Shown here: piece by piece, positions 1 through 42,470 of the stretch
Layout of the letters: each line of letters begins with the position of its first letter
Numbering within the stretch: the stretch's first letter is position 1
Origin: Chloroflexota bacterium
GTDB lineage: Bacteria > Chloroflexota > UBA11872 > VXOZ01
Assembly: GCA_026710945.1 (NCBI GenBank)
Contig: JAPOQA010000065.1
Location: forward strand, 1-42,470
Length of the DNA: 42,470 bases
Direction of reading: 5' to 3'
Notes under the pieces: generated by a model
Told to the model about the DNA's origin: nothing
The model's input: the letters and a program-made list of their open reading frames with translations, nothing else
The model's database searches: none
Program-made: the position numbers and the translations under genes

Positions 1-271
1 GATGGAACGGGGCAGCGGGAAACGCGATGTTGAAGGCGAAGTAACGTAGGCATTGGTTGTGCCAAGAAGCGGGGAAAAGCCCCCGCGCTGCGGTTGAGAC
101 TAAGCAACCGGGGACAGTTCCCGCTTTGAGCGTATTCACCCTTTTGGATGGAACGGGGCAGCGGGAAACGCGATGTTGAAGGCGAAGTAACGTAGGCATT
201 GGTTGTGCCCAGAGGCGGGGGACAAGCCCCCGCGCTACGGTTGAGGCTAAGCTACCGGGGGCAGTTCCCGC
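1..271. repeat. Two tandem copies of a ~125-bp intergenic repeat (period 146 bp)
   Basis: Bases 1-125 and 147-271 are near-identical copies beginning GATGGAACGGGGCAGCGGGA. Each contains a strong hairpin around 72-92 and 216-236 of the GCGGGG(G)ACAAGCCCCCGC type, found again at 9722, 9942, 10163 and (reversed) 41901. The window opens inside the array, so more copies may lie upstream. The second copy reaches to within about 30 bases of the first usable start codon of the next gene. No coding potential is convincing here; an open frame through it is repeat-derived. Confidence 0.85.
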
Positions 272-297
272 TACGTCTTCGCCTGGGTCTTGAAAGA

Positions 298-1329
298 GTG
301 TGCGCGTTGAAGAACAGCATCTATGACGTACAGCGGTTGCGGGCCAGGCACGCGCACGTTGCCGCAATTGCCGACGCTCCAGCGCCTGAAGCGCGCATAG
401 TAGCGCCGCCAACGCCCGTAGTTGGGACGCCCACGGCAACAGACGTCTCGCTCCCGCAAGAGAAACCGAGCAGCAATGTGGCAGTGATTGCCGGGTCATT
501 CAACCCGATAACTCTCGCCCATCTTAGTCTTAGCGGCGGCGCGTTGCAGCAGCCGGACGTAGGCGCAGTCTGGCTGTCGCTGGCAGTCCACACGGTTGAT
601 AAGGAACATGTCACCGGCGCGTTTCTGGAGGACCGCCTCTGCATGCTCGAATCCCTTGCAGAATCGCAGCAGAGCGTAGGCGTGGTGCTCTGTAACCGGG
701 GTCTGTACGTGGAGCAGGCGGAAGCGTTGCGCTCGACAGTCGTCGCGCCTGATCAGGAGCTCGTATTCGTCGTAGGTTACGACAAAATCCAACAGATACT
801 CAATCCGCGCTACTACGAGGATCGGGAGGCCAGCCTCGATAGGCTCTTTTCGCTCGCACGCTTCTTGGTTGCGGAACGAGGCGCGTACGGTGCCCAGGCG
901 CTAGCTGCCTTGCTGAGTGAGAAGACGAATCTGGCGTACTCCGGGCGAATCGCGCCACTGACGACGCTGCCCGTGCACCATGATCCCGCGCTCTCTTCAA
1001 CCGCCGTGCGCACGGCGTACGCCGAGGGTGGCGGCAGCCCCGCGGAAGCGTACGCCGTGCCGGAAACCGTGCAGGACTTCATCGCGGCAACGGGAGTCTA
1101 CGCGTCGCCGATGGTGCTGCCCAACGGCGAGACTATTGACCGCTACGGGGTGCGGATGCGCATACGCGATGCGCTGCTGGCTGAGCCGCAAAGCGCTTTC
1201 TCCCCGGCCGAGTTCCGCACTGCCGTCGCGCTGGCGACGACTGATTCCGATTCCGGTAGCACGTTGCGCCGGCTGCTCGCGGAGGACTGTAAATCTCTGC
1301 GGGCAATTCGCAAGCACATCACAGCCTAA
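298..1329 (+). CDS. NMN/NaMN adenylyltransferase-like nucleotidyltransferase
   Basis: Predicted nucleotidyltransferase that would join NMN or NaMN to ATP in NAD synthesis. The nucleotide-binding motif GSFNPITLAH lies near residue 66 of this model (bases 496-525), and the C-terminal ATP-site motif SSTAVR lies around base 1000. The GSFNPIT form resembles eukaryotic-type NMNATs more than the GGTFDPxHxGH of bacterial NadD (family knowledge). About 70 residues follow the catalytic domain and match nothing I recognise. The open frame extends back to 199 but that part is translated repeat, so I use GTG 298; TTG 307 behind GAAAGAG is equally possible. The N-terminal 60 residues are Ala/Pro-rich and look unstructured. 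Convergent with the downstream DUF151 gene. Substrate specificity cannot be told from sequence. Confidence 0.72.
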   Translation: MCALKNSIYDVQRLRARHAHVAAIADAPAPEARIVAPPTPVVGTPTATDVSLPQEKPSSNVAVIAGSFNPITLAHLSLSGGALQQPDVGAVWLSLAVHTVDKEHVTGAFLEDRLCMLESLAESQQSVGVVLCNRGLYVEQAEALRSTVVAPDQELVFVVGYDKIQQILNPRYYEDREASLDRLFSLARFLVAERGAYGAQALAALLSEKTNLAYSGRIAPLTTLPVHHDPALSSTAVRTAYAEGGGSPAEAYAVPETVQDFIAATGVYASPMVLPNGETIDRYGVRMRIRDALLAEPQSAFSPAEFRTAVALATTDSDSGSTLRRLLAEDCKSLRAIRKHITA

Positions 1330-1444
1330 GCAACGCAGTGACCGGACAAGAACGTGCGTGCGGCAGCCTTGGGACGTCGGTTGGTTGACTCTCAGTGCTG
1401 GGGACCGGTCTTTCCCATCTCGATTGAGCGCGGCTATGGGATGC

Positions 1445-1477
1445 AAAACGCCCCACCAGCACAATGGCTCGGGGCGT
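1445..1477 (-). terminator. Rho-independent terminator of the DUF151 gene
   Basis: ACGCCCC (1448-1454) pairs with GGGGCGT (1471-1477). Read on the minus strand the stem is followed directly by TTTT (1448-1445). It lies 43 bases beyond the stop codon of the minus-strand nuclease gene. Confidence 0.75.
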
Positions 1478-1519
1478 ATTCAATGTGGTTCCCTGTTTCG
1501 AGACATCGCGCAGCAGCGC

Positions 1520-2053
1520 TCAATCCTTCTTTGGCTTTTCCAGGTCGTCTACGTCGAGAGAATTGATGAACTCGCGGAAGAGGCCAAGCCGTTCCTCAAG
1601 TTCCGGATCCGGCGTGCTTTCCTCAACGGACTCGCCTTCACCCTGTTCTTCCTTGGCTGGCGTAAAGCTGGCTGCGTCCAGCACGCTCTCTGCAACGAGT
1701 ATGGGCGCGTCAACGCGAACCGCCAAGGCGATGGCGTCACTGGGCCGCGCGTCGATTTCGACGTGCCGCCCGTTGTGGTCGAGCACGATGCGCGCGAAAT
1801 ACGTGCGGTCTGCCAGATCGTTAATGAGGATACTCACAACGGTAGCGCCGAGTGTCTCGATAACGCTGCTGAGGAGATCGTGCGTCAAAGGTCGCGAGAA
1901 GGAATGCTTGTGCAGCTTGATGGCAATCGAATCGGCCTCGGCAATGCCAATCACGATCACGAGATAGCGCTCTTGGTCTTTCTCGCGCAGCACGACCATC
2001 CGGGTCGGGTTAGCCGGATTTCTGCCTACGCTTTCTATCACCATTTCGACCAT
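1520..2053 (-). CDS. Bifunctional nuclease family protein (DUF151/BFN)
   Basis: 177-residue protein of the DUF151 family, named for plant BFN proteins with RNase and DNase activity. The family hallmark is present: HGRHVEIDARPSDAIALAVR, about residues 94-113, followed by DAPILVAE. The N-terminal half (VEMVIESVG..PTRMVVLREKD..YLVIVIG) is the usual beta-rich part. The C-terminal ~45 residues are acidic and low complexity (EEQGEGESVEES..), typical of the variable tail. ATG 2053 is preceded by AGGTGG at a 7-base spacing. The gene is single, convergent with the adenylyltransferase-like gene, and has its own terminator. In vivo substrate in bacteria is not established. Confidence 0.85.
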   Translation of the reverse strand: MVEMVIESVGRNPANPTRMVVLREKDQERYLVIVIGIAEADSIAIKLHKHSFSRPLTHDLLSSVIETLGATVVSILINDLADRTYFARIVLDHNGRHVEIDARPSDAIALAVRVDAPILVAESVLDAASFTPAKEEQGEGESVEESTPDPELEERLGLFREFINSLDVDDLEKPKKD

Positions 2054-2157
2054 CGTATTGCCACCTGCGCAGCGACGTATCTGCGTTTCAACCTTTGTCC
2101 ACGGCCCAAAGCGACCCCACTTAGCCCAAGCTCACGGGTGCCCTCAGTACCTTAAGT

Positions 2158-3384
2158 CTACTCTTCCGGCTGGTCTAGCTCAAATGCGTGATGCAGGGCT
2201 TGGGCCGCCCGCTGGGCGTCATCTTCGTGCACCAGGCACGTGATTCTGATCTCGCTCGTTGTAATGCTCTCGATATTGATGGACGGCTCCGCCAGCGCGC
2301 CGAACATGCGGGCCGCCACGCCGGGGGTGCTCTGTATGCCGGTGCCGACAATTGAGACTTTTGCCAAGTTGGCAAAGTACAGCACGTCCGCTGCGCCAAG
2401 CGTTTGGGAGGCGCCTTCCACGAGCTCAAGCGTCTTGGCGAGGTCGTCCCGTGACACGGTGAACGAAATGTCGGTAATACCGTCGTGGCTGATGTTTTGG
2501 ACGATCACGTCAATGTTGATGCTGTCATCCGCAAGTGGCTGGAAGAGCCCATGGGCAATGCCGGGGCGGTCAGGGATGCCAAGCACAGAGATCTTTGCGA
2601 CATCGGTATCGACGGCAATGCCGCGAATGCGTTGGGCGTCTTTCTCCATATCCTCACCTCGGGTGATCACTGTACCAGAATTGTCATTGAACGATGAGCG
2701 CACGACGATGGGCATGTCGAAGAGCTCCGCGAGCTCAACCGCCCTGGCGTGCATTACCCGCGCGCCGAGCTTGGCCAACTCCAGCATCTCCTCGTGGGCA
2801 ATGCGGTCGAGCTTGCGGGCGGTCGGGATTACGCGCGGGTCGGCGGTGTAGATACCGTCGACATCCGTGTAGATTTCGCAGGCGGCCGCCTTTACGGCAA
2901 TGGCGATGGCGACTGCGGTCGTGTCCGAACCACCGCGTCCCAGCGTGGTCACGTCCAAGTCGTGCGTTACCCCCTGAAAACCGGCAACGATGACGATGCG
3001 GCCGGCCTCGAGTTCTTGCTCCATCCGCGAAGGATCGATGTCTACGATCCGAGCGCGGGAGTAGAAGGAGTCCGTGCGTATGCCTGCTTGCTGGCCGGTG
3101 AGCGCCACGGCATCGTAGCCCACGTCGCGGAGGCACATCGATAGCAGTGTGGAGGAGACGATCTCGCCGGTAGAAAGGAGCAAGTCCAAATCGCGGCCGC
3201 CGGGGGAGCTGGACACTTGATGGGCGAGCGCAATCAGCTCATCGGTCGTGTCGCCCATGGCGGAAACGACGACAACAACGTCGTTACCGGCATCGCGCGC
3301 GGCGGCCAGCCGCGCGGCTACGGACTTGATGCGCTCCGCACTCTCTACTGAACTGCCGCCGTACTTTTGGACCACTCGCGCCAT
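2158..3384 (-). CDS. lysC: Aspartate kinase
   Basis: Phosphorylates L-aspartate in the first step of lysine, threonine, methionine and diaminopimelate synthesis. The catalytic amino-acid-kinase domain starts at once with KYGGSS (residues 7-12). It continues through VVVVSAMGDTTDEL, LLLSTGEIVSS, LTGQQAGIRTD, GFQGVT and TTLGRGGSDTTAVAIA. Two ACT domains fill the last ~150 residues (ISVLGIPDRPGIA.. and VSIVGTGIQSTPGVAARMFGAL), predicting allosteric feedback by an end product. At 408 residues it has the standard monofunctional length. ATG 3384 is preceded by TTGAGGAGGGG. Expression starts from a promoter about 175 bases upstream and crosses an attenuator-like hairpin. dapA, the first committed step of the lysine branch, lies at 24.9 kb, not in an operon with it. 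Confidence 0.95.
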   Translation of the reverse strand: MARVVQKYGGSSVESAERIKSVAARLAAARDAGNDVVVVVSAMGDTTDELIALAHQVSSSPGGRDLDLLLSTGEIVSSTLLSMCLRDVGYDAVALTGQQAGIRTDSFYSRARIVDIDPSRMEQELEAGRIVIVAGFQGVTHDLDVTTLGRGGSDTTAVAIAIAVKAAACEIYTDVDGIYTADPRVIPTARKLDRIAHEEMLELAKLGARVMHARAVELAELFDMPIVVRSSFNDNSGTVITRGEDMEKDAQRIRGIAVDTDVAKISVLGIPDRPGIAHGLFQPLADDSINIDVIVQNISHDGITDISFTVSRDDLAKTLELVEGASQTLGAADVLYFANLAKVSIVGTGIQSTPGVAARMFGALAEPSINIESITTSEIRITCLVHEDDAQRAAQALHHAFELDQPEE

Positions 3385-3464
3385 GCGCGCGTCCCCTCCT
3401 CAAGAGGCCATGCGCTCTCCAACGACTTCCACGGTTTCTGTGCACAATCCTGCTCAGAAGTAGC

Positions 3465-3487
3465 AAAACACGCAACGAATTGCGTGT
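3465..3487 (-). promoter_or_regulatory. Attenuator-like hairpin in the lysC leader
   Basis: On the minus strand ACACGCAA, loop TTCG, TTGCGTGT form a perfect 8-bp stem with a UUCG tetraloop (3487-3468). It is followed immediately by TTTT (3468-3465). It lies between the putative lysC promoter and the lysC start, about 80 bases before the ATG. That is the placement of a premature intrinsic terminator. I see no lysine-riboswitch consensus. The stem is only moderately GC-rich, so efficiency is uncertain. Confidence 0.55.
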
Positions 3488-3567
3488 GTCTTACGTACTC
3501 CCGGAAGGTCAGCACCACAAAATAACACGCGGGCTATGCCTAGCGGAGAGCGGGAACTTTCTGCTAC

Positions 3568-3597
3568 ATTATAGCATGCATTCGGCGCGGAAACCGC
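3568..3597 (-). promoter_or_regulatory. lysC promoter (perfect -10 TATAAT)
   Basis: Minus-strand TATAAT occupies 3573-3568, preceded by TGC (a TGN extended -10 would be TGC directly before TATAAT). The -35 region around 3591-3597 (CGGTTT/GGTTTC) is weak. Predicted start of transcription is near 3561, giving a leader of about 175 bases that contains the hairpin at 3465-3487. Confidence 0.55.
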
Positions 3598-3637
3598 TTG
3601 AGCATTGGGCTGTGACGCCCCTGTGAGGCCTGACGAA

Positions 3638-4603
3638 ATGTCGTACACAATCGTGTTGGCCGATCCCATTCACGAGCAAGGGATCGCGATCCTCGAGCAG
3701 ATCGCAACGGTACGCCAAGCCAGCCAGGACGGCGGCGTGCCGCTGGCAGACCAATTGCGTGAAGTCCACGCAGTCGTGACGCGCCTTACGAAAGTAACGC
3801 CTGAACTCATCGATGCAGCCCCAGCCCTGCGGGCAATTTCCCGGCACGGCGTGGGCGTCGATAGCGTGGACGTGGCGTACGCCACGGCGCGCGGCATCCC
3901 GGTGCTCTATACTCCCGCCGCAAATGCGGAATCTGTCGCGGAACATACGCTGGGGATGATGCTGGCCGTGAGCAAGATGATTCTGCTTGGCGACCGCGCG
4001 CAGCGCAATGGCGATTTCCAGTCGCGCACGCGGCTCATTGGCTTTGAACTCTACGGTAAGACGCTAGGTGTTGTGGGCGCGGGCCGAATCGGCAGCCGGG
4101 TCGCGCGCATGTGCCGCGCTGCGCTCGACATGCACGTCATCGCCTACGATCCCATTCTTTCACCGGATGACGCCCGCCTGCTCGGGGTTGAGCTCGTTTC
4201 GGACCTTTCGGTTCTGCTGCAGGAGGCCGACTATGTCTCGCTGCACGCGCCGCTGACGCCGGAGACACACGGTCTCATCGGCCCGCGCGAGCTTAACCTG
4301 ATGAAGCCGACGGCGATCCTTGTCAATTGCGCGCGCGGCGGCATCGTGGATGAGCAGGCACTGGCGACGGCGTTGCTGGAAGGCCAAATTGCCGGCGCCG
4401 CGGTGGACGTCTGGCAACAGGAACCGCCGCCGCAAGACCATCCCCTGTTTGCCTTGGAGAACGTGATCGTCAGCCCGCACATGGCCGCTCACACGGAAGA
4501 GGCGATGATTCGCATGGCGACAACGCTCGCGCTGGATATCACCCGTGTCTTGCAGGGCGAACGGCCGCACTTCTGCGTCAACCCTGAAGTGTTCTCAGAG
4601 TGA
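3638..4603 (+). CDS. D-isomer-specific 2-hydroxyacid dehydrogenase (phosphoglycerate dehydrogenase-like)
   Basis: NAD(P)-dependent oxidoreductase of the D-2-hydroxyacid dehydrogenase family, 321 residues. The nucleotide-binding Rossmann core shows GVVGAGRIGSRVARM. The catalytic set is visible: Arg in VNCARGGIVDE, Glu in the WQQEPPPQDHPLF segment and His in VSPHMAAHTEE. The N-terminal substrate half includes SRHGVGVDSVDV. It lacks the ACT/ASB regulatory tail of long SerA proteins, so the substrate may be 3-phosphoglycerate or another 2-hydroxyacid. ATG 3638 follows GAGG at a 9-base spacing; an upstream in-frame start at 3605 has no support. It ends 31 bases before argB and probably shares its transcript. 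Confidence 0.85.
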   Translation: MSYTIVLADPIHEQGIAILEQIATVRQASQDGGVPLADQLREVHAVVTRLTKVTPELIDAAPALRAISRHGVGVDSVDVAYATARGIPVLYTPAANAESVAEHTLGMMLAVSKMILLGDRAQRNGDFQSRTRLIGFELYGKTLGVVGAGRIGSRVARMCRAALDMHVIAYDPILSPDDARLLGVELVSDLSVLLQEADYVSLHAPLTPETHGLIGPRELNLMKPTAILVNCARGGIVDEQALATALLEGQIAGAAVDVWQQEPPPQDHPLFALENVIVSPHMAAHTEEAMIRMATTLALDITRVLQGERPHFCVNPEVFSE

Positions 4604-4634
4604 GTATCTCGCAGCGACAAAGGAGCGGATGCTA

Positions 4635-5465
4635 GTGGCAGAAATAGAACAATTCGTTGGCACACTGTCGCGACTGCGCGATCTAAAAGGCGAGGCCGTG
4701 GTGATCAAGATTGGGGGCAACGTGCTGCCCCACCGGGAGGCGTTCTGCGACGACGTCGAGGCGTTGTGGCAAGCCGGCCTGTTTACCGTTGTCGTGCACG
4801 GTGGCGGCAAAGCGGTAACCGAAATGGAAAAGACTCTCGGTCGGGAAGCGTCTTTTGTTGAAGGGTTGCGAGTTACGGATGCCGACGCCTTGGAACTGGT
4901 GCAAATGGTCCTGGCCGGTAAGGTGAATAGCGACCTGGTGGCAATGTTTCAAGGCCGCGGCATAGACGCCATCGGCCTGACCGGCGCCGACGGTCAACTG
5001 CTCTTGGCAAACCCGCGCCAGAAACCGGCAGGGCTTGGTTACGTCGGCGATGTGAAGAAGGTAAACGTGGATGTATTTGTCGTCGTGGCCGAAGCACAAA
5101 TGGTGCCGGTTATCGCGCCGCTCGGCGTCACGGAGGAAGGGCAGCTTCTCAACATCAACGCCGATACCGTGGCAGGCGATATTGCCAAAGCCCTTTCAGC
5201 ACAACACTTCCTCCTGCTCACCGACGTGCCCGGTGTACAGGACAAGAACGGCGACGTGCTGCCCTCTCTTTCAGGGGCAAGAGCGCGTCAACTCATCCGC
5301 AACGGCACAATCAGCGGAGGCATGATCCCCAAAGTCACCGCTTGCCTGGATGCTTTGGAAGGGGTGCCGTCCGCCCATATCGTCGACGGCCGCGAACCGC
5401 ACGCCGTGCTGCGTCAACTCCTCACCGACGACCGTGTCGGCACCCAATTCCACGCCAAGGCTTGA
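4635..5465 (+). CDS. argB: Acetylglutamate kinase
   Basis: Amino-acid-kinase family enzyme that phosphorylates N-acetylglutamate in arginine synthesis (276 residues). Motifs in order: VVIKIGGN (residues 22-29), VVHGGGKAVTEMEK, FVEGLRVTD, MVLAGKVNSDLVA, IGLTGADG, NINADTVAGDIAKAL, LLTDVPGVQDKNG and GGMIPKVTACLDAL. I choose GTG 4635 because AGGAG (4621-4625) sits 9 bases upstream; the ATG at 4629 is only 3 bases from it. No other arg genes are in the window. The call is firm at family level; a lysine-pathway LysZ-type role is possible but less likely given the NAGK-like EGLRVTD segment. Confidence 0.9.
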   Translation: MAEIEQFVGTLSRLRDLKGEAVVIKIGGNVLPHREAFCDDVEALWQAGLFTVVVHGGGKAVTEMEKTLGREASFVEGLRVTDADALELVQMVLAGKVNSDLVAMFQGRGIDAIGLTGADGQLLLANPRQKPAGLGYVGDVKKVNVDVFVVVAEAQMVPVIAPLGVTEEGQLLNINADTVAGDIAKALSAQHFLLLTDVPGVQDKNGDVLPSLSGARARQLIRNGTISGGMIPKVTACLDALEGVPSAHIVDGREPHAVLRQLLTDDRVGTQFHAKA

Positions 5466-5639
5466 GTTCATCGGACGAATTCTGTCCGTCACGGACTGAC
5501 GTAGTCCTCACGGGTAAAGCGCCGCCAAGTTCGACGCAAGGCCGGCCGCTTCCATCCGGTACTAGCCGCCGCTCACCGTTCCCTCTTGCCGAGGATACGA
5601 CCGCATCGAGAGATACGGGACATGCGCAGACTCCCAACC

Positions 5640-6004
5640 CGTCGCCTAGCTGCAGCCACTGGCGCTAAGATTACTCCCTCTCCCTGGGGAGACCTTTGCG
5701 TAACCCCCACTTTCAATCAGCGGCACTCCCTCAGTGGCACTCCCTCTCCTGGGGGAGAGGGCCGGGGTGAGGGGGTCTTTTGCTACAACGGCCTTGACGC
5801 TGGGAATTGTAAAGAGGTATCAGGGCAGATTCGGTGTGCATACTGAGAGATTTCAGGACATTCACCCTCACCCCGTATCGTGTCGATACGCTGTATCGAG
5901 TACGGGGCAGGCTAGCCCTCTCCCTCGGTGGGAGAGGGAACGCTCTCGCTTCCGCTTAGGTTTCGCAAGGGTCTCCTGGGGGAGAGGGCCGGAGTGAGGG
6001 GACT
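5640..6004. repeat. Composite palindromic repeat block (MITE-like element, copy A)
   Basis: No gene is seen between argB and the next CDS. The stretch is made of CCCTCTCC..GAGAGGG hairpins. Bases 5708-5972 form one element whose whole length, including the non-palindromic core (GCTACAACGGCC, GCAGATTCGGTGTG, GATTTCAGGACATTCACCC), recurs on the opposite strand at about 12797-13018. Copy A carries an extra 39 bases (5873-5911, CCGTATCGTGTCGATACGCT..) that copy B lacks. The left hairpin is followed by GTCTTTT (5772-5778), which could act as a terminator. Confidence 0.85.
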
Positions 6005-6012
6005 CTTGCCTA

Positions 6013-6954
6013 TCAGCCGAGTACCGGATTGCGCAAGGTTCCAAGTCGTTCGATTGTAGCCTCGATTGAGTCGCCGTCCACGAGCGAAGCGCCGGCTGCC
6101 GCGCCCACTCCTGCCGGGGTGCCGGTGGAGATTACGTCACCGGGCTCAAGCGTGACGATGCGCGTAATGTACTCGATCAATTCAAAGCAGTTGAAGATCA
6201 TCTGGCCGGTGTTGCCCCGCTGCCGCTCGATGCCATTGACGCTCAGCGACATGGCGAGATTGTGGGGATCGGGAATCTCATCCGCCGTCGCGATGAACGG
6301 TCCCATGGGTCCATGGGTGTCGAACCACTTGCCGTTGAGCCAGTCGAAGAAGTCGTCCATCTCGCGTTCTTCCCGCTCCCACGGCAGGTTCATATCCCGC
6401 GACGAGATGTCATTGAAAATCGTATAGCCGGCAATGTGGCTCGGCGCATCGGCGGCGGAGATATCGCGGCCCGATTTGCCGATCACGGCGGCAAGCTCCA
6501 ACTCCCAGTCCACGCTGGCCGACATTTCCCACAGCCGCACCGGCTGGTCCTGACCCACGAGCACGGAGTTAGGCTTCCAAAAGTAGCGAGGCGTCTGCTG
6601 CGACTTTTCCGGCGGTTCGTCACCGCCCTCGCGAATGTGGTCGGCGAAATTGCCGGCCAGGCAAATTATCTTTCCCGGGTTCGAGATAGGCGGCAGAAGA
6701 CTTACCTCTGACGCAGCGTGGGCAAACGGCGCGTCGCCGCCTTGCTCCTGCGCAAAGCCGAGAACTCGCCGCGCCTGCGCCAAGCCGACGTCGCCCAGAT
6801 CGAGCAATGCTCTCACGTCATTGGGCAGCTTGGCGCCAACCGCGCCGGCCTGTGCCGTAAAGGCGTCAGCGGCGTCCTGCAGATCGTAAACGTGGTCGCC
6901 ATCCAACAGACCCGCCCGCGGGCCGCTGTCGTTCGCGTAGGTGACGAGTTTCAT
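6013..6954 (-). CDS. Fumarylacetoacetate hydrolase family protein
   Basis: Metal-dependent hydrolase or decarboxylase of the FAH fold, 313 residues. The N-terminal ~75 residues are the small accessory domain (MKLVTYAND..AGLLDGDHVYDL). The catalytic domain has PGKIICLAGNFADHI, metal-binding glutamates in WELELAAVIGK, the acidic ligand in YTIFNDISSRD, the GKWFDTHGPMGP loop and GDVISTGTPAGVG. The family acts on 2-oxo or acylpyruvate-type acids from aromatic or sugar-acid catabolism; the substrate cannot be set from sequence. ATG 6954 follows GGAG at a 6-base spacing. It is divergent from the next oxidoreductase gene across a 430-base repeat-bearing gap. Confidence 0.88.
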   Translation of the reverse strand: MKLVTYANDSGPRAGLLDGDHVYDLQDAADAFTAQAGAVGAKLPNDVRALLDLGDVGLAQARRVLGFAQEQGGDAPFAHAASEVSLLPPISNPGKIICLAGNFADHIREGGDEPPEKSQQTPRYFWKPNSVLVGQDQPVRLWEMSASVDWELELAAVIGKSGRDISAADAPSHIAGYTIFNDISSRDMNLPWEREEREMDDFFDWLNGKWFDTHGPMGPFIATADEIPDPHNLAMSLSVNGIERQRGNTGQMIFNCFELIEYITRIVTLEPGDVISTGTPAGVGAAAGASLVDGDSIEATIERLGTLRNPVLG

Positions 6955-7383
6955 GCGTTTCTCCTTATGTACAAACTCAACTTCTTTCCCGTGTGAGCCC
7001 TGCTGTTAGCATTTCCACTGGAGACCTGTGTACAACTCTGATTGACCCGAAGAACTGGGTAAGAGTGGTGAAGATTTCCCCTCACCGCGGCCCTCTCCCC
7101 AGGGAGAGGGGGTCTTTTCGCCTGCCGGCATGGGTTGCGTATCGGACTGCAAATCCGCGCATACCCCATACCTCGATTCGAGGGTCTCCATTGGCAGAAA
7201 TGGCAGGACCATGTCTAATCCTACCCTATACCATACAGAGACAGCCCGCGCGGTGCACCGAACGGCGGTCTCGAGTCCTACGAGACGTACGGGATTCGCT
7301 CTTGCTTTGTGCCTAACTCACCCGCCCAGTATACTGACAACCAAGTTAATAGGCGGGATAAACGAGGGTGAGGTGATGAGATA
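6955..7383. repeat. Intergenic gap with one palindromic repeat remnant
   Basis: No gene is supported. Bases 7022-7118 hold a hairpin repeat (GGCCCTCTCCCC AGG GAGAGGGGG) followed by TCTTTT at 7110-7115. Its left flank (CAACTCTGATTGACCC..GTGGTGAAGATTT) resembles 19888-19931. Bases 7128-7165 (GGTTGCGTATCGGAC..TCCGCGCATACCCC) resemble 26080-26117. Bases 7170-7383 show no recognised signal apart from the ribosome site of the following gene. Confidence 0.6.
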
Positions 7384-8364
7384 GTGACACCAATTCGCTG
7401 TGCTGTGCTCGGCACGGGGCATTCGCATGCGCTCGGCAAGCTGAATGTGCTGCGCAATTTTCCTGAGTGGGAACTCGTGGGCGTCTGCGAACCCGATGCC
7501 GCTTGGCGTCACCAGCGGCAGCAGGAGGCCGCCTGGCAGGGCCTGCCGTGGCTGGACGAGGCAGAAGTCTATGACGATCCCACCATTCAGATGGTCTGCG
7601 TCGAGAGCGAGGTGCCGCAGTTGCTGTCGCTCGGCGAAAAATCAATTGATGCCGGTAAGCACATCCACCTCGACAAGCCCGCCGGCACGGACCTCTCAGA
7701 GTGGAGAGCCATCCTCGACAAGGCCGAGCGGCAGGACCGCATCATTCAGATGGGCTATATGTTCCGCTACAATCCCGGCTTCGACCTGGTGCGGCAGGCG
7801 GTGCGCGAAGGCTGGCTGGGCGACGTGCACTACGTGCGCGGCGGCATCAACTCCGCGAGCGATTCCGCCACCCGGGAGCGGCTGTCGCACTATCCCGGCG
7901 GCATCATGCTGGAACTGGGGTGCCACCTGCTCGACATGATCACGCTCATCATGGGCCGGCCGGAGAAGGTCACGCCGATCCTGCGCCGGGACGGTCAGTT
8001 TGACGTCACAATGCAAGACAACACGGTTGCCGTGCTTGAGTACGGACAGGCGGTGGGCATCATCGAGAGCTCGCTGCTCGAGCAGGGCTCGCAGGACCGG
8101 CGGCACTTCGCCGTCTGCGGCAGTGAGGGCAGCATCGTCCTGACGCCATTGGAGCCGCCGGCGGGACGCCTCTTCCTCAATGAGCCGCGCGGCGGCTACG
8201 AGGCCGGCTGGCAGGACGTGCCCTTTGATAACATCCCCCGCTATGAGCGCGATCTCGTGGAGTTGGCCGCGTGCATCCGGGGTGAGATGGAATTTCCCTA
8301 CTCAAAAGAGCACGACTACATCACGCAGGAGACGGTCCTGCGCGCGTGCGGGGCGGCAGAGTGA
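7384..8364 (+). CDS. Gfo/Idh/MocA family oxidoreductase
   Basis: NAD(P)-dependent sugar or cyclitol dehydrogenase-type protein, 326 residues. The N-terminal Rossmann fold is clear (CAVLGTGHSHALGKL, VGVCEPDA). The EKP-like signature of the family is HLDKPAGTD, about residues 97-105. The C-terminal beta-sheet domain follows (GDVHYVRGGINSAS, GGIMLELGCHLLDMITLIMGRP with the active-site-type His in ELGCHLLD). GTG 7384 lies behind GAGGTGATGAG. The downstream deacetylase is in the same direction but 188 bases away with a repeat copy between, so cotranscription is uncertain. Substrate unknown. Confidence 0.85.
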   Translation: MTPIRCAVLGTGHSHALGKLNVLRNFPEWELVGVCEPDAAWRHQRQQEAAWQGLPWLDEAEVYDDPTIQMVCVESEVPQLLSLGEKSIDAGKHIHLDKPAGTDLSEWRAILDKAERQDRIIQMGYMFRYNPGFDLVRQAVREGWLGDVHYVRGGINSASDSATRERLSHYPGGIMLELGCHLLDMITLIMGRPEKVTPILRRDGQFDVTMQDNTVAVLEYGQAVGIIESSLLEQGSQDRRHFAVCGSEGSIVLTPLEPPAGRLFLNEPRGGYEAGWQDVPFDNIPRYERDLVELAACIRGEMEFPYSKEHDYITQETVLRACGAAE

Positions 8365-8449
8365 AGAGCGAAGTAGAGTTGCTCTCTTGACGGCCAAAGC
8401 CAATCTGACCGAAACGCCACAATCGACAGGTTGCACGAAGCCTGTGCCG

Positions 8450-8505
8450 AATCCCGTTCGCACTTCGACAGGGGCTTCGCGCAGCCCTCAGCACGAACAG
8501 GATTC
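8450..8505. repeat. TTCGACAGG..CAGCACGAAC dispersed repeat copy
   Basis: CACTTCGACAGGGGCTTCGCGCAGCCCTCAGCACGAAC is shared with 9871-9902, 10090-10122 and, more degenerate, 39317-39353. It sits between two co-directional genes. Confidence 0.7.
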
Positions 8506-8552
8506 TACATGCCTTCGAAATTCGTCTCATCCGCTCATAGAAGGAGTTTCCT

Positions 8553-9596
8553 GTGAACGACGCCCCGGACATCCACGTAGAAATCACCCCCTGGAAGTAC
8601 GACGCCCAGTTCGTCTATTCCATGACCTACGACGAAGGCACCATCGATGCCATTTGCAACTCGTTTCCCATCCATGAAGAGCACGACATTCCGGGACACG
8701 TCTGCACCGTGAGCGGGCACCTGGGCCAGCAACGCTTAGAACGCGGCACCTCGATGCGCGAGGTCTTCTACATGAACCCGGAACAGTTGCGTTTCCTCAT
8801 AAACAAGGGGTGGACGATCAGCAGCCACTCTCACACCCACGTGCCCACCGACCAGGACGGCATCGACCTTGACCTGGAAGTGCGCCTGAGCAAGTGGGAA
8901 CTTGAGAAGGCGACCGGCGCACCCGTGCGGCTCTTTGCCTACTGGGGCAACCTGCGCATCGCCGACAAGATCCTGCCTGTGGCGCAGGCAGCGGGCTACC
9001 AAGGTATGCTCAGCATCGGCTACCCGTGGAATACGTCCGAGTACGATGTATGGGACATCATGCGCGCCACCATCGGACGCGATCTGGAAGGGTGGCTCCA
9101 AGAGCCGTCGGCCTCGCTCTACCGCCACACACGCGACGCCTTCCCGGGCGAGCTCAGGAAGGAAACAACGCGCGGCCACTGGCTGGTGGACATTTCGCAC
9201 ATCGTGGTGGACCGCTTGCCCGCGGCCAACGGCCCCGGCCTCTGGAACCGCTGCATGACACCGGCCATCCTGGATGCGCGTTTGCGTGAGGTGCGGGCCC
9301 TGTGGGGCAACGAGCTCTGGGCCACAGTGCCGGAAGAGGTCGTGGAGTATACGCTTCTGCGCCGGGCTTCTTCGGTGGCGGTAACGGCAAATGGCTCCGA
9401 CCGCGCCACCTGCACCGTCAGCCTGAACGGCCTTCGCGACGACGTCACCGCCCGCGAATTGACCTTTCGCGCAGAGACGCCGTGGCGCAATGCGACCGTC
9501 AACGACGGCGCAGTTGGGTCGCAGATGAAAGACGGCACGCTGACCTGGACCGCAACGGTCGCGGATGGCACGGAGTTTGTGCTCAGCGCGAGCTAG
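8553..9596 (+). CDS. Polysaccharide deacetylase family protein
   Basis: Carbohydrate esterase family 4 (NodB-like) protein, 347 residues. The metal-site motifs are YSMTYDEG (residues ~27-34, equivalent to TFDDG) and SSHSHTHVP (residues ~90-98, the HxxxH pair). No signal peptide is visible, which suggests a cytoplasmic or unconventional role. After the ~270-residue catalytic part, a C-terminal ~80 residues (VAVTANGSDRATCTVSLNG.., LTWTATVADGTEFVLSAS) look like a small beta-sandwich. GTG 8553 has AAGGAG 6 bases upstream, a strong ribosome site. Together with the upstream oxidoreductase it may act in catabolism of a modified sugar; that is inference from context. Confidence 0.82.
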   Translation: MNDAPDIHVEITPWKYDAQFVYSMTYDEGTIDAICNSFPIHEEHDIPGHVCTVSGHLGQQRLERGTSMREVFYMNPEQLRFLINKGWTISSHSHTHVPTDQDGIDLDLEVRLSKWELEKATGAPVRLFAYWGNLRIADKILPVAQAAGYQGMLSIGYPWNTSEYDVWDIMRATIGRDLEGWLQEPSASLYRHTRDAFPGELRKETTRGHWLVDISHIVVDRLPAANGPGLWNRCMTPAILDARLREVRALWGNELWATVPEEVVEYTLLRRASSVAVTANGSDRATCTVSLNGLRDDVTARELTFRAETPWRNATVNDGAVGSQMKDGTLTWTATVADGTEFVLSAS

Positions 9597-9649
9597 GCTA
9601 TGCCCAATTGCATGAGAAGCAGCCAACCATTCCAATAGTCAAGGTTTGC

Positions 9650-10195
9650 GATTTTTCCGTCATTCCCGCTTTCGCGGGAATCCATCTGTATTTGTATCGC
9701 GCGACAGGTGAGGCATCCGGAGCGGGGGACAAGCCCCCGCGCTACAAAGACTCAGCAAGTGGCATTGAGGATTTTTCAGTTCTTGGCAGATTCCGTTCGC
9801 CCTGAGCAGCGTCGAAGGGTGAAAGGCATTTGGGCGTACGGCGAACCACGTTACTCCCCGTACGTTATTCTACAGGAGCTTCGCGCAGCCCTCAGCACGA
9901 ACGGGGAGAGCTGTGCTTCTTTGGTCTCGAACATCGCCAAGGCGGGGGACAAGCCCCCGCGCTACGCAGTCTCAGCAGGTGTCACTGAGTATTTTTCAGT
10001 TCTTGGCAGATTCCGTTCGCCCTGAGCAGCGTCGAAGGGTGAACGGCGATTGGAGCGTGCAGCCAACCACGTTACTCCCCGTACGTTATTCGACAGGGGC
10101 TTCGCGCAGCCCTCAGCACGAACGGAGAGAGCTGTGCTTATCTGGTCTCGAACATCGCCAAGGCGGGGGACAAGCCCCCGCGCTACAAGGAATGC
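9650..10195. repeat. Repeat block with two tandem ~220-bp units
   Basis: No gene is supported between 9597 and 10273. GCGGGGGACAAGCCCCCGC hairpins start at 9722, 9942 and 10163. The ~220 bases between successive hairpins are near-identical units containing TTTTTCAGTTCTTGGCAGAT, CGCCCTGAGCAGCGTCGAAG, CACGTTACTCCCCGTACGTT and the CTTCGCGCAGCCCTCAGCAC repeat. A separate small palindrome, CCCGCTTTCGCGGG, lies at 9664-9677 and resembles 41853-41866. Confidence 0.9.
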
Positions 10196-10273
10196 TCAGC
10201 ACGAACGATATGGAGACCACCGGAGAGGAAACAACCGGTGGGTATAAGAGCCCTTTCGAGTGAAAGCGAACGC

Positions 10274-11515
10274 TCACACTCGCTCTGCCGCTCTCTTCGG
10301 ACTAAATGCCAGTTGCACCTTCGCCACGGCGTCCACGATCTGCTGCATGTCCTTCTCGTCCGCCAGCAGCACACTCTGCGGCAGCCAGACGCCTTCCGCG
10401 TGAGCGATACGGTCGGTATTGGGCAGGGGGCGGTCCAGCGGATTTTCTGTACGCCCGAGTTTCCCTAGAATGTCACGCACCGAATTCTTGACGGCGTTTT
10501 GCTCGTGGCAGGGCCAGTCGTAGCCGGGCGAACAGGGAATGCCTTCCGCGCTCAGCGCCTTGATAAAGTCGGCGCGGTCGTTGCCGCCAAAGTCCGCTTT
10601 TTCGTACCGCAGCATGTAGAGGTGGTGGGCGTGGCCGGTTACTTCTGCCGGACGGTGCTGCGGCGTGATGCCGGGAATCTCCGCCAGGTGGGTGTCCAGG
10701 TAGCGGGCATTGGCTTCTCGTGTTGCCATCTGCTCGGGCACGCGGGTGAGTTGCGCCCGCAGCAGCGCGCCATGAAACTCGCTCAGGCGGTAGTTCCAGC
10801 CCAGCCGCTCGTGCTGGTACCAGGCCCCTTCCCGGAGGCGGCCGACGTTCATCACCGACCACGTCAGCTCGGCCAACTCCTGGTCGTTGGTGCAAATCGC
10901 CCCGCCTTCACCGGCGTTGAGATTCTTGCTCGACTGAAAGCTGAAGCTGCCGAGGTCGCCGACGCCGCCCACCCCCTGGTCGCGCCAGGACGCGCCGTGA
11001 GCCTGGGCTGCGTCTTCCAGCACGCGCAGGTTGTGCTTGCGAGCCACCGCCAGAATGCCGTCCATGTCGGGCGGCTGACCAGCGATGTGAACAGGGATGA
11101 TCGCCTTCGTGCGGGGCGTAATGGCAGCCTCGACCGAAGCGGGATCGAGCTCGAACGTGTCGGGGTCGATGTCGGCAAAGACGGGAATCGCGCCCAGGAA
11201 GAGCGGCGCGGCAGGCGTGGCGACAAAGGTATACGACGGACAAATCACCTCGTCGCCGAATTCCACGTCCAACACCCGCAGGCCGAGCTCCAGGGCGCAC
11301 GTGCCGTTGACCAAGGCAATGCAGTACTTGGTACCTTGAAAGGCGGCGAACTCCTCTTCAAACTCCACAACCTGCGAACCGGCATTGCGTCCCCACACAC
11401 CGGATCGCAACGCCTCCAGCATTGCTTTTTCATCCACGCCGTCCCAGACCGGCCAGGTAGGAAACGGCGCCGTGCGCACCGGCGTACCGCCGTCGCGAGC
11501 GAGTTTCACAGTCAT
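10274..11515 (-). CDS. DegT/DnrJ/EryC1/StrS family aminotransferase
   Basis: PLP-dependent sugar or cyclitol aminotransferase, 413 residues. The PLP lysine is K197 in SFQSSKNLNAGEGGA. Other signatures are the VNGTCALELGLRVL phosphate-site loop (about 69-82), PSYTFVATPAAPLFLGAIPVFADID, and VLEDAAQAHGA (about 165-174) holding the PLP-pyridine aspartate. The family builds aminodeoxysugars, AHBA or aminocyclitols (family knowledge). The isolated setting does not choose among these. ATG 11515 has GGGAG 10 bases upstream. Located between a repeat block and a perfect 20-bp palindrome. Confidence 0.87.
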   Translation of the reverse strand: MTVKLARDGGTPVRTAPFPTWPVWDGVDEKAMLEALRSGVWGRNAGSQVVEFEEEFAAFQGTKYCIALVNGTCALELGLRVLDVEFGDEVICPSYTFVATPAAPLFLGAIPVFADIDPDTFELDPASVEAAITPRTKAIIPVHIAGQPPDMDGILAVARKHNLRVLEDAAQAHGASWRDQGVGGVGDLGSFSFQSSKNLNAGEGGAICTNDQELAELTWSVMNVGRLREGAWYQHERLGWNYRLSEFHGALLRAQLTRVPEQMATREANARYLDTHLAEIPGITPQHRPAEVTGHAHHLYMLRYEKADFGGNDRADFIKALSAEGIPCSPGYDWPCHEQNAVKNSVRDILGKLGRTENPLDRPLPNTDRIAHAEGVWLPQSVLLADEKDMQQIVDAVAKVQLAFSPKRAAERV

Positions 11516-11603
11516 AAGCTAATGCTCCCATACTCCATTGAGAATCTCTTTGGCCGCGCTTTGTCTCCTGCCGCGTTGAAAGCCGCTGGCGCTTCCGGCG
11601 TAG

Positions 11604-11623
11604 GGGCACGACATGTCGTGCCC
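11604..11623. repeat. Perfect 20-bp palindrome
   Basis: GGGCACGACATGTCGTGCCC is fully self-complementary. It lies 89 bases upstream of the aminotransferase start and beyond the rsmI stop. It could be an operator or a REP-like unit; no second copy was noticed in the window. Confidence 0.7.
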
Positions 11624-11743
11624 TCTACACTACAGGATCACTTTCAACGTGCGTGTTGACGCTGTCGTTGAGTGGCATCTTTTTGGCAGGATGCCGGAGC
11701 TACCCAACTCCCTCGAAGTGCGCCACTCTGAATTATACGCTGC

Positions 11744-12424
11744 TCAGCGCACACCCTTGCCTTGCACCACGAGCGTGAACTCCCCGCGCGGCTCTTTCTC
11801 CGCAAAGTGCGCCAGCATCTCTGCTAACGTCCCGCGCAGGACCTCTTCATGTAGTTTGGTGAGTTCCCGCGCCACCATGATTTCCCGATCGCCCAGGCAC
11901 TCTTGGCACGTCTTCAGGTCCTCCACCAGCCGGTAGGGCGAGGCATAGATCACGAGCGTGAACGGCAAGTCTGCCACGCTTGCCAAGAGTCGCTTGCGCC
12001 GTGACGGCCGTCCCGGCAAGAAACCCAAGAAGCAGAACATGCTCCCCGCAAACCCGGCGATGGACACGGCAGCAGCGGCTGCAGTTGGTCCCGGCACCGG
12101 AATAACCGGAATGTCGTCTTCCACGGCAGCCGCGATGAGGGGCTGCCCGGGGTCGGCGATGCCGGGTGTGCCGGCGTCCGTGACCAAGGCAACCTGCTTG
12201 CCTTCTTCCAGGGTGCGGAGAATGCGCTCCAGGCGGCCGGTCCCGCTGTGAGCGTGAAAACTGGTGAGCGGCGTGTGAATGTCCAGGTGCGCGAGCAGCT
12301 TGCGGGTGTGGCGCGTGTCCTCGGCGGCGATCACGTCTACCTCCCGCAGGATGCGCACGGCCCGCAGGGTAATGTCTTCCAGGTTGCCGATGGGTGTGGC
12401 TACCACGTAGAGCAGGCCGGGCAT
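11744..12424 (-). CDS. rsmI: 16S rRNA (cytidine(1402)-2'-O)-methyltransferase
   Basis: SAM-dependent tetrapyrrole-methylase-fold enzyme that 2'-O-methylates C1402 in the 16S rRNA decoding centre. Signature segments: LLYVVATPIGNLEDITLRA (residues 4-22), IAAEDTRHTRKLL, LVTDAGTPGIADPG, VPGPTAAAAAVSIAG, FLGFLPGR and YASPYRLVEDL. It ends near GEFTLVVQG at 226 residues. Typical RsmI proteins are about 270-290 residues with a C-terminal helix-turn-helix-like extension, so that extension is missing here. The stop is clean, followed by intergenic sequence, so this looks like a natural short form. Start ATG 12424 keeps the conserved N-terminus. Confidence 0.92.
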   Translation of the reverse strand: MPGLLYVVATPIGNLEDITLRAVRILREVDVIAAEDTRHTRKLLAHLDIHTPLTSFHAHSGTGRLERILRTLEEGKQVALVTDAGTPGIADPGQPLIAAAVEDDIPVIPVPGPTAAAAAVSIAGFAGSMFCFLGFLPGRPSRRKRLLASVADLPFTLVIYASPYRLVEDLKTCQECLGDREIMVARELTKLHEEVLRGTLAEMLAHFAEKEPRGEFTLVVQGKGVR

Positions 12425-12479
12425 CGGTTGTCATTACGCCTTTCTAAGAACCGTCATGTTGACGAGACTTGTCCGAACG

Positions 12480-13150
12480 AACAAAGCACACCCCCGTCCT
12501 GACCTTCGCCCTCGGGGAGACCCTTGTAAGACCAAAGCCGCAGCGAGACAGTCCCCTCTCTCTTGACGGAGAACTTTGCGTTAATCCGGCCGGGGGCGCA
12601 AGACTTGCTCCCTCTCCACGGGGAGAGGGCCGGAGTGAGGCGTCTTACCTGCTTTGCAAACCGTAAAACTTGCACAGTCAAGCATATTACAACCAGTCCG
12701 GTCAAGAAGTTGCTCGTGCTCAGAGCAATTTCACCCTCACCCCCGTATCGTGTCGATACGCTGTATCGAGTACGGAGCAGGCTCTAACCCTCTCCCTTGA
12801 CGGAGACCCTTGCGAAACCTACGCGGAAGAGAGAGCGTTCCCTCTCCCTCGACGGGAGAGGGCTAGGGTGAGGGTGAATTTCTTGAAATCTCAAAGCACA
12901 CACACCGATTCTGCACTGAAACATCTTGAAACTGCACGGCGTAAAGGGCCATTGTAACAAAAAGACCCCCTCACCCCAACCCTCTCCCCCAGGAGAGGGA
13001 GTGCCTCGCTTGAAAGTGGAGTTATGCATAGGTCTCCTTGACGGGAGAGGGGACAATCTCCCTTCCACATGGGTTTTGCAGAGGTCTCCTCGAGGGAGAG
13101 GGAGTTTGACGCGTTACCCCCTGATCTCGTCAAAGGTCTCCCTCTGACGA
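12480..13150. repeat. Large palindromic repeat block (MITE-like element, copy B and fragments)
   Basis: No gene is seen between rsmI and nadE. At least five CCCTCTCC..GAGAGGG hairpins are present. Bases ~12797-13018, read on the minus strand, repeat the element at 5708-5972 end to end. A 39-base insert (12743-12781, CCGTATCGTGTCGATACGCT..) is the same sequence that interrupts copy A. Bases 12574-12605 (GCGTTAATCCGGCCGGGGGC..) resemble 19831-19856. On the minus strand the hairpin at 12969-12999 is followed by GTCTTTTTG and may terminate transcription. Confidence 0.85.
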
Positions 13151-13163
13151 GTTTGCAGCAGCT

Positions 13164-14024
13164 TTAGCGTCCCCAGTCGCGGGGATAGCGGAAGTCGCGC
13201 TCGATGGTGCGCTGGGAGAGCTTGGCGATGATGGGCGGACGCCGCTTGTACTGCATGCTCTGCACGACGCGCACTACCTCCTCGACGAATTCCCTTGCGA
13301 ACCCAGCGGCAATCAATTCTTCAGGACGATAGCGCTCGTCCACCAGCAGGTAAAGCAGGTGGTCGACATCTTCGTACGCGAATCCTAGTTCGCTTTCGTC
13401 CGACTGACCCGGCCACAGGTCGGCGCTTGGTGGTTTTTCTATAATTGCTGCCGGAATCTTCAAATGGCGGGAGAGTTGCCGCACCTGGGTCTTATAAAGA
13501 TCGCCAATCGGGTTCACGGCACTTGCCATGTCGCCGTGCAGGGTGCTGTAGCCCAAGAGCAGTTCCGTCTTGTTACTCGTACCCAGCGGCAAACTGCCGA
13601 ATTCAACAGAGTGGTCGTAGAGGACTATCATGCGCGCACGCGCCATCACGTTGCCGCGCCGCTTCACGTCCATGTCGCGAAACTCGGCGAAGTAGGGGTC
13701 CACCAGCGAGGTAATCTCGATGAGCTTTGAGGGTATGCCCAATGCGCCAACCACCGCTTCAGCGTCGCTGCGGCTGTCGGGGTTCGATTCCCGATACGGC
13801 AGCAAGAGGGCCAGCACGTTTTCCGGGCCCAGGGCACCCGCCGCCAGGTAAGCTGAGAGCGCGGAGTCAATGCCGCCGGAGAGATTCAGCACCGCCCGGG
13901 TAAAGCCGAATTTATGCACTTCATTGCGAATGAAGCTGTGCAGGATCTGCTCGGTGAGCGGCAGATTGAGGTCCAACGCACTGCGCGCTTTGGCGACGAG
14001 GTCTGTCTTTGCCTCACTCGTCAT
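13164..14024 (-). CDS. nadE: NAD(+) synthase, synthetase subunit
   Basis: Adenylates and amidates nicotinic acid adenine dinucleotide to NAD. The N-type ATP pyrophosphatase P-loop is [15 protein letters not shown] (SGGIDS at residues 49-54). Further motifs: [55 protein letters not shown] and [14 protein letters not shown]. At 286 residues it is the length of a synthetase-only enzyme. Its ATG overlaps the TGA of the upstream nitrilase gene (ATGA at 14021-14024), implying translational coupling. That gene probably supplies glutaminase activity, so the pair would act as a split glutamine-dependent NAD synthetase. Confidence 0.92.
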
Positions 14025-14905
14025 GCGTACCGCTCGCGATAGATGCGGCGCAATTCACGATAGGTCAGGTCCAGCCGCTCGTCGCGCAGCAGCGGCAGCA
14101 GCGACCGCTGGCGGCGCATCGCCTCCGCAGAGACTTCAGCGGTGACAAACGCCTCTTCGAAGTACGGCGCGCGCACGAGCACCGTGCCGTCCGGGCCGAC
14201 GACTTCCGATCCGCCCCAAAAGTTGACCCCATCCTCATAGCCGACGCGGTTGCAATACACCACGTAACTTGTAAACATGCGCGCGTAGAGATTGTTGAGA
14301 TTGTGCCAGGTCTGCGCGCTGCGCAGGTCCTGCGACTCACCGGACACGCCGCGTCCGGGACCGCTGGAGATGCCGAGAATGAGGTCGGCGCCATCGGCGT
14401 GGACGATGCTCACGGCCGACGGGTGCCAGAAGTCTTCACAGATCAGGGCGCCGAGGCGGCCGAAGCGTGTGTCGAAAGCGCGTAGGTGCTCGCCGGCCGC
14501 CAGATAGCGTCCTTCATCGAACATGCCGTAGGTCGCGAGGTACACCTTGCGGTGCAGGTGGCGCACCCGGCCGGCCTCCAGGTACACGCCGCTATTGTAG
14601 AAGCGCTGATCGGCGGATTCCTCCACCATGCCGAACAGAATGCTCATGCGGTCGCTGGCGGCAATGAGCGGCGCCAACAGCGGATCATCCAGCCGGCACG
14701 CCGTTTCCGTCACGAGGTCTTCTAAGAAGTAGCCGTGAAGGGAGAGTTCCGGGAATAGCAACACATCCACTGCCTGCGCCTCCGCCTCAGCAACCACGTC
14801 CAAGTGCTTCTGGATATTGCGCGTGACGTCACCCAGGTGCGGGTTCATCTGCGCAAGGCCGATGCGGAATGACTGCAATGGAGTATTGGTTCGTTCGGGA
14901 AGCAC
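14021..14905 (-). CDS. Nitrilase-family glutaminase partner of NadE
   Basis: Carbon-nitrogen hydrolase, 294 residues, with the complete Glu-Lys-Cys triad: E53 in [12 protein letters not shown]120 in [19 protein letters not shown] and C156 in [12 protein letters not shown]. In many bacteria this domain is the N-terminal half of glutamine-dependent NAD synthetase and delivers ammonia to the synthetase domain (family knowledge). Here it is a separate gene joined to nadE by a 4-base overlap. GTG 14905 follows AGGTGAGG at a good spacing. A standalone amidase function is possible, but the coupling with nadE argues for the glutaminase role. A TACAAT-like minus-strand -10 is seen at 14966-14971. Confidence 0.85.
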
Positions 14906-15166
14906 GTGGGGGCCTCACCTCTTTGACCTCTGGCTCATGCGGAAAGTGTGCTCGGAATCACAATCATTGTAACGGTCTGCAAGTGTTGGGGCTAGTTCGG
15001 GTCGGCGCGTCGTACCTGCGGAGTGGGTCTCCATTCAACGAACTTCCCGTGTTGGAGGCAGCTTGTTCGAGGAATAGTGCAAGGGAGGGCGCAAAATGTG
15101 TAAGATACATGACATCGAATGACAGACGGCAAGAGTACGGTAGTCCGGCAGGAGGTCAAGCAGCGC

Positions 15167-16201
15167 ATGGCTGAGAGGTTTCGAGTAGGCATTGTCGGTC
15201 TGGGACGCGTAGCCAGCACCATTCAGGATGAGGTGACCGGCTATGCGGGACGCATGCTGCTGCCCTACTCCCACACGCATGCCTATGCTGCCGTGCCCCA
15301 GACACACGTCTGCGCCGTGGCTGACATCGATACGCAAAAGACTGCGGCCTATGTGGAGCAATGGCAGCCCGTATTCGGCGACATTGCAGCCTATGCATCC
15401 TATGATGAGATGCTGCAGAACGAAAACCTTGACATCGTAAGCGTCTGCACCCACGCGCCGCTGCATGCGCCGGTGACGCAAGCGGCGGCCCGGGCAGGTG
15501 CTAAGGCAGTCTTCTGCGAGAAGGCCATCGCAACGAGCCTCGCTGAAGCCGATGCGATGATTGGCGCCTGCGATGAGCACAACGTAAAGCTCGTGGTCAA
15601 CCATACGCGGCGGTGGGACCCCTACTACGAAACGGCGCTTGCACTCATTCAAGACGGCCGGATCGGCAATGTGCGCACGATCTCGGCGCACTTTGCCGGT
15701 GAGCTCGTACATACGGGCATCCATTGGCTCGACGCGATGCTGACCTTCAGTCAGAGTACGCCAGCCTGGGTGACGGGCGGTCTCGCTTCCGGTGCCGACA
15801 TAGCACTGGATGCCGGTGGCACTGCCTATGTGGGCTTCCACAACGGCGTGATGGGCTTTATCGACGGCCAGAGCGGTCCGATTTTCGAGATAGACGTGAT
15901 CGGCACGGCCGGCCGCCTGCGCCTCAGCAACAGCGATGCGGAGTTCTTTACGTTCGATTCTGCGACGCGCACGATGGTAAAGCGGCCGTTTCCCCTAGTT
16001 ACATACCCACGCAGCGGTATGCAAGGAGCCGTGGAAGATATCGTCCAATGCATCGAGCACGATCGTCCCAGCCGCTCCGACGGCCGGGCCGGACGCGCCG
16101 CGCTCGAACTCGCACTCGCCGTATACGCTTCGCACGCTTCCAATGGCGCACGGGTCCAACTGCCGTTGGCGGAACGGGACAGGACTGTGCTCTCTCGCTG
16201 A
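15167..16201 (+). CDS. Gfo/Idh/MocA family oxidoreductase
   Basis: NAD(P)-dependent oxidoreductase, 344 residues. The Rossmann fold starts at FRVGIVGLGRVASTIQDEV, with VCAVADID following. The family Glu-Lys signature is AVFCEKAIATSLAEAD, and VVNHTRRWDPYYETA lies before the C-terminal domain (VRTISAHFAGELVHTGIHWLDAMLTF, with the catalytic-type His in GIHWLD). ATG 15167 is chosen because AGGAGG lies 10 bases upstream; the frame is also open back to 15119. It precedes the class III aminotransferase by 187 bases. Substrate unknown; only distantly like the gene at 7384. Confidence 0.85.
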   Translation: MAERFRVGIVGLGRVASTIQDEVTGYAGRMLLPYSHTHAYAAVPQTHVCAVADIDTQKTAAYVEQWQPVFGDIAAYASYDEMLQNENLDIVSVCTHAPLHAPVTQAAARAGAKAVFCEKAIATSLAEADAMIGACDEHNVKLVVNHTRRWDPYYETALALIQDGRIGNVRTISAHFAGELVHTGIHWLDAMLTFSQSTPAWVTGGLASGADIALDAGGTAYVGFHNGVMGFIDGQSGPIFEIDVIGTAGRLRLSNSDAEFFTFDSATRTMVKRPFPLVTYPRSGMQGAVEDIVQCIEHDRPSRSDGRAGRAALELALAVYASHASNGARVQLPLAERDRTVLSR

Positions 16202-16388
16202 TGCGCCGGAGCAGGTCTTGGACCCGCAACCCTCATCTCAATTGCCCTCAGCCCACAGCCCCGGACTTTGCCAATGTGCAGCGGTACTTTCCGCTATTAT
16301 GGTGCTAGTTGGCGCAGAAAAAATCCGAAGACAACGACGCCCGATGAGAGCTTAACAACGGATATTCGGAGCTAAAAAGGATTTTGCA

Positions 16389-17726
16389 ATGGTACGAACT
16401 GAGCAGAGTGCAGCGTTGTTTGCTGAGGCTGAGGCATACGCCCCGGGCGGGGTACATACGTCAATTCGCAATGTGGAACCCCGGCTGGTCTTCAACCGCG
16501 CCGAGGGCGCCCGCATCTGGGATGCTGACGGCAATGAATACCTAGACTACCACGCCGCCTTCGGTCCTTTCATCTTAGGTCACGTGCATCCCATAGTCGT
16601 TCAACGCGTTGAAGAAGCGCTGTGGGAGACGGACCTTTACGGCGTCGGCGCCACGCCGCAAGAAATCGCGCTCGCCAAGAAAGTCGTTGAGCACGTACCT
16701 TCAATCGAGCAAGTGCTGTTCACGAATGCCGGCTCGGAAGCGACGTTTCACGCGCTACGCGTCGCCCGCGCACACACCGGCCGTGAGAAGATTATAAAAT
16801 TTCAGGGCTGCTACCACGGCTGGCACGACGCCGTGCTGCGCAATGTCATCAGCACACCGGACATGATCGGGAAACGCGACTTCCTCTCGGCGGGGATGAT
16901 GGAGGAAACTGCTGACGCCACGCTCATTTGCACCTTCAACGATGCAGATGAGGTAGAGGACACGATTAGAGCGCACGAGGGCGAAATTGCCGCCATCATC
17001 GTGGAGCCCATTCCGCATAACATCGGCTGTGTGCGCCCGGAGCCGGGCTTCTTGGAGGCGCTGCGCGCATTGTGCGACGCCCACGGCATTGTTCTCGTGT
17101 TTGACGAGGTGATCACCGGCTTTCGCCACGACCTCGGCGGCTTTCAAAAGGTCGCAGGCGTCACGCCGGACGTCACCACGTTGGGGAAAGCCATTGCCAA
17201 CGGCTTCCCGCTGGCAGCGGTCGGCGGCAAGAAGGAGATCATGTCGCGCTTCAACACGACCCCCGGAGGCGATACCTTCTTTGCCGGCACCTACAACGGT
17301 CACGCCGTCGGCACTGTGGCGGCGCTTGCGACCATTGAAATCATGGAAACGCAGGGAGTGCACGAGGAAATCTTCCGTCTCGGGGACCGCATACGTACTG
17401 GATTGTCAGAAGTCATGACAGATGCCGGCATTCCTGCCGTTGTCGAGGGATTCGGCTCCGTATTCGTTACATACTTCATGGATGGCCCAGCGCGCAATTT
17501 CACGGATCTCTTGCAAAACGACGCAGAATTCTTCATTCGCTACCGCCAAGAGTGCATCAAGCGGGGCGTATTCAAGCTGCCCATGAACATCAAGCGTAAT
17601 CATATAAGTTTCGCTCATACGGATGCGGATATCGATCGGACGCTCCAGGTGGCGGAGGATGCCATCCACACGCTCTTGCGTCAAGGTGTAAAGCCGGAGC
17701 CGAGTGAAGTGCTGGCATTGACGTAA
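16389..17726 (+). CDS. Class III aminotransferase (glutamate-1-semialdehyde aminomutase-like)
   Basis: PLP-dependent enzyme, 445 residues, of the HemL-like branch. PLP-binding lysine is K267 in TLGKAIANGFPLAAVGG and the pyridine-N aspartate is D239 in VLVFDEVITGFRHDLGGFQ. Other family segments are APGGVHTSIRN, YLDYHAAFGPFILGHVHP, FTNAGSEATFHALRVARAHTGREKIIKFQGCYHGWHD and FFAGTYNGHAVGTVAAL. The tetrapyrrole role of HemL is possible, but no heme gene is nearby and many paralogues act on other amino acids, so I give no gene symbol. ATG 16389 follows AAAGGA at an 8-base spacing. A TATTAT -10-like box is at 16295-16300. Confidence 0.85.
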   Translation: MVRTEQSAALFAEAEAYAPGGVHTSIRNVEPRLVFNRAEGARIWDADGNEYLDYHAAFGPFILGHVHPIVVQRVEEALWETDLYGVGATPQEIALAKKVVEHVPSIEQVLFTNAGSEATFHALRVARAHTGREKIIKFQGCYHGWHDAVLRNVISTPDMIGKRDFLSAGMMEETADATLICTFNDADEVEDTIRAHEGEIAAIIVEPIPHNIGCVRPEPGFLEALRALCDAHGIVLVFDEVITGFRHDLGGFQKVAGVTPDVTTLGKAIANGFPLAAVGGKKEIMSRFNTTPGGDTFFAGTYNGHAVGTVAALATIEIMETQGVHEEIFRLGDRIRTGLSEVMTDAGIPAVVEGFGSVFVTYFMDGPARNFTDLLQNDAEFFIRYRQECIKRGVFKLPMNIKRNHISFAHTDADIDRTLQVAEDAIHTLLRQGVKPEPSEVLALT

Positions 17727-17906
17727 GCACGATACAACCTGGCCCCAGATCCGTGTAGATCACGTCCTGTATATCCCTTTGACCGTGGATGATGGGCCGG
17801 AATCCGTCAAGACCGTCGCAAGCGGCGTGTGCACGGCATTTGTTACAGAACCGCTACTCGCGGATTCAATGACGAACCCTGTAGGTCTCAAACGAGGAGA
17901 AGCATA

Positions 17907-19571
17907 GTGCCAACCCCTACCGACACCTTCACCCCTCAGCCAATCACTGAGATTGCCAGCCGACTTGGCTTGCAGACCGATGAGTTCAACAGCTACGGGC
18001 CGCTTATGGGCAAGGTACGCACCCAGGTGTTGGAGCGCCTCGCGGACAAACCGGACGGCAAGCTCATTCTCGTCACGGCAATCTCTCCCACGTCCGCCGG
18101 AGAAGGCAAGACCACTGTCACGGTCGGTCTCGCGCAAACGCTCTACAGCCTGGGTAAGAACGCCCTCTCGTGCACGCGTGAACCGTCGCTCGGTCCGGTA
18201 TTCGGCATAAAGGGCGGCGCAACCGGCGGAGGCAAGGCGACGTTGGAACCGTCGCTCGAGATAAACTTGCACTTTACCGGTGATTTTCACGCCATCACCG
18301 CCGCGCATAACTTGCTCGCCGCCATGCTCGATAACCACCTACATCAAGGGAATAAGCTCGGCATCGATCCGCGGCGCGTGACCTGGCGGCGGACGATCGA
18401 CATGAACGACCGGGCCTTGCGCAACATGGTCATCGGCCTGGGCGGCAGGACGGAAGGCGTGCCGCGCGAGAGCGGCTTCGACATCACACCCGCTTCGGAG
18501 ATCATGGCGATCCTCTGTCTATCCAGCGATCTCGCCGATCTTAAGGAGCGTTTAGGTCGGATCGTCGTGGGCGAGACGTTCGACCGCAAGCCGGTTACGG
18601 CGGCTGACCTCAATGCACATTCCGCCATGACGGTCTTGATGCGCGAGGCCGTGCATCCTAACCTCGTGCAAAACATGGCTGGCGGGCCCGCGCTTGTTCA
18701 CGGCGGACCCTTCGGCAATATCGCCCACGGCTGCAATTCCATCATTGCGACGCGGGTGGGCTTGAAGCTCGCCGACTATGTGGTCACAGAGGCCGGATTT
18801 GGCACCGATCTCGGCGCGGAGAAGTTCTTCAACATCAAGTGCCGGCGCGCCGGACTTGCGCCGTCAGCGGTTGTACTCGTGGCCACGATTCGGGCGCTCA
18901 AGCTTCACGGCGGCGTGCGACCCGCCGACTTGGAAACGGAAAATACGGCCGCACTCGCAGCCGGCCTCGCCAACCTGCAGAAACATATCGAGAACATCAA
19001 GAAATTCGGCCTGGACGTTGTCGTCGCGCTGAACCGGTTTCCCTCGGACACCGCCAATGAGATGCGCACCGTTACGGAATTCTGTAAGGCCGAGGGCGTG
19101 CCCGTCGCGGATACAGACGTCTTTGCGGGCGGCATTGACGGCGGCAAGGCCTTAGCGGAAGAAGTGCTCAATCTGGTAGAGGGGGCAAAGCCGAATACCT
19201 TCAAGCTCCTGTATCCCGATGACATGCCACTTAAAGACAAGATTGCGACCGTCGCCAGAGAGATTTACGGCGCCGCCAGAGTGAATTACGCCCCTCCAAC
19301 GACCACGGTGCTGCGCCAGCTTGAGCGCCGCGGCTTCAAGCACCTGCCTATCTGCATGGCCAAGACGCAGTCGTCGTTCTCCGACAACCCGCGTTTAATG
19401 GGCCGGCCTGAGGGCTTTACGATTACGGTACGCGAGGTCAAGCTCGCTGCCGGGGCAGGCTTTGTTATTCCATTGACGGGCGACATCCTCACACTTCCCG
19501 GTCTGCCGGCAGAACCGGCCGCAGACGGGATGACCATCGATGAAGCGGGGAACGTCAGCGGCCTCACCTAA
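17907..19571 (+). CDS. fhs: Formate--tetrahydrofolate ligase
   Basis: ATP-dependent ligase making 10-formyl-THF from formate, for one-carbon metabolism. Key segments: ISPTSAGEGKTTVTVGLAQTL, the P-loop-like ATP site (about residues 60-80); REPSLGPVFGIKGGATGGG; LHFTGDFHAITAAHNLLAAMLDNH; AGGPALVHGGPFGNIAHGCNS; EAGFGTDLGAEKFFNIKCR. It ends with GDILTLPGLPAEPAADGMTIDE. With GTG 17907 as start (GAGGAGA about 8 bases upstream) the product is 554 residues, the usual length. The frame is open back to 17829 but that part lacks similarity. The GTG overlaps the TAG of a short open frame (TAGTG), discussed under rejected items. Confidence 0.95.
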   Translation: MPTPTDTFTPQPITEIASRLGLQTDEFNSYGPLMGKVRTQVLERLADKPDGKLILVTAISPTSAGEGKTTVTVGLAQTLYSLGKNALSCTREPSLGPVFGIKGGATGGGKATLEPSLEINLHFTGDFHAITAAHNLLAAMLDNHLHQGNKLGIDPRRVTWRRTIDMNDRALRNMVIGLGGRTEGVPRESGFDITPASEIMAILCLSSDLADLKERLGRIVVGETFDRKPVTAADLNAHSAMTVLMREAVHPNLVQNMAGGPALVHGGPFGNIAHGCNSIIATRVGLKLADYVVTEAGFGTDLGAEKFFNIKCRRAGLAPSAVVLVATIRALKLHGGVRPADLETENTAALAAGLANLQKHIENIKKFGLDVVVALNRFPSDTANEMRTVTEFCKAEGVPVADTDVFAGGIDGGKALAEEVLNLVEGAKPNTFKLLYPDDMPLKDKIATVAREIYGAARVNYAPPTTTVLRQLERRGFKHLPICMAKTQSSFSDNPRLMGRPEGFTITVREVKLAAGAGFVIPLTGDILTLPGLPAEPAADGMTIDEAGNVSGLT

Positions 19572-19599
19572 TCCAGGTTCTACATGTAGCAACCCACGT

Positions 19600-20045
19600 T
19601 CCGAGCGTGGGGCAGCCACTACATAGTCTGGGCCGGAGGACGGGAAATACCCCCTCTCGCCGGAAGACCTACATTCAACCCTCGTCAACCGGTGGGCAGA
19701 GTTCTCTCTCCCGGCAAGAACGTCCGCTAGACCCAGACCAGCCGCCAAGATTTCTCCTTCTGCCTTGGGAGACTTTTAGAATAGTTCGGTCGGAGACGCA
19801 ATAGCTACACCCTCTCCCTGGAAAGGCCTTGGCGTAAATTCGGCCGGAGGCGCAATGATTACACCCTCTCCCTGGGGAGAGCTTTGCGCAACTCTAACGA
19901 GCACGCGGAATTGGGCTGGAACGGTGAAGATTCGCCCTCACCCTAACCCTCTCCCCCAGGAGAGGGAACCGGAGCGGCTCCATGTTTGCTCAGTTCCGTA
20001 CTCTGCTCCCTCTCCCTGGGGGAGAGGGCCGGGGTGAGGGGATCT
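19600..20045. repeat. Palindromic repeat block downstream of fhs
   Basis: No gene is supported from 19572 to 20195. A small hairpin CCCACG..CGTGGG is at 19591-19609. Several CCCTCTCC..GAGAGGG units follow between 19670 and 20040. Core pieces shared with other blocks are GCGTAAATTCGGCCGGAGGC (19831-19850, compare 12574) and GGAACGGTGAAGATTCGCCC (19918-19937, compare 7056). Bases 19938-19955 show the uninterrupted form CACCCTAACCCTCTCCC of the site that carries a 39-base insert elsewhere. Bases 20046-20195 show nothing recognisable. Confidence 0.8.
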
Positions 20046-20195
20046 CTGCTAGTTCTGTCCTTCGTACCTGTAAGACCCATGCGCAAATGTTCTAAATTTG
20101 CAAGATGCTCCCGGACCAAAGTTTGGGAAAAAAGACTGTGCCCCTATCTGTAACTGACGAACCAAATCTAGTAACAGCACAAAGCCGCATGGAGT

Positions 20196-20864
20196 CTAGA
20201 AGAGGCTGAGTTGATCGGAATCGGGCTCATCTGTCGCCGGTGAGGCGTCCTCGCTCTCCGTCTCCTGCCCGGCGAAGTATCCTTGCGCGTGCAGTTCGTT
20301 GAGGCGCTTGGCGACGTCGGGTAGCCTCTGAACGTCCTCGAACAACTTGTGCTTGATGGCGGTGGCGCGCAGGCCGGCCGCGGGGTGGTAGAACGGCACG
20401 TAGGCACGGCCGTCGGCGTATTTCGGCTCGCCGTGTATGGCGGAAATCTTGGCGCCGGGAAAGAACCGCGCCATGGAATAGCGGCCAAGCGTGACGACAA
20501 TGCGGGGGTTGATGGCGGCAATCTGGCGGTCGAGGTAGCCGTTGCACGCCGCGATTTCGTCCAGCTGGGGATCGCGGTTGCCCGGCGGGCGGCACTTGAC
20601 GACGTTGGTAATGAACACCTGCTCCCGCCGCAAACCGACGGCGGCCAGCATCTCCTCCAGCAGCTTCCCCGCCTGGCCGACAAACGGCCGCCCCTGCCGG
20701 TCTTCGTGAAACCCCGGCCCCTCGCCGATAAACATGATGCCGCTCTTGATGGCGCCTTCGCCCGGCACCGCCTTGGTGCGCCCTTCACACAGCCGGCACG
20801 CCGTGCACCGCCGCACCTCCGCGCCGATGTCTTCCAATACTTGCTCAGGGGTCTGCTCCGCCAC
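20196..20864 (-). CDS. Uracil-DNA glycosylase, family 4 (iron-sulfur type)
   Basis: Removes uracil from DNA at the start of base-excision repair; 222 residues. The [4Fe-4S] ligands typical of family 4 are present: C20 and C23 in RRCTACRLCEGR, C91 in NVVKCRPPGNRDP and C107 in IAACNGYL. Catalytic motif 1 is GEGPGFHEDRQGRPFVGQAG (about residues 47-66) and motif 2 is PFYHPAAGLR. The C-terminal ~25 residues are acidic and end in DQLSLF. GTG 20864 has GGAG 8 bases upstream and matches the usual N-terminus; the frame is open to 20912. Flanked by repeat blocks on both sides. Confidence 0.9.
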   Translation of the reverse strand: MAEQTPEQVLEDIGAEVRRCTACRLCEGRTKAVPGEGAIKSGIMFIGEGPGFHEDRQGRPFVGQAGKLLEEMLAAVGLRREQVFITNVVKCRPPGNRDPQLDEIAACNGYLDRQIAAINPRIVVTLGRYSMARFFPGAKISAIHGEPKYADGRAYVPFYHPAAGLRATAIKHKLFEDVQRLPDVAKRLNELHAQGYFAGQETESEDASPATDEPDSDQLSLF

Positions 20865-20967
20865 CAGAAAACTCCGTCGCCACCAAGCGTGAACATGAGG
20901 ATGATCCTGCATCTACACTACAGAATCTAGCCGACACTGAGCAAGATTTGGGAACGCGAGGACCTAC

Positions 20968-21062
20968 TAGCCGTTCGTGCTGAGCTTGTCGAAGCATGAA
21001 CGGCGGGGGCTTCTACTAGCTAAGAAGCTCTGGTTCACCCTTCGACAGGCTCAGGGCGAACG
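20968..21062. repeat. Inverted pair of TTCGACAGG..CGAACGG repeats
   Basis: GCCGTTCGTGCTGAGCTTGT (about 20971-20990) and CCCTTCGACAGGCTCAGGGC (21038-21057) are opposite-facing members of the dispersed family seen at 8461, 9871, 10090 and 39228. They mark the left edge of the AT-richer stretch that follows. Confidence 0.7.
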
Positions 21063-21096
21063 GGATTGGGCGCATTTAGGCGGTTTGGGTGCAGGC

Positions 21097-21990
21097 TTAC
21101 TTGCCTCGTGGAGGCCATGGATCAGAGAGCCCCAAGACATCGTTTAGCGTCCGCGTCGGTTCTATTTTGTTGCGTGTTCCTGATTCCAATATCCATTCCG
21201 TAGCAAATGGGAACACCCCGCGCTTCATTGGGGCCATTGCCCGGGGATTGTGAACAAATTCCCAGGGTAATTGGGGCCGGCACAAATCCCACACACTGCC
21301 TTCAACATCAAAAGACTTGAAGAGAACTCCTGAAACGTGAACATTCTTAGGCTCCGTCGACGTACCAAAGAAACTCCTAGGGTCTCTGAAGGTATTCCTC
21401 CCGAACAATGCGTGAATGATCGCTTGCTCATGAGAGAACCATCTATGTCCTCCAACAACAAGGGCAAATTGGGAGTCAACGTTTCGATATTTCCAAGCTT
21501 TCTTCTTGGTAGCCTTGCTGAGTTGGATATCGACTCCTAGAACCCCGACTTTAATCGACACGCCTGGCTCACGAGTATCTAAACTGCTGGCATTCTCGCT
21601 CTGCGCGCCGTCAAAGTCTCGGTCAGATTCCTGGACGACTGTGCATTCCACGATAACCGTAGCATCTTGACAAGTCGCTGCATAGTCTGGTGTCTTGCCA
21701 TCGACTTTCGGATCAGCTTCCACTTCGTACCCAATAGCGCAAAGGATTTCGTGAGTTACTAACTCTAATAATGCCCCAGTATGTTGACGATCATCGCTGC
21801 AAAACATACTGCGAATGCTTTTCCTCTTCCTTTCGGGAATCCTTGCAAACCAGATTTCAAGCGTTTCCCGAACGACTTTCACTTTGTCCCAAGCCGAACG
21901 ATTCAGAAAATCGAAATGCGGTTCACCCTTGTCAGGGTAGCCCATGTAAGTACGTTCTTTGGGATCAAAGAGACAGTCCTTAGCAACCAT
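21097..21990 (-). CDS. Orphan protein with possible PD-(D/E)XK nuclease-like core
   Basis: 297-residue protein of unknown function. The segment GALLELVTHEILCAIGYEVEADP..KTPDYAATCQDATVIVECTVV has the order helix with Glu, then PD, then hydrophobic strand with E, as in the PD-(D/E)XK fold. The usual Lys after E-x is Thr here (ECT), so catalysis may be lost or the Lys relocated. The rest includes a basic stretch (LSKATKKKAWKYRN) and FALVVGGHRWFSHEQAIIHALFG. I prefer ATG 21990 (AGAAGG upstream) over TTG 22029. No signal peptide or membrane segment. Base composition is AT-richer than flanking housekeeping genes. It lies 167 bases downstream of the peptidase gene on the same strand. Confidence 0.6.
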   Translation of the reverse strand: MVAKDCLFDPKERTYMGYPDKGEPHFDFLNRSAWDKVKVVRETLEIWFARIPERKRKSIRSMFCSDDRQHTGALLELVTHEILCAIGYEVEADPKVDGKTPDYAATCQDATVIVECTVVQESDRDFDGAQSENASSLDTREPGVSIKVGVLGVDIQLSKATKKKAWKYRNVDSQFALVVGGHRWFSHEQAIIHALFGRNTFRDPRSFFGTSTEPKNVHVSGVLFKSFDVEGSVWDLCRPQLPWEFVHNPRAMAPMKRGVFPFATEWILESGTRNKIEPTRTLNDVLGLSDPWPPRGK

Positions 21991-22156
21991 TGCCCTATCG
22001 CCTTCTGCTTTTTGGCGGCACTCCTTCAATCAGACTCTCATACACTTCCAGAATACCGTAGAGCACCGTCGCTTTTGCCGAGTCCACTGCCAAGCTCTAT
22101 CGCTGTCAACAGTTACCACAACGGAGATTGCGGTAATGCTCGCATGAAGAATCCCC

Positions 22157-23992
22157 TTACTCAACAGTGCCGCCTAGACACTGATATTGATAGCCATCAC
22201 TTAGCAACACCCACTCTCTCAGTTCATCACTGAACCACGCCCACATGAGACTGTTATTCGTCCGCTCCACACGGTTGGGATTGCTCTTACCATTGCGCCC
22301 GTACCAGTCATACCACCGTCGCGCTGAAAGCCTGAATGCATCGACTTCCTCTTGGAGACACTCCGCTGGTGTAGCTTGCCGTTGGCCCCCTCTCCTCGCG
22401 TGCGACGCAACATGATACGCCTCGTGAACAAGCACCGAGGCGAGCACCTGGTTACTGTATCCCCTTAACTCTTCGCTAATGGTAATAAGGTTCTGTGAAG
22501 GCGAGTAACTGCCCCATCCCCCAACACGCCCAAACACCACCTCTGTTCCTGCTTCAACAACCGCGTCTACCGCCCACCTACCGATTTCGGATTCGTCCCA
22601 TAGAGCTGTCACAAAAGCATCCGCAAGGTCTGGATCAATATGTGGCGCGGGACCGTGGGTTTCGCATTGCTCCCTGTAGTGTGTATTCATCCAGACGTTC
22701 CTCGAGTTTTGCGTACGTAGCCAGCTCAGGCCATTGTTGGCCCATTGCTCAACTTTTGTGGGGTTTTGTTTGCCGCTAGTTCCGAACTTCTCCAGCCACC
22801 ACTGAGCCTGAAGCCTCTCTCTACTTACCTCTCGATTCATGCATTCTTCCCAGGAGCCTGAGTTACCTTGTTCAACGTAGACACTAATTGCCATCGCCGG
22901 CCAGATGAGCGCATGCGCAAGCGCCTCTGGACTCTCACCGCGGTACTCTTGATTGATGGTGATGCGCCGAGGTGTAAAACTCACCTGACTACTCGAACCA
23001 TCCAACGGGCCGAATACTGCGCTTGCCCCCGATTGAAAAAATTTATTGGCAATGTCCCTCCCGGTTCGTGTGCTGCGCAATACCTCAAGCGCATGGCCTA
23101 AGACGGGGTCGATAGTCCGTTTAGGGGTTGGCGTGGGAGTTGGCGTGGAAGGTGTACCGAATTGGTCACAGATTGTATCCATCGCCAGAGTTCTGCGAAT
23201 GCCGTTATCGAGATGTGCGGCCAGGACGGCGTTTGCGAACTCTTCCTCCTCTGTGGGGCTCTGCTTGCCGCGGGATCCGTATGTCTCTAGCCAATACTTA
23301 GCCGACTGGGTATAGGCTTCCACTCTTCTGCTCATACACTGTTCCCAGGATTGCGGCTGGCCGAAATCAACCACTGACGCCATCAGCACAGTCGGATAGA
23401 TCAACATGAAAGCCTGCATTTCGTAACTCTCGCGTCGGTAACTTTCATGGAGACGGATGCTGGGAGGAATCTCAGACCACGAGGTTAAGTTGCTACCATC
23501 TGTACCGAACTGGACGCTTGCGCCTAAGCGCACGAACGTGTTTGCGACTTGGTTCCCGGTATGCGAACGGCGCATGATGTGATACGCATGGGCAAGCGTT
23601 GGATCTAGAGATGGCTGTGGGAGAGCGGTGGGAGCCGGACCGGGGGTTGGCGGCGGGGTGTGAATATGGTCGGCCTCCCACTCGAAGCGCTCGGTGTTCA
23701 AGCGCTGAACAAGTCCATTAGGACCGTTGATCCACGTGCGGTAGCCATCTGTGAACGCAGTCCAATTGTCGGCTTTGCGCCAGGCCATGAGACCGCCGGT
23801 GGTGTGTTGATTGCTATCGCCGATAGCGTTGTAGAATTCATTCTCCAAGCACTCGCCTACAATGTCGTGTCCGATAAGGTCGCGAAGCGCCTTGAATCCC
23901 AAGCGAAACTCACAATCCGCGGCGCGAATCGGAGTCCCGGCAAAAAACGTTAGGGCTACACCCAACAGTATTCCCGCTATCAACACCCTCAT
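22157..23992 (-). CDS. Secreted protein with three peptidase-like repeats, one with HEXXH
   Basis: 611-residue exported protein. A signal peptide (MRVLIAGILLGVALTFFAG..IRA) is followed by a small domain, about residues 26-106 (CEFRLGFKALRDLIGHD.., WTAFTDGYRTWINGPNG), then a Pro-rich linker. Three repeats of roughly 150 residues begin at DPTLAHA (~129), DPVLGHA (~293) and DPDLADA (~451); a TPTPTPTP linker precedes the second. Each repeat has a GA-V-FG segment, a helix, a CM.R.V/CLQEEV helix and G.GK.NP. Only the third keeps the zinc site HEAYH (523-527), with candidate third ligands in CLQEEVDAF about 24 residues later. The same place reads LIYPTV and LIWPAM in repeats 1 and 2. ATG 23992 has GGGAG 7 bases upstream. 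Zinc peptidase activity is inferred. Confidence 0.72.
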   Translation of the reverse strand: MRVLIAGILLGVALTFFAGTPIRAADCEFRLGFKALRDLIGHDIVGECLENEFYNAIGDSNQHTTGGLMAWRKADNWTAFTDGYRTWINGPNGLVQRLNTERFEWEADHIHTPPPTPGPAPTALPQPSLDPTLAHAYHIMRRSHTGNQVANTFVRLGASVQFGTDGSNLTSWSEIPPSIRLHESYRRESYEMQAFMLIYPTVLMASVVDFGQPQSWEQCMSRRVEAYTQSAKYWLETYGSRGKQSPTEEEEFANAVLAAHLDNGIRRTLAMDTICDQFGTPSTPTPTPTPKRTIDPVLGHALEVLRSTRTGRDIANKFFQSGASAVFGPLDGSSSQVSFTPRRITINQEYRGESPEALAHALIWPAMAISVYVEQGNSGSWEECMNREVSRERLQAQWWLEKFGTSGKQNPTKVEQWANNGLSWLRTQNSRNVWMNTHYREQCETHGPAPHIDPDLADAFVTALWDESEIGRWAVDAVVEAGTEVVFGRVGGWGSYSPSQNLITISEELRGYSNQVLASVLVHEAYHVASHARRGGQRQATPAECLQEEVDAFRLSARRWYDWYGRNGKSNPNRVERTNNSLMWAWFSDELREWVLLSDGYQYQCLGGTVE

Positions 23993-24481
23993 TTGCCCAC
24001 TCCCTCTCCTCAACCCACAGCCGATGAGTTTACATCCATGCTATTGCTCGCCAATGGCCTATCAGTATAGCTAGATCAGTTGCACCTTACCATAAACTAG
24101 AGCGATACTACCGTTATCTAGAACACTATATGTAGTAGTAGAAAAGCCAAATTTCTCACGGGACGCTGCAAATTACCGCGAGAGCTCTGCTAGTAGCTTG
24201 TTCTGAGTGTTGTCGTGTCCTGCCTACGCCGCTGCAAGTACCTGCAATTTTGAATTCAGATTGTGGATGGCAAGTTGCACGCTCAATCCTTTCAAGCACG
24301 GAGTCTTGTCACTGACTTGTAGCTAGCGGACGCAGGGCGCCAGTGGCTGTCAAAAGCGCAATGGTGGCGCCAAGCGATGAGGGCCTAAATCGACACTTAG
24401 ACTATGATTTCGAAGTATCAACCTTTGTGGCATACTTGCAGTGTTAGCAGAGATTTTGACAGAGATAAGCGAGCGTGGCTC
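23993..24481. other. AT-richer intergenic stretch without a recognised gene
   Basis: About 490 bases. The first bases hold the ribosome site of the minus-strand peptidase gene. The rest is AT-richer than neighbours and has many stops in all frames. I see no repeat of the families found elsewhere and no convincing promoter. The end of the stretch may contain the promoter of the small coiled-coil gene. Confidence 0.5.
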
Positions 24482-24724
24482 GTGGCTACGACTGAGGAAC
24501 GGCTGGCCCGCATCGAGGGTGGCTATGAACACATGGCCACGAAGGCTGACATTGCCGCGACGAAGGCCGACATTGCCGATACCAAAGCCGACATTGCAGT
24601 GCTCGATGCGAAGGTTGAAGCCATTAGGGGCGAATTGCGCTTGCACAGATGGGCGCTTGGGATCGTCATCCTGGCCCAGCTTGCAATCATCGGCCGCGTG
24701 TTCGAGATCATACCCTCTGGCTAG
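24482..24724 (+). CDS. Small coiled-coil protein with C-terminal membrane anchor
   Basis: 80-residue protein. The N-terminal part (MATTEERLARIEGGYEHM) leads into three successive ATKADIA-type heptads encoded by a 21-base tandem repeat (about 24538-24600). These extend into VLDAKVEAIRGELRL, so a long coiled coil is likely. The C-terminus WALGIVILAQLAIIGRVFEII is one predicted transmembrane helix. The layout recalls small CCDC90/DUF1640-like or phage-type coiled-coil anchors, but no function can be assigned. GTG 24482 is chosen because the heptad register and N-terminus look natural from it; no clear Shine-Dalgarno is present and the frame is open to 24404. Confidence 0.6.
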   Translation: MATTEERLARIEGGYEHMATKADIAATKADIADTKADIAVLDAKVEAIRGELRLHRWALGIVILAQLAIIGRVFEIIPSG

Positions 24725-24807
24725 GCTGCAAATCCAGCTTTCGTGCCGGACTGCAATCGGCCCTGTACTCACCACATCCTCGTCCCCGACAAACGCTTGA
24801 ATCCAAA

Positions 24808-24843
24808 GGCGCTCGTGCCTCACAAAGCTGCACGAGCGCCTTT
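24808..24843. terminator. Bidirectional terminator hairpin
   Basis: GGCGCTCGTGC (24808-24818) and GCACGAGCGCC (24830-24840) form a perfect 11-bp stem with an 11-base loop. TTT follows on the plus strand and, after GGCGCTCGTGC is read in reverse, TTT follows on the minus strand (24807-24805). It separates the convergent coiled-coil gene and dapA. Confidence 0.85.
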
Positions 24844-24877
24844 CTGCGTACCTCTTTTGGGTTTCGACGTGTTTTGC

Positions 24878-25804
24878 TTACGCCGTTGCCAACACCGACA
24901 GGTTCGGATCCAGCTCGTAGGTGCCCAGCAGTTCGCGGAGGGTGAGGGCAAAGTCGTCGGGGACGGGGATCAGGGGCAGGCGGTGGCCGCCGGCGTTGAA
25001 GCCGGAAAGGTTGAGGCAGGCCTTGATAGCGGCCGGACTGGCGACCGGTGAAATCGGCGGGAAGATCGATGTGAAGAGCGGCATCAGGTGCTGGTGCAGC
25101 CCGCCGGCAGCCGGAATGTCGGACGCCAATGTGGCGTTGATCATCTTCTTGATCTGCAGGCCGATCACGTGACTCGCCACGCTGATGATGCCATAGCCGC
25201 CCATGCACATGATGTGGTACGTATCGGAGTCGTTGCCGCTCCAGACACGGAAGTCGTCGGGCGTCAGGCGCAGCACGTCGGAAATCTGGCCCAGGTCGCC
25301 GGAGGCTTCTTTTACACCGACGATGTTGTCCACCTCGGCGAGGCGCGCGGTGGTCGCGGCATCCATGTTGCGCACTGTGCGGGTGGGCACGTTGTAAACG
25401 ATGCACGGCAGCGACGTGCTGTCCGCAATCGTTTTGAAATGCTGGTAGAGGCCCTCTTGCGGAGGGTTATTGTAATACGGCACCACGAGCAGCAGGCCGT
25501 CCACGCCCAGCGCTTCGGCCTCCTGCGAGAATGCCACACTTTCGCCAGTATTGTAGTTGCCGGTACCCGCGATCACGGGCGCGCGTCCGTCCGCCGCAGC
25601 CATGACGGTGCGGTAGCACTCCAACTTCTCCTCATGGGAGAGCGTGGGTGATTCCCCGGTAGTGCCGGTGACAAGCAGCGCGTCCGAACCGCCTTCGATG
25701 AGCTGCCCGGCAAGACGGCCGAGTTGGTCGTAGTTCACCGAACCATCGTCGGCAAAGGGCGTGACCATCGCCGTAATGAGTCTCCCAAGCTCTTTGCCTG
25801 CCAT
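24878..25804 (-). CDS. dapA: 4-hydroxy-tetrahydrodipicolinate synthase (DapA family)
   Basis: Class I aldolase condensing pyruvate with aspartate semialdehyde at the entry to lysine and diaminopimelate synthesis; 308 residues. The N-terminal motif is LVTGTTGESPTLSHEEK (residues ~44-60). The Schiff-base lysine is K165 in DNIVGVKEASGDL and the catalytic-triad tyrosine is Y137 in CIVYNVPTRT. ATG 25804 has AGAAGGAG 7 bases upstream. A promoter with a 17-base spacer lies 39 bases before the start. DapA-like paralogues (N-acetylneuraminate lyase, KDG aldolase types) share the fold; the TTGE and NVPxRT motifs favour DapA. Confidence 0.9.
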   Translation of the reverse strand: MAGKELGRLITAMVTPFADDGSVNYDQLGRLAGQLIEGGSDALLVTGTTGESPTLSHEEKLECYRTVMAAADGRAPVIAGTGNYNTGESVAFSQEAEALGVDGLLLVVPYYNNPPQEGLYQHFKTIADSTSLPCIVYNVPTRTVRNMDAATTARLAEVDNIVGVKEASGDLGQISDVLRLTPDDFRVWSGNDSDTYHIMCMGGYGIISVASHVIGLQIKKMINATLASDIPAAGGLHQHLMPLFTSIFPPISPVASPAAIKACLNLSGFNAGGHRLPLIPVPDDFALTLRELLGTYELDPNLSVLATA

Positions 25805-25842
25805 GTGTGCGCTCCTTCTCAAGGCTGATAGTCTTTTGGATT

Positions 25843-25871
25843 AGTTTACCTTACGCTAAGGGCATTGTCAC
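25843..25871 (-). promoter_or_regulatory. dapA promoter
   Basis: Minus-strand -35 GTGACA (25871-25866) and -10 TAAACT (25848-25843) are separated by 17 bases. Transcription would start near 25836, giving a leader of about 32 bases before the ATG. Confidence 0.5.
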
Positions 25872-26372
25872 ACGTTTCTGCTGTCAATAGAAGCCTCAAC
25901 GCTTGCGGTATTCTTCGTGCGCAGAGCATCGCGCACAGTGCCTCTGCTCCCTCTACACTCTCCCACTGCAAGCCTCTGCCAATCTATGCTGGACCGGTTG
26001 TGTTTGGGCGGGTAAAACGGGCTTCCTCTCGCTCCGGCCCTTATCCTGGAGAGAAAGGGAGCGGTTCAAGCGCCAACCCTGGTTGCGCATCAGACGGGAA
26101 GTCCGCGCATGCCCCCGCACCTCGCTGCGTAAGTGTCCACCGGGAGAAAGCCGAGCTGACTACGTACTTGAATCGGGGGTGGGAGAATCCCCGCAGTTCA
26201 GGCTTTTCTCGCCGCCTTCGCATGGCTGCACATTGGGCATCTGAAAACGAGGCGCTATCGTCACAGCTTCAATACCCCAGCCATGATCGAGCTACGCCAT
26301 GGTATCCAGCGGGGACAGTACAACCCGCACCTCATTCCTCAAACCTGGCCATGCTCGGCCGAGGATTGCCCT
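25872..26372. other. Intergenic stretch with degenerate repeat pieces only
   Basis: About 500 bases between convergent-free minus-strand genes. Bases 26026-26060 hold a weak GGAGAGAAAGGGAG repeat piece. Bases 26080-26117 resemble 7128-7165. The remaining sequence shows no coding pattern, RNA or clear terminator that I can support. Confidence 0.5.
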
Positions 26373-27503
26373 CTAGACGCCAACACCGGCTTGTGCTGCC
26401 GCCAACGCCGCGTGGCAGGCTGCCACGTCCGTGTCCGCGTTATAGAAGTGCGGGGAAATGCGAACGCGCCCTTCTTTAGCCCACACGTGGACTCCGGCGG
26501 CGTGCAAGGCATCGCCAATCTGCTGGTAGCGCGGAGATTCGAACGAGACAATCCCGGCCCGCTGCGCTGGGTCCCGCGGTGTCAGCGGCGTAATCCCTAA
26601 CCCAGCCAAGACATCGTGCACCTGACCCGAGAGATCGAGTACACGTTCAGTGATGTACGGCATCCCCACTTGGTTCAAGAAGCCCAGCGCCGCGTACAGC
26701 GTGTAGACCGCCGTATAATCGAGCAAGCCGGTCTCGAAACGCCGTGCGTCGTCGTGGAAGGTGTAGTCGAGGGTGTTGATAACGGAGGGAGGGTTCACCG
26801 TACCGCGCCAACCGGCATAGAAGGGCTGCAGCACATCGAGGCGGTCTTGGCGGCAGTAGAGAAATGCCAGCCCATGCGTTGCAAGCAGCCACTTGCGGGT
26901 GCAGGCGGCGATGAAGTCCACGGCGCCGACTTCCAACGGCACCGCCCCCACCGATTGGGAGGCATCCACCAGCAGCAGCGCGCCGTGGGCGTGGGCGCAG
27001 TCTGCCACTGCATCAAGGTCCGCCCGGTAGCCGGATCGATAACTAACGTGGCTGATGACCACGAGCCGCGTGCGATCATCCACATGCTCGGCGATGGCTG
27101 CGGGGGCTACCACACCATCGGTGTGGCGCACCAAGCGCACCTCAACGCCAAAGCGCCGGCCGAGGTGCAAGCACGCGATGATCGAGCTGGGAAACTCCAG
27201 GTCGGTGACCACCAGATTATCGCCCGCCTCCCAAGGCAGGCCGATCAGAATGGCGTTGACGCACTCGGTGGTGCTGGACAACAGCGCGATCTCTCCCGCA
27301 CTGCACCCAATGAAAGCCGCGACGCGCCGACGGCAATCGGCTTCGACCTGCTGCATTTCGGTGGGCGTGATTGCGCCTTGCAGTTTTTCATCGGTGTACT
27401 GGTGCAAAGCACCAGCCACCGTGCGCCCCATACACGACCCCGCCGCCGTGTTGAGATAGGTGCGACCACGCAGCCCGGGAAATTCATCGCGCCAGTCAGT
27501 CAT
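26373..27503 (-). CDS. Class V aminotransferase (cysteine desulfurase/isopenicillin N epimerase-like)
   Basis: PLP-dependent enzyme of the class V fold, 376 residues. Start region reads WRDEFPGLRGRTYLNTAAGSCMG. The cofactor aspartate is in LLLVDASQSVGAVPLEVGAVDFIAACTRKW, and the PLP lysine is in CTRKWLLATHGLAFLYC. A histidine for stacking is in VVISHVSYRSGYRADLDA. Reaction could be desulfuration, epimerisation or transamination; the Cys-containing catalytic loop of true cysteine desulfurases is not evident. ATG 27503 is used; the frame extends to 27563 but those residues are not conserved-looking. It starts 60 bases after the HD operon on the same strand and could be read through from it. Confidence 0.82.
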   Translation of the reverse strand: MTDWRDEFPGLRGRTYLNTAAGSCMGRTVAGALHQYTDEKLQGAITPTEMQQVEADCRRRVAAFIGCSAGEIALLSSTTECVNAILIGLPWEAGDNLVVTDLEFPSSIIACLHLGRRFGVEVRLVRHTDGVVAPAAIAEHVDDRTRLVVISHVSYRSGYRADLDAVADCAHAHGALLLVDASQSVGAVPLEVGAVDFIAACTRKWLLATHGLAFLYCRQDRLDVLQPFYAGWRGTVNPPSVINTLDYTFHDDARRFETGLLDYTAVYTLYAALGFLNQVGMPYITERVLDLSGQVHDVLAGLGITPLTPRDPAQRAGIVSFESPRYQQIGDALHAAGVHVWAKEGRVRISPHFYNADTDVAACHAALAAAQAGVGV

Positions 27504-27563
27504 TGTTCGTTTACCTAGGGGTGGCCGTATGTAAGCGAGAGGAGAGTTGCGAGCGTCGAGCAC

Positions 27564-28115
27564 TTAGGTTGCAGAGTTGTACGCCGCAATAATCTCATCT
27601 ATCCCAACTGCGGCTTCCCTAGCTACGTCCATAGGAATATGCGGCTTTAGCTCATTAACTCTTCGCGCTACCTGCCCAAGGGATCTTGAGTAGTCTTCCT
27701 TCTTCACGTAATAGGCAGTTCCGAGTTGCTCCAGATCTGTCACCGACTTAGAACCAAGGTGCTCTGCAACAAAATCGATCTTTTTGCGATGTTTCTCCAC
27801 GGCGAATGACTGTCGCATTTGTAACTTCTCGCCTATCTCGGTAGTTACAAGGGTGGGTCCGTAAGGTATCGGGTTAGCGCGGATTTGCAATTGATAATCT
27901 GCCCGCATTGCTGTTAGTTCGTCTCGCAAGTCAAACGAAAAGGGACCATGCTTGTAGAGGATAAAGTCAAAACCAAGTGGCACGCGAGTGAGTTCTTGTA
28001 GAAGATAGACGGCTTTCTGCAAGTGAGTTTCGCCGCACCAACTTCCAGCGGTTTTCAGTTCGTCTGCAAGCGACAGCACTATTGCGTTTCTTCCAAGTCT
28101 ACTCAATTGACTCAT
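27564..28115 (-). CDS. YwgA/Panacea (SocA/DUF4065)-like partner of the HD gene
   Basis: 183-residue protein. The N-terminal half, with GETHLQKAVYLLQELTRVPLG (about residues 32-52), FDFILYKHGPFSFDLRDEL and TTEIGEKL, matches the pattern of YwgA and the Panacea/SocA antitoxin fold (LQKxxYLL..Y.HGPFS..L). The C-terminal half is helical. Panacea domains serve as antitoxins in several toxin-antitoxin systems and YwgA neighbours the HD protein YwfO in Bacillus (family knowledge). ATG 28115 lies behind AAAGGAG at a 7-base spacing. The gene overlaps the end of the HD gene by 17 bases, so the two are translationally coupled. AT-richer than the housekeeping genes around it. Function is inference. Confidence 0.72.
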   Translation of the reverse strand: MSQLSRLGRNAIVLSLADELKTAGSWCGETHLQKAVYLLQELTRVPLGFDFILYKHGPFSFDLRDELTAMRADYQLQIRANPIPYGPTLVTTEIGEKLQMRQSFAVEKHRKKIDFVAEHLGSKSVTDLEQLGTAYYVKKEDYSRSLGQVARRVNELKPHIPMDVAREAAVGIDEIIAAYNSAT

Positions 28116-29460
28116 GGCTCTGCTCCTTTGCACTTTCTATGATATCCTTCCGATTTTCCTTAAGCCACTCGCGAGCACTATCTTGGATATTAGGGTCCAC
28201 AAATACGTAGTCAATTGCAGCTTCAGGAAGGTTCTCAAGAATTTGTGATAGCGAAACTGACGATACGATCCTGCCGTCCCTACCCAATACAGGAAACTCG
28301 ACAATCCCGCCACCTTTGCTATCCTGGTCTAGGCGAACATTCTCGGAGCCGAACTCTTCGCATGCGGCCCTATGAATTGCTGTTGCCGCGTCAATACCTT
28401 CACTAATGTCGTCAGGATTTCGTTGGTAGAGTTCTCTAAAGTGCTGACGTCGGATAATCCGATTTGGCAACACGCCTAGGTCGTTACTTTCTAATGATGC
28501 TTGGCGAAGAGCATGCATTACTTCTACGTCCGTCAATTTGAGCATGTCCTCTACTGAGATGGAGAACTGGCCACCAGGCAGCCATCGCTTAAGGAACTCT
28601 CTTAGATGGATGTCATAGATTCGTCGTACACGATGAAAATACACTTGTGAAAACATCGCGTATCTAGCAAGCAGCAACGCTTCTACGGAATGAAGACCGC
28701 CTTCCTCGACGCCCAAAGTAGGTTCACTTGACTGAATCTCAGTCTCTTCCGGCGCTGGAGGGAGAATCCGAAGCGTATCTATCAGTCTATAGAGGTCAAA
28801 TCTACCGTATGCAACACCTGTATGATGGGAATCACGCAAGAGGTAGTCCATTCTGTCAGCGCCGAAAGCGTCTCCGACAATGATTTCTGCCAGAATGGCT
28901 TCCCAATCCGAAAAGGCCGAATCGATGAATTTGGCGCCTTCTTTGGCGCCAACGGCGAGTTTGGCAATATCATCCGTCCGCAAAGGCGGTGTTAGTTCTT
29001 GCCAGATGTCACGCATCTCTTGACTGCGAATGAACTCCACGGTTAGTCGTTCGTGGTTCCAGCCGTCCGGGAGCAACCCCTCCTTCTCGCCTGCATGAGA
29101 GAACGGCAGGTGTCCCAAGTCATGACAAAGGGCCGCTGCACGAACAACCTTGCGCCAGTACCGGAGTTCATCAGAATGTCTTAGTTCCGGCATTACTCTC
29201 CTGACCGCATCGTTCACGTTCTCCGGCTCTGTTACCACTCTGAATATTCTATCCGCCAGTTCCATCACACCTAGCGCATGTTCGAACCGCTTGTGGGTTG
29301 CACCCGGGTACACGAGGTGTGTCAATGCCAACTGGTTGACATGACGGAGACGCTGGAAGGGGCGTGAGTCAATTATCTTGCGTTCGTGAGAATCGAACTG
29401 AATGAACGTGTGAATAGCGTCTCGGATTTCGTGTGTATTCTTCACCATTAAAGTATTCAC
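28099..29460 (-). CDS. HD-domain phosphohydrolase (SAMHD1/YwfO-like)
   Basis: 453-residue HD-superfamily protein. Metal ligands are H61 (RFEHALGVMELA), H113-D114 (AALCHDLGHLPFSH) and D202 (GADRMDYLLRDSHHTG), in the same order and context as the SAMHD1 and YwfO dNTP triphosphohydrolases. RPFQRLRHVNQLALTHLVYPGATHKR at residues 33-58 is the usual N-terminal signature. The C-terminal ~200 residues are less familiar. Starts possible at GTG 29460, ATG 29448 or GTG 29445; none has a clear Shine-Dalgarno. A promoter with a palindrome in its spacer lies 36 bases upstream. dNTP or other nucleotide hydrolysis is predicted; coupling with a Panacea-like gene suggests a regulated or defence role. Confidence 0.85.
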   Translation of the reverse strand: MNTLMVKNTHEIRDAIHTFIQFDSHERKIIDSRPFQRLRHVNQLALTHLVYPGATHKRFEHALGVMELADRIFRVVTEPENVNDAVRRVMPELRHSDELRYWRKVVRAAALCHDLGHLPFSHAGEKEGLLPDGWNHERLTVEFIRSQEMRDIWQELTPPLRTDDIAKLAVGAKEGAKFIDSAFSDWEAILAEIIVGDAFGADRMDYLLRDSHHTGVAYGRFDLYRLIDTLRILPPAPEETEIQSSEPTLGVEEGGLHSVEALLLARYAMFSQVYFHRVRRIYDIHLREFLKRWLPGGQFSISVEDMLKLTDVEVMHALRQASLESNDLGVLPNRIIRRQHFRELYQRNPDDISEGIDAATAIHRAACEEFGSENVRLDQDSKGGGIVEFPVLGRDGRIVSSVSLSQILENLPEAAIDYVFVDPNIQDSAREWLKENRKDIIESAKEQSHESIE

Positions 29461-29495
29461 TTACTGCTAAGTGTTAAGCGCCTGCCACAGACTTT

Positions 29496-29522
29496 ATTGT
29501 AGCAAGGAACTATAGTTCACAA
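29496..29522 (-). promoter_or_regulatory. Promoter of the HD/Panacea-like operon
   Basis: Minus-strand -35 TTGTGA (29522-29517) and -10 TACAAT (29501-29496), the latter preceded by TGC as an extended -10. The spacer is 15 bases; CTTGTG at 16 is an alternative. Predicted start is near 29489, about 29 bases before GTG 29460. Confidence 0.6.
29507..29518. promoter_or_regulatory. Palindromic operator candidate GAACTATAGTTC
   Basis: A perfect 12-bp palindrome occupying most of the spacer and touching the -35 box of the HD operon promoter. A repressor bound here would block RNA polymerase. TAGCAA (29500-29505) and TTGCTA (29526-29531) flank it as a second, slightly off-centre dyad. Confidence 0.5.
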
Positions 29523-29790
29523 GGTTTGCTAAATCGCAACGTGCCGACGGGCATGTTTCGCAACTCTGTTAACACGGCCAATTATAGATGCCGAGGTCGA
29601 CGAATTACCTAGTCTTGTGCGCACTGTCTTTGGAGGACATTGTCCGGCGCCAAAATTGCTTGGTCACGTACCAAGTGTTAGTGTCCAGTGGTAATGAACC
29701 CTTCCACCGTGGTCCGGATTACTCTATGGCCCACCATGCTCCAAGTTGACGTTTTTATTCCTAGAGGGTGACTTCCCAGGAGCGAGCGAT
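29523..29790. other. Intergenic stretch between HD operon and MFS gene
   Basis: No gene is seen. The sequence passes from AT-rich to GC-rich. A TTGACG box lies at 29748-29753, but no matching -10 is convincing. AGGAG at 29778-29782 is the ribosome site of the MFS gene. Confidence 0.45.
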
Positions 29791-31734
29791 TTGACCCGAG
29801 AACAGCGGCTGAGTTCTATCGGCATTAGTTTGGCGCTCTTCCTGGCGGCGCTCGATCAGACGATTGTCACCACGGCGTTGCCGCGCATCACGGATGAGCT
29901 GGGCGGACTGAACTACTATGCCTGGGTCGTAACGGCGTACCTGCTGGCGTCGGTGCTGGGTCTGCCGCTCTTTGGTCGTCTTGTCGAGCTTTTTCCCGCC
30001 AAGTGGGTGCTGCTCGGCGCGGTGAGCGTCTTTCTCGCCGGTTCCATGCTCTCCGGCCTGGCGCCGGGCATCGAAGCATTGATAGCCTTTCGCGCCCTGC
30101 AGGGCTTTGGCGGAGGCGGCATCTTTGCCTTGGCCTTCACATTGATCGGCCTGCTCTTTACGCCCCGCGAGCGGGGGCGAGTGCAAGGCATGATGGGCGG
30201 TGTATTTGGCCTCTCAAGTGTGGCAGGTCCCTGGCTCGGCGGTTTCCTAACCGACCTGCTCTCCTGGCGTTGGATTTTCTATATCAATATGCCCCTCGGC
30301 ATAATCGCCATCATCTTTCTGGTGGGCTTCATGCCGCAACTTCAGTCCGAGCAACGCGGCCGCTTCGACCTGCTGGGTGTCGTCATGCTCGCACTCTGGG
30401 TCGTGCCGTTGGTGCTCGCGCTATCCTTAGGCGGCACGAGCTACCCTTGGCTATCCGGGCAGATTCTCGGATTGACCGTGCTCGCACTGGCGGCCCTGCT
30501 CCTCTTTTTGTGGTGGCAACGGCGCAGCTTAGACCCGCTTATTCAACTCAAACTCTTTCAAATCAAGGTCTTTCGCTGGGCGGTGGTGGGAAGTTTCTTC
30601 TTCGGCGGTGCGTTTCTCGGCTCTGTGGTCTTCTTACCACTCTATCTCGTACATGTGAAAGGATTCTCGGCGACGAATTCCGGGCTCTCAATCACGCCGT
30701 TGGTGATGGGTGTCGTCATGGGAAGTATACTGGGGGGCCAAATTGCCAGTCGTTCCGGACGCTACAAGCTGCCGCTCATCACATCCATTTGCATCGGCGG
30801 CTTCGCGTTTGCCGCGTTTGCTTTCAACCTGCGTGTCGATACGCCGCTATGGCAGGTGATCCCACTCATGGTGGTGATCGGCCTCAGTCTGGGACCATCG
30901 CTGCCGCTCTATACGCTGGCCGTACAGAACGCCGTGCCCCGCGCCCGTCTCGGCACCGCTACCAGCACGTTGCAATTCGTGCGCCAAGTAGGCTCCACGG
31001 CTTCGGTCGCGTTGATGGGTACCGTGCTCGCAGCGACCATCACTGCAACTACCACCGAGCAAATGCCTGAGGTGATGGGCGGGCCATTAGGAGAAACCAC
31101 ATTGGGAGAGGGGAACAACAACGTGACAAACCTGGGTGCAGAGGTCCAGGCGCGCTTCGCGGCTCTTGAGCGGCAGTTCGTTGCGGCCCTGAATGGGGAC
31201 GAGAGCGCACGCCAAACGCTGTTGTCGAATCCAGCACTACCGCCGGAAATCGCATCCCAGTTGCAGTCTGGCAGCATTCGCGATCAGGTGCGGACGGATT
31301 TGGCGCAGACCATCGCGCAGGTCGAGGCGGCACTCGCGGGAGACGCCACCGCCCGGAACCAAGCGCTGCAAAATCCGCGCATATCGGAAGAGCTGAAAGC
31401 GCTATTGCAGAGTCCGCCCGAGTCGGCCGATACTCGCGCAGAGGTCCTGAACACCCTCCGCGGGCGTTTGCAGGCTGAAGAAGAGACCATTGTTGGCGAG
31501 GTTGAGACACAGGTTGTTGCTCAAGTCCAGGCTCTGTTGCGCGATCGGGCGGCGGAGGTTGTCGACGTGCTCACGAGCGCGCTTAATACGGGAATTACGG
31601 CTGCCATACAGCGCGTTTACACATTTGCCGCAGCCTTGACTCTTTTCAGTTTCGTGGCGGCGTTGCTCATTCCTGACGCGGAATTGGGAGGCACTCCAGG
31701 TGCCAGACGCGAAGACGCGGCACCGAACGCGTAG
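29791..31734 (+). CDS. DHA2-type MFS exporter with large inserted domain
   Basis: 647-residue proton-coupled drug or metabolite exporter of the EmrB/QacA type. The first helix carries LALFLAALDQTIVTTALPRI (motif D1 of 14-helix DHA2 proteins), followed by LPLFGRLVELFPAKWVLL (motif A) and the motif C region GLSSVAGPWLGG. Thirteen helices run to about residue 420. About 190 hydrophilic residues (420-607) then precede the last helix VYTFAAALTLFSFVAALL. The insert is Ala/Gln/Glu-rich, helical, and contains a 48-residue duplication. Start TTG 29791 is fixed by AGGAG 8 bases upstream; an open frame to 29746 lacks such a site. Substrate unknown. Confidence 0.87.
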   Translation: MTREQRLSSIGISLALFLAALDQTIVTTALPRITDELGGLNYYAWVVTAYLLASVLGLPLFGRLVELFPAKWVLLGAVSVFLAGSMLSGLAPGIEALIAFRALQGFGGGGIFALAFTLIGLLFTPRERGRVQGMMGGVFGLSSVAGPWLGGFLTDLLSWRWIFYINMPLGIIAIIFLVGFMPQLQSEQRGRFDLLGVVMLALWVVPLVLALSLGGTSYPWLSGQILGLTVLALAALLLFLWWQRRSLDPLIQLKLFQIKVFRWAVVGSFFFGGAFLGSVVFLPLYLVHVKGFSATNSGLSITPLVMGVVMGSILGGQIASRSGRYKLPLITSICIGGFAFAAFAFNLRVDTPLWQVIPLMVVIGLSLGPSLPLYTLAVQNAVPRARLGTATSTLQFVRQVGSTASVALMGTVLAATITATTTEQMPEVMGGPLGETTLGEGNNNVTNLGAEVQARFAALERQFVAALNGDESARQTLLSNPALPPEIASQLQSGSIRDQVRTDLAQTIAQVEAALAGDATARNQALQNPRISEELKALLQSPPESADTRAEVLNTLRGRLQAEEETIVGEVETQVVAQVQALLRDRAAEVVDVLTSALNTGITAAIQRVYTFAAALTLFSFVAALLIPDAELGGTPGARREDAAPNA

Positions 31735-32050
31735 TCCCAATGCGGATAAGCATCACACAGTAGCGCCGCGCGGTTACGTGTGTCATCGAAGAAGCAGCCT
31801 GTCACTCCAGCGAGGGTGCCACACGCAGTAATCGCCGGCTGCCATCCTGCGCTACCGGCAAGCGTGGCGGCCCACGAGGCTGGGCGCACCGAGTGTGTGA
31901 CCCACACGACTGAACCGAGGCAACGAGACAGCACACCATCCGGGCAATGCCTCACTGCATGCTCTGCCTCCAGCAGGAATCAGCGATGTTATTCCGGCGC
32001 GCTTGAGAGCAGTTGAAATACAAAATTGGGCCGGTGATGTGCCCTGGGTA
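31735..32050. other. Intergenic stretch before the tRNA gene
   Basis: About 315 bases without a supported gene, repeat or terminator. An open frame on the minus strand through this region has no recognisable motif and overlaps the end of the MFS gene. Confidence 0.4.
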
Positions 32051-32059
32051 TGCTACAAT
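32051..32059 (+). promoter_or_regulatory. tRNA promoter, extended -10 TGCTACAAT
   Basis: TGC precedes TACAAT at 32054-32059, giving an extended -10 element 18 bases before the mature tRNA 5' end. The -35 region (about 32031-32036) is poor, as is common with an extended -10. Confidence 0.55.
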
Positions 32060-32077
32060 TGACGTTGGAATTTCCCT

Positions 32078-32149
32078 GCCGACGTAGCTCAGTGGTAGAG
32101 CAATGGTTTCGTAAACCATAGGCCGCCGGTTCAAATCCGGCCGTCGGCT
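32078..32149 (+). tRNA. tRNA-Thr (anticodon CGU)
   Basis: A full cloverleaf folds. Acceptor stem GCCGACG/CGTCGGC (32078-32084, 32142-32148); D arm GCTC/GAGC; anticodon stem ATGGT/ACCAT enclosing TTCGTAA with anticodon CGT at 32110-32112; variable loop AGGCC; T arm GCCGG-TTCAAAT-CCGGC. The discriminator is T149. The next bases are CCCA, so CCA is not encoded in exact register and would be added enzymatically. It reads ACG codons. Confidence 0.95.
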
Positions 32150-32174
32150 CCCAGAAGATCGACACTCTCGAGTG

Positions 32175-32220
32175 AAGCAGCGCATTCGCCGGACTCGTTG
32201 CGGAGCGCTGCTTATTTGTT
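32175..32220 (+). terminator. tRNA terminator
   Basis: AAGCAGCGC (32175-32183) pairs perfectly with GCGCTGCTT (32205-32213), with a 21-base loop, followed by ATTTGTT. It lies 26 bases after the tRNA. Confidence 0.7.
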
Positions 32221-32369
32221 GGCGATTGCATGGGTGTTGCTGCCCGGTCGTGGGCGACGCCACTCTAGAAGGCATCATGGTGTAACGCGTGTTCGTGGCT
32301 TTGTACGGGACGAGGGAACTGCGCAACCGCCGCTCTTCCGGCAGCGCTTTCCAACGGTAGCCAACCACT

Positions 32370-33275
32370 ATGGGATCGTCGCAAGAAGCGAACCGCAATC
32401 CCGATGCGAGCATAGTTGCGCTCGTGCTTCTCTTGGCGCTGCTGTGGGGCGGCAACTCCGTTGCTATCAAGATCGGCTTGCAGGACATACCCCCGTTAGC
32501 GTTGGCCGGCTTCCGCTTCATCATCGGTCTGGCTGCGGTAACAGGCTGGGCGTGGTGGCAGCGCGTACGGATCAAGCTGGAACCCGGCGAACTTGTGCCC
32601 CTCATCTACCTCTCACTGATATTCCTGCTCCAGATCATCGCCCTCAACGTCGGCACGCACTATACCACCTCCTCCCGCTCCATCGTGCTTAACAGTACCT
32701 ACCCGCTCTTTACCACCCTCTTTGCACACTTTCTCATCCGAGGGGACCGGCTCACCGTCCTAAAGACTCTGGGTATCTTGCTTGCCTTCGGCGGGGTCAC
32801 CGTGACGTTCATGGAGAGCTTGAACCTTGCTTCAGGTGACTTTCTGATCGGTGACATTGTGGTGCTGGCAAGCGGCGGTCTGTTGGGTCTGCGGGTCGTC
32901 GCGACCAAGCGGCTCATACAGAGCATTCACCCATATCGCCTCCTGATTTGGTCGATGCTCTTCAGCCTGCCGTGGTTCTTCATCTTGAGCCTCGTCTTCG
33001 AGCAGGGCTGGGAGTATCGGATATCAGCATCCAGCATCACGGCAATCTTGTACCAGGGACTGGTGGTAGCGGGCTTTTGCTTTGTAGCCTGGACTTCGGT
33101 GCTGCAGCACTACCGCGCAAGTCGCCTCGTCGTGCTCTTCTTTGCGACGCCGCTCTTTGGCGTCGTGCTGAGCAACCTCCTCTTGGACGAGTCGCTCGGC
33201 CTTGAGCTCGTGTCGGGAGCCGTTTTGGTGGCAGCCGGAATATACCTCGTCAATCGGACCAAAGAGAAAGCTTAA
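32370..33275 (+). CDS. EamA/DMT-family transporter
   Basis: 301-residue inner-membrane protein with ten predicted helices in two EamA repeats. The first repeat starts VALVLLLALLWGGNSVAIKIGLQDIPPLALAGFRFIIG, a typical EamA opening (WGxxxxxxK..P..xxxxR). The second starts near LASGGLLGLRVVATKRLIQSIHPYRLLIWS. It ends with LFATPLFGVVLSNLLLDESLGLELVSGAVLVAAGIYLVNR, the usual second-repeat close. The family exports amino acids, sugars or other small metabolites; the substrate cannot be deduced. ATG 32370 gives the natural N-terminus but has no strong ribosome site. A glycosyltransferase remnant abuts its 3' end on the other strand. Confidence 0.87.
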   Translation: MGSSQEANRNPDASIVALVLLLALLWGGNSVAIKIGLQDIPPLALAGFRFIIGLAAVTGWAWWQRVRIKLEPGELVPLIYLSLIFLLQIIALNVGTHYTTSSRSIVLNSTYPLFTTLFAHFLIRGDRLTVLKTLGILLAFGGVTVTFMESLNLASGDFLIGDIVVLASGGLLGLRVVATKRLIQSIHPYRLLIWSMLFSLPWFFILSLVFEQGWEYRISASSITAILYQGLVVAGFCFVAWTSVLQHYRASRLVVLFFATPLFGVVLSNLLLDESLGLELVSGAVLVAAGIYLVNRTKEKA

Positions 33276-33284
33276 GACAGAAGG

Positions 33285-33490
33285 CTTTCCGCGCACGTAC
33301 CGCCACGGACGTATGCGCTGCACTTCAAGATCGCTGTCGGCGAAACCGCCTCGACAGACGAGCAAATGAGATAAGAGCGTGGTAGACGTCAGCGCCGCCA
33401 GCGCTTTGGCCAACTCCAGCGGGTAGCGCTACCGCCACCCACCACGCCGTCGGCCCCGAAGAACGCCGGTGAAACTTGGAAAACCTTCAT
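33285..33490 (-). pseudogene. Truncated, frameshifted glycosyltransferase N-terminus
   Basis: On the minus strand ATG 33490 begins MKVFQVSPAFFGADGVVGGG, then a frameshift near 33428 moves the reading to RYPLELAKALAALTSTTLLS and ..SDLEVQRIRPWRYVRGKP. The joined text reads like the start of a GT4-type glycosyltransferase (short strand, Gly-rich turn, then RYPLELAKALA helix). It stops being homologous at about 33285, where the DMT transporter gene begins on the other strand. I take it as a remnant cut off by rearrangement. The rest of the 33276-33670 gap shows only upstream signals of the next gene. Confidence 0.5.
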
Positions 33491-33626
33491 GGTGCCGTGG
33501 AAACAGATAGGTGGTACACTAAATGTCCCATTCAGCCTTTTAACAGGTTACGTGAGCAGAAAAGCTCGGCCAATATCAGGCATAGTACTACGAATCTAGT
33601 ATCATGGAAGTAGCACCAGAGAGTCA

Positions 33627-33643
33627 TATGTCAATAAGACATA
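33627..33643. promoter_or_regulatory. Inverted repeat upstream of the Ntn-hydrolase gene
   Basis: TATGTC (33627-33632), 5-base AATAA spacer, GACATA (33638-33643). It ends 27 bases before the ATG at 33671 in an AT-rich leader, so it could be an operator or an mRNA hairpin. A weak extended -10 TGGTACACT lies at 33512-33520. Confidence 0.4.
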
Positions 33644-33670
33644 AATGGGAATTGCACGCGAGGCGACAGA

Positions 33671-35092
33671 ATGACCGCAGAAATCGCGATCATGAATAAA
33701 GAGGCAGTTGCATTGGCTGCCGACAGCGCTGTAACGATTTCTCAAGGTAGTGCTCCAAAGATATTTGCATCTGCGAATAAGCTATTCGCGCTTTCCCTTC
33801 ACCATCCGATTGGAATTATGGTCTATGAGAATGCAAGCTTCATGGGAATTCCGTGGGAAACGGTCATTAAACTCTATCGAGCAAGGTTAGGGAATACCGC
33901 CTACCCCACCGTAAAAGACTACGCGGATGACTTCATAGGCTTCCTCCAAAGTGAGTCTACATTGGCGCCAGTTGAGAGCCAAGAGGTTTATGTCGCTCGG
34001 TTATTGGCTTCTCATTTTGCGCGTGTGGCCAAGCAGATTGAGGACCAGGTCGAAATTGAGATTCAGGATGAGTCTATAAGAATCTATGAAGAATTCGGGC
34101 GTTTATATCGTGAAGTGAAGGAAGACGTCTTAGCGTCCAACTATCAACGTTGGCGGAGAGCTGACTATGCTGTGGACATGGATTCTGCTACTGCGAACGC
34201 ACTGAGAAAGCGGTATCGAGCAGTAATTAGAGAAACGAAGGGAGAGTATTTTGGCTCCGACTTGACACCTAAAACGTCAAGAATGGTTACGTTGCTTGCG
34301 GGCTGTGTATTGTCAAAATATGATGAGCAGGCCCTATTGCTCGAAAGCTCAGGCGTTGTTATTTCTGGCTTTGGTGAAGAGCAACTCTTTCCGTCCCTTA
34401 GTGCATTAATTGTCTCTGGAATCTCTGATGATCGGCTCAAGTATCGACATTTCGAGGGAAAGTCTTCGGACATTGGTATTCACAATGGGTCAGCGATCAT
34501 CCCCTTTGCACAGGAAGAAATGGTTCAGTCATTCATGGTGGGAATTGACCCTGAATTTAGGGGTGTGTTGTTGGGTGCAGTGAATGGGATGCTGAAGGAC
34601 TATCCAACTACCATTATTGACAATGTAAAGGGAATCACTGAGCAAGAGAGGAAGCGTCTCAGGGATGACACTGCAAAGGCATCCCTGAGGATATTCGAAG
34701 AATTCCTTGGAAAGCTTAATGACATTGGTCGCACAACGTTTATTGCACCCGTGATAAACACCGTGGCGAGCATGCCCAAAAGCGAGTTGCCGGCGGTAGC
34801 GGAAGCTCTGGTAAACCTCCAATCGTTCAAACGTAGGGTATCGCAAGAACAAGAGACAGTGGGTGGGCCGATTGACGTGATGCTAATATCAAAAGGGGAT
34901 GGCCTAGTTTGGATAAAACGCAAGCATTACTTTGAGCGCGATCTCAATCCGCATTACTTCCAATCAGTTTCTAAGGAGGAGCGCAGTGGCAAGAGAGCTG
35001 GGCAACAAAGGGACACCCGCGCGCAGAATGGGGGAGAGAGAGAACAGCGTGACACCCTTCACGGTGAAGGAGAGAAGCGAAGCAAAAGCTGA
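33671..35092 (+). CDS. Proteasome-like Ntn-hydrolase family protein
   Basis: 473-residue protein of unknown role. After the initiator Met the chain starts TAEIAIMNKEAVALAADSAVTI. This matches the start of proteasome beta, HslV and Anbu subunits: Thr1 nucleophile, two strands and an Asp near position 17. The C-terminal IDVMLISKGDGLVWIKRKHYF fits a late strand of the same fold. Between them about 330 mostly helical residues are inserted or appended, far longer than HslV (about 175 residues). The last ~36 residues (EERSGKRAGQQRDTR..) overlap the next gene in another frame and look unrelated to the body. ATG 33671 follows GAGG. Clearly AT-richer than flanking genes. Autoproteolysis or peptidase activity is inference. 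Confidence 0.7.
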   Translation: MTAEIAIMNKEAVALAADSAVTISQGSAPKIFASANKLFALSLHHPIGIMVYENASFMGIPWETVIKLYRARLGNTAYPTVKDYADDFIGFLQSESTLAPVESQEVYVARLLASHFARVAKQIEDQVEIEIQDESIRIYEEFGRLYREVKEDVLASNYQRWRRADYAVDMDSATANALRKRYRAVIRETKGEYFGSDLTPKTSRMVTLLAGCVLSKYDEQALLLESSGVVISGFGEEQLFPSLSALIVSGISDDRLKYRHFEGKSSDIGIHNGSAIIPFAQEEMVQSFMVGIDPEFRGVLLGAVNGMLKDYPTTIIDNVKGITEQERKRLRDDTAKASLRIFEEFLGKLNDIGRTTFIAPVINTVASMPKSELPAVAEALVNLQSFKRRVSQEQETVGGPIDVMLISKGDGLVWIKRKHYFERDLNPHYFQSVSKEERSGKRAGQQRDTRAQNGGEREQRDTLHGEGEKRSKS

Positions 35093-35183
35093 GGATCCAA
35101 ATGCACTCGGCGAACAGATAGCAGAGGAACTGATAGCAATCGCTAAGCAGATCTTGCCCCCTGCTACAACAGAAAGTCAATAG
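34986..35183 (+). CDS. Small protein overlapping the Ntn-hydrolase gene
   Basis: 65-residue hydrophilic protein (MARELGNKGTPARRMGEREN..), with a basic N-terminal half and an amphipathic helix near the end (GEQIAEELIAIAKQIL). GTG 34986 has a perfect AGGAGG (34974-34979) 6 bases upstream, one of the strongest ribosome sites in the window. This supports real translation even though the first 107 bases lie inside the upstream gene. The overlap implies coupled expression with the Ntn-hydrolase. No family recognised; it could be a substrate, inhibitor or chaperone of its partner. Convergent with fabF, 16 bases away. Confidence 0.65.
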   Translation: MARELGNKGTPARRMGERENSVTPFTVKERSEAKAEDPNALGEQIAEELIAIAKQILPPATTESQ

Positions 35184-35199
35184 GTAGCGGATCTCCTTA

Positions 35200-36456
35200 T
35201 CAGTCCGCGCGTTGGAAGATGAGCGTGGCGTTGTGGTCGCCGAAGCCGAAGGAGTTGGAGAGTACATAGTGCAGGGGGGCGTCGATGGTCTGGTCGAGCA
35301 CGTAGTTGATGCCGTTGCAATCCGGGTCGATGGTCTCGGTGTTGATAGTCGCGGGCACCTTCTGCTCCTGCAGCATCTTGACGCAGGTGACCGCCTCGAA
35401 TGACCCCGCGGCGGCGAGCATGTGTCCGGTGCTGGACTTCGTCGCCGAGACGTACGGCCGATCGCCAAACATCTCGCGCAGGGCGGCCGCTTCCACGCGA
35501 TCGCCGATGACGGTGGAGGTCATGTGCGGGTTGATCGCGTCGATGTCTGTAGCTGCCAGGCCCGCCATTTCCAGTGCAATCTTCATGGTCTGCACCTGGG
35601 CGTCGCCGTCCGGTTCCGTGCGTCCGCCGGTGCCGTTCGTGCAGCCGTACCCAACAAGATACGCCAAGATGGGCGCGCCGCGGGCCTTGGCGTCGGCTTC
35701 CCGTTCCAAAATCATGGCAGCGCCCCCTTCGCCGATCACGAAACCGTCGCGGTCCACGTCGGCTGGGCGGCTGGCGTGCTTAGGATCGTCGTTGCGACGG
35801 CTCATAGGCCCGCCGCGCGCCGCAAAAATTGCCGTAATTGTGGGCACAACCACACCGTCGGACCCGCATGCCACCATGATGTCGGCGCGATCCGTGTGCA
35901 GCATCCACATGGCCTCGCCCATGGCGATCGTGCCGGTGGCGCAGGCGACGGAGGGCGTGAAGTTTGGGCCGCGCGCGCGAAATGCCGCCGCGATGAGCGC
36001 AGTAGCCGCGTTGGGCATGATGCGCAGTACCTCGCTGGGTAGGAACGACGCGAACTCGCCACGACCGGTGCGCTGAGAGGCCTGCTCCACTGTGCGAGCG
36101 CCTCCCAGGCAGTTGCCGGAGACGACGCCACAGCGGAATTGCAACTCTTCGGGCAAGGGTAGCGGAAAACCGGCGTCCGCAATCGCTTCCAAGGCGGCAG
36201 CCAAGGCGTACTGGTGTGTGCGGTCCTGCCGGCGGGCGTCGTTGTAGATGCGGCGCGGCAGGCCTTTGAAGACAACGTTCGGATCAAAGCCATCGACTTC
36301 GCAGGAGATCCTCACCGGGAAGTCAGTGGCATCATACGTTTCGGTGGGGCCGGCGCCGGAAACCCCCGCACAGAGGTTTTCCCACGAATCCGCAATGCTC
36401 GTACCCAAAGGGGTAACGGCCCCAATTCCGGTTACCGCAATACGCGTATACTTCAC
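35200..36456 (-). CDS. fabF: Beta-ketoacyl-ACP synthase II (FabF-type)
   Basis: Condensing enzyme of fatty-acid elongation, 418 residues. The catalytic set is present: C172 in SVACATGTIAMGEAM, H311 in NPHMTSTVIGD, K340 and H345 in SATKSSTGHMLAAAGS. The thiolase-fold N-terminus reads RIAVTGIGAVTPLGTS and the end SNSFGFGDHNATLIF. The His motif is NPHMTST where most FabF have NAHGTST, and GDHNA replaces GGHNA. These are unusual but keep the catalytic His. GTG 36456 is the start. No ACP or other fab gene adjoins, and it has its own promoter downstream of ftsK. A polyketide or other specialised KS is an alternative. Confidence 0.85.
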   Translation of the reverse strand: MKYTRIAVTGIGAVTPLGTSIADSWENLCAGVSGAGPTETYDATDFPVRISCEVDGFDPNVVFKGLPRRIYNDARRQDRTHQYALAAALEAIADAGFPLPLPEELQFRCGVVSGNCLGGARTVEQASQRTGRGEFASFLPSEVLRIMPNAATALIAAAFRARGPNFTPSVACATGTIAMGEAMWMLHTDRADIMVACGSDGVVVPTITAIFAARGGPMSRRNDDPKHASRPADVDRDGFVIGEGGAAMILEREADAKARGAPILAYLVGYGCTNGTGGRTEPDGDAQVQTMKIALEMAGLAATDIDAINPHMTSTVIGDRVEAAALREMFGDRPYVSATKSSTGHMLAAAGSFEAVTCVKMLQEQKVPATINTETIDPDCNGINYVLDQTIDAPLHYVLSNSFGFGDHNATLIFQRAD

Positions 36457-36568
36457 CGAGTGCTCAATCCGTCACTGCCGTAGTCACGAACTCTTCCACG
36501 CTCTATACACCGACGGGTAGCCGCATGCTTTCAAACAACTGGCAGCATGAATACTGAATGCAATCTAC

Positions 36569-36597
36569 ATTATACTTGCCGACGCCATGTTCGGACA
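36569..36597 (-). promoter_or_regulatory. fabF promoter
   Basis: A perfect minus-strand -10 TATAAT (36574-36569), with weak -35 TGTCCG (36597-36592) at 17 bases. It lies between the ftsK stop and fabF. Predicted start is near 36562, a leader of about 105 bases. Confidence 0.55.
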
Positions 36598-36607
36598 GGA
36601 CGAGAGC

Positions 36608-38965
36608 TTACACCGGGAAGCGAGAGAACTCCTCGTCCTTCTCGTCGGCGGATTCCGCGTCGTCCAGGTTGAAGGGCGGATCGTCTCCGTCGTCTTCCAG
36701 CAGGTCGCCGGCGCTAACGAGCACATGACGCACGCGGCCCAAGCCTTCCGGTGGGGTAACAACCCCGCGTTCCTCGAGCGTATCCAAGATGCGGTTGGCC
36801 TTGGTGGCGCCGATGCCGAGCTGGCGCTGCAGGAATGAAGCCGAGGCATTGTCGTACTGGCAGACTAGGCGGATAGCCTGGCGCACCAGGTCGTCGTCTT
36901 TATTCTCCTGGTGGTTGGCCACGGCCTCCTCGAAAGACTTTTCCGGAATGTACTCCGGCGCGCCTTGCTCCCGCCAGAAAGCCACGATGCGGGCAATCTC
37001 GTCGTCGGCGAGGTAGGTACCCTGAATACGGGTGAGGCGGGTGGCCTCTTTCGGCGCAAAGAGCATGTCGCCCTGGCCGATGAGCTTTTCCGCACCCGCG
37101 CCGTCGAGAATAGTGCGCGAATCGGCCTGCGAACTGACTGCAAAGGCGATGCGGCACGGGAAGTTGGCTTTGATGAGACCCGTGAGCACGTCCACCGACG
37201 GGCGCTGGGTCGAGACGACCAAGTGGATGCCCACCGCGCGGGCCATTTGCGCCAGGCGGCAGAGGTATTTCTCCACGTCACCGGCCGCCGTCATCATGAG
37301 GTCGGCAAGCTCGTCGATCAGGATGACGAGGTAGTGCATCGGCTCCTCGCCGGCCTCTTGCTTGGCGGTGTTGTAAGTTTGGATGTTGCGGAAACCCTCC
37401 TGCGCCAGCACCTTGTAGCGCCGTGTCATCTCGTCGGCGGCCCACATGAGTGTCGGCACCACTTCGTCCAAGTCGGTGATGACAGGGCGCAGCAGGTGCG
37501 GGATGTCGCTGTAACCGATCATCTCCACCATCTTGGGGTCGACGACCAAGAAGCGCAGCGTCTCCGGCGTGTGCTGCATGAGCAACGAGCAGATGATGGC
37601 GTTCACGCACGCCGACTTGCCTGAACCCGTGGAACCGGCAATCAACAAGTGCGGCATGTTAGCAAGGTCCGTGACCCGTACGTCGTTGGCGACGTCGCGC
37701 CCAAGCGCCAGCGGCAGCATGCCCTTGTGCTCCGCAAAAGAGGGATCGGTCATAAACTCCCGCATCGTGACGATGGTGGTGTGCTGATTGGGAATCTCAA
37801 TGCCGACGTACGGAAAGCCGGGTACCGGCGCTTCGATACGCACACTCGTCGCGGCGAGGGCGAGCGCCAGGTCGTTTGCGAGATTCACCACGCGACTCAC
37901 CTTGATGCCTTGACCTAGAGTGAGCCGGTACTGGGTGACGGCCGGGCCCCGGATGGCTTCGGCAACCTCTGCCACCACTTTGAAGCTGCGCAACGCCTCC
38001 TCGATTATGAGGGCGCGTTGCTCGATTTCCTGAGTCGCTTCTTCTGCATCGTTCGTGTGCGCGGCGGGCGTGAGCAGTTCTGGCGGGGGCAATTGCCAGC
38101 GCGGGGCTGCGGCGGTCTCTTCCCCTTCCATTGCAGCGGCCATGTCCTCATCCGCCAATCCGGCCACGTTCAACAGGTCCAAAGAGTCGGAAGATTCAGC
38201 CTGATTCGGTGCATCTGCCGCCGCTTGCGGTATTTCCCGAGCGGTCTTCGCATCGGGAGCGCTTACGTTAGAAGCTACGCGTACTGCCACTGCGCGGGGT
38301 TTGGGCGTGTCCGGCTGTTCAGGTTCCGTGGCCCAATCGCCAATGCGATGGTACACGCCGACGGCTGCCGCCAAGAGCATTCCCAGGCCTTTGCCCACCA
38401 ACCGCACCACGTACCATATGCCCACCAGCGCGCTGCGCATTCGCCCGAGTGAGATTGAAAAGGTGACAATCGTCGTGATGAGCAGCAAGGCAAAGAGAAC
38501 GATTACTGCTCCCGCAAAACCGAGCGCGGTCGTGAGCGGTTTGAGAATTTGCAACCCGACGGCGCCGCCCACAGGATAGGCGTCCGCCATTTCCGGCGGG
38601 CCTGCTATTGCCTGTCCAAAAGCCGTCGCAGCGAGCACGAGCACCGCCAGCGCCGTGAGCGTTTCCCAACGCACATAGCGCTCTTGTGTGATGCCGTCGC
38701 GGATGAGCTGTATGCCGAGCACGATTGAAGCGAGTGCAGGCAGCGGCGCCATCCAGCCGAATAGGGTGACGAGCAACTCGTGCCACAATCCGCTCACTGT
38801 GCCGCTCGGCGATAGCAGCGCGATGACCGAGAGCAGGCCGATCACTATGCTAAGCACGCCAAAGACCTCTCGCCGCAGGGGCGAGGGCAGGCGCAGTGAA
38901 GGGAGAGGCAGACCGGACTTACGTGAAGACGACTTTTGACTTGCGGTGCTACGACGGGTTGCCAT
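36608..38965 (-). CDS. ftsK: FtsK/SpoIIIE family DNA translocase
   Basis: 785-residue septal DNA pump that moves chromosome ends during division. About four to five N-terminal membrane helices (to residue ~205) anchor it. An acidic Ala/Glu-rich linker follows (~205-300). The RecA-like motor has Walker A AGSTGSGKSA (~443-451), Walker B LVILIDELADLMM (~552), and the VSTQRPSVDVLTGLIKANFPCRIAF segment. The C-terminal gamma winged helix (DNASASFLQRQLGIGATKANRILDTLEERGVV) reads KOPS-like orienting sites. The tail is acidic. ATG 38965 has GAGGAG 7 bases upstream; ATG 38980 is in frame but unsupported. A shorter linker than E. coli FtsK makes it SpoIIIE-like. Confidence 0.93.
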   Translation of the reverse strand: MATRRSTASQKSSSRKSGLPLPSLRLPSPLRREVFGVLSIVIGLLSVIALLSPSGTVSGLWHELLVTLFGWMAPLPALASIVLGIQLIRDGITQERYVRWETLTALAVLVLAATAFGQAIAGPPEMADAYPVGGAVGLQILKPLTTALGFAGAVIVLFALLLITTIVTFSISLGRMRSALVGIWYVVRLVGKGLGMLLAAAVGVYHRIGDWATEPEQPDTPKPRAVAVRVASNVSAPDAKTAREIPQAAADAPNQAESSDSLDLLNVAGLADEDMAAAMEGEETAAAPRWQLPPPELLTPAAHTNDAEEATQEIEQRALIIEEALRSFKVVAEVAEAIRGPAVTQYRLTLGQGIKVSRVVNLANDLALALAATSVRIEAPVPGFPYVGIEIPNQHTTIVTMREFMTDPSFAEHKGMLPLALGRDVANDVRVTDLANMPHLLIAGSTGSGKSACVNAIICSLLMQHTPETLRFLVVDPKMVEMIGYSDIPHLLRPVITDLDEVVPTLMWAADEMTRRYKVLAQEGFRNIQTYNTAKQEAGEEPMHYLVILIDELADLMMTAAGDVEKYLCRLAQMARAVGIHLVVSTQRPSVDVLTGLIKANFPCRIAFAVSSQADSRTILDGAGAEKLIGQGDMLFAPKEATRLTRIQGTYLADDEIARIVAFWREQGAPEYIPEKSFEEAVANHQENKDDDLVRQAIRLVCQYDNASASFLQRQLGIGATKANRILDTLEERGVVTPPEGLGRVRHVLVSAGDLLEDDGDDPPFNLDDAESADEKDEEFSRFPV

Positions 38966-39398
38966 AGATAGACTCCTCATAGCGTGCAGAAGAAGGCGGG
39001 TACGGTGAAAGTCGAGTGCTAAGAATTCAGCGTGGGTGTGGGCACATGTTTGGTAGGGGAGAGTGGCACAACGGACGCAAACCCGTCAGGCGAAGTCCCG
39101 TACTAGAGGGTGCCTGCAAAGGCACCGTCAGGCACTGTCACCGTTCGCCCCACATTGCCCCGATATGCTGCACCGCGTACGGAGCAGGACAAATCGTGAC
39201 ACCAGGTGAACGGAACCAGCGATCCATAGCCGTTCGCCCTGAGCCTGCCTGTCCTAAGCTGGTCGAAGGGTCGAAGGGTGAACGTTGCTCTTGACCTACA
39301 TTGGAGACCGTCCATACTTCGACAAGGTCTTCGCGAAGACCACTCAGTACGAACGGATTCTGCTAACCGGGCAGACAACCGCTCCGATTTAAGAAAGG
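38966..39398. repeat. Intergenic stretch with dispersed-repeat copies
   Basis: No gene is supported. Bases ~39150-39190 (CCCCGATATGCTGCACCGCG..ACGGAGCAGGA) are a diverged copy of the 39-base element at 5873 and 12743. Bases 39226-39285 and 39315-39358 are opposite-facing copies of the TTCGACAGG/CGAACGG family. Bases 38966-39100 carry the ftsK upstream region with no clear promoter. Confidence 0.65.
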
Positions 39399-41057
39399 TC
39401 AGACTTCGGTCACAACGGGGAGGATCATCGGTCTGCGGCGGGTCTCACCGTAAAGGAACGTTGACACCACGTCGCGGATACGATCTTGAACTTGGCGGAT
39501 TTCGGCGCGGGGGCCGAGATCGGCCTCCAGACTATTATACAAGCGCTGCCGGGCTTTTTCAATCAGCATCTCCAGGCCCTCTTGCATGAAGCCCCGAGAG
39601 ATGATGTCAGGACCCGATAGCACGTGGCCGGTCTCACGATCGATGGTCACCACCACGATGAAGATGCCATCCTGCGAGAGATGCTTGCGGTCGCGCAGGA
39701 CGCTATGGCTCACATCCCCGACGCCAAGTCCGTCTACGAAGACATACCCAGCTTGCACCCGGTCAACCTTGCGTATTTCATCTGCGGTCAACTCGATGAT
39801 ATCGCCGTCTTCCGCTACGATGATGTTCTCCGTATCCACGCCGATCTCGCCCGCCAAGCGCGCGTGGTGCATAAGGTGCTGATAGCCGCCGTGGATGGGG
39901 ATGAACGCTTCCGGTCGCAAGATGCTGAGGAGAGTCTTCAGTTCTTCCTGGGCGCCGTGCCCTGAGACGTGAACGTTGGCCACTTTGTCGTAGAGCACGT
40001 CCGCTCCCTGGCGAAAGAGCTTATCGATAGTCTTTGCCACCAATGCCTCGTTGCCCGGTATGGGACTGGCGGAAATGATGACCGTGTCGTCGGTCTCGAC
40101 GTTGATCTGGCGATGGTCGCGGTTCGCGATGCGGCCCAAAGCGGAGGTCGGCTCGCCCTGGCTGCCCGTGGTAATGATGACGACCTCTTCTTTATTGAAT
40201 TCGTGCAGGCGATCGGGGCGCACCAGCATGTTTGCCGGTACATCCAGGTACCCCAACTGCATTGCCATGTTTACGTTCTGCACCATGTTGCGCCCGGTCA
40301 CGCAGATGCTGCGGTCGAATTCGTGGGCGGTATCCACCACCTGCTGCACGCGGGAGATGAGGGAGGCAAATGTAGTGACGATGATGCGGCCGCGCGCCTC
40401 CGAGAAGACCTCGGCAAAGCAATCGTAGATCACCCGCTCAGACGGCGTGTACCCAGGCCTGTCGGCGCGGGTGCTATCGGAGAGCAGCAGCCGCACGCCT
40501 TCCTGGGCGTACTTTGCCAGTCGCCAGATATCGGAGAGTTCGCCGTCCACCGGCGTATAGTCGAACTTGAAGTCGCCCGAATGCACCACCAGACCGACGG
40601 GCGTATAGATCGCCATGCCCACGCCGTCGGGGATGCTGTGGCACATGTGGAAGAATTCGAAGCGGAAGGGGCCGAGCGTAATCTGATCGCCGGGGGCAAT
40701 CTCCCGCAATCTGGCCTGTTCCTCAAGGCCGTGCTCTTTGAGCTTGACCTCCAGCAGGCCGAGCGTGAGCCGCGTGCCATAGATGGGCGCGTTGATCGAG
40801 CGCAAAAAGTAGGGCAAAGAGCCAGTGTGGTCCTCGTGCCCGTGCGTGATGATGATGGCCTGGATGCGGTCCCGCTTGTCTTGTAAATACGAGATGTCGG
40901 GAATGACCAGGTCGATGCCCAGCATCTCGTCTTCGGGAAACATGACGCCGGCATCGATGAGGACGATGTCGTCGCCGTACTCCAGCACCATGCAGTTCTT
41001 GGCAATTTCGCCCAAGCCGCCCAGGGGAATGATGCGAAGCTTCTTATCGGCTGACAT
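39399..41057 (-). CDS. rnj: Ribonuclease J
   Basis: Metallo-beta-lactamase-fold exo/endoribonuclease of mRNA decay and rRNA maturation; 552 residues. The zinc motif is ITHGHEDHTGSLPYFL (about residues 71-86), with MCHSIPDGVGMAI, VVHSGDFKFDYTPVDG, and the beta-CASP signatures LLLSDSTRADRPGYT and VTTFASLISRVQQV. Later come VIITTGSQGEPTSAL, VHVSGHGAQEELKTLLSILRPEAFIPIHGGYQHL and a C-terminal domain. Start ATG 41057 fits the conserved N-terminus (KKLRIIPLGGLGEIAKNCMVLEYG). I see no Shine-Dalgarno before it, so translation may depend on a leaderless or unusual initiation. It is read toward ftsK across a repeat-bearing gap. Confidence 0.94.
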   Translation of the reverse strand: MSADKKLRIIPLGGLGEIAKNCMVLEYGDDIVLIDAGVMFPEDEMLGIDLVIPDISYLQDKRDRIQAIIITHGHEDHTGSLPYFLRSINAPIYGTRLTLGLLEVKLKEHGLEEQARLREIAPGDQITLGPFRFEFFHMCHSIPDGVGMAIYTPVGLVVHSGDFKFDYTPVDGELSDIWRLAKYAQEGVRLLLSDSTRADRPGYTPSERVIYDCFAEVFSEARGRIIVTTFASLISRVQQVVDTAHEFDRSICVTGRNMVQNVNMAMQLGYLDVPANMLVRPDRLHEFNKEEVVIITTGSQGEPTSALGRIANRDHRQINVETDDTVIISASPIPGNEALVAKTIDKLFRQGADVLYDKVANVHVSGHGAQEELKTLLSILRPEAFIPIHGGYQHLMHHARLAGEIGVDTENIIVAEDGDIIELTADEIRKVDRVQAGYVFVDGLGVGDVSHSVLRDRKHLSQDGIFIVVVTIDRETGHVLSGPDIISRGFMQEGLEMLIEKARQRLYNSLEADLGPRAEIRQVQDRIRDVVSTFLYGETRRRPMILPVVTEV

Positions 41058-41316
41058 AGAGTAGGTAATATTCCAGTTGCGGATAAAACCGCGAGATTGA
41101 GGAGGTAAGTTTCTTTGGACCTCTACGATTGAGGCCTACAATCATGATGGACTTGCGCGTGCAGGGCGTCAAGGAAGGGGCAGCGCCTGAATGCGGCGCT
41201 GGCGTTCCTATACTATTGGGAGGGGATGAGTAGAATCTCGGTCGAGGTGATGGCGAAGCAGAGCTGCTTGCGGCGAGAGACGCGTTGTAAGCGCATGGAA
41301 AGTGACCCGCGCACGC

Positions 41317-41801
41317 ATGACGGCAGTAACGATTCGACCGGCACGTGTAGACGATGCGCCGCGCATCCGCGAACTTGAACGCATGATCGCGGAGGCGTCG
41401 CTCCTAATTAATGGTGAAGTGCGCTCCAACATGTCGGCCAAAGATGCCGTCGGCGCGTCGGTCAATGACTCACTGTAAGTCGTGGCAGTAGCGGCGGACG
41501 GCAGCCGCCGTCCGGTAGCGGATGTGACTGGTGTGATTGCGCTCACTGTGCGTACCGGGAGCCCTACCCAACCACCGTACGTCCACGTCCGCGCCCTACC
41601 GCCGCCAGGGCATCGCTCTGCGGTTGGTGCGGGAAGCAGAGGCAAGGACACGGGAGCAGGGCATTCTGAGGCTTGTGCGACCGACGTGGCCGAGGGCAAC
41701 CACGCTGCTCTGGCGTTCTTTCAGCGCGCTGGGTACTATGAGGAGCGTGGCATGTTGGTGAAGATTTCGGCAAGCAGCCAATCAGTGAGGACGTAGCATG
41801 A
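41317..41801 (+). pseudogene. Dead GNAT acetyltransferase gene
   Basis: ATG 41317 opens MTAVTIRPARVDDAPRIRELERMIAEASLL, a typical GNAT start, but hits TAA at 41476. The reading resumes in the same frame (VVAVAADGSRRPVADVTGVIALTV). It then shifts to another frame for YRRQGIALRLVREAEARTRE (the acetyl-CoA loop R/QxxGxA, about 41601-41660), and returns for EGNHAALAFFQRAGYYEERGMLVK. A last shift gives EDFGKQPISEDVA and TGA at 41799. One stop and at least three shifts make decay more likely than sequencing error, since flanking genes are intact. It lies next to an IS30-type element. Confidence 0.8.
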
Positions 41802-41844
41802 GGGCTTGGCCCCACTACGGATGGGATGCACACGGTGAAGGGAA

Positions 41845-42070
41845 GATGGATACCCGCGAACGCGGGAATGACGGAATTCGTACGGTCTTGCCTACCGTAG
41901 CGCGGGGGCTTGTCCCCCGCTCCCTATATCGGAAGAGGGAAGACGGGCAGCCACTCCGTCACTCCGGCGAAAGCCGGAGTCCAGGAGCTTTGCCATGCAG
42001 CCTTTAGGGGGCATAAAGAGGGACCAAAGTAAAGAACAAGCTACCGCCCCGTTCCTGATGCGGGGCCGGA
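41845..42070. repeat. Hairpin repeats between the dead GNAT gene and the IS element
   Basis: Three different palindromes occur in about 150 bases: CCCGCGAACGCGGG (41853-41866, like 9664), GCGGGGGCTTGTCCCCCGC (41903-41921, inverted copy of the 9722 family) and CTCCGGCGAAAGCCGGAG (41962-41979). A fourth stem GCCCCG..CGGGGC lies at 42046-42066. No gene is supported in 41802-42179. Confidence 0.75.
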
Positions 42071-42150
42071 GCCTTGGGAGTTCAGCGTTTGAACCGAAGA
42101 AAAATGCGCTAGAGTAATGCGGAGAAGATGGATTCGCTAGACTCACAAAC

Positions 42151-42470
42151 GAAGTGCAACACTTTGCTAAGGTGTTGCCATGGGAACACAGTACAGTCAG
42201 CTTACCATTGAAGAGCGGTGTGAAGTGGCCCGACTTCACGCCGCGGGACACTCGTACCGGCAAATTGCTGCAGCTCTGGATCGCGCGCCATCGACGATTT
42301 CGCGGGAGGTAAAACGCAATGGGACTCAGAGTGACGGCTACCAAGCGGGGTATGCCGCCGAACAGGCATGGGCGCGGCGCTGGGGAGGCGGCAAGTTGGA
42401 ACGGGATGACGTTTTGCGGGAGAAAGTGCTGGGGTACTTGCGACAGTGCTGGTCGCCGGAACAGGTGGCA
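42151..42470 (+). mobile_element. IS30-family insertion sequence, left part only
   Basis: The transposase reading frame at 42180 runs off the window. Just before it GCAACAC (42156-42162) and GTGTTGC (42172-42178) form a 7-bp stem that ends one base before the ATG. AAGTGCAACACTT (42152-42164) is itself a small dyad and could be part of the terminal inverted repeat. The exact left end and target duplication cannot be fixed without the right end. Confidence 0.6.
42180..42470 (+). CDS. IS30-family transposase, N-terminal part
   Basis: 97 codons are visible, open to the window end. It begins MGTQYSQLTIEERCEVARLH, followed by HSYRQIAAALDRAPSTISREVKRNG (about residues 24-48), the helix-turn-helix of IS30 transposases that binds the terminal repeats. 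It continues through DGYQAGYAAEQAWARR and ends at RQCWSPEQVA, matching the usual W-SPEQIA segment before the DDE catalytic domain. The catalytic part lies outside. The hairpin at 42156-42178 abuts the start codon and could restrain translation or belong to the IS terminus. Intactness cannot be judged. Confidence 0.9.
   Translation, partial: MGTQYSQLTIEERCEVARLHAAGHSYRQIAAALDRAPSTISREVKRNGTQSDGYQAGYAAEQAWARRWGGGKLERDDVLREKVLGYLRQCWSPEQVA

Follow-up and report, generated by a model that had tools for sequence, protein, structure and literature searches.

The proteasome homologue PMI-4 ("Proteasome homolog with Multiple Insertions") was defined from sequence only by Fuchs, Alva and Lupas in 2021 as a large family, with HDY66466.1 as the cluster representative, for which neither experimental data nor a suggestive genomic context were available (PMC8665760; alignment deposited as Mendeley t48yhff7hs). 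Connectase, a protein ligase of some methanogens, is likewise a proteasome homologue; it has an S3/S4 insertion, is without H1/H2 and recognizes a specific partner protein (PMC8665760).

Here, we analyzed a locus within a stretch of 42,470 nucleotides (referred to as the window), which is part of the 3.5-Mb draft genome of a Chloroflexota bacterium. In this locus, the gene for a 473-aa enzyme with the N-terminus MTAEIAIMNKEAVALAADSAVT overlaps at its 3' end by 107 nt, and in a different frame, with a small gene; together, the two constitute what we refer to as the module. A sequence-only reading of this DNA had described the larger protein as an uncharacterized protein of the proteasome/HslV/Anbu layout with a Thr nucleophile and without an HslU-like ATPase beside it, and the two genes as an AT-rich, self-contained module of the defense type. 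The features of the locus are as follows, with coordinates in the window, strand and supporting evidence.

33671..35092 (+): proteasome-beta-like Ntn-hydrolase gene, 473 aa, without propeptide (phrog_5990 match, fold, conservation)
33674..33676 (+): codon of the predicted nucleophile Thr2 (conservation and structural alignment)
33965..34315 (+): all-helical insertion 1, residues 99-215, after H1/H2 (DSSP of the model, regional conservation)
34550..34771 (+): helical insertion 2, residues 294-367, H3/H4 region (model, regional conservation)
34772..34948 (+): best conserved part of the enzyme, residues 368-426 (GGPIDVxxISKGDGxxWIKRKHYF)
34973..34979 (+): Shine-Dalgarno sequence AAGGAGG of the small gene, within the enzyme gene (sequence)
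34986..35183 (+): small partner gene, 65 aa, GTG start (profile matches, dN/dS, same-genus comparison)
35097..35153 (+): conserved C-terminal helix of the small protein, residues 38-56 (alignment, structure model)
33493..35199 (no strand): unit absent from the same-genus genome G002 (flanks match at 80-84%)
33627..33643 (no strand): inverted repeat TATGTC-N5-GACATA with the spacer AATAA (sequence; same-genus orthologues without it)

Fold and family of the enzyme

Neither the enzyme nor the small protein has a significant match in Pfam, NCBIfam or PADLOC, and the best family for the enzyme is phrog_5990 (function unknown; E 1e-113). A direct sequence search of the PDB with the enzyme returned no relative, and a profile search of the PDB gave weak proteasome matches only (E 0.035, residues 388-405); cullin matches on the helical insertion were rejected as chance-like, though they ranked above the proteasome matches in the profile search. 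An AlphaFold model of the enzyme was built from the homologue alignment (pLDDT 87, pTM 0.82). Using Foldseek, this model matched 20S proteasome beta subunits (E 3e-5), with Anbu chains also among the matches, and in a VIA-align superposition on the beta subunit of T. acidophilum 185 residues were aligned (Z 18.0, rmsd 3.5), with residue 2 of the model pairing with beta residue 1 at the start of the aligned range. In the model, the enzyme thus has the proteasome-beta fold (alpha-beta-beta-alpha) with Thr2 on the position of the catalytic Thr1. Structure prediction and fold search, which the sequence-only reading had proposed as a check, in this way yielded the Ntn sandwich it had anticipated.

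A scan of genome contigs identified 230 relatives of the enzyme, the best 80 of which were kept; conservation was analyzed in an alignment of 52 homologues. Met1, Thr2, Asp18 and Lys37 are invariant in all 52, and invariant columns are confined to residues 1-84, 228-281 and 377-426, with none in the two helical insertions. Asp18 and Lys37, as assigned by motif, are found where the triad residues Asp17 and Lys33 would fit, and the position of the oxyanion glycine, also assigned by motif, is occupied by Glu53 in the enzyme of the window and by Gly in 41 of the 52 homologues. The mean frequency of the majority residue is 0.31 in the insertion at residues 99-215 versus 0.67 and 0.82 in the ends of the core, with residues 368-426 accounting for the value of 0.82. 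No homologue in the alignment has a propeptide. The enzyme is a putative peptidase or ligase.

The enzyme shares the fold (Z about 18 to 20S beta) and the N-terminal Thr with 20S proteasome beta subunits, HslV and Anbu but differs from them in being about twice as long, in its helical insertions, which may prevent ring formation, and in the lack of a propeptide. Unlike the situation for HslV, no gene for HslU or another AAA+ ATPase adjoins the enzyme gene in the window, as the sequence-only reading had stated. Like connectase, the enzyme is a proteasome homologue and may recognize a specific partner protein, whereas ligation, as carried out by connectase in some methanogens, is hypothetical for the enzyme of the window.

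The enzyme most closely resembles PMI-4: (i) it has the proteasome-beta core and N-terminal Thr without a propeptide and belongs to a large family, (ii) its insertions are after H1/H2 (helices at residues 101-215 of the model) and between H3/H4 (residues 294-367), although PMI-3 also has both, and (iii) relatives occur in many bacterial phyla, in archaea (Euryarchaeota in PMI-4) and in phages. Because the model and the distribution fit the description of PMI-4, the enzyme family has very probably been described before, a match made to the published description rather than to the cluster sequences (PMC8665760). The term "uncharacterized" therefore holds with respect to experiments, while the family itself seems to have been described already as part of the PMI group. 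What distinguishes our locus is a conserved small partner gene, as opposed to the lack of a suggestive genomic context reported for PMI-4. The same genome also encodes a shorter paralogue of 320-327 aa (contig G000:C59; L002 1459-2442, - strand) that is without the first helical insertion (residues 99-215) and in which AAAGGAGG is followed by a 52-aa partner ORF. By description only, we file this paralogue with PMI-2, i.e. without the H1/H2 insertion and with the rest kept, from which it differs in the small partner ORF behind it (PMC8665760).

The small partner gene

The sequence-only reading had noted a 65-residue gene with a perfect AGGAGG starting inside the 3' end of the enzyme gene, and both this ORF and its Shine-Dalgarno sequence are as described. 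A small ORF begins no further than tens of nucleotides from the enzyme stop codon in nearly all homologues. When ORFs of 40-100 aa starting no more than 45 nt from the stop codon of the enzyme gene were counted, such an ORF was found in 66 of 69 genome loci versus 112 of 396 control genes (28%) from the same loci, and in 67 of 76 viral loci, a set that holds many near-copies. In seven of the nine viral exceptions (L156, L157, L160, L173, L174, L176 and L178) an ORF of 34-37 aa lies 10-20 nt after the stop codon, and in six of these seven it is followed by a GC-rich stem and then a long T-run; in L178 the T-run is short. Of the remaining two, L120 is apparently without a small ORF, and in L112 the frame may overlap the enzyme tail. 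In total, three of the 69 genome loci and one viral locus are apparently without the small gene. None of three findings that the sequence-only reading had listed as speaking against it was obtained, i.e. lack of an Ntn sandwich, lack of conservation of Thr2, and absence of the small gene from all homologous loci. An E. coli prophage with the enzyme and an ORF of 34 aa is found in NZ_CP123310.1. In E. coli, the RefSeq start of the enzyme precedes the conserved Met-Thr by about 33 codons (L180 8902-10305; L182 8905-10305), and the 34-aa ORF downstream of the enzyme is not listed as a gene in the RefSeq table for these two loci.

Because the small proteins in the first profile had been picked by position, a fair test was provided by held-out profiles, for which half of the small proteins served as the training set and which were searched against 20,542 six-frame segments. 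These profiles matched 37-38 loci, including the window, which had been left out of training, and wherever the position of the enzyme was listed, the matches were at its 3' end and on the same strand. Among same-genus pairs, the dN/dS of the small gene is about 0.06-0.55, values that are rough because dS is high in several pairs. The small gene is under selection at the protein level.

The small protein is strongly divergent across clades, varies in length from 34 to 79 aa and is most constant in its C-terminal helix. In the clade around the window, a D-P/A motif and a YFP motif recur; a motif resembling a cleavage site and kept in all clades was not found. The model of the small protein has a pLDDT of 65 and is confident for one helix only, and the family libraries and the PDB contain no relative. 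In the open-access literature searched, we found nothing on phrog_5990 or on proteasome-like anti-phage defense, and the conserved small partner, unreported there, appears to be new.

Distribution and genomic context of the module

Among the best 80 of the 230 relatives in the genome-contig scan, the enzyme is present in archaea and many bacterial phyla. Within the phylum, 10 of 400 genomes have the module, five of these being from the same genus; in E. coli, two types of it occur, in 22 of 5,426 genomes altogether. Homologues are also found on plasmids, in phages and satellite phages, and on 134 viral contigs. The enzyme tree mixes archaea with bacterial phyla, e.g. a Planctomycetota row is within an archaeal group, a pattern that by itself is no proof of transfer. 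The module is sporadic, mobile and horizontally spread.

Within the genus, the enzyme gene and the small gene adjoin fabF in three species. G002 retains fabF and the flank at 33284-33492 (80-84% identity), whereas 33493-35199 is missing, and this genome contains no significant trace of the module. Thus, the two genes are gained and lost as one unit within the genus; together with the gene neighborhoods, their joint absence in G002 bears out the idea of a self-contained unit. For the enzyme, identity to the G001 and G003 sequences is 57-58%, as opposed to 88-90% for FabF. In G045, another genome of the phylum (L006 and L009; G045:C1:601714-604071), the homologue is split between residues 254 and 265 by about 1.1 kb, perhaps an inserted element.

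The AT-richness pointed out from sequence is evident as a GC content of 0.47 at 34001-35000 compared to about 0.60-0.63 over most of the window. The inverted repeat, which had also been pointed out, is present upstream of the enzyme gene, but it was rejected as a conserved element and is probably due to chance because it is missing upstream of two same-genus orthologues. An Rfam search found no family, and a promoter search found no convincing promoter. Elsewhere in the window, a low-GC overlapping pair at 27564-29460 (- strand), 4 kb from the enzyme gene, encodes two proteins, one Panacea/DarG-like (189 aa) and the other dGTPase-like with an HD domain (453 aa), and may be another accessory or defense-type module; a 310-aa ORF at 21097-22029 (- strand) has a GC content of 0.49, compared to about 0.60 in its surroundings.

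In E. coli type 1, the enzyme gene is in a prophage directly after a gene for a CI-like repressor, on the same strand and before recE/recT; in type 2, it is on the other strand of a prophage, between genes for a methyltransferase and the Q antiterminator. In at least 7 of 35 non-redundant prophage loci, the gene just upstream matches a repressor family and is on the same strand. In a satellite phage, the module makes up the last two genes, and some phage copies are in late or structural regions. Chromosomal neighbors are mostly ordinary housekeeping genes with some restriction and other defense genes, known defense genes being a minority in a tally of the top families listed that has no matched control. 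On a Mesorhizobium plasmid (L098), the homologue is near genes for a multiubiquitin-domain protein and a ThiF-family adenylyltransferase.

The rexAB genes of lambda are prophage exclusion genes just downstream of the repressor gene, a position that, as shown by annotation, the module shares in some prophages. Similarly, the module resembles toxin-antitoxin systems in being two genes side by side that are mobile and sporadic, whereas toxicity and neutralization are hypothetical here. We know of no sequence relation between the module and rexAB or toxin-antitoxin pairs. Because of the locations in prophages, satellite phages and plasmids and the rexAB-like position, an anti-phage defense role of the module is suggested by analogy. 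The defense type proposed from sequence is in line with the mobile locations but less so with the low share of known defense genes nearby; for the small protein as a "guide" we found no support.

A model for the function of the module

Combining these data, we tentatively favor, at slightly less than an even chance, that the module is a mobile peptidase under the control of its cognate small protein, probably for phage exclusion. In its stronger form, in which a proteasome homologue is a stand-alone anti-phage effector checked by a fast-diversifying small protein in a toxin-antitoxin-like defense system, we regard this as possible, with a lower degree of confidence. In this model, (i) Met1 would be removed to leave Thr2 as the nucleophile, (ii) translational coupling would deliver the small protein onto the nascent enzyme, (iii) the C-terminal helix of the small protein would dock on the conserved core and, like an antitoxin, keep the enzyme inactive, (iv) a trigger, e.g. 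phage infection, would disturb the complex and free the enzyme, and (v) the freed enzyme would cut a small number of essential proteins of the host or the phage, resulting in phage exclusion or abortive infection. The enzyme would not require an ATPase, and its variable helical insertions would either choose the targets or detect the trigger.

The sporadic mobile spread, the fast change of the enzyme and the position after the repressor in prophages argue for exclusion. Arguing against it are the housekeeping neighbors in most chromosomes, the low share of defense genes and the phage copies in late or structural regions, which are perhaps unexpressed in the lysogen. Also counting against our preferred reading are Glu53 at what by motif is the usual oxyanion glycine position, the four loci apparently lacking the small gene, and the toxin-first order, which is less usual in toxin-antitoxin pairs.

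Alternatively, the small protein could act in trans as an assembly factor or activator, and the enzyme could be a quality-control peptidase without a defense role. Such a role would be equivalent to that of the propeptides of proteasomes and HslV or the tails of HslU, and the lack of a propeptide in any homologue, the translation of the small gene directly after the enzyme, the conserved C-terminal helix and the mostly ordinary neighbors would all fit; nevertheless, housekeeping proteolysis would not be expected to show so sporadic and mobile a distribution or such fast divergence, and the partners of different clades differ widely in sequence and length, making this alternative unlikely, if the best of those considered. 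It is similarly doubtful that the small protein is a dedicated substrate, from which a peptide is released by cleavage or which is ligated to another protein in the manner of connectase. Connectase is an example of a proteasome homologue that is a specific ligase (PMC8665760), the D-P/A and YFP motifs recur in the clade around the window, and the small protein is confidently predicted for one helix only; however, no cleavage-like motif is common to all clades, a helix N-cap is a simple explanation of the D-P segment, and in the model no long insertion is seen between the early strands, the site of the connectase insertion. We consider it improbable that the module serves phages and satellites in lysogeny control, counter-defense or interference with helper phages, with the chromosomal copies being remnants: many prophage copies are beside genes for repressors, Q antiterminators or lysis and one copy is at the end of a satellite phage, but the module also occurs widely next to ordinary genes in the chromosomes of archaea and bacteria, and three species of the genus retain it at the same site. 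Finally, we regard it as highly unlikely that the small ORF is a chance frame unrelated to the enzyme: although some ORF of 40-100 aa is close behind 28% of the control genes, this reading is contradicted by the held-out profile matches at the enzyme 3' end, a dN/dS below 1 and strong ribosome-binding sites.

Our data suggest that the module is a self-contained and possibly anti-phage two-gene unit. For PMI-4, a family previously without genomic clues, the conserved partner gene provides a clue to function and makes the function of the enzyme directly testable. If the phage exclusion model is correct, proteasome-type peptidases would join the known effectors of phage defense.
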